A stretch of DNA of 46,129 nt, taken from Dehalococcoidia bacterium. Its GTDB lineage: Bacteria > Chloroflexota > Dehalococcoidia > UBA2979. The notes beneath the pieces were generated by a model. That model worked only from the letters and a program-made list of their open reading frames with translations. It ran no database searches and had not been told where the DNA came from. The DNA is taken from positions 1-46,129 of the forward strand of contig QZJI01000021.1 of assembly GCA_003599735.1 (NCBI GenBank), given 5' to 3'. Each line of letters opens with the position of its first letter. The stretch's first letter is position 1. The translations under genes were made by a program, and so were the position numbers. Below, one piece after another: positions 1 to 46,129 of this stretch.

Positions 1-317
1 ATGGGAAGACCTTCCTCATCGCAGAAGAGCAGTCAGTGGCAGTACTTCCACCGCTGCATCTCCTCGCAGGGACAGATCCAGAACTTCTTCTCGATCTCCG
101 CCTGCTTGTCCTCGAAGAACATGCAGGGGCAGAGCGGCTTCCCGAGTTCGTCGGCGTTTCTGGCGAGGCCGATGACGAGGAACTCGGTGATCTCGCGCTG
201 CGGGTGGAGGTGGGTGCCGGACTTCTCGGCGAAGTTCTCGACGAACTTCCACATCTTCGCCATCGTCTCGGGCTTCGCGATGGAGCGGTCGGCGTCGGAC
301 GGCTGGTCGAGGGTCAC
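1..317 (-). CDS. Ferredoxin-thioredoxin-reductase-type catalytic selenoprotein, 3' end cut by window edge
   Basis: From the GTG at 317-315 the protein reads ...KPLCPCMFF...FWICPCEEM...WKYCH, giving CPC (63-65), 16 residues, CPC (82-84), 8 residues, C93-H94. This is the exact spacing of the FTR catalytic subunit, whose signature ends CHC. The expected final Cys codon is TGA (33-35). The same frame then continues LLFCDEEGLP to base 1 with no other stop, matching the CHC-L-L-F run usual in the family. I read the TGA as selenocysteine (U95). In FTR, four Cys bind a 4Fe-4S cluster and the second Cys of the first CPC and of CHC form the redox disulfide, so Sec would replace a catalytic residue. GGAG lies six bases upstream of the GTG; ATG at 263 and 254 are alternative starts. 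A tRNA-Sec gene is divergent 124 bp away. FTR-type fold is near certain; its partner (thioredoxin or other disulfide) is unknown. Confidence 0.86.
4..15 (-). promoter_or_regulatory. Candidate bacterial SECIS hairpin
   Basis: In the minus-strand mRNA a GGAA/UUCC stem with a GGUC tetraloop begins 18 bases after the TGA. Bacterial SECIS elements are small hairpins just 3' of the UGA, with G at the start of the apical loop; position and loop agree. The stem is only four base pairs as seen and the window edge hides any lower stem, so this is tentative. Confidence 0.4.
33..35 (-). other. In-frame TGA read as selenocysteine
   Basis: The TGA stands exactly where the FTR family has the second Cys of CHC. 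TGA differs from the Cys codon TGC at one base. Readthrough restores a family-like continuation, and selC lies nearby. The alternative is a true stop producing an inactive protein, which the conserved downstream residues argue against. Confidence 0.82.
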
Positions 318-428
318 GGCGGCTCCGATACGCGAGGGGCGCCCGGCGGCGTCCGAATCCAGTGTCGGCCTCGATCCCGCCCCCCGCAACCGGCCATCGT
401 GGTCGAGGCGGGGGGTGGGACGGGCCGC

Positions 429-434
429 TAGGAT
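429..434 (+). promoter_or_regulatory. Candidate -10 box for selC
   Basis: TAGGAT ends six bases before the first base of the tRNA-Sec, which places a start site at or next to the mature 5' end. The same flanked box, CGCTAGGATGGCG, recurs at 2875-2887 before the oxidoreductase gene at 2909. No good -35 box is visible. Confidence 0.4.
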
Positions 435-440
435 GGCGTT

Positions 441-537
441 GGGAGTGGATGGCGTCCGGTGATGTCCGCGATCTTCAAAATCGACGTGGGGTCGCGTTGC
501 GGTCCCAGGTGGGTTCGACACCCACGCACTCCCGCCA
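441..537 (+). tRNA. selC: Selenocysteine tRNA (anticodon TCA)
   Basis: The 97-base gene has an acceptor stem GGGAGTG/CACTCCC with discriminator G534 and encoded CCA. The TCCGGTGA D-arm block is typical of bacterial tRNA-Sec. The anticodon arm is CGAT/ATCG around a seven-base loop with TCA at 475-477. An eight-base-pair variable arm (488-495/499-506, loop GTT) closely resembles the E. coli one, and the T arm is GTGGG-TTCGACA-CCCAC. The long variable arm and TCA anticodon exclude ordinary tRNAs. It reads UGA when delivered by SelB. selA, selB and selD are not in the window. The adjacent FTR-like gene with an in-frame TGA is its obvious client. Confidence 0.95.
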
Positions 538-540
538 TAT

Positions 541-786
541 TTCTCGGACTCTCACCCCCTATCTCGAGACCCTCACCCTCCAAACCTCCCTCCCCCTCCA
601 TGAGGGGGAAGGAGGCTTCAGAACCCCATCCCCCTCACCCCTTCCCTCACGGGAAGGGGAGTTGGCTTCGCTCTCGTTCGTGGAGCCTCGATGGTTGGGG
701 GCCTCGATGGTTGGGGCGAGGTTGGTGTGTGACGGGGCGGTGGTGGGCCTCGATGGGTGGGGTGAGGGGTGCGTTCGGGCACAGGG
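541..786. repeat. Non-coding stretch with GC-rich hairpins and short direct repeats
   Basis: I see no convincing gene here. Two perfect hairpins stand close together: CCCCCTC-cat-GAGGGGG (592-608) and CCCCTTCCC-tcac-GGGAAGGGG (638-659). CTCACCCC-type runs recur between 550 and 640. A 16-base unit, GCCTCGATGGTTGGGG, is in exact tandem at 685-700 and 701-716, with a one-base variant at 747-762. The hairpins resemble interspersed palindromic elements; copy number elsewhere in the genome is unknown. Confidence 0.6.
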
Positions 787-824
787 ACGCCCGCCGTCGG
801 CGCTCGAAGCCGGACGGCGGGCGT
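787..824 (-). terminator. Hairpin terminator downstream of the CsbD/microprotein genes
   Basis: ACGCCCGCCGTC at 787-798 pairs perfectly with GACGGCGGGCGT at 813-824 over twelve base pairs, with a 14-base loop. It follows the microprotein stop (850) in the minus direction by 25 bases. There is no T-run, so it may act as a GC-rich intrinsic terminator or as 3' end protection. Confidence 0.5.
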
Positions 825-849
825 GTGTGCGGGGTGTAGCCGCCGTGGG

Positions 850-915
850 CTAGAAGATGATCACCAGGAGGATGATGACCAGGAGGATGGTGACCGCGCT
901 GCCGCCGATGTACAT
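850..915 (-). CDS. 21-residue hydrophobic membrane microprotein
   Basis: ATG at 913-915 is preceded by AGGA at six bases. The product starts MYIGGSAVTIL and is almost wholly Val/Ile/Leu afterwards, ending in Phe, so it is a single short membrane-spanning helix. It lies 62 bases downstream of csbD on the same strand and before a strong hairpin, which suggests a shared transcript. Short glycine-then-aliphatic proteins of this kind are seen near stress genes in other bacteria, but I know no assigned function. It is too small for a domain call. Confidence 0.55.
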   Translation of the reverse strand: MYIGGSAVTILLVIILLVIIF

Positions 916-977
916 GGTGGGTCCTGACTCAGCGAGGGCGTCCGCTGTCTGATCGGTAGGGTCCGTGGGCGGTGCCG

Positions 978-1181
978 TTAGTCCTTGCTGTTGAGGGCGT
1001 CGGTGGCTTTCTTGACGCTGTCTTTGACGTCGCCCAGGGCCTCCTGGGTCTTGCCCTTTACCTGCTGCGCCTTGCCGCGCGCTTCCATGTCCTTGTTGTG
1101 GGTGATCTTGCCGGCGGCCTCGCGTGCCGCGCCGGCGGCTTCGTTGCCCTTGCCCATGATCTTGTCGCGTTTCCCTGCCAC
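978..1181 (-). CDS. csbD: CsbD family stress-response protein
   Basis: The 67-residue product is highly charged: KIMGKGNEAAG, GKITHNKDMEARGKAQQVKG, then Lys/Asp-rich helices to DALNSKD. This is the CsbD signature (GK.....G.......EG.....G..K...G). Family members are small, abundant, mostly helical and induced by general stress (sigma-B in Bacillus); the molecular function is unknown. GTG at 1181-1179 is chosen because AGAGGAG lies eight bases upstream; the internal ATG at 1157 has no such site. A 40-bp tandem repeat lies immediately upstream, in the probable promoter or leader region. Confidence 0.88.
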   Translation of the reverse strand: MAGKRDKIMGKGNEAAGAAREAAGKITHNKDMEARGKAQQVKGKTQEALGDVKDSVKKATDALNSKD

Positions 1182-1194
1182 TGGTGTCTCCTCT

Positions 1195-1340
1195 GTGTGA
1201 CGCGTCTGTGTGACGCCCTCGATGTGAGGGCTCCGTGTGACGCCTCTGTGTGACGCCCTCGATGTGAGGGCTCCGCGTGATGCCTCTGCGTGATGCCCTC
1301 GATGTGAGGGCTCCGCGTGATGCCTCTGCGTGATGCCCCT
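1195..1340. repeat. 40-bp tandem repeat, about 3.6 copies
   Basis: Full units lie at 1221-1260, 1261-1300 and 1301-1340, with a partial copy at 1195-1220. Units differ by a few transitions, such as GTGTGACGCC against GCGTGATGCC. Each carries GCCCTC-gatgt-GAGGGC, a six-base-pair hairpin, so the array encodes serial stem-loops. It sits between the start of csbD and the 3' end of the MFS gene. There are no unique spacers, so it is not a CRISPR array. Confidence 0.85.
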
Positions 1341-1511
1341 CGGATGTGCCGGGGCTCGCTGGTCGTGTGTCCATGCTGGCATGGTGGGCGTCGCAGCGCC
1401 GTGGTGCGCCGGGCGCGGTCGTATCAAGGTCATCGCATTCCGGCGGCAGTGGGGGGCGGGAGGCGTCGATGGAGGGTGGGCTTCGATGCGGCGGTCGGGC
1501 GGGGGTCGCTA
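1341..1511. other. Non-coding gap between repeat array and MFS gene
   Basis: I find no gene with a plausible start and ribosome site on either strand. It probably holds the csbD promoter (minus strand), but no confident -10/-35 pair is visible. Confidence 0.4.
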
Positions 1512-2801
1512 TTAGAGGCGGCGGACGGAGCCCCAGGCGGCGATGAAGAGGACGAAGCAGACGGCGGCGGCGGCCATGAAGGCGCCGATGCCGCTCTGGA
1601 CGCCCCAGGCGGAGATCGCGAAGGCCATGGGGAATGATCCGATCGCCTGGACGCCGTGGGACATCTGGTTCACGGCCATGACGCGCCCTCGCATCTCGTT
1701 GCGGGCGACCTGGTGGAGGAGGGTGTTGTTCAGCGCCATGGCGACGGAGTGGAAGATGCCGGCGCTGGCGAGGATGGAGAGTGACAGCGCGTAATTGGAG
1801 GACTGGGAGAAGGCCAGCAGGATGACGGCGTAGGCGAGGAAGCAGCCTGACATCAACAGCCCTCGATGGCGCGCGCCGCCGAGGTAGGCAAGGGTGAGCA
1901 GGCCGAGGAGCGATCCCCATCCCATCATGGACGAGAGCATGCCGAAGCCGGAGTTGCCGCGGTGGAGGACGTCTTCGGAGACGATCTTGAGGAATGGGAT
2001 GTAGGGGTAGATGAGCAGCGAGGGGATCACGGAGACGACGATGAGGCCAAGGATCCGTTTGTCCTGCCAGGAGTAGCGGAAGCCTTCGACCATCATGCGC
2101 CACGGCGAGACGGCGCTGGTGACGCGCTCCTGCCGGGTGGCGTGGCTGATGCGGAGGGTGGCGATGCTGGCCGCGACCTGGAGGACGACGAGCATGACGA
2201 GGGCGGAGGCGACGCCCCACGCGGCCATCATGATGCCGAAGCCAGAGGGTCCGAGGACGCGCGAGATGTTCTGGACCATGGAGTTGACGGCGACGGCGTT
2301 GGGGAGCGTCTCGTCGGTGGTGACGTCGTAGACGAAGGCCTGGCGGGCGGGCTGGTTGATCGACTGGGCGAGTCCGCCGCCGAAGGCGATGACGTAGACG
2401 TGCCAGACCTGGGTGAGGTCGAGCAGGACTAGGGCGGCGAGGACCGCGGCGAGGGCGGCGTCGAGGAGGGTGGAGGCGACGATGATGCGCCGGCGGGGGA
2501 AGCGGTCGGAGAGGTAGCCGCCGTAGGGAGCGATGAGCGTGCCGACCCCGCCTCGGAAGGCGGCCACGGCGCCGAGCTGGACGGCGGAGCCGGTCATTTC
2601 GTAGACGAGGGCGAAGAGGGCGAGCTGCTTCGCCCACTGGGCGAAGCCGGCGGCGAGCGTGGAGAGGGTGAGGTAGCGGAAGTCGCGCAGGCCAAAGGAG
2701 ACGAAGACCTCGCTGGTGGAGGCCCTCGCCCGTATGGGCGGCGCGATGGCGGCGTCGGACGCCGCGTGGCCTGAGGGGGTCGGTAGGCGGCCCGTTGCCA
2801 T
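1512..2801 (-). CDS. MFS transporter (DHA3/EntS-like exporter)
   Basis: The 429-residue protein has about twelve hydrophobic segments. It shows the MFS loop 2-3 motif as GGYLSDRFPRRR and a second-half loop SMMGWGSLLGLL. After TM4 it has INQPARQAFVYDVTTDETLPNAVAVNS, typical of the MFS_3 (EntS/drug exporter) group. ATG at 2801 is chosen for GAGG six bases upstream; the upstream in-frame ATGs at 2858 and 2828 lack this. The N-terminal ~30 residues are hydrophilic. The substrate cannot be told from sequence. It is divergent from the oxidoreductase at 2909. Confidence 0.85.
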   Translation of the reverse strand: MATGRLPTPSGHAASDAAIAPPIRARASTSEVFVSFGLRDFRYLTLSTLAAGFAQWAKQLALFALVYEMTGSAVQLGAVAAFRGGVGTLIAPYGGYLSDRFPRRRIIVASTLLDAALAAVLAALVLLDLTQVWHVYVIAFGGGLAQSINQPARQAFVYDVTTDETLPNAVAVNSMVQNISRVLGPSGFGIMMAAWGVASALVMLVVLQVAASIATLRISHATRQERVTSAVSPWRMMVEGFRYSWQDKRILGLIVVSVIPSLLIYPYIPFLKIVSEDVLHRGNSGFGMLSSMMGWGSLLGLLTLAYLGGARHRGLLMSGCFLAYAVILLAFSQSSNYALSLSILASAGIFHSVAMALNNTLLHQVARNEMRGRVMAVNQMSHGVQAIGSFPMAFAISAWGVQSGIGAFMAAAAVCFVLFIAAWGSVRRL

Positions 2802-2877
2802 GGCTTGCCTCGATCTGCCGCGCACCATAGCACCCGCGGTGGTTACCGGCCGCCGCATGCGCGTCCGTGGCCGCCGC

Positions 2878-2883
2878 TAGGAT
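2878..2883 (+). promoter_or_regulatory. Candidate -10 box for the oxidoreductase gene
   Basis: TAGGAT here has the same flanks (CGC before, GGCG after) as the box before selC at 429. It gives a leader of about 20 bases before the ATG at 2909, containing GGAGG. This supports the downstream start rather than 2867. Confidence 0.35.
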
Positions 2884-2908
2884 GGCGGCGCAGGCGAGGA
2901 GGACGGCG

Positions 2909-3811
2909 ATGCGCGCTCTCGTGGTCGATCCGGACGTCGAAGGGCGGTTGCGGCTGGGCGACGCGCCGGAGCCGCAGCCTCGCGCGGATCAGGTGCTGGT
3001 CGCCGTGCGGCATATCTCGCTGAACTACGGCGATCTGCGCGGGGCTCAGGCGCGGCCGGCGGGGTTCGTGCCGGGGTGGGACGCGTCTGGTGTGGTGCTG
3101 CGCGCGGCGGCCTCCGGCGGTGGCCCGGCCGAGGGCGCGCGGGTGGTGACGACGATGGGGTCGCAGGGCGGCTGGGCGGAGCGTCGCGCGGTGGACCTCG
3201 ACGAGCTGGCGGTGGTGCCGGAGGAGATCGACCTGGGCGCGGCCTCGACGTTGCCGGTGGCGGGGGTGTCGGCGCTGCGTGCGCTCCGCCGCTCGGGCGC
3301 GCTGCTGGGGCGTCGGGTGCTGGTGACGGGCGCGTCGGGCGGCGTCGGGCGGTTCGCGGTGCAGCTGGCCGCGCTGGGCGGGGCGCATGTGATCGCGAGC
3401 GTGGGGTCGACGGCACGTGGCGAGGGGTTGCGCGCGCTCGGCGCGGTCGAGGTGGTGGTGGGCCTCGACGGTGTGGACGCGCCGGTCCATGTGGTGATCG
3501 ACAGTGTGGGCGGTTCGCAGCTGGTGAAGGTGTGGGGGCTGCTCGGCGAGGGCGGTGTGGTGCAATGCATCGGGACGACGTCGCAGGAGCCGGCGGCGTT
3601 TCCGTCGCTGGTGGGGATGAAGCGGACGATCGAGGCGTTCACGAAGGGGCCGCACTCGGGCGAGGACATCGCGTACCTGATGAGCCTGATACAGGCGGGG
3701 AAGTTGCGGGTGGACGTCGGGTGGCGCGGGTCGTGGTCGCGGATCGCGGAAGCGGGTGCGGCGCTGTTCGGCCGTCAGGTGGCGGGAAAGGCCGTGCTGG
3801 ATATCGACTGA
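2909..3811 (+). CDS. Zinc-type alcohol dehydrogenase-like / quinone oxidoreductase family protein
   Basis: The 300-residue protein has the MDR layout: an N-terminal GroES-like half (LGDAPEPQPRADQVLVAV, FVPGWDASGVV) and a Rossmann half with VLVTGASGGVGRFAVQLAA, the NADPH-binding motif near residues 133-145. The Cys/His/Glu ligands of the catalytic zinc site are absent, as in quinone oxidoreductases and crotonyl-CoA-reductase-like enzymes, so a zinc-free NADPH reductase is likely. ATG 2909 has GGAGG seven bases upstream. The substrate is unknown. GC is very high. Confidence 0.85.
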   Translation: MRALVVDPDVEGRLRLGDAPEPQPRADQVLVAVRHISLNYGDLRGAQARPAGFVPGWDASGVVLRAAASGGGPAEGARVVTTMGSQGGWAERRAVDLDELAVVPEEIDLGAASTLPVAGVSALRALRRSGALLGRRVLVTGASGGVGRFAVQLAALGGAHVIASVGSTARGEGLRALGAVEVVVGLDGVDAPVHVVIDSVGGSQLVKVWGLLGEGGVVQCIGTTSQEPAAFPSLVGMKRTIEAFTKGPHSGEDIAYLMSLIQAGKLRVDVGWRGSWSRIAEAGAALFGRQVAGKAVLDID

Positions 3812-3893
3812 GGCGGTCAGGGGCGGCGTAGACTCTGGTGAGTCGACGCCGAGATCGGCTGTTACGCCTCGGTGGCGTGGGGAGGCCTGAACG

Positions 3894-4421
3894 ATGCGCA
3901 CCGCCGTCCGCTTTCTGTACGCCGTGGCGATCGCGCTGTTCCTCGCGCTGACGGTGGGCTTCGGCACGCTGACGTTCTACCCCGGGCCGGACCGCCCCGA
4001 GTACCCGAAGGAAGCGGAGTTGCGCGTCGCGCCCGCGCCGGCCGCGACGCCCGCGACGCCCGATCCGAAGCAGATCGAGGCGCAGCGCCAGTACGAGGAG
4101 GAGTACCAGCGGTTCCAGAAGGACGAGAAGGTCCATCACCGGAACGTGCTGCTGGCGGTGACGGGGATCGCCGCGGTCGCGCTGCTCGGGGGTATCGCGG
4201 CGACGGCGGCCCTCGATGTCCTGCGGGCGGGGATCATGCTGGGGGCATTGTTCAGCGTGATCTGGGCGTTGATCTATGGAGCGAACGCGGCGGGCCGTGG
4301 CGCGATCTTCGTGGCGGCGCTGGTGGTGCTCGTCCTGCTCGCGGCGGTGAGCACGGAGCGGGTGCGTGGCTGGCTCGGGCGCACGCTCCGGCTCGGCTCC
4401 GGAGACGATCTACTGCGGTAA
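3894..4421 (+). CDS. Membrane protein with four predicted TM segments, unknown function
   Basis: The 175-residue protein starts MRTAVRFLYAVAIALFLAL, a first membrane segment. An extracytoplasmic-looking loop rich in Pro/Ala/Thr and then charged residues (QRQYEEEYQRFQKDEK) follows, and three further hydrophobic segments lie between about residues 84 and 155. It ends with a short basic tail. No family is recognised. A TAGACT box at 3828-3833 may be its -10. The charged central loop could be a short coiled coil. Confidence 0.75.
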   Translation: MRTAVRFLYAVAIALFLALTVGFGTLTFYPGPDRPEYPKEAELRVAPAPAATPATPDPKQIEAQRQYEEEYQRFQKDEKVHHRNVLLAVTGIAAVALLGGIAATAALDVLRAGIMLGALFSVIWALIYGANAAGRGAIFVAALVVLVLLAAVSTERVRGWLGRTLRLGSGDDLLR

Positions 4422-4508
4422 CACGGTCGTGGTTGTCATCTTTGGTGCGGCTTGCGCCGCCGCGTACACTCGCGCCGAAAGAGCCCCGTCCCGGGGACGA
4501 GGTGCGCG

Positions 4509-5828
4509 ATGGTACTGCCTGCTGACGTGGCCAGCGAGACGAGCGAGAAGCCAGCGCGCCTCCCGCTACCGACGCACTTCTTTGGCCGCGACTTCTACTA
4601 CGGCTGGTACATCGTTGGTGTCGCGTTCGTCTCCTCGATGATGTCGATGGGGATTACGGCGTACTCGATGGGCGTATTCCTGAAGCCGATGACAGAAGAG
4701 CTCGGCTGGTCGCGCACGGACATCTCGCTCGGGCAGACCCTCACCACGTTCGTCACGGGGATTCTTGGCGTCGCGATTGGGCGGCGGATGGACATGCGCG
4801 GCGGGCGTGCTCTGATGGTGGGCGGCGCGGTCATCGGCGGGTTCGGGTTCATCGCGCTGGGGCAGGTCCACCAGCTGTGGCAGTACTACGTCGTGCGTAC
4901 CGGGCTGGTGGCCGTCGGTTCGATCGGTATGGGAAACCTCGTCGTCAACGTGGCGCTGTCGAACTGGTTCGTGCGCCGCCGTGGGCGGGCAATCGCGATC
5001 GGCGTGATGGGGACGTCGGTGGCGGCGCTGGTGCTGCCGACGGTGGCGAACTGGATGATCGATGTGTGGGGCTGGCGGGCGGCGTGGGCGGCGATCGGCG
5101 TGGCGGTATGGGTGACGGTTATCCCGTCGGCGCTGCTGGCGATGCGACGGCGCCCCGAGGATTTCGGGCTGCGGCCGGACGGCGATGGCGTGCCGGTGGA
5201 GGGCGCGCGCGTGTCGGCGCGGGTCGCCTCGGACGTGCGGTGGACGCGGCAGACGGCCGCGCGCACGTGGACGCTGTGGATGTTGGTCGCGACGTTCGGG
5301 CTCGCGAGCACAGGGATGGGCGCGTTGCTGCTGCATTTGATCCCGTACATGACAGACGCGGGGTTCACGCGTGCGCAGGCGGCGGGAGCGTTCGGCATGA
5401 TCGGCGTGTCCGGGCTGCTTTCGAAACCGCTGTGGGGGATCGCGCTGGACCGGTTCCCGGTCCGCCGCTGTGCGGCGGCGGAGTTCGGGCTGATGGGCCT
5501 GGGGATCGCGCTGATCCTGACGTCGCACACGCTGGCGCCGCTCTACGCCTCGATCTTCACGCTCGGCCTCGGCATCGGCGGAGTGGTGACGGTGCAGGAG
5601 GTGGTGTGGGCGGACTTCTTCGGGCGGTTGAGCCTCGGCACGGTGCGGAGCCTGGCGCAGCCGTTCACGATCGTGTCCAGTGCGGGCGGGCCGGTGTTCG
5701 CCGGCTTTGCCTACGACCACTTCGGGTCGTACACGACGGCGTTCCACCTCTTCATCGCGACGTACGTCGCCGCGGCCGTGCTGATCCTGCTGACGCCGAC
5801 GCCGGCACGTCCCGCGTCGGCGGACTAG
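4509..5828 (+). CDS. MFS transporter (OFA / monocarboxylate-like)
   Basis: The 439-residue protein has twelve predicted TM helices. It begins FYYGWYIVGVAFVSS and GVFLKPMTEELGWSRTDIS, characteristic of the oxalate-formate antiporter/monocarboxylate group. GRRMDMRGGRALMVGG is the loop 2-3 motif and GIALDRFPVRRC its second-half equivalent. ATG 4509 has GAGG six bases upstream and is preferred to 4452. A TACACT box at 4465 may be its -10. The end overlaps the convergent crotonase gene by four bases. Anion transport is plausible; the substrate is not determinable. The pseudogene at 8648 appears to be a dead relative. Confidence 0.87.
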   Translation: MVLPADVASETSEKPARLPLPTHFFGRDFYYGWYIVGVAFVSSMMSMGITAYSMGVFLKPMTEELGWSRTDISLGQTLTTFVTGILGVAIGRRMDMRGGRALMVGGAVIGGFGFIALGQVHQLWQYYVVRTGLVAVGSIGMGNLVVNVALSNWFVRRRGRAIAIGVMGTSVAALVLPTVANWMIDVWGWRAAWAAIGVAVWVTVIPSALLAMRRRPEDFGLRPDGDGVPVEGARVSARVASDVRWTRQTAARTWTLWMLVATFGLASTGMGALLLHLIPYMTDAGFTRAQAAGAFGMIGVSGLLSKPLWGIALDRFPVRRCAAAEFGLMGLGIALILTSHTLAPLYASIFTLGLGIGGVVTVQEVVWADFFGRLSLGTVRSLAQPFTIVSSAGGPVFAGFAYDHFGSYTTAFHLFIATYVAAAVLILLTPTPARPASAD

Positions 5829-6655
5829 ACACCCGAGGTGCCGGAGAGCCCGTAGCGGTCGCCCCGCAGGCCCCGCACAGCGAGGTCGACCGCGGCGAGA
5901 CGGCGCTGGCCCTGCATGCGTGACTCGCCCTGCATGTACGAGGACCATGCCATGTAGTCGCCGAGGACATCCTCGAGGTGGTTTGAGTAGCCCTGGATGT
6001 CCTGCGCTTTGTTCATCGCGACCTTCGAGATGCGCACGGTCATCGGGTGGTTCTCCGCGACGCGTCGGGCGTAGGCGTAAGTCTCGCGCTCGAGGTCCTC
6101 GGGGGCCAGGACTCGGTTGACGAAGCCGTAGTCGTGCGCCTCCTGGGCGGTAAGAAAGCGGCTCTCGAAGACGAGTTCTTTCGCGCGCTTCACGCCGAGG
6201 TCCCACGGGACGGACATGTACTCGATGAAGCCAGGGAGAAAGCGTGCGTCCCGCGCGGCGAAGACGAGGTCCAGGCAGCCGGCGAGCATCCAGCCGGCGT
6301 AGATGCAGTAGCCCTCGACCATGGCGATGGTGGGTTTGGGGAAGTTCCGCCAGCGCATGAGCAGGTCGAGGTTGTACTTCTTGAACTGGTCGTAGCGGTC
6401 GAGGCCGTCGACGGCGCCGAGGGACTCGCGGTACGCGATGCCCTCGGGTGTGCCGAGGTCGTGGCCGGAGGAGAAATTGCCGCCAGATCCCCGGACGATC
6501 AGGACGCGGACATCCTTGTCGTGTCCAGCTTCGTCGAAGGCGAATCCGACCTCATCGAGGAGGCGGTAAGACTGGGCGTTACGGTAGTTCGGCCGGTTGA
6601 GCTGGATCGTCGCGATCGCTCCGTCGACTTCGTAAGCGATCTCCTCGTACGGCAT
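5825..6655 (-). CDS. Enoyl-CoA hydratase/isomerase (crotonase) family protein
   Basis: The 276-residue protein has the crotonase core: IATIQLNRPNYRNAQ at the N-terminus, the first oxyanion-hole segment GGNFSSGHDL (about 60-69), and the second region EGYCIYAGWMLAGCLDLVFA. The usual GGG.EL carrying the first catalytic Glu is changed to AGWMLAG, so ordinary hydratase chemistry is doubtful. A family isomerase, hydrolase or lyase is equally possible. ATG 6655 has GGGGAGG seven bases upstream. The 3' end overlaps the convergent MFS gene by four bases. Confidence 0.88.
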   Translation of the reverse strand: MPYEEIAYEVDGAIATIQLNRPNYRNAQSYRLLDEVGFAFDEAGHDKDVRVLIVRGSGGNFSSGHDLGTPEGIAYRESLGAVDGLDRYDQFKKYNLDLLMRWRNFPKPTIAMVEGYCIYAGWMLAGCLDLVFAARDARFLPGFIEYMSVPWDLGVKRAKELVFESRFLTAQEAHDYGFVNRVLAPEDLERETYAYARRVAENHPMTVRISKVAMNKAQDIQGYSNHLEDVLGDYMAWSSYMQGESRMQGQRRLAAVDLAVRGLRGDRYGLSGTSGV

Positions 6656-6772
6656 GGGTGAGCCTCCCCGAATCTAAGCGGTGCGCGGGCAGGGTAACGC
6701 CACCGCGAATGCGTGTGGGGAGGGAGGCAGAAGGAGTATTGTCCGGGCGCGGTGGGTTGCGAAGGGTTAACC

Positions 6773-7120
6773 ATGACGTTTACCGAAGCAGTGAAGTCGG
6801 GGTTTCAGAACTACGCCGTCTTCACCGGGCGGACGGGTCGCAGCACGTTCTGGTACTGGGTGTTGTTCGGCCTGATCGTGAGCCTGATCGTGAATGCCGT
6901 GGACGGCGTTCTTGGCGTCCGGATGCTGGCACCACTCGTGAGTCTGGGGCTGTTACTGCCGAATCTCGGTATGTCAGTGCGGCGACTGCATGACATCGGC
7001 AAGTCGTGGAAATGGATATTGTTGATCCTCATCCCGGTGCTGGGATGGATCTATTTGATCTATTTGTATGTCCAGCCGGGTGAGGGGTCGGCCAACGCGT
7101 ACGGGTCGCCTTCGGCGTAG
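6773..7120 (+). CDS. DUF805 family membrane protein
   Basis: The 115-residue product contains FTGRTGRSTFWYWVLF, the RxxRxxFWxW entry motif of DUF805 (YhaH-like). Hydrophobic segments and VRRLHDIGKSWKW follow, the second conserved DUF805 block, then a final membrane helix ending IYLYVQPGEG. These inner-membrane proteins have no firm function. ATG 6773 gives the exact family N-terminus. A good intrinsic terminator follows at 7165. Confidence 0.92.
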   Translation: MTFTEAVKSGFQNYAVFTGRTGRSTFWYWVLFGLIVSLIVNAVDGVLGVRMLAPLVSLGLLLPNLGMSVRRLHDIGKSWKWILLILIPVLGWIYLIYLYVQPGEGSANAYGSPSA

Positions 7121-7164
7121 TCCACATAGCAAGTAGTCCACATAGCAATGTGGGATGGACAGGC
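7121..7164. repeat. 13-base direct repeat with small hairpin
   Basis: GTCCACATAGCAA occurs twice (7120-7132 and 7136-7148). The second copy forms CCACAT-agca-ATGTGG (7138-7153). It lies directly after the DUF805 stop and before the terminator. Confidence 0.6.
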
Positions 7165-7192
7165 GCCACACGATTTCGTGTGGCCCTGTTTT
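7165..7192 (+). terminator. Rho-independent terminator after DUF805 gene
   Basis: GCCACACG-attt-CGTGTGGC forms a perfect eight-base-pair stem at 7165-7184, followed by CCCTGTTTT. It is the clearest T-tailed terminator in the window and may also limit readthrough from the convergent gene. Confidence 0.75.
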
Positions 7193-7262
7193 GATCCGAC
7201 TGGGTGGTCCTCGACGTTGTGATGCGGATCACGTCCCAGGGCGGCGTGACGTCCCCACCAGG

Positions 7263-8441
7263 CTACGTGCTCGCATCCTGAGTGGCGCCTCGAAGGGCGG
7301 AAATGCCGGTGGCGACGGCGAGAAGGATCGCGCCGCCCATGACCGGGGTCGCCAGCTGCTTCAGGGGGGCGGACTCCGCAAGGAGGCCAACGATGAAGAC
7401 CGCGATGCCCGCGTTCACGCCCACAAAGACCAGGTGGTCGACCATCGGCGCGACGGGGCGCCGGAACCGCATGATCAGCGCCAGAAGCCCGTTCGTCATG
7501 ACGCCGATAAACATCGAATGGTCCAGCGCCAGCAGCAGGTGGACAGGTGGGTCGATCTCCTTCGAGAAATACTTGCCGATCAGGTAGACGAAAATTCCGA
7601 GGTTCACGATGAGGTAGACAAGCGCCATCAGTCCATGCCGCGCGGTCGCCGTCGCCGTGAGCGAGGTGGCCATCAGGCTCGGGCGCATCCGGATGACCAG
7701 AATGATGAGGCCGATCACCTCGAACGGCAGACTGAGCGTGACGAGCGGGACGATGTCGGCGAGCAGGCCGATGATGACGAAGATGCCGCCCAGCAGCGGC
7801 AAACCGATCTGGAACCACCCGGCGGTCGTCGCTCGGCGGATGGTGGAAGTGCCGTCCAGCGCCCATTCGGCGAGGGCCATGCCCACCGGAACGAGGAAGC
7901 CGACGACCATGGCGGCGGGGTGCGCGTCGGCGGTGCGGATCGTGATGGACTCGTTCCCGGCGAGCCGCAGCCCGAGCAGGATCCCCAGCACCGCGCCCAG
8001 CACGGACATCATGACCGCGCCGAGGATGCCGATATGGGGGACGCTGAGCGTGCGGCCTCGCGCCTGCCGCGCCGTCCAGAGGAACGTCGCCAGAATGACC
8101 AGCCCAACGAGCGCCCCGAGGAGGGGACGGATGACGTTTGTTGTCGTGAGGAAGGCGAGGGAGTACGCCGTGATCGAAAGCGGGGCGGCGTACCCGAGCA
8201 GCCGGATGAGGCCGGCATCCTTGCCGGGTGTGTCACCCATGGCGAAGAGCCAGAGTGCGGAGGCGATCACGCCCATGGTGATCCAGCCAAGCGTGCCGAC
8301 GTGGACATGTGTGAGTAGAGCCTTATGGCTGAACTCGACCAGATCGATGCCGTTCAGGATGCCGATGACGACGGTGAACGTGAAAAGTGCAAGGGCCGTG
8401 CTGAGAAGCAAGCGGATTGCTGCGCTATGTGGGCTGACCAT
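7263..8441 (-). CDS. Multi-pass membrane protein related to heme-copper oxidase subunit I / NnrS
   Basis: The 392-residue protein has about twelve hydrophobic helices. Near the N-terminus is VEFSHKALLTHVHVGTLGWITMG, matching the THxHxGTxGWxxM/L segment of NnrS-like proteins and cbb3-type subunit-I relatives. Later come TADAHPAAMVVGFLVPVGM and LALDHSMFIGVMTNG, again with single His residues at helix ends. These His are candidate heme or metal ligands, but the full heme-copper set is not evident, so a catalytic oxidase is unlikely. ATG 8441 has GAGGG five bases upstream; 8465 does not. A heme- or NO-related role is inference. Confidence 0.7.
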   Translation of the reverse strand: MVSPHSAAIRLLLSTALALFTFTVVIGILNGIDLVEFSHKALLTHVHVGTLGWITMGVIASALWLFAMGDTPGKDAGLIRLLGYAAPLSITAYSLAFLTTTNVIRPLLGALVGLVILATFLWTARQARGRTLSVPHIGILGAVMMSVLGAVLGILLGLRLAGNESITIRTADAHPAAMVVGFLVPVGMALAEWALDGTSTIRRATTAGWFQIGLPLLGGIFVIIGLLADIVPLVTLSLPFEVIGLIILVIRMRPSLMATSLTATATARHGLMALVYLIVNLGIFVYLIGKYFSKEIDPPVHLLLALDHSMFIGVMTNGLLALIMRFRRPVAPMVDHLVFVGVNAGIAVFIVGLLAESAPLKQLATPVMGGAILLAVATGISALRGATQDAST

Positions 8442-8647
8442 GGAATCCCTCAATGTTGCAATCAATGTGATGGCATATTGGAGTCAAGCGGCGCGACTAT
8501 AGCGGATTAGTCAACGGACGAGTCTGGGTGGACAAAACGGGGGTGGTGTGTCCTGGTGGTGGGTGGAGCTGCCCGCAGATTTGGAGGCCTGATCCGCTGG
8601 ATTCACGCTCCGGCGTAGTATGCCGGGCGGCTGGCGAGGAGGTTGCG

Positions 8648-9139
8648 ATGGACGGAAGCGTCGCTACAGGTGAGCCCGTTGGGAGTCGGGCTGGAGAGCG
8701 CCCGCGCGCTCTACTACGGGGTGGGCGCGCTGATCTCGTCCAGCTCATCTCCACAGGCGCGCAAAGCTCCGTAGCGGGCGCCTTCATGTCGCCGATGACA
8801 CGTGAACTGGACTGGACGCGCAGAGTTCACCTACGGGCTGACGATAAGCCGGTTCGTCGCGGCGGCGGCCAGCATCTTCATCGGTGTGTGAATGGACAGC
8901 TGCGGCGGATGCCGGCTGATGTTTGGCGGCGCGCTGCTCCTGTCTCTGGCGATTCTTATGACTTCTATGACCGGTTCCGCCACCGACATCTGGCACGCTG
9001 CTGTTCGTCTCCTGGTACTACGAGGACGGTCCGGGAACTGCCACAGGCGTTCCTGAGGATAGGTGTGTTGTGGTTCGCGGCGGCGGGTATCGTGTTGTTA
9101 GTGTGCCGTCCCACGAAGCTCGTGGTTGCCGCGGCGTAG
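8648..9139 (+). pseudogene. Decayed MFS transporter gene
   Basis: An intact GAGGAGG site precedes the ATG at 8648, but the coding sequence is broken. The frame of the ATG runs to about 8700. ALYYGVGALI then lies in another frame, the first frame returns with SSVAGAFMSPMTRELDWTR (8769-8821), and another shift gives AEFTYGLTISRFVAAA. TGA (8889) then stands where MFS relatives have Trp before MDSCGG. The C-terminal tail LWFAAAGIVLLVCRP (9067-9139) follows after loss of about 300 residues. The fragments resemble the MFS group at 4509. Two frameshifts, a stop and a large deletion make function implausible. Confidence 0.8.
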
Positions 9140-9154
9140 CGTCGAGGAGGTCGG

Positions 9155-9655
9155 ATGGACGCTGAGCTGGTCATCTTGCGGACGCTGCATGTGTTGCCAG
9201 GGGTGTTGTGGGTCGGGGGGGCATCTCTGATGGCGTGGGTGATCGAGCCGCAGTTACGCAAGGCGGGCCCGGCAGTGCAGGGCCCGGCGATGCGGGCGTT
9301 CGGCAAGACGCTGAGTCTGGTGCTGTCCGTCGCCGCGGGTGTCAACATCCTGATGGGGTTCGCGCTGGTCGAGCGGACGCCGGGGTACGGGTTCGGCGAC
9401 CTGTTCACGACTTCATGGGGTTGGGCGATCGGGCTCGGGCTGATTGCGGCGCTAATCGCGGCGGCCATCGGAAGCATGGCGGGATCGATCCTGCGACAGA
9501 TGGATACGCTGGGCGCCCAGATCAGCGGCGCGCCGACACCAGCGCAGGCGTCCGCGATGGCGGCCCTCCAGGAGACGATGCGCCGGAACGCGCGGGTCGC
9601 CTCCATTTTGGGCGTTGCCTCGCTCGTCCTGATGGTCAGCGCGCGGTACGTATAG
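9155..9655 (+). CDS. Four-TM membrane protein with conserved N-terminal His
   Basis: The 166-residue protein opens ELVILRTLHVLPGVLWVGG, the TLH..xG..WVGG motif of CopD/DUF2269-like membrane proteins, whose His is a likely heme or copper ligand. Four hydrophobic helices are visible (about 5-30, 50-70, 88-110 and 145-163) with a hydrophilic loop before the last. GGAGG lies five bases before ATG 9155. It is three bases upstream of corA, so probably co-transcribed. The family call is tentative. Confidence 0.7.
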   Translation: MDAELVILRTLHVLPGVLWVGGASLMAWVIEPQLRKAGPAVQGPAMRAFGKTLSLVLSVAAGVNILMGFALVERTPGYGFGDLFTTSWGWAIGLGLIAALIAAAIGSMAGSILRQMDTLGAQISGAPTPAQASAMAALQETMRRNARVASILGVASLVLMVSARYV

Positions 9656-9658
9656 CGC

Positions 9659-10624
9659 ATGCTGATTGTCCGCGCGCGGCGCGCCGACGGATCCCTCGTC
9701 CTCGACCTGACACTCGAGGCGGGGCTGGCGCTGCTGTCCGACCCGGGGACGCTCGTCTGGTTCGATATCGACGAGGAGTCGCTCGAAGAGATCGACACGG
9801 TCTCAGCTGCCTTGTCGCTCAACCACCTGACGGTCGAAGATCTGAAACACCGCGGGCAGCGCGGCAAACTCGAACAGTTCGACGGCTACTCGGTGCTCGT
9901 GATGCATGGTGTGGAGTACGTCCCGGCGATCCCGGTGCTCAACGAGCACGAACTCGACATGGTGATCGGGTCGAACTGGGTGCTGACTGGCCGTGACCCA
10001 CACCTGGTGGCGCTGATGCCAGGGCCTGACCTCGAGATGCGACTGCCTTCGATGATGGCGTCGGACGCGGGGTATTTGCTGTACGCGATCGCGGACCGCG
10101 TGGTGGACTCGTTGTTCCCGGTGCTCGACCAGATGCTTGACGACGTTGACGATATCGAAGACCGCGTCATCCTGCGGCCAGATCAGGCGCTGCTGGAGCG
10201 GATCTTTGCGATGAAGCGGAGCGGCGTCATGTTGCGGAAGCTCGTCTCGCCGCATCTCGAGATTTTTACGCGGCTCACGTCTCCAGCGTATGGCATCGTG
10301 AGCGCCGAGCACATGATTTACTTTCGCGACGTACACGACCACCTGATCCGGATCTTCGAGATCGTGGATTCCTACCGCGAACTGATGACCGGTGCGCTGG
10401 AGGTCCACCTGTCGACGGTGAACAACCAGTTGAGCGACGTGATGAAGCGGTTGACTGTGTTGACGGCGATGTTTCTGCCGCTGACGTTTGTCACCGGCGC
10501 GTTCGGGATGAATATGGTGAGCTCACCGGTCTGGACAGATCCCGCATTCTGGATCTTACTGACCGGGATGGCGGGCGTCGCCGCCGGCCAGTGGGCGTAT
10601 TTCAGGTACCGGGGCTGGGCATAG
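9659..10624 (+). CDS. corA: CorA family magnesium/cobalt transporter
   Basis: The 321-residue protein has the CorA layout: an N-terminal cytoplasmic alpha/beta domain (WFDIDEESLEEIDTVSAALSL, HLTVEDLKHRGQRGKLEQF), a long helical stalk (LFPVLDQMLDDVDDIEDRV, FEIVDSYRELMTGALEVHLS), and two C-terminal TM helices. The pore-mouth GMN motif is FGMNM near residue 285. It forms pentameric Mg2+ channels in the cytoplasmic membrane. Length is typical. It starts three bases after the upstream membrane protein gene. Confidence 0.95.
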   Translation: MLIVRARRADGSLVLDLTLEAGLALLSDPGTLVWFDIDEESLEEIDTVSAALSLNHLTVEDLKHRGQRGKLEQFDGYSVLVMHGVEYVPAIPVLNEHELDMVIGSNWVLTGRDPHLVALMPGPDLEMRLPSMMASDAGYLLYAIADRVVDSLFPVLDQMLDDVDDIEDRVILRPDQALLERIFAMKRSGVMLRKLVSPHLEIFTRLTSPAYGIVSAEHMIYFRDVHDHLIRIFEIVDSYRELMTGALEVHLSTVNNQLSDVMKRLTVLTAMFLPLTFVTGAFGMNMVSSPVWTDPAFWILLTGMAGVAAGQWAYFRYRGWA

Positions 10625-10643
10625 GGCGTTGGGGATCCCCTGG

Positions 10644-11348
10644 CTATTTCAGCCGTTCCGCCCGGACGATGAGGCGAGTGCTGTACTCGTGCGTGTCCGG
10701 GTTGAACTTTCCGCTACAGGTGTACAGCGTGATGGAGTCCACCTTCACGTTGCTGCTCCAGTGCTGGCCCCAGTCCGTCGTGTTCGCGTCGACTTCGCGC
10801 GCCCACGTGACGGAGTACTTCAGCGTCTGACCGTTGATGTCGACCTCGATGCGGTCTCCCGCTTTGAGCCGGTCGAGGTCCCAGAACACCGCCGGGCCGG
10901 TGTAGTGCTGTCCGACGCTGGCGATGTCCCGGTTGAGGTCGGCGTGTGCGCCGAAGACCGCGTTCTTCCCCGCTCCCGGGTAGCCGCCCTGTCCGGGAAA
11001 CGCGGAAAGGTCATACCAGGCGACATCCACGGGGCCGTACGGTTCGGGCATCACTTTTCCGTTGACAGCCCACGCACCGACCGGGGCATTCACGCCAATC
11101 GAAGGGATGCGGAGGCGTGCGAAGTCGGTGCCCTTCGGCTCGCCATATTTCTTCGTCCACGCTGTGACGGAGTCTTGCACGCGCGGCGTGGCGGACACGC
11201 CGGCCACCGTTGACGCTGGACTGTTCTTCGAGGTCGAGCGGAGGGAAATGCTGCCGCCGCCGATAGTCCCCGTCGCAGCCAGGATCGCGCCCATGAGTGC
11301 GCAGGCGCCGATCAGTGCAAGGACGACCAGCTGGGCCTGTCGAGACAT
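10644..11348 (-). CDS. Sortase (class E/F-like)
   Basis: The 234-residue protein has an N-terminal signal-anchor helix (residues 7-28), a Ser/Thr-rich linker and a sortase beta-barrel. The catalytic triad is visible: His135 in FGAHAD, Cys211 in TLYTCSG and Arg225 in YSTRLIVRAER. Sortases cleave a C-terminal sorting signal and join proteins to the cell surface or to one another. GGAG seven bases before ATG 11348 supports the start. No LPxTG-type substrate is seen in the window. It differs clearly from the second sortase at 25738. Confidence 0.92.
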   Translation of the reverse strand: MSRQAQLVVLALIGACALMGAILAATGTIGGGSISLRSTSKNSPASTVAGVSATPRVQDSVTAWTKKYGEPKGTDFARLRIPSIGVNAPVGAWAVNGKVMPEPYGPVDVAWYDLSAFPGQGGYPGAGKNAVFGAHADLNRDIASVGQHYTGPAVFWDLDRLKAGDRIEVDINGQTLKYSVTWAREVDANTTDWGQHWSSNVKVDSITLYTCSGKFNPDTHEYSTRLIVRAERLK

Positions 11349-11495
11349 CGCGGACTCCGGAAACCAGTGATGGGACTAAGCGGGTAAGTAGATCTATCTT
11401 AGGCACGGAGTCGCGACTGGGACAGCAGGTGAGCCCCTTGGGGATACTTTCCTAACGCCGGGATGGCGCTCCATGTTCCTCGCACTCAGGTTGGG

Positions 11496-11645
11496 ATGAT
11501 TCTTGCCGATGATCTCGGCATGGTCGACATCTTTGTCGCTCTGGGGATTTCGTTCGTGCTCGCCTTCGTGGTGTCCGGGCCGAAGGCACGCCGCGCGCCG
11601 GTGGTTCAACCATCTGCGAAGCCGGGAAAGGGTGAGCGAAAGTAA
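11496..11645 (+). CDS. Possible 49-residue single-pass membrane protein
   Basis: The reading frame encodes MVDIFVALGISFVLAFVVSG followed by a basic, Pro-rich tail (KARRAPVVQPSAKPGKGERK). That is a plausible small membrane protein. A GCCTC-agc-GAGGC hairpin starts directly after the stop. The ribosome site is weak (AGG before ATG 11496), and ATG 11463 or 11520 are alternatives. No family recognised. Confidence 0.35.
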   Translation: MILADDLGMVDIFVALGISFVLAFVVSGPKARRAPVVQPSAKPGKGERK

Positions 11646-11818
11646 GGCCTCAGCGAGGCGGGTGCGGCATCGCATTCCGTGTATCAACGGTCGAGGATCC
11701 AACCCGGCAGCAGGCGCATGGCGGCCGCACGCAGACCGCGTCTCGCCTAACGAAGTACCGGCCTTTGCCGGGGGAGCGCGCCGCGTGGGTGATCGTTTCA
11801 GGGAAACGGGCATTGGCC
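11646..11818. other. Intergenic region with small hairpins
   Basis: I see no gene. It contains GCCTC-agc-GAGGC at 11647-11659 and CCGGC...GCCGG near 11759. These may end transcripts from both sides. Confidence 0.35.
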
Positions 11819-12205
11819 TTAGTCGGGGACAACGGTGCGAGAGGCGAACTTCCACACGCCGTCGACACGGCGAAGCGTGTCCTCGTACCGGGCCGTGGTG
11901 ACGAGGGTTGCTGGCCCGCCGCCGGTCTTAAGCAATTGGAGGTAGCAGCGCATGGTCGCCTGGTCACCGTCGCCATCGATGACCACGTTGTTGACCCAGT
12001 GGCGCGAGCCTGGCATTCGTGCGGCGAAGTCCGTGGCGAAGACCTGTAATTCCTGCGCGCCTGTCCGTGTCCGCCCACCCGAGGTGAATGTCCCGTCAGT
12101 GGTGAATGTGGCTGCCCACGCCACAGCGTCGCCGGAGTCGATGGCGTGGTTGTAGCGCGCGAGCAGGGTCTGGATCTCGATCTGGTCAGCCACGGAGAGC
12201 GGCAC
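11819..12205 (-). CDS. SnoaL-like / NTF2-fold protein
   Basis: The 128-residue product begins ADQIEIQTLLARYNHAIDSGD, followed by WAATFTTDGTFTS, RHWVNNVVIDGDGDQATMRCYLQLL and ARYEDTLRRVDGVWKFASRTV. This is the standard helix-helix-strand pattern of the SnoaL_4/NTF2-like cone fold used by dehydratases, isomerases and ring-hydroxylating dioxygenase beta subunits. GTG 12205 is chosen because GAGG lies seven bases upstream. The substrate is unknown. Confidence 0.85.
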   Translation of the reverse strand: MPLSVADQIEIQTLLARYNHAIDSGDAVAWAATFTTDGTFTSGGRTRTGAQELQVFATDFAARMPGSRHWVNNVVIDGDGDQATMRCYLQLLKTGGGPATLVTTARYEDTLRRVDGVWKFASRTVVPD

Positions 12206-12266
12206 GATGGAACCTCCTCGATGTGAGGCGGATGGTACCGCGGTGTGGTGGAGGGGAGTCTCGGCG

Positions 12267-13265
12267 TTAACTGCGGACGAGGTGAAGGTGGTCGCGCCGG
12301 CGCGTGGACGGATGATTGCCCCCAACGAGGACCTCCCAGCGGGGCAGGCGTGTCCTCGGGGAAAGGGCACCGTCCAGCGAATTTCCGAAGGCGCGCAGCA
12401 GGGCGGCTTCCTCGAAGAGGTATTCGGACTCACGGCCGCCGCGGGCCAGTTCTTCCAGGGCGTCGTCGAGTGCCAGAGCGGTGCGATCGTGTTCTGCGAG
12501 GGTGGTAGTGGTGCTGCGTCCGGCGGCCGTCACGGTCAGCGTGCCCGTCGTGCTGTCGCCTTTGGCCTCGATGGTAGTGGTGAAGGAGGAAAGCTCGGCT
12601 TCGACCTGGACGCCGGTCGCGCTCCGGGCGACGAGCAGTGCGGCTCCGCCGTCCGTGAACCGTAGCTCGGTAACGATGGAGTCGGTCTCGCCCGGCTCCG
12701 GGCCGTAGGCGGTGGCGGTGATGGATTCGATGTGTTCGTTCCGCACGCGGGACGCAAGGACGACGAGGTCCTCCGCGATGGCGCGTGCCGGGCGGTCTTC
12801 CTCCACGGTGAGGGTGACGTTCCTCAGCCGGCTGACGGGGTGAGCCGCCTGGATGGCGGCGGCAATCGGGGCTCGCCACCAGAGCGGACGCAGGATGGAG
12901 GCGGTGGCGCCCATCCGCGCGAGCATTTCCAGCGTCTCTGGTTCTAGTGCGTCCCCGGTCAGCAGGACGGTGGCGCCACGCTGCGCCAGGATGGTGGCCT
13001 CGGCGGCCGCCGAGGCCATGTCCAGCAGGACGGTGTCCCCGCCGGCGCGCCGGAGCATCTCCCGGGGATGCTGGTATCGGGCAGGGCTGTCGAGGCGGTC
13101 TCGTAAAGCGGTGGCGGCGGTAGCGAGTGCCGCGGCGGAACGGTCGCCGACGGCGACCGTGACCAGGCCCCACGTTTCGAGCGCGTGCAGGAGGGCGGGT
13201 GTGCGCTCTGTCCATCCGCAGATGGCGAGCGTGTGGGGGGCTGACGCGCTGAAGGGAGCCTGCAT
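12267..13265 (-). CDS. Conserved-looking hypothetical, oxidoreductase-like N-terminus
   Basis: The 332-residue protein has an N-terminal alternation of strands and helices (HTLAICGWTERTPALLHALE, LVTVAVGDRSAAALATA, DTVLLDMASAAAEATILAQ) that resembles a degenerate Gfo/Idh/MocA Rossmann domain. A beta-rich C-terminal half with many Thr follows, then LFEEAALLRAFGNSLDGALS. The glycine-rich nucleotide loop is not clear, so cofactor binding is uncertain. ATG 13265 is used; no strong ribosome site is visible. The gene sits just upstream of, and divergent to, flagellin 1, but nothing ties it to motility. Confidence 0.55.
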   Translation of the reverse strand: MQAPFSASAPHTLAICGWTERTPALLHALETWGLVTVAVGDRSAAALATAATALRDRLDSPARYQHPREMLRRAGGDTVLLDMASAAAEATILAQRGATVLLTGDALEPETLEMLARMGATASILRPLWWRAPIAAAIQAAHPVSRLRNVTLTVEEDRPARAIAEDLVVLASRVRNEHIESITATAYGPEPGETDSIVTELRFTDGGAALLVARSATGVQVEAELSSFTTTIEAKGDSTTGTLTVTAAGRSTTTTLAEHDRTALALDDALEELARGGRESEYLFEEAALLRAFGNSLDGALSPRTRLPRWEVLVGGNHPSTRRRDHLHLVRS

Positions 13266-13494
13266 GCGCCGACGGTAGGCCGCCGAGGGCGCCGCCTCGG
13301 AGCGGGAAGACCCTGATGGACACCCGGGAGGGCATGTACTTCCGGAGACAAGGGCCGGAAGCCCGTCCCGCCCCTCAACCCGTCCGCTGTCCTGCCGATG
13401 ATGGCTGAGGAGGAACCGTGGAGTCCGGAACCACGCAAATCCACAACAGCCGGCATGGACGCCGGGGATAGTCACAGGCTTAGGAGGCCAAACG
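13266..13494 (+). promoter_or_regulatory. Leader/promoter region of flagellin 1
   Basis: The 229 bases before the flagellin contain CTTCCGG...CCGGAAG (13339-13363) and a GCCGG...GCCGG direct repeat (13449-13474). AGGAGG lies seven bases before the ATG. I found no TAAA/GCCGATAA sigma-28 pair with correct spacing, so the promoter is unassigned. Confidence 0.35.
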
Positions 13495-14688
13495 ATGGCA
13501 ATGATGATCAACACGAACATCGCTGCGATGAACGCGCAGCGAAACCTGAGCGCCACGAGCTCCGCGATGGGCAAAACCCTCGAGAAGCTGTCGAGCGGTC
13601 TGCGGATCAACCGCGCGGCGGACGACGCCGCTGGGTTGGTCATTTCTGAGAAGATGCGTTCCCAGATCAAGGGTATGCAGCAGGGTCTTCGGAACGCCCA
13701 GAACGGCGTCTCGATGCTGCAGACCGGTGAAGGCGCGCTGAACGAGGTCCACACGATCCTCGGCCGCGTGCGTGAGCTGGCCGTCCAGGCCGGCAACAGC
13801 ACACTGTCCGCCGCCGACCGCAACGCGATCGGTGAGGAAATGCTGGCGCTGCGGTCGGAGATCGACAACATCGCCACCCGGACCCGGTTCAACGGCCAGA
13901 ACCTTCTGAACGGTTCGCTCGCGGTCACGCTGGACTCCGCCACGTCGACGGCCGATACCGTTACGTACGCCAACGGCGGCTCCACGACCTCGGTCGCGTC
14001 GATCGACGTGGGGGACGCGAAGGCTGGTCAGACATACACGCTGACGAACGCCGGCGCGGTCCTGACGCTGACACAGGACGACGGCGCGGGCTACGTCCGC
14101 ACCGAGACGTTCACGGTTCAGGACATGACAGCCAGCACGACGCAGGCTGTGGCCTTCGAACAGCTGGGCGTCACGGTCAACCTTTCGCACGACGCGGTCG
14201 CCGCGACCCACACGGGTGCGAACCTTGCCACCGCCCTGAACACCACCACGGTGGTGACGACCGGCAGCGGCAACGCGACGTTCCGTGTCGGTTCCGAGGT
14301 CGGCGACGACATCTCGCTGGCGTTCACCGACATGCGCTCCAGCGCACTCGGCAACGCGAGCAAGTTGGACACGCTGATCGCGGACAACCAGGCGGTGTCG
14401 ACCACGACGAAGGCGGACACGCTGCTCGCTGCGGTCGACGCGGCGATCGACAACGTTTCTACCTTCCGGGCGAAGGTCGGCGCTCGCCAGAACCAGCTGG
14501 AGGCGGCGACGAACTCCCTCGGGGCTTCGATCGAGAACCTGTCGGCGTCTGAGTCGCGCATCCGCGACGCGGACATCGCGGAGCTGTCGAGCCAGATGAT
14601 CACGAAGCAGATCATCCAGCAGGCCGGTGTGTCCGTGCTCGCTCAGGCGAACTCAGCCCCGCAGGCGGTGCTGAAGCTCCTCGGTTAG
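13495..14688 (+). CDS. fliC: Flagellin 1
   Basis: The 397-residue protein has the two conserved flagellin ends. The D0/D1 N-terminus is INTNIAAMNAQRNL, LEKLSSGLRINRAADDAAGL and RVRELAVQAGNST. The C-terminus has RAKVGARQNQLE, ENLSASESRIRDADIA and QAGVSVLAQANSAPQAVLKLLG. Between about 150 and 295 is a Thr/Ala-rich, beta-strand variable domain exposed on the filament surface. It is secreted by the flagellar export apparatus, presumably with FliS, and capped by FliD. AGGAGG precedes the ATG and a strong terminator follows, so it is probably a highly expressed single-gene transcript. A paralogue lies at 20652. Confidence 0.98.
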   Translation: MAMMINTNIAAMNAQRNLSATSSAMGKTLEKLSSGLRINRAADDAAGLVISEKMRSQIKGMQQGLRNAQNGVSMLQTGEGALNEVHTILGRVRELAVQAGNSTLSAADRNAIGEEMLALRSEIDNIATRTRFNGQNLLNGSLAVTLDSATSTADTVTYANGGSTTSVASIDVGDAKAGQTYTLTNAGAVLTLTQDDGAGYVRTETFTVQDMTASTTQAVAFEQLGVTVNLSHDAVAATHTGANLATALNTTTVVTTGSGNATFRVGSEVGDDISLAFTDMRSSALGNASKLDTLIADNQAVSTTTKADTLLAAVDAAIDNVSTFRAKVGARQNQLEAATNSLGASIENLSASESRIRDADIAELSSQMITKQIIQQAGVSVLAQANSAPQAVLKLLG

Positions 14689-14714
14689 TCTTCAGCCGTC
14701 GCGAGACGGTACCG

Positions 14715-14745
14715 GGAGCCCCCACCGATCCGGTGGGGGCTCCTT
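14715..14745 (+). terminator. Strong intrinsic terminator after flagellin 1
   Basis: GGAGCCCCCACC (14715-14726) pairs with GGTGGGGGCTCC (14732-14743) over twelve base pairs, with a five-base loop and TT after. It starts 26 bases after the flagellin stop. Confidence 0.85.
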
Positions 14746-14836
14746 GCGTGCGCGGGGTTTCCCCGATGGGCGCGTTCGCAGCCCGAGGACAGACTCGGTG
14801 GGCAGCCCGCGTGGGGGGCGGTACGAGGAGCCATTG

Positions 14837-16120
14837 ATGGTCACGACCGAGATGCCCGACACACAGGCCGTGCGCGAGGCCGTCCATCAACAGTACGAAT
14901 CCTTTCCTTACCCGGCACGGAACCCTGAGGACGAACTCGATCGGCTGCTCCAGCCCACGATGTGCGAACTGCCACGGGTGAACGCGATGCTCTGGGGCGG
15001 GTGCCGAGTATGGGACAGCGCCTTCCGGGTGATGGACGCCGGGTGTGGCACCGGTGACGCCACCGTCTTCATGGCCGAACAGTTGCGTGACACCGGGGCA
15101 CGAGTGACCGCGCTGGATCTCTCCGCCGCCTCCCTCGATATCACGCGCCGCCGGCTGGAGAAGCGCGGGCTGGACGAGGTGGTGGACTTGATCCAGGCAC
15201 CGATCGAAGAGGCGCCATCGTTGGGCCTCGGGCAGTTCGATTTTATCTCGACAGCTGGGGTGCTCCACCACCTTCCGTCGCCAGATGTGGGGCTGCGCGC
15301 GCTGCGTGATCTCCTGAAGCCGGACGGCGGTATCGCGGTCATGGTGTATGCGCAGTACGGGCGTGAGCCGGTGTATCTGATGCAGTCGCTCTTGCGTATG
15401 GTGGCGCCGTACGAGTTTGGCGAGGAGCGACGGCTGCGCATTCTCAAGCGGGCGCTGCAGGCGCTGCCGCCGGAGAACCGAGGTATCCGCGGGCTGTTGG
15501 ACACGCCGCTGTTTCGCTCTGAGATCGCCCGTTCCGATGCCGGCGCGTACGATCTTTTGCTGCACTCGCAGGACCGTGCCTACACCGTGCCTCAGATTTA
15601 CGAATGGTTGGATGGCGCGAACCTACACCTCCTGGACTGGGGCGTCCCGCGAGTCTACCGGCCTCAGACGTACTGGCCGGGCGTGGACGTCACGCATCTG
15701 CCAGCGAAGGATATGGCCGCTGCCGCTGAGCTAATGCACGGCCGGATGGCGAAACACCATTTCTTCGCTGTATCCACCGAAGTGTCGCTGGCGCCTCAGC
15801 CTGCCTCCGACGATCTTCATGCTGTGCCGGTATGGACGGCCTGGCGGTTCGATGCTGCGCTGGGACAGGCGCTGGCGCAGCCGGGCAACCAGCTGAAGTT
15901 CGACCTGGGTGAAGATCGAGGCATCGTCCTGAACGGGGACGCGTTGAACCGGCGCCTGCTAGGCGCTGTGGACGGACGTCGGAGCGTCGGCGCGATCCTC
16001 GACGAGGTGTCCCTGGCGGTGACGACGCAGAAGCCTCAGCAGATTCTTCGTCGATGGGTGGACTTGTGCGAAGCGATGCGGGAGATCGCGGCGCTCGTGC
16101 TCTACGCCCCGGCGGCGTAG
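14837..16120 (+). CDS. Class I SAM-dependent methyltransferase with C-terminal extension
   Basis: The 427-residue protein has the Rossmann methyltransferase core. Motif I is FRVMDAGCGTGDATVFMAE (about 62-80), motif II VTALDLSAASLD, and a post-II segment is TAGVLHHLPSPDVGLRALRDLLKPDGG. The N-terminal HQQYESFPYPARNP is typical of a methyltransferase group with wide-ranging substrates. The last ~100 residues (from about 330) include FDLGEDRGIVLNGDALNRRLLGAVDGRRSVGAILDEV, which resembles PqqD-like or winged-helix peptide-binding modules. GAGGAG lies seven bases before the ATG. It lies between flagellin 1 and other motility genes, so flagellin or glycan methylation is an attractive but unproven role. 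Confidence 0.85.
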   Translation: MVTTEMPDTQAVREAVHQQYESFPYPARNPEDELDRLLQPTMCELPRVNAMLWGGCRVWDSAFRVMDAGCGTGDATVFMAEQLRDTGARVTALDLSAASLDITRRRLEKRGLDEVVDLIQAPIEEAPSLGLGQFDFISTAGVLHHLPSPDVGLRALRDLLKPDGGIAVMVYAQYGREPVYLMQSLLRMVAPYEFGEERRLRILKRALQALPPENRGIRGLLDTPLFRSEIARSDAGAYDLLLHSQDRAYTVPQIYEWLDGANLHLLDWGVPRVYRPQTYWPGVDVTHLPAKDMAAAAELMHGRMAKHHFFAVSTEVSLAPQPASDDLHAVPVWTAWRFDAALGQALAQPGNQLKFDLGEDRGIVLNGDALNRRLLGAVDGRRSVGAILDEVSLAVTTQKPQQILRRWVDLCEAMREIAALVLYAPAA

Positions 16121-16175
16121 AGCGCGTAGACGCCGGCTGGTTCAGGATCGCGTCATTACGGTCGAAGATAGTGGT

Positions 16176-16658
16176 ATGACACTGGCCACTTCCTGCGATG
16201 CTTGCGGAAGATCGATTCACCGTGACGTGGTCGCGCTGCGCTTTGCGACGCTGTCGGTTGTCTCCACTCCCGGTGGCGGGGCGCAGTCGAAGGCGCTTCC
16301 GGGCGCACAGCAGGCGTACCTGGTGTGCATAAGTTGCGCCTCGTACGTGCAGGCGTGCATCGCCAGGCTGGAGGGCGGTGCGACATCGTCGAGATCTGAG
16401 AGCAGCGAGGCTGTGAGTGCCTCCTTCGCCGCGTGCGACCTGTGCTACTCCGCGCTGGGTACCCGTGTCACGGAAGCGCAGGTTTCGCCAGCACGGATGG
16501 TGCAGCTGACGGGGGAAGGCAAGGTGGCACATCGCTCGACCGGGCTACGCAGCCTGCGCCTCTGTGTCCCCTGTGGCGACTATCTCATCTCCGGCTTTGG
16601 GCGGTTGCGTAGCGCCTACGGACACGGTGCACCGGCGCGACAGCGGATGGTGGGCTAG
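16176..16658 (+). CDS. Cys-rich hypothetical protein with zinc-ribbon-like CxxC pairs
   Basis: The 160-residue protein has four CxxC pairs: CDAC near the start, CISC (about 51), CDLC (about 88) and CVPC (about 130). They look like two zinc-binding knuckle sets separated by a Ser-rich linker. No family recognised. There is no clear ribosome site before ATG 16176; the start may be leaderless or weakly translated. It ends ten bases before the convergent hydrolase gene. Confidence 0.65.
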   Translation: MTLATSCDACGRSIHRDVVALRFATLSVVSTPGGGAQSKALPGAQQAYLVCISCASYVQACIARLEGGATSSRSESSEAVSASFAACDLCYSALGTRVTEAQVSPARMVQLTGEGKVAHRSTGLRSLRLCVPCGDYLISGFGRLRSAYGHGAPARQRMVG

Positions 16659-16668
16659 CGGGCGTCCG

Positions 16669-17346
16669 CTACAGGAACCGCGTCAGCCAGCGCTTCGCCC
16701 GGTCGACTGACTTCGGCTCGTCCTTGTATATCGAGTGCCCGATCCCCGGGAAGATCTCCAGCTCCGCGTTGGGGATACAGCGGGAGATGATCACGGAACC
16801 GCCGGGCGGCGTCTGCGGGTCGTCGCCGCCGACGAGGATTAACGTTGGCGCGGTGATCCGCTTCAACCCTTCGTCCATGCGGTAGGCCGCCACGGCACGG
16901 TTGGTTTCCGCCATCGGTAGGTTGCCCTCAGCCTCGAATTCGGTGGCGCGCTTCAGCCACCCAGCGGCCAACGCACCGCCCACCCGGCTGGACGTGGCGA
17001 AGAGCAGCAGCCCGTCCACGCGGTGCGGGAAGTCGACAGTGAACCGCTGGGCGATCGCACCGCCCATCGAATGCCCCACGACGACCGCTCTGGGGATGCC
17101 GAGCGCCTCCATGAGCGCGTCCAGGTCGCGAGCCCAGGTGGTCAATGAGACCGGCCCGTCCTCGTGCCCGCTCTCGCCCATGCCACGCACGTCGTAGGTC
17201 AGGTGGCGGAACCCCGGAAACTGGGGCGTGGTGGTGGCCCAGGTTTCCAGTCGGGAACCGATGCCATGGATCCAGACCACGGCCTGCTTACCGTCCCCGG
17301 TCAGTTCGTAGTGCTGGGAGATCCCGTTCGCGGTGATGAAGGGCAT
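16669..17346 (-). CDS. Alpha/beta hydrolase
   Basis: The 225-residue protein has the alpha/beta-hydrolase fold with VVWIHGIGSRLETW (oxyanion loop HG near 27), nucleophile Ser93 in VGHSMGG, acid Asp175/176 in VGGDDPQTP and His204 in PGIGHS. The cap between about residues 120 and 160 is short, making the protein smaller than the usual 260 residues. GGAGG precedes ATG 17346. Esterase or carbon-carbon hydrolase activity is possible. Confidence 0.93.
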   Translation of the reverse strand: MPFITANGISQHYELTGDGKQAVVWIHGIGSRLETWATTTPQFPGFRHLTYDVRGMGESGHEDGPVSLTTWARDLDALMEALGIPRAVVVGHSMGGAIAQRFTVDFPHRVDGLLLFATSSRVGGALAAGWLKRATEFEAEGNLPMAETNRAVAAYRMDEGLKRITAPTLILVGGDDPQTPPGGSVIISRCIPNAELEIFPGIGHSIYKDEPKSVDRAKRWLTRFL

Positions 17347-17428
17347 GGCGCCTCCTCGGACTGGCGGGTTGGTAGCGTGCCCGGCGGAGTATACGCAGGG
17401 CACGGCAGGACGTGCCGAATCTGCGTGC

Positions 17429-17434
17429 TAGCAT
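17429..17434 (+). promoter_or_regulatory. Extended -10 box for the flavin reductase gene
   Basis: TGC-TAGCAT has the TGn extension and lies 21 bases before the GTG start, with CAGGAGG between. No -35 box is evident. Confidence 0.45.
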
Positions 17435-17455
17435 TCCGGGGCTCAGGAGGCACCC

Positions 17456-17950
17456 GTGGCGGATATCGATTCGCGCGAATTCCGAAACTGGGGCGGTCAC
17501 TTCGCCACCGGGGTCACGGTCCTGACGGTGCAGGTGAACAGCACCGTCCGCGGCATGACTGCGAATGCCTTCTGCTCCCTCTCGCTCCACCCACCACTGA
17601 TCCTGGTCTGCATCCAGCGCGGGACATCCATGCACCCGATGTTCGAGGTGGCTGAGACGTTTGGCGTGAACATTTTGGCCGCCGATCAGAAGTCGTTTTC
17701 CGCGCTGTTCGCGCAGCACGGCGAGCATGCCGCGCCGATGGGGGGTGTGCCATACCGCATCGGCGCGCTCGGCGTTCCGATCCTCGAAGGGGTCATGGGA
17801 TGGGCTCAGTGCCGCGTGGAGGAGCGATACGCCGGCGGCGACCATATGATCGTCGTGGGCCGGGTCGAAGAAATAGCGGTTGAACGTCCAGAGGTCGATC
17901 CGCTGGTGTTTTACGCCGGTTCGTACCGCACCGTTGGGGAGACGCTGTAG
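17456..17950 (+). CDS. Flavin reductase (HpaC/ActVB-like FMN-binding)
   Basis: The 164-residue product shows the flavin-reductase-like core: WGGHFATGVTVLTVQ, RGMTANAFCSLSLHPPLILVC, FGVNILAADQ and DHMIVVGRVEEIAV. This split-barrel family binds FMN or FAD, reduces it with NAD(P)H, and often supplies a partner monooxygenase; none is next to it. Start is GTG 17456, preceded by CAGGAGGCACC. Length is normal. Confidence 0.92.
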   Translation: MADIDSREFRNWGGHFATGVTVLTVQVNSTVRGMTANAFCSLSLHPPLILVCIQRGTSMHPMFEVAETFGVNILAADQKSFSALFAQHGEHAAPMGGVPYRIGALGVPILEGVMGWAQCRVEERYAGGDHMIVVGRVEEIAVERPEVDPLVFYAGSYRTVGETL

Positions 17951-18029
17951 CGCTACGACTCAGGGGGGCCGCGCATGTTAGCGCGGGACTTCCCCGATAC
18001 GTGAGGGACCGTATTCGTCGATAGCCTGA

Positions 18030-18054
18030 CCTCGCGGCGTGTTACGTCGCGAGG
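18030..18054 (+). promoter_or_regulatory. Hairpin that pairs with the ribosome site of the transglycosylase gene
   Basis: CCTCGCGGCGT (18030-18040) pairs with ACGTCGCGAGG (18044-18054) over eleven base pairs (one G-T) around a GTT loop. The 3' arm contains the first four bases of GAGGAG (18051-18056), the ribosome site for GTG 18062. It could terminate upstream transcription or restrict translation. Confidence 0.6.
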
Positions 18055-18061
18055 AGCGCGC

Positions 18062-19153
18062 GTGGACGCACTGTCCCCTATCTCGACAGGTATCTCGACG
18101 GGCACCTCTGCCGCCGGCCTGCCCGCAGAGGGCGTGCGCCAGGCGTCGCCGGCTCCCGCGTCGTTCGCCGCGGCACTTGAACGTCAGCTCGCCAGTACCC
18201 GCTCGAAGATCGATGGCGTGCGCGCGGAGATCGCCTCGCTGCGCGAGGGCGGTGCGCGGAGTCTCGCCCTCTCATCACGGCCATCAGCCGGCCCGACGCG
18301 TCCGATGTCGATCGCGGATGTCGCCGCACGACTGAAGTCAATCTCTACCGGAGACGGGGCGGACCCATATGGCTGGCGGCAAATGGCTCGTAGCACGGGC
18401 GAGCAGGTGATCGGCGCAGGTTACGGGGCGATCTTCGAGCGGCAGATCCAGCAGGAGTCTGGTTTCGCGCCGGACGTGGTCTTCGGCCTGCGCAAATCTT
18501 CGGCTGGCGCGGAAGGCATCGCACAGTTGATGCCGCAGTATTACCCGAGTGTGGACCGCACTGATCCGCGCTCTTCGCTGCTGGCGGGAGCGCGGTCGAT
18601 GGATCACTACCTGAGCGCCTGGGGCGGGGACGTGCGGAAGGCGCTAGCTTCCTACAACGCGGGGCTTGGCAAAGTGCAACAGTTGGTCGCGGCGCACGGT
18701 GACCGCTGGGAGTCCGCCCTGCCGCTGGAGACACGCCAGTACCTGTCCGCCATCGTTGGCGACATGCGCCCCGTCTTCACGAAGCCTTCGAACACCGCGG
18801 CGGTCTTCGGCGGGCGCGGCCCAGGGGGTGTGCTGACGATGCCTGTTGACCGTACTGGCAGCCGCCCAGCAGGCAGCGGCATCGATCTCTTCGCCCAGGA
18901 AGGGAGCACCGTGCGCGCTCCCGCGGATGGCACGGTCCATGTCACCCACGGCGACGAGGGCGCCGTGCTGACGATCGACCATGGCAATGGATGGTCGAGC
19001 ACCATGCGGGGCATTGAGGGCGATCTGCCGGCCGATGGCTCTTCTGTCCGCCGTGGCCAGTCGGTGGGCGTTGTGGACAGCGGCGCTCGGGTCGCGCTCG
19101 GCCTCGCGCTGAACGGTCGGGCTGTGGATCCGCTCCGATATCTCATCGGTTAG
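18062..19153 (+). CDS. Lytic transglycosylase fused to degenerate LytM/M23 domain (flagellar muramidase candidate)
   Basis: The 363-residue protein has a low-complexity N-terminus and an SLT domain at about 115-225: FERQIQQESGF with the catalytic Glu, AEGIAQLMP and ALASYNAGLGKV. A C-terminal LytM-like barrel covers about 270-363 (GSGIDLFAQEGSTVRAPADG, LTIDHGNGWSS). The M23 zinc ligands are missing: HxxxD is SGID and the HxH site is lost, so the barrel probably only binds peptidoglycan, as in EnvC/NlpD. No signal peptide is seen, which fits export by the flagellar apparatus like FlgJ. Context between the flagellins and the absence of FlgJ support a rod-assembly role. Confidence 0.85.
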   Translation: MDALSPISTGISTGTSAAGLPAEGVRQASPAPASFAAALERQLASTRSKIDGVRAEIASLREGGARSLALSSRPSAGPTRPMSIADVAARLKSISTGDGADPYGWRQMARSTGEQVIGAGYGAIFERQIQQESGFAPDVVFGLRKSSAGAEGIAQLMPQYYPSVDRTDPRSSLLAGARSMDHYLSAWGGDVRKALASYNAGLGKVQQLVAAHGDRWESALPLETRQYLSAIVGDMRPVFTKPSNTAAVFGGRGPGGVLTMPVDRTGSRPAGSGIDLFAQEGSTVRAPADGTVHVTHGDEGAVLTIDHGNGWSSTMRGIEGDLPADGSSVRRGQSVGVVDSGARVALGLALNGRAVDPLRYLIG

Positions 19154-19197
19154 CACGAACACGTGGCGGGTCGATTCCCGGTGTCAGTGGTGGATGC

Positions 19198-19203
19198 TAC
19201 GAT
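19198..19203 (+). promoter_or_regulatory. Extended -10 box for tRNA-His
   Basis: TGC-TACGAT ends eleven bases before the tRNA, so transcription would begin a few bases upstream of the mature 5' end. Confidence 0.5.
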
Positions 19204-19214
19204 CGCGATCCCGT

Positions 19215-19291
19215 GGTGGGTGTGGCCTAGCGGTTAGGGCGTCAGGTTGTGGCCCTGAAGATCGGGGGTTCAAATCCCCTCACCCACCCCA
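19215..19291 (+). tRNA. tRNA-His (anticodon GTG)
   Basis: The acceptor GTGGGTG (19216-19222) pairs with CACCCAC (19281-19287). The extra G-1 at 19215 faces discriminator C at 19288, the hallmark of tRNA-His, and CCA is encoded. The anticodon arm is TCAGG-TTGTGGC-CCTGA and the T arm GGGGG-TTCAAAT-CCCCT. It lies alone between the transglycosylase and lipoprotein genes. Confidence 0.97.
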
Positions 19292-19354
19292 TGGAAACAT
19301 CCGCCCGCCGCGACCGCACCGACTGAATGAATTCGGCCGCGGTCGCGGCGGTGC

Positions 19355-19360
19355 TACACT
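19355..19360 (+). promoter_or_regulatory. Extended -10 box for the PDZ lipoprotein gene
   Basis: TGC-TACACT lies 39 bases before GTG 19400; TTCGGC at 19332-19337 is a poor -35 at 17-base spacing. Confidence 0.45.
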
Positions 19361-19399
19361 CCAAAGTAGATAGCCCCACCTCCATCGAAGGACACAGAC

Positions 19400-20545
19400 G
19401 TGCGGCGCGGACTCCTCGCCCTCCTCGCCGTGTTTGCGCTGGCCCCGCTCGCGGCATCCTGCCGGGGTGGGAGTGGCGGCGAGAGTGTGGTTCCTCTGAC
19501 CGAGCGATGGCTACGCGTCGGGGAGGATCCCTCCGCTGAGGTTCTGGTCTATGACGCGAAGCTGCCGCCGAACCTCGTCGACCTGCTGAACCCCAGCGCA
19601 TCGTCGGGCGGCACCGACCAGATTCAGCTTCCTGTGCACCCCGCCGGCAAGCTGGTTGGTTCTTACGTTGTCCGCAAGCCGGAGGGTACCCACCTCGTCT
19701 GGTTGATTTACGACGTCGCTGAGGCTCCAGTCGCGGTCGTGAAGAAGGTGCAGGAGCAGCTGGACGCCCGTCCGTGGCAGGTCGTCGGCGCGCAGGCCGA
19801 CCCCTCCGGGACGTTGCTGCGGTTCCAGTCATCGAGCGGGGATGACCTTCAGGGTACCGCGATCGTGAACCAGCGCCCGGCGACCACCACGTACAGCCTG
19901 GTGGTGGAGCGGGACGGCAAGCAGACCACGCTGACCGTGGCCCGTGGGGCGACGGTCCCGCAGCTGGCGGCCTCGCTGGGTGATGACCTCACCGTGAAGC
20001 GCGTGGACGCGGGCGCTGCGAAGGCGGCCGGGCTGAAGGAGGGCGACCGAATCGTGAAGGTCGGCGACGTAGCCGTCACCGATCGGAAGTCGCTTGCCGC
20101 CGCACAGCAGGCGCTCGCCGGGGAGAAGACGTCGAGCACGAGCGTTACCTACGTGGTCCAGATCACGCCACCCGCCGAGGCCGACAAGCGCACCTTCACC
20201 GAGCCCGTGTCGCTGGCCCTGCCGGGCAAGTTCCCCGTGAAGGCGTTCTTCGACACGCTGGTCGTGACGGAGTTCCAGTGGATGCAACAGGCCGGTGGGT
20301 CGGGCTTCTCGGCTTCCGCCATCTCGAAGGACGGGAGCACCGCGGTGGCGGGCCGTCTGAAGGAGTCGCTACAGAAGGACGGCTGGCAGGTGCTCCAGGA
20401 TGTCCCGTCCGGCAGTTCTACGCAGATGCAGTTCCAGCATTCGGACGGGCGTTCCGGCGTAGCGGAAATCGGCCCTTTCGAGACGGACTCCGCCTACACA
20501 CAGGTGGTCATGCAGGTTCAGACCGGCCAATCCGGGGGGCGATAG
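19400..20545 (+). CDS. Putative lipoprotein with PDZ domain
   Basis: The 381-residue protein starts with a basic, hydrophobic signal peptide ending LAASC (Cys21), a lipoprotein-like cleavage site. A PDZ-like segment spans about 190-250, with AAKAAGLKEGDRIVKVGDVAV, the typical ligand-groove/turn motif. Flanking regions alternate beta strands and Gly/Ser linkers, with a probable repeated module (QEQLDARPWQVVGAQ near 120 and KESLQKDGWQVLQDV near 330). No protease catalytic domain is present. GTG 19400 has AAGG upstream. It lies between tRNA-His and flagellin 2; a link to motility is only positional. Confidence 0.78.
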   Translation: MRRGLLALLAVFALAPLAASCRGGSGGESVVPLTERWLRVGEDPSAEVLVYDAKLPPNLVDLLNPSASSGGTDQIQLPVHPAGKLVGSYVVRKPEGTHLVWLIYDVAEAPVAVVKKVQEQLDARPWQVVGAQADPSGTLLRFQSSSGDDLQGTAIVNQRPATTTYSLVVERDGKQTTLTVARGATVPQLAASLGDDLTVKRVDAGAAKAAGLKEGDRIVKVGDVAVTDRKSLAAAQQALAGEKTSSTSVTYVVQITPPAEADKRTFTEPVSLALPGKFPVKAFFDTLVVTEFQWMQQAGGSGFSASAISKDGSTAVAGRLKESLQKDGWQVLQDVPSGSSTQMQFQHSDGRSGVAEIGPFETDSAYTQVVMQVQTGQSGGR

Positions 20546-20651
20546 CGTCTCGAACTAGGGCGTCTCCTGATCACGGGGCGCCACAGCCTGCGAAATCATC
20601 CCCCGGTCCGTGTCACGGCTATTGCCGTCGATCCGGTCCGGGAGGCTGCCC

Positions 20652-21851
20652 ATGTCGATCCAGATCAACACGAACATCTCTGCGCTGAACGCCCAGCGAA
20701 ACTTGGCCAGCACGAACCACCGCCTCGGCAACCTCTTTGAGAAGCTTTCCAGCGGCATGCGCATCAACCGGGCGGCAGACGACGCGGCCGGCCTGGCCAT
20801 CTCCGAGAAGATGCGCGCCCAGTTCCGTGGAATGCAGCAGGGGCAGCGCAACGCGCAAGATGGCATCTCCATGCTGCAGACGACAGAAGGCGGGTTGAGC
20901 GAGGTCACCAGCATCCTTCAGCGTATCCGCGAGCTCTGCGTCCAGGCTGGGAACAGCACCCTTGCGGTCGCCGACCGTCAGGCCATGGGTGAGGAAATCC
21001 TCGCGCTGGGATCCGAGATCGACAACATCGGAAACCGCACGCGGTTCAACGGCCAGCAACTGCTGACCGGCGCCCTGTCCGTGGGCCTGGACGCGGCGAA
21101 TTCCACGGCTGACACCGTCACATACGCGAACGGCGGCGCCACGACCTCGGTCTCCTCCGTCGATGTGTCCACGGCGGACCCGGGCGAGACGTATACGTTA
21201 TCCGCCGCGGGCGCGGTGCTCACGCTGACACACGATGATGGCTCTGGCTTCATCCGGAACGAGACATTCACGGTCCAGGACATGGGCGCGAGCGGCGCGC
21301 AGGCCGTGACCTTCGAGCAACTCGGCGTCACGCTCAACCTGTTCCACGACGCGAACGCCGCGAACCACACCGGTGCCAGCATCGCGAACGCCTTCAACGG
21401 GGCCACGATCGTGACTGGCGCTGGCGGACCCGCCCGGTTCCGGGTGGGCGCTGAGGCGGCCGACAACATCTCCGTCCCCTTCTCCGATATGCGTCTGGCC
21501 GCACTTGGCGATGCGAACAAAATGGGTACGCTAATCGTCGATAATGATGTGGTCTCCACCACGGCGAAGTCGGACACCCTATTGCAGTCTGTGGACGCGG
21601 CGATGACGCAGGTGTCTCTGTTCCGCGCCAAGCTCGGGGCGGCACAGAACCAAATGGAGTCGGCCGTGAACAGCCTGGCCGTCTCCGTCGAGAACCTCTC
21701 TGCGTCCGAATCCCGCATCCGGGACGCCGACTTCGCACAGGTCTCCAGCCAGCTGGTCGCACAGCAGATCATGCAGCAGGCCGGCGTGGCGGTGCTGGCC
21801 CAGGCGAATACCGCGCCGCAGGCTGTGCTGGCGCTGCTCCGCGGCCAGTAG
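20652..21851 (+). CDS. fliC: Flagellin 2
   Basis: The 399-residue paralogue of the 13495 flagellin has the same ends (INTNISALNAQRNL, EKLSSGMRINRAADDAAGL, ENLSASESRIRDADFA, VLAQANTAPQAVLALL) and a recognisably homologous central domain (ADTVTYANGG, ETFTVQDMGASG, QLGVTLNLFHDANAANHTGA). It has a Cys in RELCVQAGNST where flagellin 1 has Ala. GGAGG lies six bases before ATG 20652; ATG 20610 would add residues unlike any flagellin. FlaG-like and FliD genes follow on the same strand. Confidence 0.98.
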   Translation: MSIQINTNISALNAQRNLASTNHRLGNLFEKLSSGMRINRAADDAAGLAISEKMRAQFRGMQQGQRNAQDGISMLQTTEGGLSEVTSILQRIRELCVQAGNSTLAVADRQAMGEEILALGSEIDNIGNRTRFNGQQLLTGALSVGLDAANSTADTVTYANGGATTSVSSVDVSTADPGETYTLSAAGAVLTLTHDDGSGFIRNETFTVQDMGASGAQAVTFEQLGVTLNLFHDANAANHTGASIANAFNGATIVTGAGGPARFRVGAEAADNISVPFSDMRLAALGDANKMGTLIVDNDVVSTTAKSDTLLQSVDAAMTQVSLFRAKLGAAQNQMESAVNSLAVSVENLSASESRIRDADFAQVSSQLVAQQIMQQAGVAVLAQANTAPQAVLALLRGQ

Positions 21852-22013
21852 CCGGCGTCGAAGGCGCCCAAGGGTTGTGGGTCGCGCTCATCGTGATCTA
21901 CGGGGAACCCCCGACTGTGCTGGCGGTCTCCTCCAGCCGATGATCCGGGCAAGGATTTCCGGTCAGCCGCCTGAGGGCATGCGGTGGCGAGAGATCATGA
22001 GGGACGGTGCGCC
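21852..22013. other. Gap between flagellin 2 and the FlaG-like gene
   Basis: No gene or strong terminator recognised; readthrough from flagellin 2 into the downstream flagellar genes is possible. Confidence 0.3.
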
Positions 22014-22352
22014 ATGGCCGACCTGCGGATCGAACGTGGCCAACCTTCGCTTGGTCCGGCTGCGATTGTGCCAGACCAGCGGCGAGGTGACGGGGGCCAC
22101 CCCCATCAGGGACAGCGGGATCCGGACAGACATGACGCGTCAGGGATCGAAGAACTGGCGGTAGCGTTGCACGAGGAGGGGCGGAAGCACCTCGTCGCAC
22201 GGCTGACGACGGACGAGTCGGGCGAGACGCGTGTGCGGATCATGGACACGGAGCGGGATGAGACGGTGGCCGTGCTGACCCCGGACGAATTGCGCACACT
22301 GTCGGCCCAAACCGGGCTGCCGGCCGGCCTGCTGCTGCAGGCACGGTCGTAG
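22014..22352 (+). CDS. flaG: FlaG-like flagellar protein
   Basis: The 112-residue product has a hydrophilic, low-complexity first half and a C-terminal half with GIEELAVALHEEGRKHLVARL, TRVRIMDTERDETVAVLTPDEL and LSAQTGLPAGLLLQARS. The charged helix, then a V-x-I-x-D-x-E strand, then a P-x-E-L helix, is the FlaG fold. Its position between a flagellin and fliD is the usual one for flaG. FlaG affects filament length in other bacteria. ATG 22014 has GAGG at a rather long spacing. Sequence identity is weak, so the name rests partly on context. Confidence 0.65.
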   Translation: MADLRIERGQPSLGPAAIVPDQRRGDGGHPHQGQRDPDRHDASGIEELAVALHEEGRKHLVARLTTDESGETRVRIMDTERDETVAVLTPDELRTLSAQTGLPAGLLLQARS

Positions 22353-22361
22353 GGAGCCGCC

Positions 22362-24755
22362 ATGGTACTCGGCGGTTCGAGTTCCAGCGGGCGGATCAGT
22401 TTTGGTGGCCTTGCCTCCGGCATGGACACCAACTCGATCATCAGTCAGCTGATGGCAGTCGCCGAGCGGCCGATTACGCTTGCGACGAACCAACAGAGGA
22501 AGCTCGAAGAGAAGTCCGCCGCCATTGGGAAGGTGGCGTCCGCGCTTTCGGCGCTGCAGACGCGCGTCCAGACGCTGAACACCGCGAACACCTTCCGCAC
22601 GCGTATCGCGAGCGTCATCGCAGCGACCGCGGACGCGAACAAAGTCAGCGTCACCGCGCAGGCTGGTGCCTCCATCGGTGGCTTCACTGTGGACGTCACG
22701 ACGCTTGCGACCGCGACGCGCGTGACCAGCGCGCAGGCCGCCGGCAACGCGGTCTCCGAGAACACAGCGCTGGACAAGGCCGGGTTCACGCCGCCGCCCA
22801 CGGCGGGGACCTTCTCGATCAACGGCACTTCTTTCACGATCGCCGCCGCCACCGCGCAGGCACTGACCAGCCAGGCCGCGGTGGGCGCGGCGACCACCTC
22901 CGGTGCGGTGCTCTCAGCCGCCGGCCTGGACATCCCGGTGTCCGCGTCCGGCACGTTCACGGTCAATGGACAGACGATTACCTGGGCTGACACCGACACC
23001 ATCGACGATGTGATCGGCTACATCAACAACAACTCAGCGGCGGGTGTTACGGCGTCGTTCGACGCCAACACGCGAATGTTCAAGCTGACCCACAACACGC
23101 TGGGGGCTGGCCAGACGATCACGGTTGCGGACACGTCCGGCAACTTTCTGCAGGCAATGAAACTGGTGGACGGTACCGGCAGCGTGATCGGGACGTCGAC
23201 CGCCGGGACCGACATGCCTTCACTGACCGACATCATCAATGACATCAACGGTGCGGCGATTGGCGTGACCGCCAGCGTGCAGAACGACGCCTGGGCACGT
23301 CCGAACCTGCTCCAGATCGCGGGTGCGGCCCCTGTCCAGCTCGGCTCGGCCGCTGACACAAGCAACTTCCTCCAGGCGGCCAGCCTGCTCGCGTCCCCGA
23401 CGGGGAATACGCGGATCAGCCAGCGAGGCCTCGGAGGACTGGACACCACAGCGAACCTGTCGAGCGCGCGGATCTCGACAGCGCTGTCGCAGAACACGGG
23501 CTCGTTCAAAGTGAATGGAGTGGAGTTCACCTACGACGCCGCGGTCGACTCCATCAATAACATCATCTCGCGGATCAACTCCTCGACCGCCGGAGTCACA
23601 GCAAGTTACGACCCGTTTGCCGACAGCCTGAAGTTGACGAACAACCAGACCGGTGCGGTCACCGTCGGGCTCCAGGACGTCACAGGCAATTTCCTGGCGG
23701 CGATGGGGCTTGCGGGCGCGACGCAGACGTTGGGCGTCAACGCCGCGTATTCAATCGACGGCGGCCCGACGCGATATTCGGCGACGAATGTGATCGACGA
23801 TGCGGTATCTGGGGTCTCCATCACGGTGCGTGACACGACGACGGCTGCCGTGAAGGTGGACGTGAGCGTCCAGACACAGAATGTCGTCGACGCGGTGACG
23901 CAATTTGTGTCCGCCTTCAATGATGCGACCAAGGTCATGGCGGACCTGACGAAGTATGACCCGAGCGGGAAGACCGCGAATGGCGTCCTGTTTGGCGACG
24001 GCGCGATCCGCATGATCCAGACGAACCTCCGAAGCCCGCTCACCAGCGCCGTCCCTGGCCTCACGTCCGGGATCCGCACGATGTCCGATATCGGGGTGTC
24101 GTTCGGCAAGGTCGGGTCGGCTGTGGGGACGACTGACAAGCTGGTGTTCGACGACCAGAAACTCATCGCGGTGTTGAAGACGCAGCCGGAGGCGGTCGCG
24201 AGTTTGTTCACGGCGTTTAGCCCGACCGCCACGCTGACGGCCGGCGGGACCGGTTCGATTGCCTCGATCAACGGTACGCCGACGCAGGCGACGAAGGCGG
24301 GCACCTACACGATCGAATCGAATACCACGGGCTCTCTGGTCGCAACGTTCAACGCAAACGACGGTTCCGGTCCGACGACGACGAGCGGGACGATCACGGC
24401 CGGCGGCACGAACACCACGCTCATCCCTGGTGTCACCTTGACAGGGACGGGTGTCTTCGTGGCCGGGACGAACAAGATCGTCATTGGGGCGTCCCAGCAG
24501 GGCTTCGCCAAGACGCTGGTTGAGTACATCGGTGTGCTGACGAAGACGGGCGGCCTGCTGAAGAACCGTACCGAATCGATACAGGGGACCGTCGACGATA
24601 TTTCGGACCAGATCACGAGGATGCAGGCGCGGCTACAGGTCAAAGAGCAGCAACTCGTGGCGAAATTCTCACAGATGGAGCAAATCATCTCCCGCCTGAA
24701 GAACCAGCAGCAGGCGCTGACGCAACTGCAGACGCAACTGCAGACGCAGAAGTAA
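22362..24755 (+). CDS. fliD: Flagellar filament cap protein FliD
   Basis: The 797-residue protein begins with the FliD N-terminal domain (ISFGGLASGMDTNSIISQLMAVAERPI). It has two flagellin hook-IN modules (FTVNGQTITWADTDTIDDVIGYINNN and FKVNGVEFTYDAAVDSINNIISRIN regions) and a FliD C-terminal domain (YSIDGGPTRYSATNVIDD through SIQGTVDDISDQITRMQARL). It ends in a Gln-rich coiled coil repeating QTQLQTQ. An extra beta-rich Thr/Gly segment (about 625-710) interrupts the C-terminal domain, and the protein is longer than the usual 450-650. It caps the filament and folds flagellin. GGGAG precedes the ATG. Confidence 0.96.
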   Translation: MVLGGSSSSGRISFGGLASGMDTNSIISQLMAVAERPITLATNQQRKLEEKSAAIGKVASALSALQTRVQTLNTANTFRTRIASVIAATADANKVSVTAQAGASIGGFTVDVTTLATATRVTSAQAAGNAVSENTALDKAGFTPPPTAGTFSINGTSFTIAAATAQALTSQAAVGAATTSGAVLSAAGLDIPVSASGTFTVNGQTITWADTDTIDDVIGYINNNSAAGVTASFDANTRMFKLTHNTLGAGQTITVADTSGNFLQAMKLVDGTGSVIGTSTAGTDMPSLTDIINDINGAAIGVTASVQNDAWARPNLLQIAGAAPVQLGSAADTSNFLQAASLLASPTGNTRISQRGLGGLDTTANLSSARISTALSQNTGSFKVNGVEFTYDAAVDSINNIISRINSSTAGVTASYDPFADSLKLTNNQTGAVTVGLQDVTGNFLAAMGLAGATQTLGVNAAYSIDGGPTRYSATNVIDDAVSGVSITVRDTTTAAVKVDVSVQTQNVVDAVTQFVSAFNDATKVMADLTKYDPSGKTANGVLFGDGAIRMIQTNLRSPLTSAVPGLTSGIRTMSDIGVSFGKVGSAVGTTDKLVFDDQKLIAVLKTQPEAVASLFTAFSPTATLTAGGTGSIASINGTPTQATKAGTYTIESNTTGSLVATFNANDGSGPTTTSGTITAGGTNTTLIPGVTLTGTGVFVAGTNKIVIGASQQGFAKTLVEYIGVLTKTGGLLKNRTESIQGTVDDISDQITRMQARLQVKEQQLVAKFSQMEQIISRLKNQQQALTQLQTQLQTQK

Positions 24756-24894
24756 CCACTGCACGTGATGCCGCCGTCTCAGGGTTTCCCCGACGTACAT
24801 CCGGCCCGCGCGGCCGATGGTTCTGCTGACAGGGTTGCGTGCTGCTTTGGGTGTACGGCGGCTCCCTGTCTGGTCTCAGGTGTACGGAGGCATG

Positions 24895-25317
24895 ATGAAC
24901 CAGGCCGCGCGCGACACATACCTGCGTATTCAGACGGAGACGGCCTCTCCGGGCCAGCTGGTCATCATGCTGTATGACGCCCTCCTTCGGAGCCTGATGC
25001 GTTCGGAAGAGGCGATCGCACGCGCCGATGTGGAGACCGCGCATACGTCCCTGCTGCACGCGCAGGACGTAGTGCTGGAACTGATCGCGAGCCTGGACAT
25101 GGACGCGGAGGGCGAGGCCAGCGCCATGGCGCGGCAGATGGCGTCGCTGTACGAGTACATCTACCGCCGTACGCTGGACGCCAGCCTGCGGAAAGAGATC
25201 GCGCCGGTGCAGGAGGCGATCCGACTGGTCACACCGCTGCGTACGGCGTGGCAGACCGCCCTTGAGACGCTTGCCTACGAGGCGGGCATCTCCGTGACGG
25301 GGGGGATCCATGGCTAG
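24895..25317 (+). CDS. fliS: Flagellin export chaperone FliS
   Basis: The 140-residue helical protein starts ARDTYLRIQTETASPGQLVIMLYDALLRSL, the FliS signature (Y....v.tasp..Li.mLydg). Its LYEYIYRRTLDASL segment matches the conserved Y.yi...L..A. FliS binds the C-terminus of flagellin to prevent early polymerisation. ATGs are in tandem at 24892 and 24895; GGAGG ends just before the first, so the second is more likely. It overlaps the next gene by eight bases, indicating translational coupling. Confidence 0.95.
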   Translation: MNQAARDTYLRIQTETASPGQLVIMLYDALLRSLMRSEEAIARADVETAHTSLLHAQDVVLELIASLDMDAEGEASAMARQMASLYEYIYRRTLDASLRKEIAPVQEAIRLVTPLRTAWQTALETLAYEAGISVTGGIHG

Positions 25318-25714
25318 CGCGACATTGCAGTTTGAACTGCTCCGCGAAATCTTTGACCTGGCGCGCGCCCAGCGGGCGAGCCTGGAACTGGATGACATCG
25401 ACCGCGTGCTGGACCTGATGGCAGAGCGTGAAGTCCTGCTGGACCGCCTCACCAGGATCGCGGAGGAGCATGCGGATGTCCCGGAGAACGTAGTGATGTT
25501 TCCCCCGGTGGTGGACTCCATGAACCGGGACGCGATCGCGCTGGACACGGTGATCCGGGGCATATTGGAGCATGACCGTCAGAACGAGGCGCTGCTGCAG
25601 GAGAAGATGGCTGGGATCCGTGAAGAGCTCCCTCGCGTCCGGCAGGCGTTCCGGGCCGCGACCGCGTATCGGCCCATCGACAGCACCTCGGCGTACCTGA
25701 ATCGCCGCTCGTAG
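25310..25714 (+). CDS. FliT/FlgN-like flagellar export chaperone
   Basis: The 134-residue, almost entirely helical protein (REIFDLARAQRASLELDDIDRVLDLMAEREVLLDRLTRI) resembles the FlgN/FliT chaperones, including the common 'L..D.d.l..L...Re.l...l' heptad pattern. The overlap with fliS and the place after fliD fit FliT (FliD chaperone) or FlgN. The sequence alone does not decide which. The C-terminal AYLNRRS is the type of disordered tail seen in these proteins. Confidence 0.78.
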   Translation: MASATLQFELLREIFDLARAQRASLELDDIDRVLDLMAEREVLLDRLTRIAEEHADVPENVVMFPPVVDSMNRDAIALDTVIRGILEHDRQNEALLQEKMAGIREELPRVRQAFRAATAYRPIDSTSAYLNRRS

Positions 25715-25737
25715 GCGGGGCGCTGAGGACATCCGTC

Positions 25738-26433
25738 ATGCCTGATCGTTTTGGTTTCGTCGCTCGTCGCCGGTACACCCCATGGGCGGTGTGGGGCGTG
25801 CTGGGCGTGCTGGCCGCCGCGTCCGGCTTCCTGATGGCGGGCACTGGGTTGGAACAGTCTCCCGCCTCGGCAGCACAGCAGCGTGCTGCGGTCGGTGCGG
25901 CGGCACGTATCTCGAACGGTGGCGGGACACGGCCACAGGCGATGCCGGAGCGGCCTGCGGTTCCGGTGGAGTCGAACCCGGTCGAGTTCTCAAGGGGGGC
26001 GAAGGCCCCTTTGACACCGATGTTCGCGGACCGGGTCGTGGTCCGTTCGGTCGGCATCGATGCCGCGGTCCAGCCCGTGGGCCTCGTGTTCACCGCGGGC
26101 AAGCTGCAGTATGACGTCCCCTACGGTGAGGCGGGGCAGTATGTGGGCACCGCCCAGCCAGGCCGTCCGGGCAACGCTGTCATTGGCGGGCATGTGTCGA
26201 GGCGTGGTGCACCCGCGGTGTTCTCCAAACTTCCTAAAGTCGCCGCCGGCGACGTGGTGGAGGTCTTCAGGGGTGACCAAGTCTTCCGATACTCCGTAAT
26301 AGAAATCCGTGTTGTCGCATCGGATGCGACAGACGTGATGAGTCAAACGCAGGACGCGACTTTGACGCTCATCACCTGCTTCCCGAATGACCAGCTGCGG
26401 GATCGGCTGGTCGTCGTAGGGAAGTTGATGTAG
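25738..26433 (+). CDS. Sortase inside the flagellar gene cluster
   Basis: The 231-residue protein has a membrane anchor (residues 15-37), an Ala/Pro/Gln-rich linker and a class E/F-like sortase domain from about 95. His152 is in VIGGHVSRRG, Cys214 in TLITCFPND and Arg221/223 in RDRLVVVGKL: a complete catalytic triad. It is 23 bases downstream of the FliT-like gene and upstream of flgM on the same strand. It differs from the sortase at 10644. A sortase is not part of any standard flagellum. The substrate is unknown; no flagellar protein here has an obvious C-terminal sorting signal. Confidence 0.92.
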   Translation: MPDRFGFVARRRYTPWAVWGVLGVLAAASGFLMAGTGLEQSPASAAQQRAAVGAAARISNGGGTRPQAMPERPAVPVESNPVEFSRGAKAPLTPMFADRVVVRSVGIDAAVQPVGLVFTAGKLQYDVPYGEAGQYVGTAQPGRPGNAVIGGHVSRRGAPAVFSKLPKVAAGDVVEVFRGDQVFRYSVIEIRVVASDATDVMSQTQDATLTLITCFPNDQLRDRLVVVGKLM

Positions 26434-26439
26434 CGCGGC

Positions 26440-26466
26440 CATATCCCTGCCGGAGCCTCCGGTACG
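26440..26466 (+). terminator. Weak hairpin after the sortase gene
   Basis: CCCTGCCGGAG and CTCCGGTACGGGG form an imperfect inverted repeat just after the sortase stop. TAAGAT at 26469-26474 could be a -10 for flgM. Confidence 0.3.
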
Positions 26467-26501
26467 GGGTAAGATGGCCGAGGGTCAAAGGAGCAGGCTG
26501 C

Positions 26502-26771
26502 TTGGAGATTTCCGATTCCTCGGCGGCGCGTACGCGCCGTCTGACTGAGCCGTCCATCCCCCCGGTGAAGCGTCAGTCCGTCGCCTCGTCTGAAACGGTG
26601 CCTCCGACCGACAGCATCGAAGTGTCCGCGGAGGGCCGTTCGCTGGCTGGTGTGGACGATCTGGCGCGTGCCCGCCGTGTCGCCCAGTTGCGTGCCCGTG
26701 TGGATGCCGGCACGTACATGGTCGACCCCGCAGAGCTTGCGCGCCGCCTCGCGGAGCGCGGGGAGGCGTAA
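26502..26771 (+). CDS. flgM: Anti-sigma-28 factor FlgM
   Basis: The 89-residue product has a disordered, Ser/Pro-rich N-terminus and the FlgM helix ARRVAQLRARVDAGTYMVDPAELARRLAE, matching the family pattern V..lk..i..G.Y.vd...vA..l. FlgM holds sigma-28 (FliA) until the hook is finished and is then exported. The start is TTG 26502, with AAAGGAG eight bases upstream; no in-frame ATG fits. Its place directly before fliF suggests it is made with the basal-body genes. fliA is not in this window. Confidence 0.9.
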   Translation: MEISDSSAARTRRLTEPSIPPVKRQSVASSETVPPTDSIEVSAEGRSLAGVDDLARARRVAQLRARVDAGTYMVDPAELARRLAERGEA

Positions 26772-26911
26772 CCTTCTCCGGCCCCCGTCCGAGAGTGCAG
26801 TGCGCGATGCGCCTCCCCTAGGGCGCTCCGGTACGCAGGACGCGGGGGTTCCCCCATACGGGACGCGCGCCTCCGTCCGTACGCTCGACCGCGAGGTCAA
26901 GGAGTGTGCGC
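26772..26911 (+). promoter_or_regulatory. Leader of the fliF operon
   Basis: The 140 bases between flgM and fliF contain GGGGG-tt-CCCCC (26844-26855) and further CGCG-rich pairing. AAGGAG (26899-26904) is the fliF ribosome site. No confident promoter is seen. Confidence 0.35.
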
Positions 26912-28522
26912 GTGGGCCCAACGACAACTCGCCTGTTGGACATCTGGAGCAGCCTCTCGCCCGTGCGCAAGGGAATGCTGACCGCAAGCGCTCTGGGCCT
27001 GGGCGCCATCCTGTTCTTCCTTTACTCATGGTCTGGGCGCACGGAGATGGCGACGCTGTACTCCGGGCTGGATCCCGCGGACAGCGGCCGTATCGTCGAG
27101 CAGCTGCGGGCGCAAGGCATCCCCTACGCCGTGGACGCAGGTGGCGGCACCGTCCGTGTCGCCTCCGAGAGCGTCGATGAGATGCGCGTGAATTTTGCCG
27201 CGCAGGGCTTGCCGCAGGGCGGCAGCGTGGGCTTCGAGATCTTCCAGAACAGTCAGTTCACCGCCACCGACTTCGTGCAGCGGCTGAACTTCCAGCGCGG
27301 GCTCCAGGGTGAGCTCGCCCGCACGATCGAATCGTTCCCTGCCGTGGAACACGCGCGCGTGCACCTGGTGATGCCGGAGAAGTCGCTATTCGCGAAAGAC
27401 CAACAGCCCGCGACCGCTTCCGTGGTCGTCGCGCTGCGCCCGGGCCGGCGTCTTCAACAGAACGAGGTGAACGGCATCGCCCACCTGGTCTCCGGCGCCG
27501 TGCAGGGACTCTCCAAGGACCGCATCACCATCCTGGACCAGAGCGGCGCGATGATTTTTGACGGGACGGTCCAGAAAGAGGGCGGGTTTGGTATGACGGC
27601 CTCCCAGCTCGGACTGCAACAGCAGTACGAGCAGACGCTGGCGGAGAGTGCGCAGGGGATGCTCGACCGCGCGCTCGGCCCCGCAAAGGCAACGATCTCC
27701 GTCCGTGCGTCGATGAACTTCGACAGCAGCGAGGTGGAGAAGGAGACGTTCAGCACGCCTGAGAAGGGCACGCCACGCTCCAGCAGCACCGTGACGGAGA
27801 CCTATACCACTAACACGCCCACGGATGTCGCAGGTCAGATCCCGGGCGCCCTGGCCAACGTCCCCGCCGCCAACGGCAACCTTCCCGCGGCGGCAACGCC
27901 CGCCGCTGGGTCAAACGGCACTAACTACCAGCGGCAGGAACAGACATCCAACTTCGAGGTCGACCGTACGAAGACGAAGTCGATTGTGGCGCCCGGGAAA
28001 CTCCAGCGGCTGACGGTCTCTCTCATCCTGGACGAGTCCGTTTCACAGGAACAAGTCGACGCGTTGAAGGCGAACGTTGCCGCTGCCGTCGGCTTGGACG
28101 AGAAGCGGGGCGACAGCATTGCGGTGTCCCGGGTGAAGTTCGACCGAGCCTCGATCGAGGAGGCACAGGCGGCGTTCAAGTCGGATGCTTCGCAGCAACG
28201 GCTGATTGGATACGTGCGGCTGGTGCTTCCAGTGATTGTGCTCCTGCTGGGGTTCGTCTTCTTCCGCACGCTGATGAAGTCCATCGGGCGGCGATCTGCG
28301 GCACACGGGTTCAACGTCTACGACGATTCCGGATTGCCGGTGCTGCCCGTCGGGATGGGCGGCGGCTCCATGCAGCTGGCACAGTCCCAGGCTGCGATGC
28401 GCGCGCTTCCCCCTCCCCCCGAGATCCGGAAGAGCGATCTGGAACTGTCCGTGGAGCGTCTGGCCTCCTCCAGCCCCGGCAGCGTGACCGAAGTCATCCA
28501 ATCATGGCTGCGCGAGGATTAA
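26912..28522 (+). CDS. fliF: Flagellar MS-ring protein FliF
   Basis: The 536-residue protein has a first TM helix (about 22-42: MLTASALGLGAILFFLYSW), the YscJ-like ring-building region (MATLYSGLDPADSGRIVEQL, GFEIFQNSQFTATDFVQRLN, LQGELARTIESFPAVEHARVHLVMPE), and a second periplasmic domain with FEVDRTKTKSIVAPGKLQRL. A second TM is near 430-450, and a cytoplasmic tail ends VIQSWLRED, the FliG-binding end. GTG 26912 is seven bases after AAGGAG; GTG 26906 is too close. It opens a tight run of basal-body genes. Confidence 0.97.
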   Translation: MGPTTTRLLDIWSSLSPVRKGMLTASALGLGAILFFLYSWSGRTEMATLYSGLDPADSGRIVEQLRAQGIPYAVDAGGGTVRVASESVDEMRVNFAAQGLPQGGSVGFEIFQNSQFTATDFVQRLNFQRGLQGELARTIESFPAVEHARVHLVMPEKSLFAKDQQPATASVVVALRPGRRLQQNEVNGIAHLVSGAVQGLSKDRITILDQSGAMIFDGTVQKEGGFGMTASQLGLQQQYEQTLAESAQGMLDRALGPAKATISVRASMNFDSSEVEKETFSTPEKGTPRSSSTVTETYTTNTPTDVAGQIPGALANVPAANGNLPAAATPAAGSNGTNYQRQEQTSNFEVDRTKTKSIVAPGKLQRLTVSLILDESVSQEQVDALKANVAAAVGLDEKRGDSIAVSRVKFDRASIEEAQAAFKSDASQQRLIGYVRLVLPVIVLLLGFVFFRTLMKSIGRRSAAHGFNVYDDSGLPVLPVGMGGGSMQLAQSQAAMRALPPPPEIRKSDLELSVERLASSSPGSVTEVIQSWLRED

Positions 28523-28555
28523 CCGCTGGTAGCGACGAACGCGGAGGGTCGTAAC

Positions 28556-29599
28556 TTGGTCGCAGCGACTGGCGAAATTCGAAAAAATGCCTTCACTGGT
28601 GCGCGTGGCCGCCGGCGTGCGGCTGCGCTGCTCATCGCGCTGGGGCCAGAGATGGCGGCGCAGGTCATGCGCGAACTTCCCGACGAGGATATCGGACGGC
28701 TGACCTGGGAGATCGTCGGTATTGGTCAGCTGAGCTCGCAGGAACGCGAGGATATCCTCACGAACTTTTACGAGTCGGCGATTGGCCGCGACTTCGTCTC
28801 GGTGGGTGGTTTTGAGTATGCGCACGAGATGCTGACGCGCGCCATCGGCAAGGAGCGCGCGGATGAGATCACGTTGCGTCTCGGCAAGCACGCCGGGCCC
28901 CACCCGTTCGCCTTCCTGCAGCAGGTCGACATCAAGGACCTGGTGAACTTCCTGCGCGGGGAGCACCCGCAGATGGTGGCGCTCATCCTCGCCCACCTGA
29001 AGACTGACCAGGCCGCCGAGGTGCTCCCGAACCTGCCCGAGTCCATGCAGACGGAAGTCTCGGCGCGCATCGCGATGATGGAGCGCACGAGCCCTGACGT
29101 CCTGGAAGAGGTTGAAGCCGTCATCCGTGCCCGTCTGGGTTCCGTCTTTGCGCCCAACGCGGAGATGAATATGGCCGGCGGCGTGAATGCCCTGGTCGAG
29201 TTGTTGCGTAAGGTCGACCTTGCCACGGAGCGCGTGATCCTCGAGGGGCTGGAGGACATCGACCCGCAGACCGCGAGCGAGGTGCGTAAGCGGATGTTCG
29301 TGTTCGAGAACATCACGCTCCTCGACAACCGCTCCACTCAGCGGGTCTTGCGCGAAGTGGACTCGAAGGACCTGGGCCTTGCCCTCAAAGGGGCGACCGC
29401 CGAGGTGCGCACGCGTGTCATGTCCAACATGTCGGAGCGCGCGGCCAAGATGCTTCAGGAGGACATCGCGGCGCTCGGCCCGGTGCGCGTCGCGCAGGTG
29501 GAGGAGGCGCAGAGCCGGATCGTCGCGGTGATCCGCCGCCTGGAAGAGGCCGAGGAGATCTTCGTCATGCGTGGCGGGGAGGAAGACATCCTTGTCTGA
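28556..29599 (+). CDS. fliG: Flagellar motor switch protein FliG
   Basis: The 347-residue protein shows all FliG domains: N-terminal (RRAAALLIALGPEMAAQVMRELPDEDI), middle (LVNFLRGEHPQMVALILAHL, the EHPQ motif) and C-terminal torque domain (FVFENITLLDNRSTQRVLREVDSKDLGLALKG), with charged residues facing the stator. The start is TTG 28556, with GGAGGG seven bases upstream. It binds FliF and FliM and interacts with MotA. The last eight bases overlap fliH. Confidence 0.97.
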   Translation: MVAATGEIRKNAFTGARGRRRAAALLIALGPEMAAQVMRELPDEDIGRLTWEIVGIGQLSSQEREDILTNFYESAIGRDFVSVGGFEYAHEMLTRAIGKERADEITLRLGKHAGPHPFAFLQQVDIKDLVNFLRGEHPQMVALILAHLKTDQAAEVLPNLPESMQTEVSARIAMMERTSPDVLEEVEAVIRARLGSVFAPNAEMNMAGGVNALVELLRKVDLATERVILEGLEDIDPQTASEVRKRMFVFENITLLDNRSTQRVLREVDSKDLGLALKGATAEVRTRVMSNMSERAAKMLQEDIAALGPVRVAQVEEAQSRIVAVIRRLEEAEEIFVMRGGEEDILV

Positions 29600-30311
29600 C
29601 CCCGGCTCCTTCCGCCGTGCCTTCCTGCGCCGCCCGCGCCGCGCGGCCGAAGTCGTGCTCGGGGCGGACGGCCGCGTGACGTCAGGCGACCTGTTCGCGG
29701 GCCTTTCGTCGGACGGTCCCGAGCAGGTGTCGCAGGCCGCGGACATCGTCGAGGAAGCGCGACTGCGCGCCGAGGAGATGGTCCGGCGCGCCGCCATTGA
29801 GGCGGGCGAGATCGAGCGCCATGCGCGCGAGACGGGATATCGCGATGGCCTGGAGGCCGGCACCGTCCAGGCCCGATCTGAGCTGGCACAGGCGATGGCC
29901 CTGGTGCAGCGCACCGCGGCCGCCGCGAAGGCGACGCACGACGCGCTGCTGCGCGGCACCGAGCGCGAGGCCGTCGAGCTCGTGATCGAAGTGGCCCGGC
30001 AGGTGATCGGCGAGGCCATTGGGCACGATGCTGGCCTTGTGGTCATGACCGTGCGGCGGGCGCTGGAACGTGCCGGCGCACTGAACGTCGTCCGGATCCA
30101 CCTCCACCCAGAGGACGAGGCATTGGTCCGGGTGACGCTTGCCGAAGAGCACGGACGAGTGCTGCCGTTCGAGGTGGTCGCGGACGGGGTTGTCACGGTG
30201 GGCGGTTGCATCATCGATACGGATGCGGGCCGGATCGATGCGCGTCTGGACGTGCAGCTGGAGCAGATCGCACAGTCACTCTTGGACGCCGCACCGGCGG
30301 TCGCGGCATGA
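29592..30311 (+). CDS. fliH: Flagellar assembly protein FliH
   Basis: The 239-residue protein has an Arg-rich N-terminus (FRRAFLRRPRRAAEVV), a long Glu/Ala/Arg coiled coil (IVEEARLRAEEMVRRAAIEAGEIERHARETGYRDGLEAG) and a FliH/V-ATPase-E-like C-terminal domain (ELVIEVARQVIGEAIGHDA, GGCIIDTDAGRIDARLDVQLEQI). It regulates and anchors the FliI ATPase. TTG 29592 has GGGGAGG nine bases upstream within fliG; GTG 29571 is an alternative. It overlaps fliG by eight bases and fliI by four. Confidence 0.93.
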   Translation: MSDPGSFRRAFLRRPRRAAEVVLGADGRVTSGDLFAGLSSDGPEQVSQAADIVEEARLRAEEMVRRAAIEAGEIERHARETGYRDGLEAGTVQARSELAQAMALVQRTAAAAKATHDALLRGTEREAVELVIEVARQVIGEAIGHDAGLVVMTVRRALERAGALNVVRIHLHPEDEALVRVTLAEEHGRVLPFEVVADGVVTVGGCIIDTDAGRIDARLDVQLEQIAQSLLDAAPAVAA

Positions 30312-31651
30312 GCGCCCCCACGATGTCGCCGGCACGGCTCGACCTGACGCGATATATGGCGCTTGCCCAGGCGGCGACACCGATGCGCGTGGAGGGCCGG
30401 GTCAGCGAGGTCACTGGGCTGCTGGCCGAAGTGGCCGGGATCCCCGGCCGCCTGGGAGAGATGTGCATTATCGAACGCGCGGGCGAGCCGGTGCAGGCGG
30501 AGATCGTGGGCTTCCGCGGCGACCGGACGCTGGTGATGCCGCTGGGTGACCTGCGCGGCGTCCAGGCAGGGACGCGAGTGGTGAGCGCCAGCAGTCTGAT
30601 GACGGTGCCGGTGGGTAACGCCGTGCTGGGTCGTGTCCTTGATGGCCTGGGCCGCCCGATCGACGGGCTGGGCCCCGTACTGGCCACGCAGCGGCCCGCG
30701 CGTGCCGGCGGCAGCCCGCATGTGATGACGCGGCAGACGATTACGGAGCCTCTGGCGACGGGCGTGCGGGCGATCGATGGGTTGCTCACCTGCGGGCTGG
30801 GCCAGCGTATCGGCATCTTCGCCGGTTCTGGCGTCGGCAAAAGCACGGTACTGGCAATGATCGCGCGGCATGCCTCGTCCGATGTGAACGTGATCGGTCT
30901 GATCGGCGAGCGTGGCCGTGAGGTACGGGAGTTCATCGAACGTGACCTGGGGCCGGAAGGCCTTGCGCGGTCAGTGGTGGTGGTCTCGACCTCGGACGAG
31001 CCGGCGCCGCTGCGCCTGAATGCGGCGTGGGTGGCGACGACGATCGCGGAGGCGTTCCGCGATACGGGCGCAAACGTCACGCTGCTCATGGACTCTGTGA
31101 CGCGCTTCGCGATGGCGGGCCGCGAGATCGGCCTCGCCCTCGGTGAGCCGCCCGCGATGAAGGGCTACACGCCGTCCGTGTTCGCGCAGATGGCACGGCT
31201 GTTGGAACGTGCCGGCACGGGCATGCAGGGGACGATCACCGCCTTTTATACGGTGCTGGTCGAGGGCGACGACCTCTCCGAACCGGTGGCCGACACCGTG
31301 CGAGGCACGCTGGACGGGCACATCGTGCTGTCGCGTGCCCTGGCGGCGCAGAACCATTACCCGGCGATCGATGTCCTTGCCAGCGTCTCCCGTGTGATGC
31401 CTGCGGTAACGACCGGTGAGCACCGGCAGGACGCCGGCCGGTTGCGCGAGCTGCTGGCGCGCTACGAGCGGTCTCGCGACCTCGTCCAGATCGGCGCGTA
31501 TCAGCGTGGGACAGACGCGGCGCTGGATGAGGCGCTGGAGCAACTGCCGGCGGTCGAGGCATTTCTCCGGCAGTCGCCGGACGAGTATGACGACCTTGCC
31601 CACACGGTCGAGCGGCTCACGGGTGCGGTGTATCCCGCGCGGGCAGGGTAA
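30308..31651 (+). CDS. fliI: Flagellum-specific ATPase FliI
   Basis: The 447-residue protein is an F1-beta-like ATPase. The Walker A motif is GIFAGSGVGKST (about 170-181) and Walker B VTLLMDSVTRF (about 256-266). The family signature is PSVFAQMARLLERAG, and GDDLSEPVADTVRGTLDGHIVLSR is characteristic of type III export ATPases. The N-terminal barrel contains VTGLLAEVAG. The ATG overlaps the fliH stop as ATGA, so translation is coupled. It powers unfolding and export of rod, hook and filament proteins with FliH and FliJ. Confidence 0.98.
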   Translation: MSAPTMSPARLDLTRYMALAQAATPMRVEGRVSEVTGLLAEVAGIPGRLGEMCIIERAGEPVQAEIVGFRGDRTLVMPLGDLRGVQAGTRVVSASSLMTVPVGNAVLGRVLDGLGRPIDGLGPVLATQRPARAGGSPHVMTRQTITEPLATGVRAIDGLLTCGLGQRIGIFAGSGVGKSTVLAMIARHASSDVNVIGLIGERGREVREFIERDLGPEGLARSVVVVSTSDEPAPLRLNAAWVATTIAEAFRDTGANVTLLMDSVTRFAMAGREIGLALGEPPAMKGYTPSVFAQMARLLERAGTGMQGTITAFYTVLVEGDDLSEPVADTVRGTLDGHIVLSRALAAQNHYPAIDVLASVSRVMPAVTTGEHRQDAGRLRELLARYERSRDLVQIGAYQRGTDAALDEALEQLPAVEAFLRQSPDEYDDLAHTVERLTGAVYPARAG

Positions 31652-31663
31652 CGGAGGCCCCCG

Positions 31664-32107
31664 ATGGCAGAGCCGTTCCGTCTGCGGTCGCTGCTGGATT
31701 ACCGCCGCCAGTTGGAGGACGAGCAGATGCGTGCCCTCGCGGAGGTCACCGCGGAGGAACAGCGTGTGCGCGATGCGATCGCGGCGCTGGATCGGCACCG
31801 CGAGGATCAGACGGCTGCTCTGGCGGCGCTGATGACCAGCGGCACGTTCGACGCGGGAGGGTACACGCAGCGTGCGTCGTACCTGGAAGCGATCGGGATA
31901 GAGCTCGACCAGCAAGTCGCCGCCCTTGAGGCGGCGGCTGCGCGCGTCAGCGAGCAGCGTGCGGCTCTGGTCGAAGCATTAAAGGACCGGCGCGTGCTCG
32001 AACGCCTGCGTGACCGCCAGGCTGCGGAGGCCGCCATTGAGGATGGCCGCCAGGAAGCGCGCGTTGTGGACGACATGACCACGTCACGGCACCAGCGGAC
32101 GCAGTAA
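31664..32107 (+). CDS. fliJ: Flagellar export protein FliJ
   Basis: The 147-residue protein starts FRLRSLLDYRRQLEDEQMRALAEVTAEEQR and is one long helical hairpin rich in Glu, Ala, Arg and Gln, the FliJ pattern. FliJ sits in the FliI ring like the gamma subunit of F1 and shuttles chaperones. GGAGG lies seven bases before the ATG, twelve bases after fliI. Confidence 0.92.
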   Translation: MAEPFRLRSLLDYRRQLEDEQMRALAEVTAEEQRVRDAIAALDRHREDQTAALAALMTSGTFDAGGYTQRASYLEAIGIELDQQVAALEAAAARVSEQRAALVEALKDRRVLERLRDRQAAEAAIEDGRQEARVVDDMTTSRHQRTQ

Positions 32108-32120
32108 GGAGGAGATACCG

Positions 32121-32534
32121 ATGCTCTCCAACATTCTGGGCGGGGTGGCGTTTGAGACCGCGCGGGCGGCCCTTGGGGGTCTGGCGCGGCGGCAGGAGGC
32201 GATCGCCTCGAATCTCGCCAACATCGACACGCCGGGTTACGCGCGGAAGGCGGTCGACTTCGAGGGGACGTTGCGGACCCGGCTGACGTTGGACGGCACG
32301 GGGGGCGGCCCGCTCCGGCGGACGGACTCACGCCACTTCGGTCGTCCGGGTGCGTCCGGCGGTGGATCGGAAGCCATGGGGCGCGATGTGATCTCGTCCC
32401 GAAACGACGCGAACTCGGTGAGCGTGGACGAAGAGATGTCGATCATGGCGGAGACGCAACTCCGCTATCAAGCGCTGGCACAGACGGTGGGCACGCGGAT
32501 GGGCACGCTGCGCAGCGTGATCCGCGGCCAGTAA
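32121..32534 (+). CDS. flgB: Flagellar basal-body rod protein FlgB
   Basis: The 137-residue product has the rod signature LARRQEAIASNLANIDTPGYARKAVDFEG and the C-terminal VSVDEEMSIMAETQLRYQALAQTV, exactly FlgB. It is the most proximal rod subunit and is joined to the MS ring by FliE. AAGGAGGAG precedes the ATG. The protein is of normal length with a Gly-rich middle loop. Confidence 0.97.
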   Translation: MLSNILGGVAFETARAALGGLARRQEAIASNLANIDTPGYARKAVDFEGTLRTRLTLDGTGGGPLRRTDSRHFGRPGASGGGSEAMGRDVISSRNDANSVSVDEEMSIMAETQLRYQALAQTVGTRMGTLRSVIRGQ

Positions 32535-32545
32535 GGGGCATCCCG

Positions 32546-32995
32546 ATGGGGCTGATCAGCAGTATGCGCGTTTCGGCAAGCGCCCTGATGGCGCAGCGGC
32601 TCCGCATGGACGTAGTGGCGAACAACGTGGCGAACATGAACTCGTCACGCGCGGCGGACGGTTCGGGCGGGCCCTACCGCCGTCAGTCTGTGGTCTTCCG
32701 TGAACAGCGCGCGGGCGCGTCGTTCGGTGACCTGCTGGGGCGGGCAAGCGGCGCAAGCGGGCCGGCCGGGGTCGAGGTCGCCTCGATCCATCTCGATACG
32801 GCCGCACCGAAGAAGACGCATGACCCGACGCACCCGGACGCCGACGAGAACGGCGACGTACTCATGCCCAACATCGATGTAGTCACGGAGATGACAGACC
32901 TGGTGGGTGCGAACCGCGCCTACGAGGCGAGCGTGACAGTGCTGAATGCGACGAAGTCGCTGGCGCAGGCGGCGCTGCAAATCGGCCGGCGGTAA
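32546..32995 (+). CDS. flgC: Flagellar basal-body rod protein FlgC
   Basis: The 149-residue product shows the N-terminal rod motif MRVSASALMAQRLRMDVVANNVANMNS and the FlgC-specific C-terminal HPDADENGDVLMPNIDVVTEMTDLVGANRAYEA. It follows flgB by eleven bases. Proximal rod subunit secreted by the flagellar export apparatus. Confidence 0.97.
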   Translation: MGLISSMRVSASALMAQRLRMDVVANNVANMNSSRAADGSGGPYRRQSVVFREQRAGASFGDLLGRASGASGPAGVEVASIHLDTAAPKKTHDPTHPDADENGDVLMPNIDVVTEMTDLVGANRAYEASVTVLNATKSLAQAALQIGRR

Positions 32996-33012
32996 GCCGG
33001 GGGAGGTCTCTC

Positions 33013-33330
33013 ATGGCGATTGGTGGCATTGGCCCAAACCTCAGTGCACTGGGTCTCGGTGGTACGCACGCCGCGGGCGGGGCTGCGACAGGCCCAGCGA
33101 CGCGCACGGGCGAGACAGCGTCTGGAGGGTTCGCGCAGATCCTCTCGGGGCTCAACGGCACCTCCTCCATGGCGGACGACGCGGTGACACGGCTGGCGAC
33201 CGGGCAGGACAACGACCTGCACGACGTGATGCTGTCGGTCGAGAGTGAGGGTTTGGCCTTCGACCTGGCGGTACAAATCCGTAATCGTTTGGTCGACGCC
33301 TATTCAGAGATCTTCCGGATGCAGGTCTAG
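33013..33330 (+). CDS. fliE: Flagellar hook-basal body protein FliE
   Basis: The 105-residue product has a Gly/Ala/Thr-rich N-terminus and the FliE C-terminus ADDAVTRLATGQDNDLHDVMLSVESEGLAFDLAVQIRNRLVDAYSEIFRMQV, of which NDLHDVMLSVE and IRN.LV.AY.EI.RMQV are diagnostic. FliE joins the rod to the MS ring and opens the export path. GGGGGAGG precedes the ATG. Confidence 0.96.
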   Translation: MAIGGIGPNLSALGLGGTHAAGGAATGPATRTGETASGGFAQILSGLNGTSSMADDAVTRLATGQDNDLHDVMLSVESEGLAFDLAVQIRNRLVDAYSEIFRMQV

Positions 33331-33386
33331 GTGGCCAGCCGCCACGCTATTCGGACGGCGCCGCACGCTTGTGCGCGCGGGCCGAA

Positions 33387-35063
33387 GTGAGGAGCGAGGC
33401 ACTGACCACAGCGATCGCAGCGGGCCTGATCGGCCTGTCCGCGCCCGCGGTGGATGCGCCATCCCCCGGACCGACGGGCCCCCCCGGAGACCGAGGGTTC
33501 GCCCGGGCACTGGACCGGGCAGCAGCGCCGCCATCAGAGGCATCACCCACCCAGGAATCACCCCCGCCTGAGACGGCGGTCGCGGAGCCAGCAGGCAACG
33601 CGAGTCACGAGGCCGGGACGGCCGCCTCGGATGCACAACAGAGTCCACGGGCCGGTACGGCTGCGTCTTCGGACGGCGCCGCAGAGGCCGCGGGGATGTC
33701 GCAGGGGCTCACCTCGATGCCGGACCGCCCCGCGGGGGCAGTCGAGGGAGCGCAGGACACCGTCGCGCTGGAGACCAGCGCGCTGGAGGCGATGATGGCG
33801 GCGGTGCTCTTCCGACCCGCTCCCGTTCCGCGGCAGGTTGACGTTGCATCGACCTCGGCTGCGGCATCCGACCGGGCGGGCGCCATGGCCACTACATCGG
33901 CGGTGTTCGCTTCTCAGGTATCGGGCGTCATGCTGACTACATCGGAGGCGGTCGCCTCGCGGCAGGCCGTCCTCGAAACGGCCGCGACCGATCCGTCCGT
34001 CGCACAGCGGACGGATGTCGCCTCGGGTGTGCCCGAAGCGCCTGCCGGCACGTTGTCCGGCATCAAGCCCACCATGACGGCCAGGGACGCGAGTGCCGCG
34101 GTTGCGGGTGTGGCGCTGGCTGCCAACGTTCAAGCAGGCGACCGCATGAGCTCGATCGAGTTGCCTGCCGTCACTCCTGACACCGTCGGTGAAGCGATGC
34201 GAGTTGCCGTGCAGGCGGGACAGCGTTCCCTCCCGGCGCGGACAAAATGGACGGACACCGCCCGCGAGGTCAGTGTCATGTCTGAGTCCGATATAGAGGC
34301 GATGTCCACCACGATGGGATCGTCCGACGACGGGATGGCTTCGGCCGTTGCGCCGCCGGTGAGTCCGGCCGAGACGGCTTCGACGCCGCTGGGTTTGCTC
34401 GAGGACATGAGTGACGTCGAAGCCGTTGAGGTCTTCACTTCGACCGTGCGGGCCGGGGCGCGTGCTGCGGCCCCCGCGGACGACGCGGAGCCGGCAGGCC
34501 TGGGTGACAACACGGCGCGGGCAGCGCTCGTGTCGGGCCTGTCGTCGATAACGGATGCGGAGAACACCGTGCCGGTCGCGGCGGCGAAGGTTGGTGGTGT
34601 CCAGTCGCTGCCGGTTGCGGCCCAGGTTGCGGAGACAGTGCAGTCTGCCGTGCTGCGAGGCGACCACGAGATCCGGCTGCTCTTGAACCCAGGTGACCTG
34701 GGGCGGATCGACATCCGCATCACAGAACAGCACGGTGTGTTGCAGTTGAACCTGAACGCATCGCATGGCTCGACGCGAGATCTACTCGCCCGGGAGATGC
34801 CGGTGCTTCAGCAGGCGTTGGAGGCGCGCGACCTTCGGGTCGAGCGCATCCAGGTGTCGCATTCGGGCTCCGCTTCGTCGGACGGCTCGGGTGCGGCGTG
34901 GCAGCAGGGATTCGGCCGTCAGGGGCAGCAGCAGGGGGAGCGCGACGGTTCACCGGCGTGGTCGCCTGTGGCCAGCCTGATGCCGTCCGGGCGAGGTCAG
35001 CAGGAGGCGCACCGTGCGCCCCGGGTGATCCGGCACCACGGCGTGCTGGACCGCGTGGCATAG
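33387..35063 (+). CDS. fliK: Flagellar hook-length control protein FliK
   Basis: The protein (about 558 residues) is mostly low-complexity Ala/Ser/Thr/Pro, as expected for a molecular ruler. It ends with the Flg_hook domain: LRGDHEIRLLLNPGDLGRIDIRITEQHGVLQLNLNA, DLLAREMPVLQQALEARDLRVERIQV, then a Gln/Gly-rich tail. That domain switches export specificity through FlhB when the hook is long enough. The start is unclear: GTG 33387 is given, but GAGGAG (33389-33394) points to CTG 33402, seven bases on. TTG 33369 is also open. Confidence 0.9.
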   Translation: MRSEALTTAIAAGLIGLSAPAVDAPSPGPTGPPGDRGFARALDRAAAPPSEASPTQESPPPETAVAEPAGNASHEAGTAASDAQQSPRAGTAASSDGAAEAAGMSQGLTSMPDRPAGAVEGAQDTVALETSALEAMMAAVLFRPAPVPRQVDVASTSAAASDRAGAMATTSAVFASQVSGVMLTTSEAVASRQAVLETAATDPSVAQRTDVASGVPEAPAGTLSGIKPTMTARDASAAVAGVALAANVQAGDRMSSIELPAVTPDTVGEAMRVAVQAGQRSLPARTKWTDTAREVSVMSESDIEAMSTTMGSSDDGMASAVAPPVSPAETASTPLGLLEDMSDVEAVEVFTSTVRAGARAAAPADDAEPAGLGDNTARAALVSGLSSITDAENTVPVAAAKVGGVQSLPVAAQVAETVQSAVLRGDHEIRLLLNPGDLGRIDIRITEQHGVLQLNLNASHGSTRDLLAREMPVLQQALEARDLRVERIQVSHSGSASSDGSGAAWQQGFGRQGQQQGERDGSPAWSPVASLMPSGRGQQEAHRAPRVIRHHGVLDRVA

Positions 35064-35091
35064 GCCACGCGGCACAGGCGAGGAGAGACAG

Positions 35092-35547
35092 ATGGGCGTT
35101 GCAGGTATCGGCGGCTTCGGCACGTTGACCGATGTGTTGAACCCGCCCGCGCAGCGGACCAAAGGCCCAGAGCTGGGTCAGCAGGATTTCCTCAAGATCA
35201 TGATCGAGCAGATGAAGGGCGCCAACCCGCTGGACGAAGGGAGTGGCGACAACAGCCAGTTCTTCGCCCAGTTGGTGCAGTTCCAGACGCTCGACGCGAT
35301 GACGGCTATGCAAAAGGCGATCACGATGCTGACGGAGGTCAGCGGCTTGAGCCAGGCCGCGTCGCTGGTGGGCAAGAGCGTCAGCGCGTCCGTGCCTCGG
35401 ACGGCGGATCCGACGACCGGGTTGCCGCGCACGGATGAGGTTGTCAGTGGCGTCGTGACCTTGGTCACGTTCGAGGATGGCGGCGCCGTTGCCCACCTCG
35501 ATAACGGCCGGCAGGTGCCGATGAAGTTGGTGAAGGCGGTCGGCTAG
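35092..35547 (+). CDS. flgD: Flagellar hook assembly protein FlgD (short form)
   Basis: The 151-residue product has the FlgD N-terminal signature LGQQDFLKIMIEQMKGANPLDEGSGDNSQFFAQLVQFQTLDAMTAMQKAI, then SLVGKSVSASV and a short SH3-like tail (VSGVVTLVTFEDGGAVAHLDNGRQVPMKLV). It lacks the FnIII/Tudor domain of E. coli FlgD and resembles the short form of Gram-positive-type flagella. It caps the growing hook. GAGGAG lies five bases before the ATG. Confidence 0.95.
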   Translation: MGVAGIGGFGTLTDVLNPPAQRTKGPELGQQDFLKIMIEQMKGANPLDEGSGDNSQFFAQLVQFQTLDAMTAMQKAITMLTEVSGLSQAASLVGKSVSASVPRTADPTTGLPRTDEVVSGVVTLVTFEDGGAVAHLDNGRQVPMKLVKAVG

Positions 35548-35894
35548 TGGCAGCGATCAATGGCGCCGGCGGCGTTCGGGGGAACTCCCTTGTTGCTCCC
35601 GGCGCCCCCATAGGGGCAGGTGGCGCGGCGGACGATTTCGGCCTGCATTTCTCACGGCACGCCCAGAAGCGGCTGGAGCAGCGCGGGATCGACATCGATG
35701 GTGCACGGATGGCACGGCTTGGTCAGGCCGTCGACCAGGCGGCAGCGAAGGGCGGTCGGGAGAGCCTGATCCTGCTGGACGAGATGGCGTTGGTGGTGAG
35801 CGTGCAGAACCGCACGGTCGTTACGGCGATGGACCAGCAGGCAGGGAAGGAGCAGGTGTTCACGAACATCGACTCAGTCGTCATCGCGCCGTAG
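35547..35894 (+). CDS. TIGR02530-type flagellar operon protein
   Basis: The 115-residue product contains FSRHAQKRLEQRGIDIDGARMARLGQAVDQAAAKGGRESLILLDEMALVVSVQNRTVVTAMD and ends VFTNIDSVVIAP. This matches the small 'flagellar operon protein' family found between flgD and flgE in Firmicutes and relatives. The function is unknown; position suggests hook assembly. GTG 35547 overlaps the last base of the flgD stop (TAGTG), a coupled start. Confidence 0.9.
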   Translation: MAAINGAGGVRGNSLVAPGAPIGAGGAADDFGLHFSRHAQKRLEQRGIDIDGARMARLGQAVDQAAAKGGRESLILLDEMALVVSVQNRTVVTAMDQQAGKEQVFTNIDSVVIAP

Positions 35895-36022
35895 GGCGCG
35901 CACACACCAGGCACTGCGCCGGCTGGACCTTCCCAGGGGGCCGGACGCAGCACAGCACACAAGGGCGCGGACCTTGAGTCGCTCAAGGCGAGCCGGCCCC
36001 ACGGGAACGGACAGTACTGGCC
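35895..36022. promoter_or_regulatory. Gap before flgE with CTTGAG-tcg-CTCAAG hairpin
   Basis: The gap contains a small perfect hairpin near 35973-35987 but no strong ribosome site before flgE. The hairpin might replace a terminator or processing site; no promoter is recognised. Confidence 0.35.
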
Positions 36023-37309
36023 ATGATGAAGGCACTTTTCGCAGCGATTTCGGGCCTGCAGAACCACATCACCTACATGGACGTGGTGGGCAACAACATC
36101 GCCAACGTCAACACGCAGGGCTTCAAGGCCAGCCGTGTGACCTTCCAGGACATGCTCACGCAGACGATCAGTGGTGCGTCCGCGCCCACGGAAACCCGTG
36201 GCGGCACGAACCCGCAGCAGGTGGGGCTGGGCGTCAAGATCGGTGGCGTGGACGTCCTGCACACGCAGGGGTCTCTCCAGGCGACGGGGCGGAGCACAGA
36301 CTTCGCCATCCAGGGCAGTGGCTTTTTCATCATGAAGGACGCTAACCGCACCTTCTACACGCGCGATGGCGCGTTCGACCTCGCTGTGTCGGGTGAGCTC
36401 GTGAACCCGACGAACGCATACAAGGTGCAAGGCTGGCGAGCCGACACCAACGGAGTCGTGGACATCGACGCGCCGCTGACGTCGATCATGATTCCGATGG
36501 GCCAGAGCATCAAGGCGCAGGAGAGCACGCAGGTCACGCTGAAGGGCAACCTGGACTCCGGGGCGAGCAGCGTCGCGCCAGCCGACTCGTTCTCGACCAC
36601 TGTGGACATCTACGACTCCCTGGGCGCCTCGCACCCGGTGACGATCAAGTACACGAAAACCGCGAATCCGCGCGAGTGGAGCGTGAGCGCCACCTCCACC
36701 GACACGATGATCAACGCGCTGACGGTCGACACGGACGGCGCTGGTAGCACGCTGATCGAGTTCGACGCGCAAGGGCGCCGGACGGTCCCGGCCGCCGGCG
36801 TGAAGATGGAGATCGATGTCGACCTGATGACTGCCTCCGGCGCCGGCGTTACCGGCACGGTGGACTTCACAGTGGAGGTCGACCACGACGCGATTACGCA
36901 GTTTGCCGGTCCGGGCAACGTGGTCCAGAACTTCAACAACGGCTACTCCGCTGGCTCGCTGGTGTCGTTCTCGGTTGGACCGCTGGGTGACGTCACGGGG
37001 ACGTTCTCGAATGGCACATCGCGGCCGCTGGGCCAGATCGCGATGGCGTTGTTCACCAACCCCGCCGGTCTGGCGCGTGCTGGTTCCAACAACTTTGAAT
37101 CCACCTCGAACGCCGGTGTGCCGGCGATCGGGCGGCCGAGTACCGGTGGCCGGGGCTCGATTGGCGCGGGCGTGCTCGAGGGCTCCAACTCGGACCTGGC
37201 ACGAGAGTTCACGAATGTGGTGATCGCCCAGCGCGGTTTCCAGGCGTCGAGCCGGATCATCTCCACGGCTGACCAGATGCTGGAAGGCCTGGTGAACCTG
37301 ATCCGATAG
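36023..37309 (+). CDS. flgE: Flagellar hook protein FlgE
   Basis: The 428-residue protein has the rod/hook N-terminus ALFAAISGLQNHITYMDVVGNNIANVNTQGFKASRVTF. The FlgE core has TDFAIQGSGFFIMKD and YTRDGAFDLAVSGELVNP; the middle D1/D2 region has VTLKGNLDSGA and STTVDIYDSLGASHPVTIKY. The C-terminus is LEGSNSDLAREFTNVVIAQRGFQASSRIISTADQMLEGLVNLIR. The start is ATG 36023 or 36026; the ribosome site is poor. Confidence 0.97.
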   Translation: MMKALFAAISGLQNHITYMDVVGNNIANVNTQGFKASRVTFQDMLTQTISGASAPTETRGGTNPQQVGLGVKIGGVDVLHTQGSLQATGRSTDFAIQGSGFFIMKDANRTFYTRDGAFDLAVSGELVNPTNAYKVQGWRADTNGVVDIDAPLTSIMIPMGQSIKAQESTQVTLKGNLDSGASSVAPADSFSTTVDIYDSLGASHPVTIKYTKTANPREWSVSATSTDTMINALTVDTDGAGSTLIEFDAQGRRTVPAAGVKMEIDVDLMTASGAGVTGTVDFTVEVDHDAITQFAGPGNVVQNFNNGYSAGSLVSFSVGPLGDVTGTFSNGTSRPLGQIAMALFTNPAGLARAGSNNFESTSNAGVPAIGRPSTGGRGSIGAGVLEGSNSDLAREFTNVVIAQRGFQASSRIISTADQMLEGLVNLIR

Positions 37310-37312
37310 CTG

Positions 37313-37367
37313 TCCAACATCGAGAGGCCTGTAGCCCTCAGGGTTCCTGTCGATAATCGAAGTTGGA
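37313..37367 (+). terminator. Structured element after flgE, possible terminator
   Basis: TCCAAC (37313-37318) pairs with GTTGGA (37362-37367), ATCGA (37319-37323) with TCGAT (37350-37354), and CCCT-ca-AGGG lies inside. It begins three bases after the flgE stop. It has no T-run; it could end the flagellar operon or be a leader structure of the next gene. Confidence 0.4.
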
Positions 37368-37437
37368 TGAGTACAGCCGGGGCGGCGTATTGGTAGTGAC
37401 GGCGGTCCCCTGCGCGGATCGCCGAGGGGGACGCGCC

Positions 37438-38577
37438 ATGGGCGTGGAGTCTGCGGGGCTGAGTCGTCTGGCACGCTTTGTGGAGCGTGTCCCGGCTGGT
37501 ACCCAGATCTACGATCAGGGTGAGATCCCGGATCGCATCGTCGTCGTCCTCCGTGGCCGTCTTCAATTTGAGGTGGTCGGGGAGGACGGCGACATCGCGA
37601 TCGTGGGGGAAGTCGCTCCCGGCCAGATGGCCGGGCATGTCGCCGCGGTCAATGCGCGCCCCACATCGGCGGCGGCCTGCGCGGCCGAGGACACGATCCT
37701 GTTGTCGATCCCGATGGACGAGCTTGCGGCGGCGATCCAGGACTCTCCAGGGCTGGCCACTGAACTGCGCGAAGCGCTACAGACGCCACGGCAGAGCGGA
37801 CGCGCGGGCGTGTCCCGCGATTTGGGAGGGGACACGGAGCGCGCGCCGGTCTCAATCCCCTTGCCGCGTCTTGTCGATGATGAATTCTTCTTCGTCGACA
37901 ACGCTGAATGTCCGGTATGTGACACGCCATTCGAGTACCTGCGGATTCGGACGCGCGGTCTTCGCCCAGGTCAGCGCGACTCAGACCTGTATGTCAGTTA
38001 CATCGGTAACGATCCGACCTGGTATGCGCTCGTCGCCTGCCCGATCTGCTCGTACACCTCATATCACGATGACTTCAGTGCGCTGGAGGCTGAAGAACGC
38101 AAACGTCTGGTGGCGGATACCGAGCGACGTCGCGCGATGACAGCGAAACCGCTGACCGGGCATCGCACGGCGGAAGACGCCGAGTCCGTGCTTGAACTGG
38201 CGATGGAATGCTATGCGCTGCGGCATCCGAACGGACGCCGTCACGCGGTACTCCTCCATCGTCGTGCCTGGCTTGCGCGGGCCAAGGGCGACAAGCAGGC
38301 CGAATTGCTATGGCTGGAACGTGCGCGTGATGCGTATCAGGACGCGTACGAACGTGACCCGGATGTCTCCGAAGAGGGCGCACTGCGGGCGGCATACCTG
38401 ATCGGAGACCTGACGCTGCGTCTGGGCGATCCACATGGCGCGTCGCGTTGGTTGGAGATCTGTGCGAAGAGCACCAGCAAAGAACATTCTGGGTTGGTGC
38501 GGATGGCGCGTGAGCGGCTCTTCGATGCGCGGGAAGCCGCGAAAGCACAGTCCGGTGCCGTCCGGGAGGCTTCGTAA
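37438..38577 (+). CDS. Cyclic-nucleotide-binding-like domain fused to DUF2225 protein
   Basis: The 379-residue protein starts with a cNMP-binding-like barrel (about 10-110: FVERVPAGTQIYDQGEIPDRIVVVLRGRLQFEV, IVGEVAPGQMAGHVAAVNARPTSAAACAAEDTILLSIPMDEL). The phosphate-binding FGE...RxA motif is altered (GQMAGHVAAVNARPT), so true cAMP binding is doubtful. A DUF2225 part follows (about 160-350) with CPVCDTPFEYLRIRTRGL, CPICSYTSYHDDF and a TPR-like helical end. Two CxxC pairs suggest zinc. GAGGGGG precedes ATG 37438. The stop overlaps the next start (TAATG). Confidence 0.82.
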   Translation: MGVESAGLSRLARFVERVPAGTQIYDQGEIPDRIVVVLRGRLQFEVVGEDGDIAIVGEVAPGQMAGHVAAVNARPTSAAACAAEDTILLSIPMDELAAAIQDSPGLATELREALQTPRQSGRAGVSRDLGGDTERAPVSIPLPRLVDDEFFFVDNAECPVCDTPFEYLRIRTRGLRPGQRDSDLYVSYIGNDPTWYALVACPICSYTSYHDDFSALEAEERKRLVADTERRRAMTAKPLTGHRTAEDAESVLELAMECYALRHPNGRRHAVLLHRRAWLARAKGDKQAELLWLERARDAYQDAYERDPDVSEEGALRAAYLIGDLTLRLGDPHGASRWLEICAKSTSKEHSGLVRMARERLFDAREAAKAQSGAVREAS

Positions 38578-39575
38578 TGCGCGTGACAGAGGTCGCGCGT
38601 AGTGCGGCGCGGTGGTCGTCCGGCCATCTGTTGGTGCTCGCGACCGTGTTCGCAATCATGCTGGCGGCGCTCGCGGCACTGCCCTCCGTGACACAGGCGG
38701 CAGATGGCGAACGGCTGCTGGTGGCTGACCTGCGCGGTCATGCGCTTCTGATCGTCGATCCGGCACGACCGGATGGCGTGCGGCGCATTGCGTTGCCCGG
38801 CGGGCCGCATGAATTGCTCCGGCTGCCGGACGGGCGAGTGGCCGTCTCCCTGGAACAGTCCGGCATGGTTGCGGTCGTGGACCTCGACACCGGTGCAATG
38901 GAGTCGCTGGCGACGGGCGGGCTGCCTCACGGCCTCGCTCTCCAGCACATGCCCGAGGGCGATCGTCTGTTGGTCACAGACCGTGACCGCGACGCTTTGC
39001 GTCACTTCGTCATCAGTGGAGCCCCTTCGACGTGGCGTGAGGTCGAGTCGACCCGTATGCCCGGCTGGCCCCACGCGGTGGTCGCGCGTGCCGGCGGTGC
39101 GATGGCCGTCGCCCGCGCAAGCGACGCGATGCTCTCTCTGGACGGACTCGATGTTCCGGTCTCGGCGCTTCCAGAGACGGTTGCGCTGTCCCCGGACGGC
39201 GCCTGGATCGCTACGGCGGGAGCGGTCGGAGGCGAGATCCACGTCTTCGGTTGGGATGGCGCTACTCAGATGGACGTGCAGGTGGGCGGGCGTCCGGTCC
39301 GGACAGTGTTCTCACCGGATGGTTCGCTGGTTGCCGCGGCGCTTTCGGCTTCATCGAGCGTGGCGCTGGTGGACCGTGCGGGCGGCGTCCGCACGGTGGC
39401 GGTCGCTGGAACGCCTGACGGGCTCGCTTTCTCACTGGACGGTAGGCGATTGTATGCGGCCGATATGGCTGGTGGCCGCGTCACTGTGGTCGAGGTCGCC
39501 ACCCGGCGGGTGCTTGCTGTGATGTTGGTGGGACGCTCTGCTGGGAGCCTGATGGTGCTCGCGCCCGCCCGCTGA
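38577..39575 (+). CDS. Secreted or membrane-anchored YVTN-type beta-propeller protein
   Basis: The 332-residue protein has an N-terminal hydrophobic segment (about 19-42, ending VTQAADG, a likely signal peptide). It then has repeated propeller blades: RLLVADLRGHALLIVDPARPDGVRRI, GMVAVVDLDTGAMESL, WIATAGAVGGEIHVFGW, LVAAALSASSSVALVD and RRLYAADMAGGRVTVVEVATRRVLAVM. This is the YVTN/NHL-like fold. The ATG overlaps the upstream stop by one base, so it is translated with the DUF2225 protein. Function unknown. Confidence 0.85.
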   Translation: MRVTEVARSAARWSSGHLLVLATVFAIMLAALAALPSVTQAADGERLLVADLRGHALLIVDPARPDGVRRIALPGGPHELLRLPDGRVAVSLEQSGMVAVVDLDTGAMESLATGGLPHGLALQHMPEGDRLLVTDRDRDALRHFVISGAPSTWREVESTRMPGWPHAVVARAGGAMAVARASDAMLSLDGLDVPVSALPETVALSPDGAWIATAGAVGGEIHVFGWDGATQMDVQVGGRPVRTVFSPDGSLVAAALSASSSVALVDRAGGVRTVAVAGTPDGLAFSLDGRRLYAADMAGGRVTVVEVATRRVLAVMLVGRSAGSLMVLAPAR

Positions 39576-39641
39576 GGCGCCCGGTGAGCGTGTGCGACAA
39601 TCGGCACCACTCGTTTCTCCCATGGACGGAGCCACGCGACG

Positions 39642-40052
39642 ATGTCAGTCGAGGGCACTTGCTCGTCAGGCGGCGGGTTTCTGCGGCGCGCCTGCGGCCG
39701 CGACGCGGCTGGGATCTGCGTCTATTGCGCGGAGCCGTTCTGCGCCGTCCACGGGGCGCTTCACCCGGACTATTACGAAGTGTGTCAACGGAAGAACTGT
39801 CTGGCGAAGTTCGCGGACGTGGCGGCGCATCGCCAGTGGCTCGAAGCGCATCTCCCGTCGAACGAGATGTCGATGTGCGCGGAAGACGGCTGTCAGGAGC
39901 GGATGCAGCACTCCTGCGAGCGCTGCCGGCTGCGCTTCTGCGATAAACATCTCGTCGATAAACAGGTCACGGAGCGCCGCTTTGAAGGAGAAGTCCGTGT
40001 CGTACAGATGATGTGCCTGCACTGCGCCGCCCGCCGCACGCTCTGGGACTGA
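39642..40052 (+). CDS. Cys/His-rich hypothetical protein (zinc-binding)
   Basis: The 136-residue product has many paired Cys/His: CVYCAEPFCAVHGALHPDYYEVC near 26-48, then CAEDGC, CERCRLRFCDKHLV and CLHCAARR. The two CxxC...FC..H units are alike, so it appears to contain two B-box/AN1-like zinc modules. No bacterial family recognised with confidence. GGAG lies nine bases before the ATG. It ends 24 bases before the convergent CN-hydrolase gene. Confidence 0.7.
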   Translation: MSVEGTCSSGGGFLRRACGRDAAGICVYCAEPFCAVHGALHPDYYEVCQRKNCLAKFADVAAHRQWLEAHLPSNEMSMCAEDGCQERMQHSCERCRLRFCDKHLVDKQVTERRFEGEVRVVQMMCLHCAARRTLWD

Positions 40053-40076
40053 AATCCGAGGACACGACTTTTCGCG

Positions 40077-41531
40077 CTAGGACAGGCGTGCTGTCGCGAC
40101 CAGCGACTCACCGGCGGGTGTCGCTGCGAGTACGCGGCCTGTGGCGTCGATGACGAACGCGCCCCCGGCTCGGGAGGTCGATCCGGCGGCCACGATGGCC
40201 ACGCTGTCTTCGATCGCGATCGCGCGCGCGGTACCGCCGACGGGCGCCGCGGCATCACCGGCGCACCACACGGCTACACTGGCGCCAGTAGGAGCGGCGA
40301 GGGCGAGCCCTTCCGCGCCGCACAGCATTCCGACCGCGCCAAGCGCGGTATTGACGATGGATGGCGCTTGTTCCCCGGCACGGAACCCGGCGGCGCGTTC
40401 GTCCCGGTCGAGGACGGACTGTCGGTGAGCCGCGAGGACCGCGCCGCCTTCGATTGCGTAGGCCGTTTTATATGTGACGCCGCCGGCGCGTTCGGCCAGC
40501 CCCGCGAAGATGGTGGCGCCGGTCTCCGTGCTCAACGCTTCGAGGAATGGGAGTGTCTCCGTCGCGGTGACGGCGCGCGGCTCGGTGCCCGCAAGATCGG
40601 GCAGCACGACTAACCTCGCGCCGGCGGCGACCGCTGCACGGACGAGGGCACGCAGCCGTTCTATCGAATCCACGGCGGAAGGCAATGGGTCGAAGGCGAC
40701 CGCAGCCACCTGTCCGTGTAGCGGTTCGCTCGTTGTCGCCGCGATGTCGTGCGCGGGCAGCATGGCGAAGTCGAGCACTGGTCCCGGCGCAGCCTCGATG
40801 TCGATCTCGGTCGAAATGATGCCGGGTCCTTCGGCGGGCGCGCGCACGCTCCACTGTCCAGCGGGGTCGAAGATACTGGCGCTGCCAGAGTAGCGCACCA
40901 GGCCGCCCTCGCTTCCTGATTTGCCGCCAGCGATCGCCCATGCGCCCAACAGTGCCGCCCGTGCCGCAAGCAGGTCGGACTCCACGCTGATCTCGTTGCC
41001 GAGGACTCGCCCCGTGTCGCGCGGGGTGGCTGCCGCGATCAGCAATCGGACGCCTGCCAGTCTGTGGACCAGATCACGGCGCGCGAGGTCACGGCCGACG
41101 ATCAAGGCGATCCGCACGCCTTTGATCTCGGCGATGGCGGGCCCGCCGCCACGCGTGAACCACTCCACCGAAGTGGTGTGCTCGCCGGCGTGCGCGAGTT
41201 CCCGGCCGTCCGGCCCGAAGAGCACGAGTTCGTTGCGCAATGCGCCGTCCGCGTCGCGCCGCACAACACCTGCCGCGATCGCGCAGCTGTTGCGCCGGGA
41301 CCGCTCCGCCAGTGCGCTGAACCAGATGTCCTCAGGTGGGAGGGAGAGCGCGGCGACGGCCTCGCGGGAGAGCAGGGCCCACCCCGGGACTGCCGCCTCC
41401 GGTAGCACGAGGAGCGCGTGCCCCTCGATCGATTGGTCGATTTGAGCGAGCAATGCCTCCCACGCGCGGACGTGGTCATTCGCCTCGAATGTCCGAGGTT
41501 GCAGCGCAGCGACGCGGAGAGGGCGAGGCAC
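40077..41531 (-). CDS. Tandem nitrilase-superfamily protein, catalytic residues mostly missing
   Basis: The 484-residue protein contains two carbon-nitrogen hydrolase (nitrilase) folds, about 5-245 and 270-484. Nitrilases need Glu-Lys-Cys. The first half keeps Glu in LVLPEAAVPGW, but the Lys region (ELAHAGEHTT) has no Lys and the Cys position is Gly (IALIVGRDL). The second half has Asp in LVVLPDLAGTEP, HRQSVL at the Lys site, and keeps Cys in VGMLCGAEGL. Neither half has a full triad, so it may be non-catalytic or use different chemistry. Start is ATG 41531. Confidence 0.8.
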   Translation of the reverse strand: MPRPLRVAALQPRTFEANDHVRAWEALLAQIDQSIEGHALLVLPEAAVPGWALLSREAVAALSLPPEDIWFSALAERSRRNSCAIAAGVVRRDADGALRNELVLFGPDGRELAHAGEHTTSVEWFTRGGGPAIAEIKGVRIALIVGRDLARRDLVHRLAGVRLLIAAATPRDTGRVLGNEISVESDLLAARAALLGAWAIAGGKSGSEGGLVRYSGSASIFDPAGQWSVRAPAEGPGIISTEIDIEAAPGPVLDFAMLPAHDIAATTSEPLHGQVAAVAFDPLPSAVDSIERLRALVRAAVAAGARLVVLPDLAGTEPRAVTATETLPFLEALSTETGATIFAGLAERAGGVTYKTAYAIEGGAVLAAHRQSVLDRDERAAGFRAGEQAPSIVNTALGAVGMLCGAEGLALAAPTGASVAVWCAGDAAAPVGGTARAIAIEDSVAIVAAGSTSRAGGAFVIDATGRVLAATPAGESLVATARLS

Positions 41532-41540
41532 AGTCGTGTG

Positions 41541-42293
41541 CTACCCCTGCCGCACGGGGTTGCGCAGCACGCCGACGCCGCCCACCTCGACCTCGCACAC
41601 GTCGCCGTCGACGATCGCGGCGGTCTGGCCGGGTGTGCCGGTGAAGATCAGGTCGCCCGGTTCCAGCGTGACGTATCGGGAGATGTGGGCGATGCATTTT
41701 CGGACGGAGTGAATGAGCAGGCTGGTGTCCGACTCCTGTTGCGCGCGTCCGCTGATCCGGCCGGCGACCGCGATCGCCTCCGGCTTCAGGTCGGTCTCGA
41801 TCCAGGGGCCGACCGCGGTGAAGGTGTCACTGGACTTTGCGCGGAGCCATTGGAGGTCGCTCTTCTGCCAGTCGCGCTCGGAAACATCGTTTCCGGCGGT
41901 GTAGCCGAAGACGTGTGCGTCCACCTCGGCCTCGGTGATCGCGTGCGCCCGGCGACCGATGACGGCCACGACCTCGGCCTCCATGTGGACATTCGCGCTG
42001 TCCGGCGGGAGGACGATCGCTTCCCCTTGCGCGATGAGAGAGGACGGTGCCTTGAGGAATCCCTGCGGCTCCCCTGGCGCCGGGCGCTCGCCAGCGTGGC
42101 TTTTGTAGTTGATGCCGATCGCGACGATTTTCGTCGGCACGGTGGGCACCAGCAGCCGGACCTGAGACAACGGTACGGCACGTCCCATCTCGATCGGCCG
42201 GTCGAAAACATCCCCTTCGAGGAGATGGGCCGTGTCTCCATCGATACGTGCCGTGTAGACGCCGCCTTCAGCCTGCACTCGTGCGATCCGCAT
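41541..42293 (-). CDS. Fumarylacetoacetate hydrolase family protein
   Basis: The 250-residue protein has the FAH fold: KIVAIGINYKSHAGE, GFLKAPSSLIAQGEAIVLPP, HMEAEVVAVIGRRAH (metal-ligand E-x-E), VFGYTAGNDVSERDWQ and DLIFTGTPGQTAAIVDGDVCEVEV. These Mg/Mn enzymes hydrolyse or decarboxylate acylpyruvates and hydroxyhexadienedioates in aromatic breakdown. GGAGG lies eight bases before ATG 42293. It ends nine bases before the nitrilase-like gene on the same strand; a shared pathway is possible. Confidence 0.94.
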   Translation of the reverse strand: MRIARVQAEGGVYTARIDGDTAHLLEGDVFDRPIEMGRAVPLSQVRLLVPTVPTKIVAIGINYKSHAGERPAPGEPQGFLKAPSSLIAQGEAIVLPPDSANVHMEAEVVAVIGRRAHAITEAEVDAHVFGYTAGNDVSERDWQKSDLQWLRAKSSDTFTAVGPWIETDLKPEAIAVAGRISGRAQQESDTSLLIHSVRKCIAHISRYVTLEPGDLIFTGTPGQTAAIVDGDVCEVEVGGVGVLRNPVRQG

Positions 42294-42325
42294 CCGTTGT
42301 CCCTCCGTGCCGCTTCCGCCCGATG

Positions 42326-42874
42326 CTACCGCGCGTGACCCTGCCGCGCGGGCGACGGCACGGGAACGGCTGGCGTCAGGGCGGCGATGGCGCCAGCCAG
42401 AATGCCATCGCACATTGCCCGCACGATCAGCAGGGAAGGGAGGTATTCCTCGACGATACCTTCCCAGGGCGGGAATAGCGGCCGCTCCCAGCACTCCGGG
42501 CTGAGGTTGGCCGCCGCTTCGAGCATCGCGAAGCGTGCGGCATCGATCTCGGAACGGACCGCGGCCCAATCGCCTGCGATGACACCAGTGCTCGGAGTCG
42601 ATGTGCGGGTGGTATCGCCAGCGTTAAGCGAAGCAAAGAACGCGGCGTGCGCACGGTCACGTTCGGCGTGCGCGAGCAACAGGGCACTCAGTGGGCCGGT
42701 GCTATCCCCCCAATTCGCGAACTCCGGGATTGTCAGCATTTGCATGGCTAAGCGGGGATCGCACGCATCGAGAGCATCGATCAATTGGCGGCGGCCGTCT
42801 TGCAGCGCAGTCCATGGGTCGATGCTCTGGAAGAACTTGAAGTTGTCGATGCCGGGGGAACCGTTGTGGGCCAT
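42326..42874 (-). CDS. DinB-like hypothetical protein
   Basis: The 182-residue helical protein (RRQLIDALDACDPRLAMQM, LLLAHAERDRAHAAFFASL, AMLEAAANLSPECWERPLFPPWEGIVEEYLPSLLIV) resembles a DinB/DUF664 four-helix bundle, with 'L.....W..p......w.v.e.L' in the third helix. The three metal His of classical DinB are not clear, so the assignment is weak. The ATG has no ribosome site. TAGAAT at 42882-42887 ends seven bases before it, suggesting a leaderless mRNA. Confidence 0.6.
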   Translation of the reverse strand: MAHNGSPGIDNFKFFQSIDPWTALQDGRRQLIDALDACDPRLAMQMLTIPEFANWGDSTGPLSALLLAHAERDRAHAAFFASLNAGDTTRTSTPSTGVIAGDWAAVRSEIDAARFAMLEAAANLSPECWERPLFPPWEGIVEEYLPSLLIVRAMCDGILAGAIAALTPAVPVPSPARQGHAR

Positions 42875-42881
42875 GGGTGCG

Positions 42882-42887
42882 ATTCTA
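42882..42887 (-). promoter_or_regulatory. -10 box giving a probable leaderless transcript
   Basis: TAGAAT matches the bacterial -10 consensus in five of six bases and stands seven bases from the A of the ATG at 42874, so transcription would begin at the start codon. Confidence 0.45.
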
Positions 42888-43055
42888 CGCAGCGTGTGTC
42901 ATGCGAGCAGGAGTGTGCGATGCGATCGGAAAACCGACCAAGACGCGCGTAGATCGATCACGAGGCCGTGTGATCGATACCGGGTGGACAAAGCGGCGAG
43001 TAGAAGGGCAGGGAAAAGTTGTCAACATTTTTTTCTTGTTTTCCCCGAAAAAATA

Positions 43056-43083
43056 TTGTCAGTACGCACATTCGTGTTAGCAT
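43056..43083 (+). promoter_or_regulatory. Promoter of the histone-H1-like gene
   Basis: TTGTCA (43056-43061) and TAGCAT (43078-43083), 16 bases apart, form a good -35/-10 pair with a TGT extension. An A/T-rich block (43027-43056) upstream could be an UP element. It is the least GC-rich stretch of the window. Confidence 0.65.
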
Positions 43084-43122
43084 TTCGTTCGTCCGGGGCC
43101 TCGTGACGGTGAGGTGTAACTG

Positions 43123-43458
43123 ATGGTCACAGCGAAAAAGCCTGCTGCGAAAAAGCCTGCAGCCAAGAAGCCCGCAGCCAAGAAGCCGGCTGCGAAGAAG
43201 GCGGCTGCGAAGAAGCCGGCGGCGCGCAAGCCCGCCGCGAAGAAGACTGCGGTCAAGAAGACAGCGGCCCGAAAGCCGGCGGCCAAGAAGCCCGCCGTCA
43301 AGAAGGCCGCGGCGAAAAAGCCTGCTGCGAAGAAGCCGGCCGCCAGGAAGGCGGCGGCGAAGAAGCCGGCGGCGCGCAAGCCCGCCGCCAAGAAGCCAGC
43401 CGCCAAGAAGGCGGCGGCGAAGAAGCCGGCGGCGCGCAAGCCCGCCGCCAAGAAGTAA
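43123..43458 (+). CDS. Histone H1-like Lys/Ala/Pro-rich DNA-binding protein
   Basis: The 111-residue product is composed almost entirely of five-residue repeats such as [10 protein letters not shown] and RKPAA, with few Thr/Val changes and no acidic residue. Such tails resemble histone H1, AlgP and chlamydial Hc2, and are expected to bind DNA or condense the nucleoid. There is no globular domain; elsewhere such tails are often attached to HU. GAGG lies eight bases before the ATG. It has its own promoter and a strong terminator, so is probably well expressed. Confidence 0.9.
43336..43455 (+). repeat. 60-bp near-perfect tandem duplication within the H1-like gene
   Basis: Bases 43336-43395 and 43396-43455 are almost identical and encode the same 20 residues with small changes. 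This shows recent growth of the repeat region by duplication in register. Confidence 0.8.
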
Positions 43459-43487
43459 CAAGAACCACTCGAGCCCCCTGGACAACG

Positions 43488-43517
43488 ACACACCCCCGGC
43501 ATTCGCCGGGGGTGTGT
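43488..43517 (+). terminator. Strong terminator after the H1-like gene
   Basis: ACACACCCCCGGC (43488-43500) pairs with GCCGGGGGTGTGT (43505-43517) over thirteen base pairs with an ATTC loop, followed by TCGTCT. Confidence 0.8.
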
Positions 43518-43552
43518 TCGTCTCTGCCGCCTGGCGCAACGGGCCTCGGTGT

Positions 43553-43558
43553 TACGAT
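43553..43558 (+). promoter_or_regulatory. Extended -10 box for the MshC-like ligase gene
   Basis: TGT-TACGAT lies about 70 bases before the start codon. No T-box-like leader fits in the short interval. Confidence 0.4.
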
Positions 43559-43627
43559 CCCGGCTCGCGATCGTGGTGCCCCGCGCGGCCACCGGCCGCT
43601 CTCCGATGACTGCCTGATGAGGTGCGC

Positions 43628-44851
43628 GTGCTTCAGCCGCTCCCGTACGACAACCTGCACCTCTACAACTCGCTCACCCGGCGCGTGGAACGGTTCGCCC
43701 CGCGCGAGGGACGGACGGTGTCGATGTACGTGTGCGGCATTACGCCGTACGACGTCGGCCATCTGGGGCATGCCCTCGTCTACGTCGCGTTCGACACGCT
43801 CCGCCGGTGGTTGGAGTTCAACGCCTACGAGGTGCGCCACGTCCAGAACATCACCGACGTGGACGACGACATGGTCCGCGTCTCGCGGCGCCTCGGCCTG
43901 ACGATCCGCGAGCTGACGGACCAGAACCAACAGATCTACCTGGACGAGATGCGCGCCCTGGATGTCCTGCAGCCGGATGTCTACCCGCGTGTCTCTGAGA
44001 CGATCCCGGAGATTATCGAGACGGTGCAGCGGCTGGTCGCCCGCGGCTTCGCGTACGAAGTCGACGGCTATGTCTTCTTCGACGTCACGCGGACGCCCCA
44101 CTTCGGAGTGCTGGCGGGGTTGAGCGGACAGGCGCTGCTCGACTTCAAGAACGACTCGATGCCGGAAGAGCCGCGGCAGTTGAAGCGGACCCCGCTCGAT
44201 TTCCTGGTGTGGCAGCCGTGTACGGACGAGGGCGCGACGTTCGCCTCGCCGTGGGGGGCGGGACGTCCGGGCTGGCATATCGAGTGCTCGGTGATGGCGT
44301 ACCGGCATCTCGGGGAGCGGATCGACATCCACGGCGGCGGCAAGGACCTGCGTTACCCCCACCATGACTCCGAGATCGTCCAGTCGGAGGCGGCGAGCGG
44401 GCGCGCGCCGTACGCGGCGTTCTGGCTGCACAACGGGACGATGGGCCTCGCCGGGCAAAAAATGTCGAAGTCGCTGGGCAACCTGGTCAAGGTGAGCGAC
44501 CTGCTCGGCGAGGGGCACACCGGCAACGGCATCCGCCTTTCGCTCCTCGCGGTGCGGTGGCGCGACGACCGCGACTTCGACCGCGGCGTGCTGGCGCGCA
44601 GCGAGGAGACGGCGCGGCTGCTTGAACGCGCGGCGGCCGCGCCCGGCGGGCCGCCCGACCGGCTGCGGGTGCAGCCGTACCGGAACGCGTTCCAGGCGGC
44701 GATGGACGACGACCTCGACACGCCAAAGGCGATCGAGGTGCTGGGCGACCTCGCGCGAGCGCTGCTGGAAGGCCGGGTGGCCGGAGAGACGGGCACGGGG
44801 ACGCTGATCGAACTGGCCGGGGTGCTCGGGGTGCGGCTGCGTGCCGAGTAG
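43628..44851 (+). CDS. MshC-like cysteine ligase / short cysteinyl-tRNA synthetase homologue
   Basis: The 407-residue class I synthetase-like protein has MYVCGITPYDVGHLGHALVYVAFD (the HIGH motif in its mycothiol-ligase form), NITDVDDD, PGWHIECSVMAYRHLG, GGGKDLRYPHHDSEI and GQKMSKSLGNLV. CysRS normally has YVCGPTVYD and DVDDKI and is about 460 residues. GITPYD, the missing DDKI, the length near 410 and DDLDTPKAIEVL match MshC, which joins Cys to glucosamine-inositol in mycothiol synthesis. It could instead be a divergent CysRS. GAGG precedes GTG 43628; GTG 43622 is also possible. Confidence 0.8.
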   Translation: MLQPLPYDNLHLYNSLTRRVERFAPREGRTVSMYVCGITPYDVGHLGHALVYVAFDTLRRWLEFNAYEVRHVQNITDVDDDMVRVSRRLGLTIRELTDQNQQIYLDEMRALDVLQPDVYPRVSETIPEIIETVQRLVARGFAYEVDGYVFFDVTRTPHFGVLAGLSGQALLDFKNDSMPEEPRQLKRTPLDFLVWQPCTDEGATFASPWGAGRPGWHIECSVMAYRHLGERIDIHGGGKDLRYPHHDSEIVQSEAASGRAPYAAFWLHNGTMGLAGQKMSKSLGNLVKVSDLLGEGHTGNGIRLSLLAVRWRDDRDFDRGVLARSEETARLLERAAAAPGGPPDRLRVQPYRNAFQAAMDDDLDTPKAIEVLGDLARALLEGRVAGETGTGTLIELAGVLGVRLRAE

Positions 44852-44884
44852 TGCGGGCGATCGTCCGGCCGTAGCCTGTACCGC

Positions 44885-45370
44885 ATGACCCGTGACGCAC
44901 GCCTCGCGCGACTGTCGCGCGACCACCACCACGCGCTGACGCTGGCGCTGCGCATCCAGCGCGAACTTGCGACGGCCGAGCCGCGTGAGGCGTCCGCGCT
45001 TGTGCGCGACGTGCTGCGCTACTGGGATGAGGCGATGACGCCGCACCTGCTGGTGGAGGCGCGCGCGCTGTTGCCGCTGCTGGCGGCGAAGCAGGAGGGC
45101 GGCCTCGCGCTCGCGGGGCGGGCACAGCGGGAGCACCGGGAACTCACCGATCTGGCGGCCGAGGTGCGCAGCTCGAATGTGGCGACGCGGGCGGGGATCC
45201 TCGTGCGGTTCGGCGCGGCGCTCTCGGCGCACATCCGCTGGGAAGAGCGCGAGTTGATGGAGTGGGCGCAGGTGCACCTCACCCCCGCCGACCTCGATGT
45301 GGTGGCGCGTGCGGTGACGGAGTCCCTGCCGGCGCAAGCGGTGCCGTGTCCGGTGCCGCATCTGGCGTAG
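44885..45370 (+). CDS. Hemerythrin HHE-domain protein
   Basis: The 161-residue helical protein has LSRDHHHALTLALRIQREL, WDEAMTPHLLVEARALLPLL, QREHRELTDLAAEV and FGAALSAHIRWEERELMEWA. The spaced His and Glu (H-H, H..E, H, H...EE) match hemerythrin-like di-iron cation-binding domains. Such proteins sense or handle O2, NO or iron stress. There is no strong ribosome site, but ATG 44885 is the natural start. Confidence 0.88.
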   Translation: MTRDARLARLSRDHHHALTLALRIQRELATAEPREASALVRDVLRYWDEAMTPHLLVEARALLPLLAAKQEGGLALAGRAQREHRELTDLAAEVRSSNVATRAGILVRFGAALSAHIRWEERELMEWAQVHLTPADLDVVARAVTESLPAQAVPCPVPHLA

Positions 45371-45497
45371 GCGGAACCCGTCACGGTCTCGCAGATACGA
45401 CCAACGTCCCGGCCCCGGCGGGCTCAGCGGCCCTTTCTCCGATCCTCCTCGCGGCCGCACGATGCCCGGACGGGCAGGTCGTCAGGAGGTCAGGACG

Positions 45498-46094
45498 ATG
45501 GAACGGCTGAACCTGCGGAAGGACTGGGCGGCTGTGTACACGGCGCGGAAGAAGCCGGACCTGATCGAGGTGCCGGCGCGCCATGCGATCGCGATCGCCG
45601 AGACGCGTCCACCGGGGGCCGAGACGATGGGGCCGATCTTCGCGACGTTGTATCCGGTCGCGTATACGTTGAAGTTCGCGATCCGGGCCGAGCGTTCCGT
45701 GGACTATCCCGTCCTGCCGCCTGAGGCCGTGTTCCGTGTCGCCGATTTCCAGAAGGACGAAGGCTGGCGCTGGACGGCGGCGATCGCGGTCCCGGACGTC
45801 GTCGACGCCGCGGCGGTGCGTCGGGCGATCAAGGCGGTCCGCGAGCGACATCCGGAGACGCCGCTCCTCGACCGGGTGAGGCTGGTGGCGCTGTCAGCCG
45901 GGACGCAGGCCCGCATCATGCACGTCGGCGCGTACGACGCGGAGCAGCCGACGGTCGACCGCCTGCGGGCGTTCGTGCGGGAGGCGGGCTACCGGCCCGG
46001 ACGCAGCCACATCGAGGTCTACCTGAGCGATCCGGCCCGGGTGTCGCCGGAGCGCACTCGGACGGTGATCCGTGTGCCGGTGACGAGCCGGTGA
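45498..46094 (+). CDS. GyrI-like small-molecule-binding domain protein
   Basis: The 198-residue protein starts MERLNLRKDWAAVYTARKKPDLIEVPARHAIAIAE, with GPIFATLYPVAYTLKFAIR and AGTQARIMHVGAYDAEQPTVDRLRAFVREAGYRP, ending HIEVYLSDPARVSPERTRTVIRVPV. This is the stand-alone GyrI-like (SHS2 repeat) family, where LRKDWK.LY and GPYDEEP.T are typical. Members bind or hydrolyse hydrophobic ligands. GGAGG lies eight bases before the ATG. Confidence 0.92.
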   Translation: MERLNLRKDWAAVYTARKKPDLIEVPARHAIAIAETRPPGAETMGPIFATLYPVAYTLKFAIRAERSVDYPVLPPEAVFRVADFQKDEGWRWTAAIAVPDVVDAAAVRRAIKAVRERHPETPLLDRVRLVALSAGTQARIMHVGAYDAEQPTVDRLRAFVREAGYRPGRSHIEVYLSDPARVSPERTRTVIRVPVTSR

Positions 46095-46129
46095 TCGTTG
46101 CCTGACGGCTGCTGTTCCTCCGAGAGTTC

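Follow-up and report, generated by a model that had tools for sequence, protein, structure and literature searches.

A predicted single-selenocysteine FTR-type catalytic protein encoded beside the tRNA-Sec gene in Dehalococcoidia

The window, a stretch of 46,129 nucleotides from a Dehalococcoidia bacterium, opens with base 1 of contig C8, which belongs to a genome bin of 2.0 Mb that is 70% complete. At this edge lies the 5' part of a gene, ftrB, that encodes a catalytic protein of the ferredoxin-thioredoxin reductase (FTR) type and contains an in-frame TGA. The following features were assigned:

1..317, minus strand: 5' part of ftrB, a single-Sec FTR catalytic gene; about 105 of roughly 160 codons, with the 3' end past the contig edge.
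33..35, minus strand: predicted Sec codon, an in-frame TGA (TCA on the plus strand), at the equivalent of Synechocystis FTR Cys87.
1..20, minus strand: bacterial SECIS hairpin GAUG-A-GGAA[GGUC]UUCC-CAU(C), assigned comparatively; its last paired base lies past the contig edge.
441..533, plus strand: tRNA-Sec gene (selC; RF01852, 65.9 bits, cut-off 47), divergent from ftrB and about 120 bases upstream of it.

Because the contig begins at base 1, the C-terminus of ftrB is missing from the window. The gene starts with GTG at 315-317, and relatives have ATG, GTG or TTG at the equivalent position. The 162-aa ORF at 33..521 corresponds to the pre-TGA part of ftrB with an over-long start, which runs antisense into the tRNA-Sec gene. 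When the minus strand was translated from 317 to 1 with TGA as U, the product read VTLDQPSDADRS and, further on, LGKPLCPCMFFEDKQAEIEKKFWICPCEEMQRWKYCHULLFCDEEGLP up to the contig edge. This translation bore out the original prediction of a CPC-x16-CPC-x8-CH motif followed by TGA at 33-35, the spacing CPC-x16-CPC-x8-CH-U being exact. The frame predicted to stay open past the TGA (LLFCDEEGLP) does so in the window as far as the contig edge and in relatives as far as a stop. The observation is thus confirmed, and the FTR profile match and the recurrence of the TGA at this codon in 56 distinct genes put it far outside what chance would give. Close relatives among the genome contigs carry the labels Dehalococcoidia or Chloroflexi. 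Elsewhere in the window, at 978-1433 on the minus strand, a CsbD-like protein (PF05532) is encoded beside an imperfect direct repeat at about 1190-1350, with units like GTGACGCCCTCGATGTGAGGGCTCCG.

The ftrB fragment matched the Pfam family FeThRed_B (PF02943) with E=3.5e-25 and 88.5 bits (cut-off 22), and its best match among solved FTR catalytic chains had E=4.3e-24. Its residues 17-101 align without gaps to residues 8-92 of chain 1dj7 (85 residues, offset 9), placing C64, C66, C83, C85, C94 and U96 of the fragment at C55, C57, C74, C76, C85 and C87. Both the redox pair and the four cysteines of the cluster in the CPC..CPC..CxC pattern are therefore represented, with U at position 87. We take FTR positions 55, 74, 76 and 85 to be the [4Fe-4S] ligands, position 57 to attack thioredoxin, and position 87 to be the cluster-adjacent partner. 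As expected, the TGA thus falls at the last signature Cys of FTR, the cluster-side redox Cys, and Sec would therefore substitute solely for this member of the redox pair. Among the Synechocystis and plant catalytic chains (PDB 1dj7, 2pu9, 7bzk), all six motif positions align with those of 1dj7, but the protein described here differs in having Sec at Cys87, in coming from a lineage that is not an oxygenic phototroph, and in lacking a variable chain: PF02941 was detected in none of 60 genomes, with a positive control in Synechococcus. It is therefore described as an FTR-type catalytic protein rather than a classical FTR heterodimer, and its partner may differ from that of cyanobacterial FTR.

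Comparison across genomes revealed TGA at the Cys87-equivalent codon in 56 distinct Dehalococcoidia genes and TGC in 12 close homologues, the Cys/Sec exchange that had been anticipated for this column. In the relatives the frame is conserved for ~65 aa beyond the TGA, with the stretch LLFCDEEGLPITE-LP-DHEGR-YG, and ends at a stop about 55-70 codons later. The Cys-type Dehalococcoidia proteins (loci L111-L120 and L130) share about 45-68% identity with the Sec type and have the same C-terminal extension; their genes, in contrast, carry TGC, have no SECIS, and showed no trx or selC neighbours. One genome, G005, holds a Sec-FTR and a Cys-FTR together. Judged by this comparison of genes, the TGA in ftrB is read as Sec.

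Downstream of the TGA, every Sec gene that could be tested (55 of 55) has the bSECIS core GGAA-GGUC-UUCC, which the 12 Cys homologues all lack. The hairpin begins 12 nt after the UGA, and its AGGUCU apex may be akin to the apex of the fdhF SECIS in E. coli. Codons +7..+9 (GAA GGT CTT) show zero synonymous change in 56/56 Sec genes, and in the Cys homologues the Gly and Leu codons of this region are freely variable. The lower stem, which has one bulged base in most genes, covaries: pair 15-31 is T-A in 44 and C-G in 6, counted over phylogenetically related sequences, GAT stands opposite ATC and GAC opposite GTC, and where the Pro codon is CCG instead of CCC, the opposing bases are TC or CC instead of GA. 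Measured against synonymous-codon shuffles and alongside the comparative counts (dinucleotide shuffles were uninformative), excess folding was confined to codons +4..+12 of the Sec genes, where Z averaged -1.85 with a median P of 0.035; in the Cys genes the mean Z was -0.05. The 35-nt fragment in the window, folded alone, gave a different hairpin, since the contig edge cuts the SECIS short. In the double-Sec FTR genes L121-L124, a different hairpin, of the GCGAAGAGTTTCTTCGC type, follows the second TGA.

The original prediction also called for selA, selB and selD in the genome. Of these, selB was located on contig C6 and selA on contig C61, in addition to the tRNA-Sec gene; selD was not found in the window's own bin, which is 70% complete, and is seen in congeners only (4/4). 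In each of the 36 Sec-FTR genomes, two or more of tRNA-Sec, selA and selD are present, and none of these was found in the four genomes of the family that have Cys-FTR only (G006, G015, G040 and G042). The selD genes of the congeners (G001-G004, e.g. G001:C5:63281-64216) contain no TGA, and those of most other family members contain one; the window's genus has thus kept Sec in FTR while its SelD is without Sec.

In much of the wider family, selC and a divergent trxB precede ftrB(Sec), which is followed by a convergent trxA, a CsoR-type repressor and plsX; the trxA neighbour was confirmed by profile as PF00085. Across 49 distinct Sec loci, a convergent trxA lies within 4 kb in 25, selC lies upstream on the opposite strand in 17, and trxB lies upstream in 9. 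The fetched flanks of the other FTR copies contained none of the three genes (0/16 Cys, 0/5 double-Sec). In the window's genus, selC is directly beside ftrB, and L040 and L132 have trxA 1.9-3.6 kb downstream, a position that would fall past the window's edge. As ftrB in the wider family is often flanked by divergent trxB/selC on one side and by convergent trxA on the other, the neighbouring thioredoxin is probably its substrate. The product of ftrB is thus likely a stand-alone FTR-type reductase of this thioredoxin, the trxA neighbour lending indirect support to thioredoxin reduction with ferredoxin electrons through [4Fe-4S]. These genomes also keep trxB-type reductases, so thioredoxin need not depend on FTR. 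In several Dehalococcoidia families trxB adjoins tRNA-Sec with no ftrB nearby (G008:C31, G014:C14, G048:C22, G057:C190, G064:C86 and G066:C72), and the trxB-selC adjacency may be older than the insertion of ftrB.

It is also conceivable, if rather improbable, that the Sec-FTR is real but acts on some disulfide protein other than thioredoxin, or on a small disulfide, like the archaeal ferredoxin-disulfide reductases without a variable chain. The absence of the variable chain from all 60 genomes fits such a role, as does the presence of 4tpu, an FTR homologue annotated as rubredoxin, among the solved relatives. Furthermore, about half of the Sec loci have no trxA or selC in the fetched flanks, some of which are short. 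Against this stand the trxB-ftrB-trxA order conserved in much of family f1 and the independent arrangement in L060, in which trxA and trxB both lie downstream of ftrB on the same strand. Reduction of the neighbouring thioredoxin is our preferred role for the protein.

Explanations in which the TGA does not encode Sec were rejected. Table 11 counts TGA among its standard stops, and the ORF caller closes the frame at this codon, but a true stop, in an FTR gene that is degraded or truncated with only a remnant of similarity downstream, is made very unlikely by 56 genes with the identical TGA and a strongly conserved frame beyond it, by a SECIS under synonymous constraint, and by Sec machinery in all carriers. 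The TGA site lies 33 bases from the contig end, where an error of sequencing or assembly might have turned TGC into TGA; the identical TGA in 35 further genome bins argues strongly against a local error, the Cys versions are without SECIS, and the explanation is refuted for the clade and hardly probable for the copy in the window. Genome-wide reassignment of UGA to a residue other than site-specific Sec found no support and is extremely improbable, given that the nearest homologues have Cys (TGC) in this column, that a conserved SECIS follows the TGA and tRNA-Sec adjoins, and that TGA also serves as the terminal stop in several relatives.

FTR homology, Sec coding, the SECIS, the Sec machinery and the locus are each demonstrated by comparison, at the level of sequence. 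We consider it highly probable that the product of ftrB is a stand-alone catalytic protein of the FTR type, made by reading UGA as Sec, and that it would run a Cys66-Sec96 cycle with thioredoxin. In the proposed mechanism, UGA would be decoded as Sec by SelB, tRNA-Sec and the bSECIS hairpin; C64, C83, C85 and C94 of the fragment would bind the [4Fe-4S] cluster, and Cys66 and Sec96 would form the redox pair. We infer that ferredoxin or a similar one-electron donor reduces the cluster, which would open a Cys66-Sec96 selenenylsulfide, with Sec96 on the cluster or close beside it in an Fe-Se contact. Cys66 would then attack the disulfide of its presumed substrate thioredoxin, which much of the family encodes in the adjacent trxA, and after arrival of a second electron Sec96 would release reduced thioredoxin. 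A selenide at this position would presumably alter the chemistry of the cluster.

Sec-FTR as a kind is already known, and the concept is not new; whether such proteins had been described, a question left open by the original prediction, can be answered in the affirmative from PMC2398784 and NF041072. Two Sec-containing FTR catalytic subunits (COG4802) are reported from the Global Ocean Sampling, one with two Sec (Zhang and Gladyshev 2008, PMC2398784); the second probably carries one. Reviews list Sec-FTR as CxU, and Dai et al. 2007 (FTR) is cited in PMC2398784 and PMC6006212. The proteins of 2008 and the one described here have in common an FTR catalytic chain with Sec at a redox-active Cys, but the former are two metagenome sequences, and the passages on them in PMC2398784 gave no lineage or trx/selC locus. 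The curated NCBIfam family NF041072 (FtrB_double_U) likewise belongs to the FTR catalytic family and has Sec in CxU at the Cys87 equivalent. Its members, however, contain two Sec (CPU and CIU), whereas the single-Sec clade has Cys at the first site. Against the NF041072 cut-off of 160 bits, the window protein scored 53 and the single-Sec proteins 50-55, and true members in the class scored 181-224. By these scores and residues, and by the tree described next, the single-Sec clade is separate from the double-Sec family. A lineage-wide single-Sec clade, a covarying SECIS and a trx/selC locus were not found in the open-access papers searched.

In a tree of 77 rows, the double-Sec genes stood apart as a single clade (99/95). 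The 12 close Cys genes also fell into one group (97/89), which branches among the single-Sec genes. Since the root is unfixed and the outgroup branches are very long, neither an independent gain of Sec nor a Sec-to-Cys reversal is proven. Among 251 genomes of the phylum, single-Sec FTR was confined to family f20 and the genome of the window, and a closer genome sample added f16. At L118 (G067:C120), a Cys-type FTR adjoins a double-Sec FTR (NF041072, 181 bits) with divergent transcription, at ~4884-5327 minus and 5514-5870 plus. A broader proposal is that of a lineage-wide single-Sec FTR with a cluster-side selenolate-[4Fe-4S] contact, a thiol attacking thioredoxin, a dedicated selC-trxB-ftrB(Sec)-trxA module and Sec gained independently of the double-Sec family; as a whole, we put it forward tentatively, as a possibility with somewhat less than even chances.

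Taken together, these genes represent a natural single-atom swap, S to Se, at the only thiol that should touch the iron-sulfur cluster of FTR. The swap is kept across many species that come with natural Cys controls, including G005 with both forms. With such natural Sec/Cys pairs, the coupling of one- and two-electron chemistry by the cluster-side thiol can therefore be tested directly, Se serving as the spectroscopic probe. The ftrB locus also connects Sec use with thioredoxin reduction at the level of the genome.

Follow-up and report, generated by a model that had tools for sequence, protein, structure and literature searches.

We consider it probable that selC, the gene for the selenocysteine tRNA (tRNA-Sec), is an old resident of a thioredoxin locus in the Dehalococcoidia, and that ftrB-U, a gene for a selenocysteine-containing FTR catalytic chain, entered this locus later in the family studied here, where its product likely reduces the neighbouring TrxA. 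The window, by which we mean the whole stretch of 46,129 nucleotides that was analysed, makes up an end of contig C8 in an uncultured Chloroflexota genome (G000), which we place in the class Dehalococcoidia, as its closest relatives in the genome collection are titled Dehalococcoidia or Chloroflexi bacteria. The features on which the argument turns are the following:

1-20, minus strand: SECIS hairpin GATGAGGAAGGTCTTCCCAT(C), its final base lost at the contig end
1-317, minus strand: ftrB-U, FTR catalytic-chain selenoprotein gene with a GTG start at 317, cut by the contig start
4-15, minus strand: SECIS core GGAAGGTCTTCC, 17 nt past the TGA, with GGUC as its apical loop
33-35, minus strand: in-frame TGA, read as selenocysteine (Sec), at the Cys87 position of Synechocystis FTR in an ungapped alignment to 1dj7_A
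318-440, no strand: divergent intergenic region of 123 bp, from ftrB-U to selC
429-434, plus strand: TAGGAT, a -10-like box 6 nt before selC, by consensus only and unproven as a promoter
441-537, plus strand: selC, tRNA-Sec with a UCA anticodon, a long variable arm and an encoded CCA, from ARAGORN and Rfam

A preliminary description of this DNA had placed a full tRNA-Sec at 441-537, 124 bp from the start of a probable FTR-like selenoprotein gene and out of view of selA and selB. The tRNA is genuine: ARAGORN called tRNA-Sec with anticodon TCA at 441-537 on the plus strand, and the covariance model RF01852, the check that the description had itself proposed, scored 65.9 bits at 441-533 against a gathering score of 47, with 534-537 (GCCA) forming the discriminator and the encoded CCA. 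It is the only RF01852 match above the cut-off in the genome. The spacing is exact, as the GTG at 317, with GGAG 5 nt upstream in the window, lies 124 bp from position 441, and a GTG or ATG at this start point is kept in most relatives. Furthermore, selA and selB do lie away from selC, on contigs C61 and C6 of the same genome. No selD match was found in this 70%-complete assembly; the gene is present in all four other members of the genus, and we counted the Sec machinery as present on the basis of selA and selB in the genome itself and selD in these four congeners.

A TANNAT box ending 6 nt before selC occurs at 21 of 31 family loci, as against 2 of 31 at a control position, which suggests that selC in this family may have its own promoter. 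A scan of positions 1-1000 of the window for a sigma-70 promoter and a terminator found none. Downstream of selC are genes on the minus strand for a CsbD-like stress protein (978-1193; PF05532) and an MFS transporter (1512-2858), with a degenerate tandem repeat (cgtgatgcctctgcgtgatgccctcgatgtgagggctc-like) between them at 1195-1345; an MFS gene is also found near selC in several relatives. In other genomes, we counted only strong tRNA-Sec matches, with scores from about 60 bits upwards. Matches of about 50 bits were rejected as second selC copies, being many per genome set, shorter and similar to ordinary long-arm tRNAs. Two strong copies stand 4.5 kb apart in one genome (G061:C68, 7946 and 12427), a second strong match occurs in another (G102, C9:1177), and in a third (G012) selC is found at the extreme ends of two contigs (L097 on C65 and L098 on C29), as if a repeated selC had broken the assembly.

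The FTR-like gene, previously described only as a probable selenoprotein gene, is by its sequence a genuine one. Its product matches the FTR catalytic chain (PF02943) with an E-value of 3.4e-25 and 88.6 bits, against a curated cut-off of 22; about 57 C-terminal codons are missing in comparison with L071, and part of the SECIS also falls outside the window. The codon in question is TGA in 62 of 81 homologues, the window included, and encodes Cys at the same position in the other 19, with coding conserved on both sides of the TGA. The core GGAAGGTCTTCC stands exactly 17 nt past the TGA in all 62 Sec genes and in none of the 19 Cys genes. Similarly, the Sec genes show no variation at the third positions of the codons GAA GGT CTT, compared with a major-base frequency of 0.37-0.53 in the Cys genes, and the lower stem covaries (GATG/CATC to GACG/CGTC), so that core and stem together mark a SECIS after the UGA. 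As the position of the bulge varies by subtype, RNAalifold produced no usable consensus from the raw segments, and we derived the hairpin from direct folding and from covariation. The GGUC loop, which we take to be that of the E. coli fdhF element, also occurs past the TGA of SelD (G029) and FdhA (G033) of the family. In the FTR tree, the Sec sequences make up one clade (support 99/98), which branches from within the Cys forms of Chloroflexota.

The ftrB-U product aligns without gaps to Synechocystis FTR at each of its six Cys positions, 55, 57, 74, 76, 85 and 87 (1dj7_A, 4e-24), and the TGA turns the CHC motif at Cys87 into CHU. In FTR, positions 57 and 87 are known to be the redox pair and the remaining four Cys (55, 74, 76 and 85) the cluster ligands; all are present here, with Sec at 87. 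The variable chain, FtrA (PF02941), was found in none of the 44 family genomes, with a positive result in the Synechococcus control, and this is thus not a heterodimer of the plant type. FtrB-U is probably a ferredoxin-type thioredoxin reductase that works without FtrA. Against NF041072 (FtrB_double_U), the truncated protein, with its one TGA, reached 53.1 bits, where the cut-off is 160. Other families of the class do have FTR homologues in which two in-frame TGA codons occur (G047, G067, G070, G071, G098, G118, G129 and G132), and these are likely to be members of the double-selenoprotein FtrB family. A search of viral contigs found no FtrB-U relatives.

The divergent pairing itself recurs in the comparison of gene neighbourhoods that the preliminary description had proposed. 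Among 44 family genomes (that of the window and 43 others), 33 have FtrB-U. A tight divergent selC, separated from ftrB-U by about 90-140 bp, is found in 12 of these, from six genera (G000, G001, G003, G004, G011, G013, G019, G022, G025, G026, G036 and G041), and a looser one, sharing the contig of ftrB-U and lying within 5 kb of it, in seven (G009, G010, G016, G018, G021, G032 and G035), so that 19 of 33 are divergent within 5 kb. In G017, selC lies 9 kb from ftrB-U on the same strand; in the remainder it is on another contig (nine genomes) or was not found (four). In several relatives the contig stops no more than about 200 bp from ftrB-U. Seven family genomes lack selA, selC and selD (G006, G015, G030, G037, G040, G042 and G043); four of them (G006, G015, G040 and G042) have a Cys FTR, the others have no FTR, and none has FtrB-U. 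One Sec and one Cys copy coexist in G005, and G026 has two ftrB-U copies, one of them nearly identical to that of G035, possibly through bin mixing. The ftrB-U genes of other families lie away from selC.

The wider neighbourhood of selC is a thioredoxin locus. The complete gene order in the family is selC(-) [trxB(-)] ftrB-U(+) trxA(-) csoR(+) plsX(-), and trxB often lies between selC and ftrB-U where these are 1.4-2.6 kb apart (G010, G016, G018 and G032). One genome (G008) has trxB, about 90 bp from selC, in the place that ftrB-U occupies in a member of the same genus (G022), and no FTR was found in it; another (G014) has trxA-trxB-selC, also without FTR. Outside the family, trxA and/or trxB lie upstream of selC on the same strand at 32 of 60 class loci, from about 25 families, and trxB (or trxA where trxB is absent) usually ends about 10-230 bp before selC. 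The genes plsX and csoR are often in the same order there (plsX-csoR-trxA-trxB-selC). The trxA-trxB-selC arrangement thus recurs widely among the families of this class (L230-L289, for example L241, L236, L238, L258 and L287). By comparison, selA or selB is near selC at 6 of these 60 loci and FTR at none. No trx gene was found near selC at 29 loci taken phylum-wide, nearly all outside the class, with flanks of 1.5 kb on either side as against 5 kb for the class loci; with the narrower flank, a trx gene is near selC at 11 of 20 loci from the class. Some selC loci are rearranged, both in the family and outside it, and many contigs are short.

That the pairing might come from chance or assembly, with MAG contigs joined or broken near selC, is a thought invited by a window that begins inside ftrB-U and by relatives' contigs that end close to ftrB-U or selC. 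However, the same divergent order is found in independent assemblies, and the tight pair stands on contigs of 543 kb (G025:C3), 141 kb (G022:C2), 123 kb (G011:C12) and 109 kb (G001:C7), which argues that it is no assembly accident; we regard such an origin as extremely improbable. The preliminary description went further, proposing that the two genes are inherited together and that this protein may be a main reason for keeping Sec decoding. The 12 tight pairs in six genera and the absence of the Sec form from family genomes without Sec machinery speak for an inherited unit with FtrB-U as main client, as does the precedent of fdhA, the only selenoprotein gene in Pseudomonadales, beside selA-selB-selC (PMC1794560). 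The genus of the window adds to this, for SelD and FdhA have no in-frame TGA in its other four members (G001-G004 for SelD, with Cys read at the Sec position in G001; the window's own genome has only a partial FdhA match), so FtrB-U may carry more weight in this genus. Most genomes of the family, on the other hand, have a Sec-SelD. Furthermore, selC stays in the trx locus without FTR both in the two family genomes described above and at the trx-linked loci outside the family, other families show no linkage of ftrB-U to selC, and the window's own genome contains a second selenoprotein candidate. This is a CMD/AhpD-like gene (G000:C56:3733-3981; L220) whose in-frame TGA yields the motif CPFU and is directly followed by a hairpin, the same arrangement occurring in another genus (G005:C7; L221). 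That FtrB-U holds selC in place is not the best reading of the pairing, and the unit as a whole seems to us distinctly unlikely; what survives is the narrower idea of FtrB-U as an important client of Sec decoding within the genus.

A further alternative, compatible with our preferred reading, would make the locus a selenium and redox unit, in which thioredoxin and its reductase power selenide formation or selenoprotein recycling and selC is co-regulated with them. The class-wide linkage of selC and trx genes across about 25 families fits this idea, and thioredoxin systems reduce selenite. However, selA, selB and selD lie outside the locus in the family, the -10-like box of selC speaks against simple co-transcription, and function does not follow from linkage alone. 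We therefore rate this alternative as doubtful, although less so than the inherited unit. A bolder version of our own reading is that FtrB-U replaced the NADPH-dependent TrxB as a ferredoxin-driven, selenium-dependent reductase in a selenium-redox locus of the Dehalococcoidia, making the recharging of thioredoxin dependent on Sec decoding encoded beside it. A TrxB match at 1e-50 is absent from 12 of 44 family genomes, and 11 of these 12 have FTR, which is consistent with FtrB-U standing in for TrxB; the sole genome with neither is G043 (75% complete). The window's own genus, however, keeps trxB on another contig (G000:C9), and FtrB-U would be an additional enzyme there and not its only thioredoxin reductase. 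This extension is offered tentatively, as a possibility well short of an even chance.

Returning to the reading that we prefer, of selC as the older resident of the thioredoxin locus, the ancestral arrangement would have been (plsX)-(csoR)-trxA-trxB-selC, with selC just downstream of the trx genes and co-oriented with them. A single-Sec ftrB-U would then have entered in the family, convergent to trxA, and trxB would have left its position or been lost in several genera, making ftrB-U and selC direct divergent neighbours; selC beside ftrB-U has a -10-like box of its own. In the FTR tree, family FtrB-U does not form one clade against that of other families, which may reflect repeated entry into the locus or branching left unresolved in so short a protein. 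The likeliest role of FtrB-U is to reduce the adjacent thioredoxin through a [4Fe-4S] cluster and the Cys57/Sec87 pair; ferredoxin or another low-potential donor would supply the electrons, with no FtrA subunit involved. We infer the order of events by parsimony, and the activity and the electron donor from sequence comparison.

The significance of these findings is that they link tRNA-Sec to the thioredoxin system in genomes across the class. The genomes also offer a natural series, from trxB only, through trxB with ftrB-U, to ftrB-U only and to Cys-ftrB after the loss of Sec decoding, and this series makes the replacement of a thioredoxin reductase, and its selenium dependence, testable.

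Selenoproteins of the FTR type were reported in 2008 from the Global Ocean Sampling set (PMC2398784), and a double-Sec FTR family is represented in NCBIfam as NF041072, FtrB_double_U (PMC13188914). The protein described here is like these in having Sec at a redox Cys of the FTR catalytic chain and a SECIS past the UGA, but differs from NF041072 in having one Sec, at the Cys87 position, and in keeping Cys at position 57. Its gap-free alignment at six Cys positions (4e-24) is shared with the cyanobacterial catalytic chains (1dj7 and 2pu9), from which it is set apart by Sec in place of Cys87 and by the lack of FtrA in the 44 family genomes. In being a stand-alone catalytic-chain domain it resembles 4tpu_A, an FTR-like domain without FtrA (match 1.7e-08); that entry, however, was deposited as a rubredoxin, whereas only the FTR domain was found here, with Sec instead of Cys. 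Our search of the open literature turned up no account of selC next to trxA-trxB or next to ftrB. Single-Sec FtrB-U is thus a variant of a known FTR selenoprotein family, in a setting that we did not find described there. Other arrangements of selC have been described, beside selA-selB with fdhA (PMC1794560) and embedded in selB (PMC13188914). The neighbour of selC is non-random in all of these cases; in the Dehalococcoidia, however, that neighbour is the thioredoxin system or ftrB-U.
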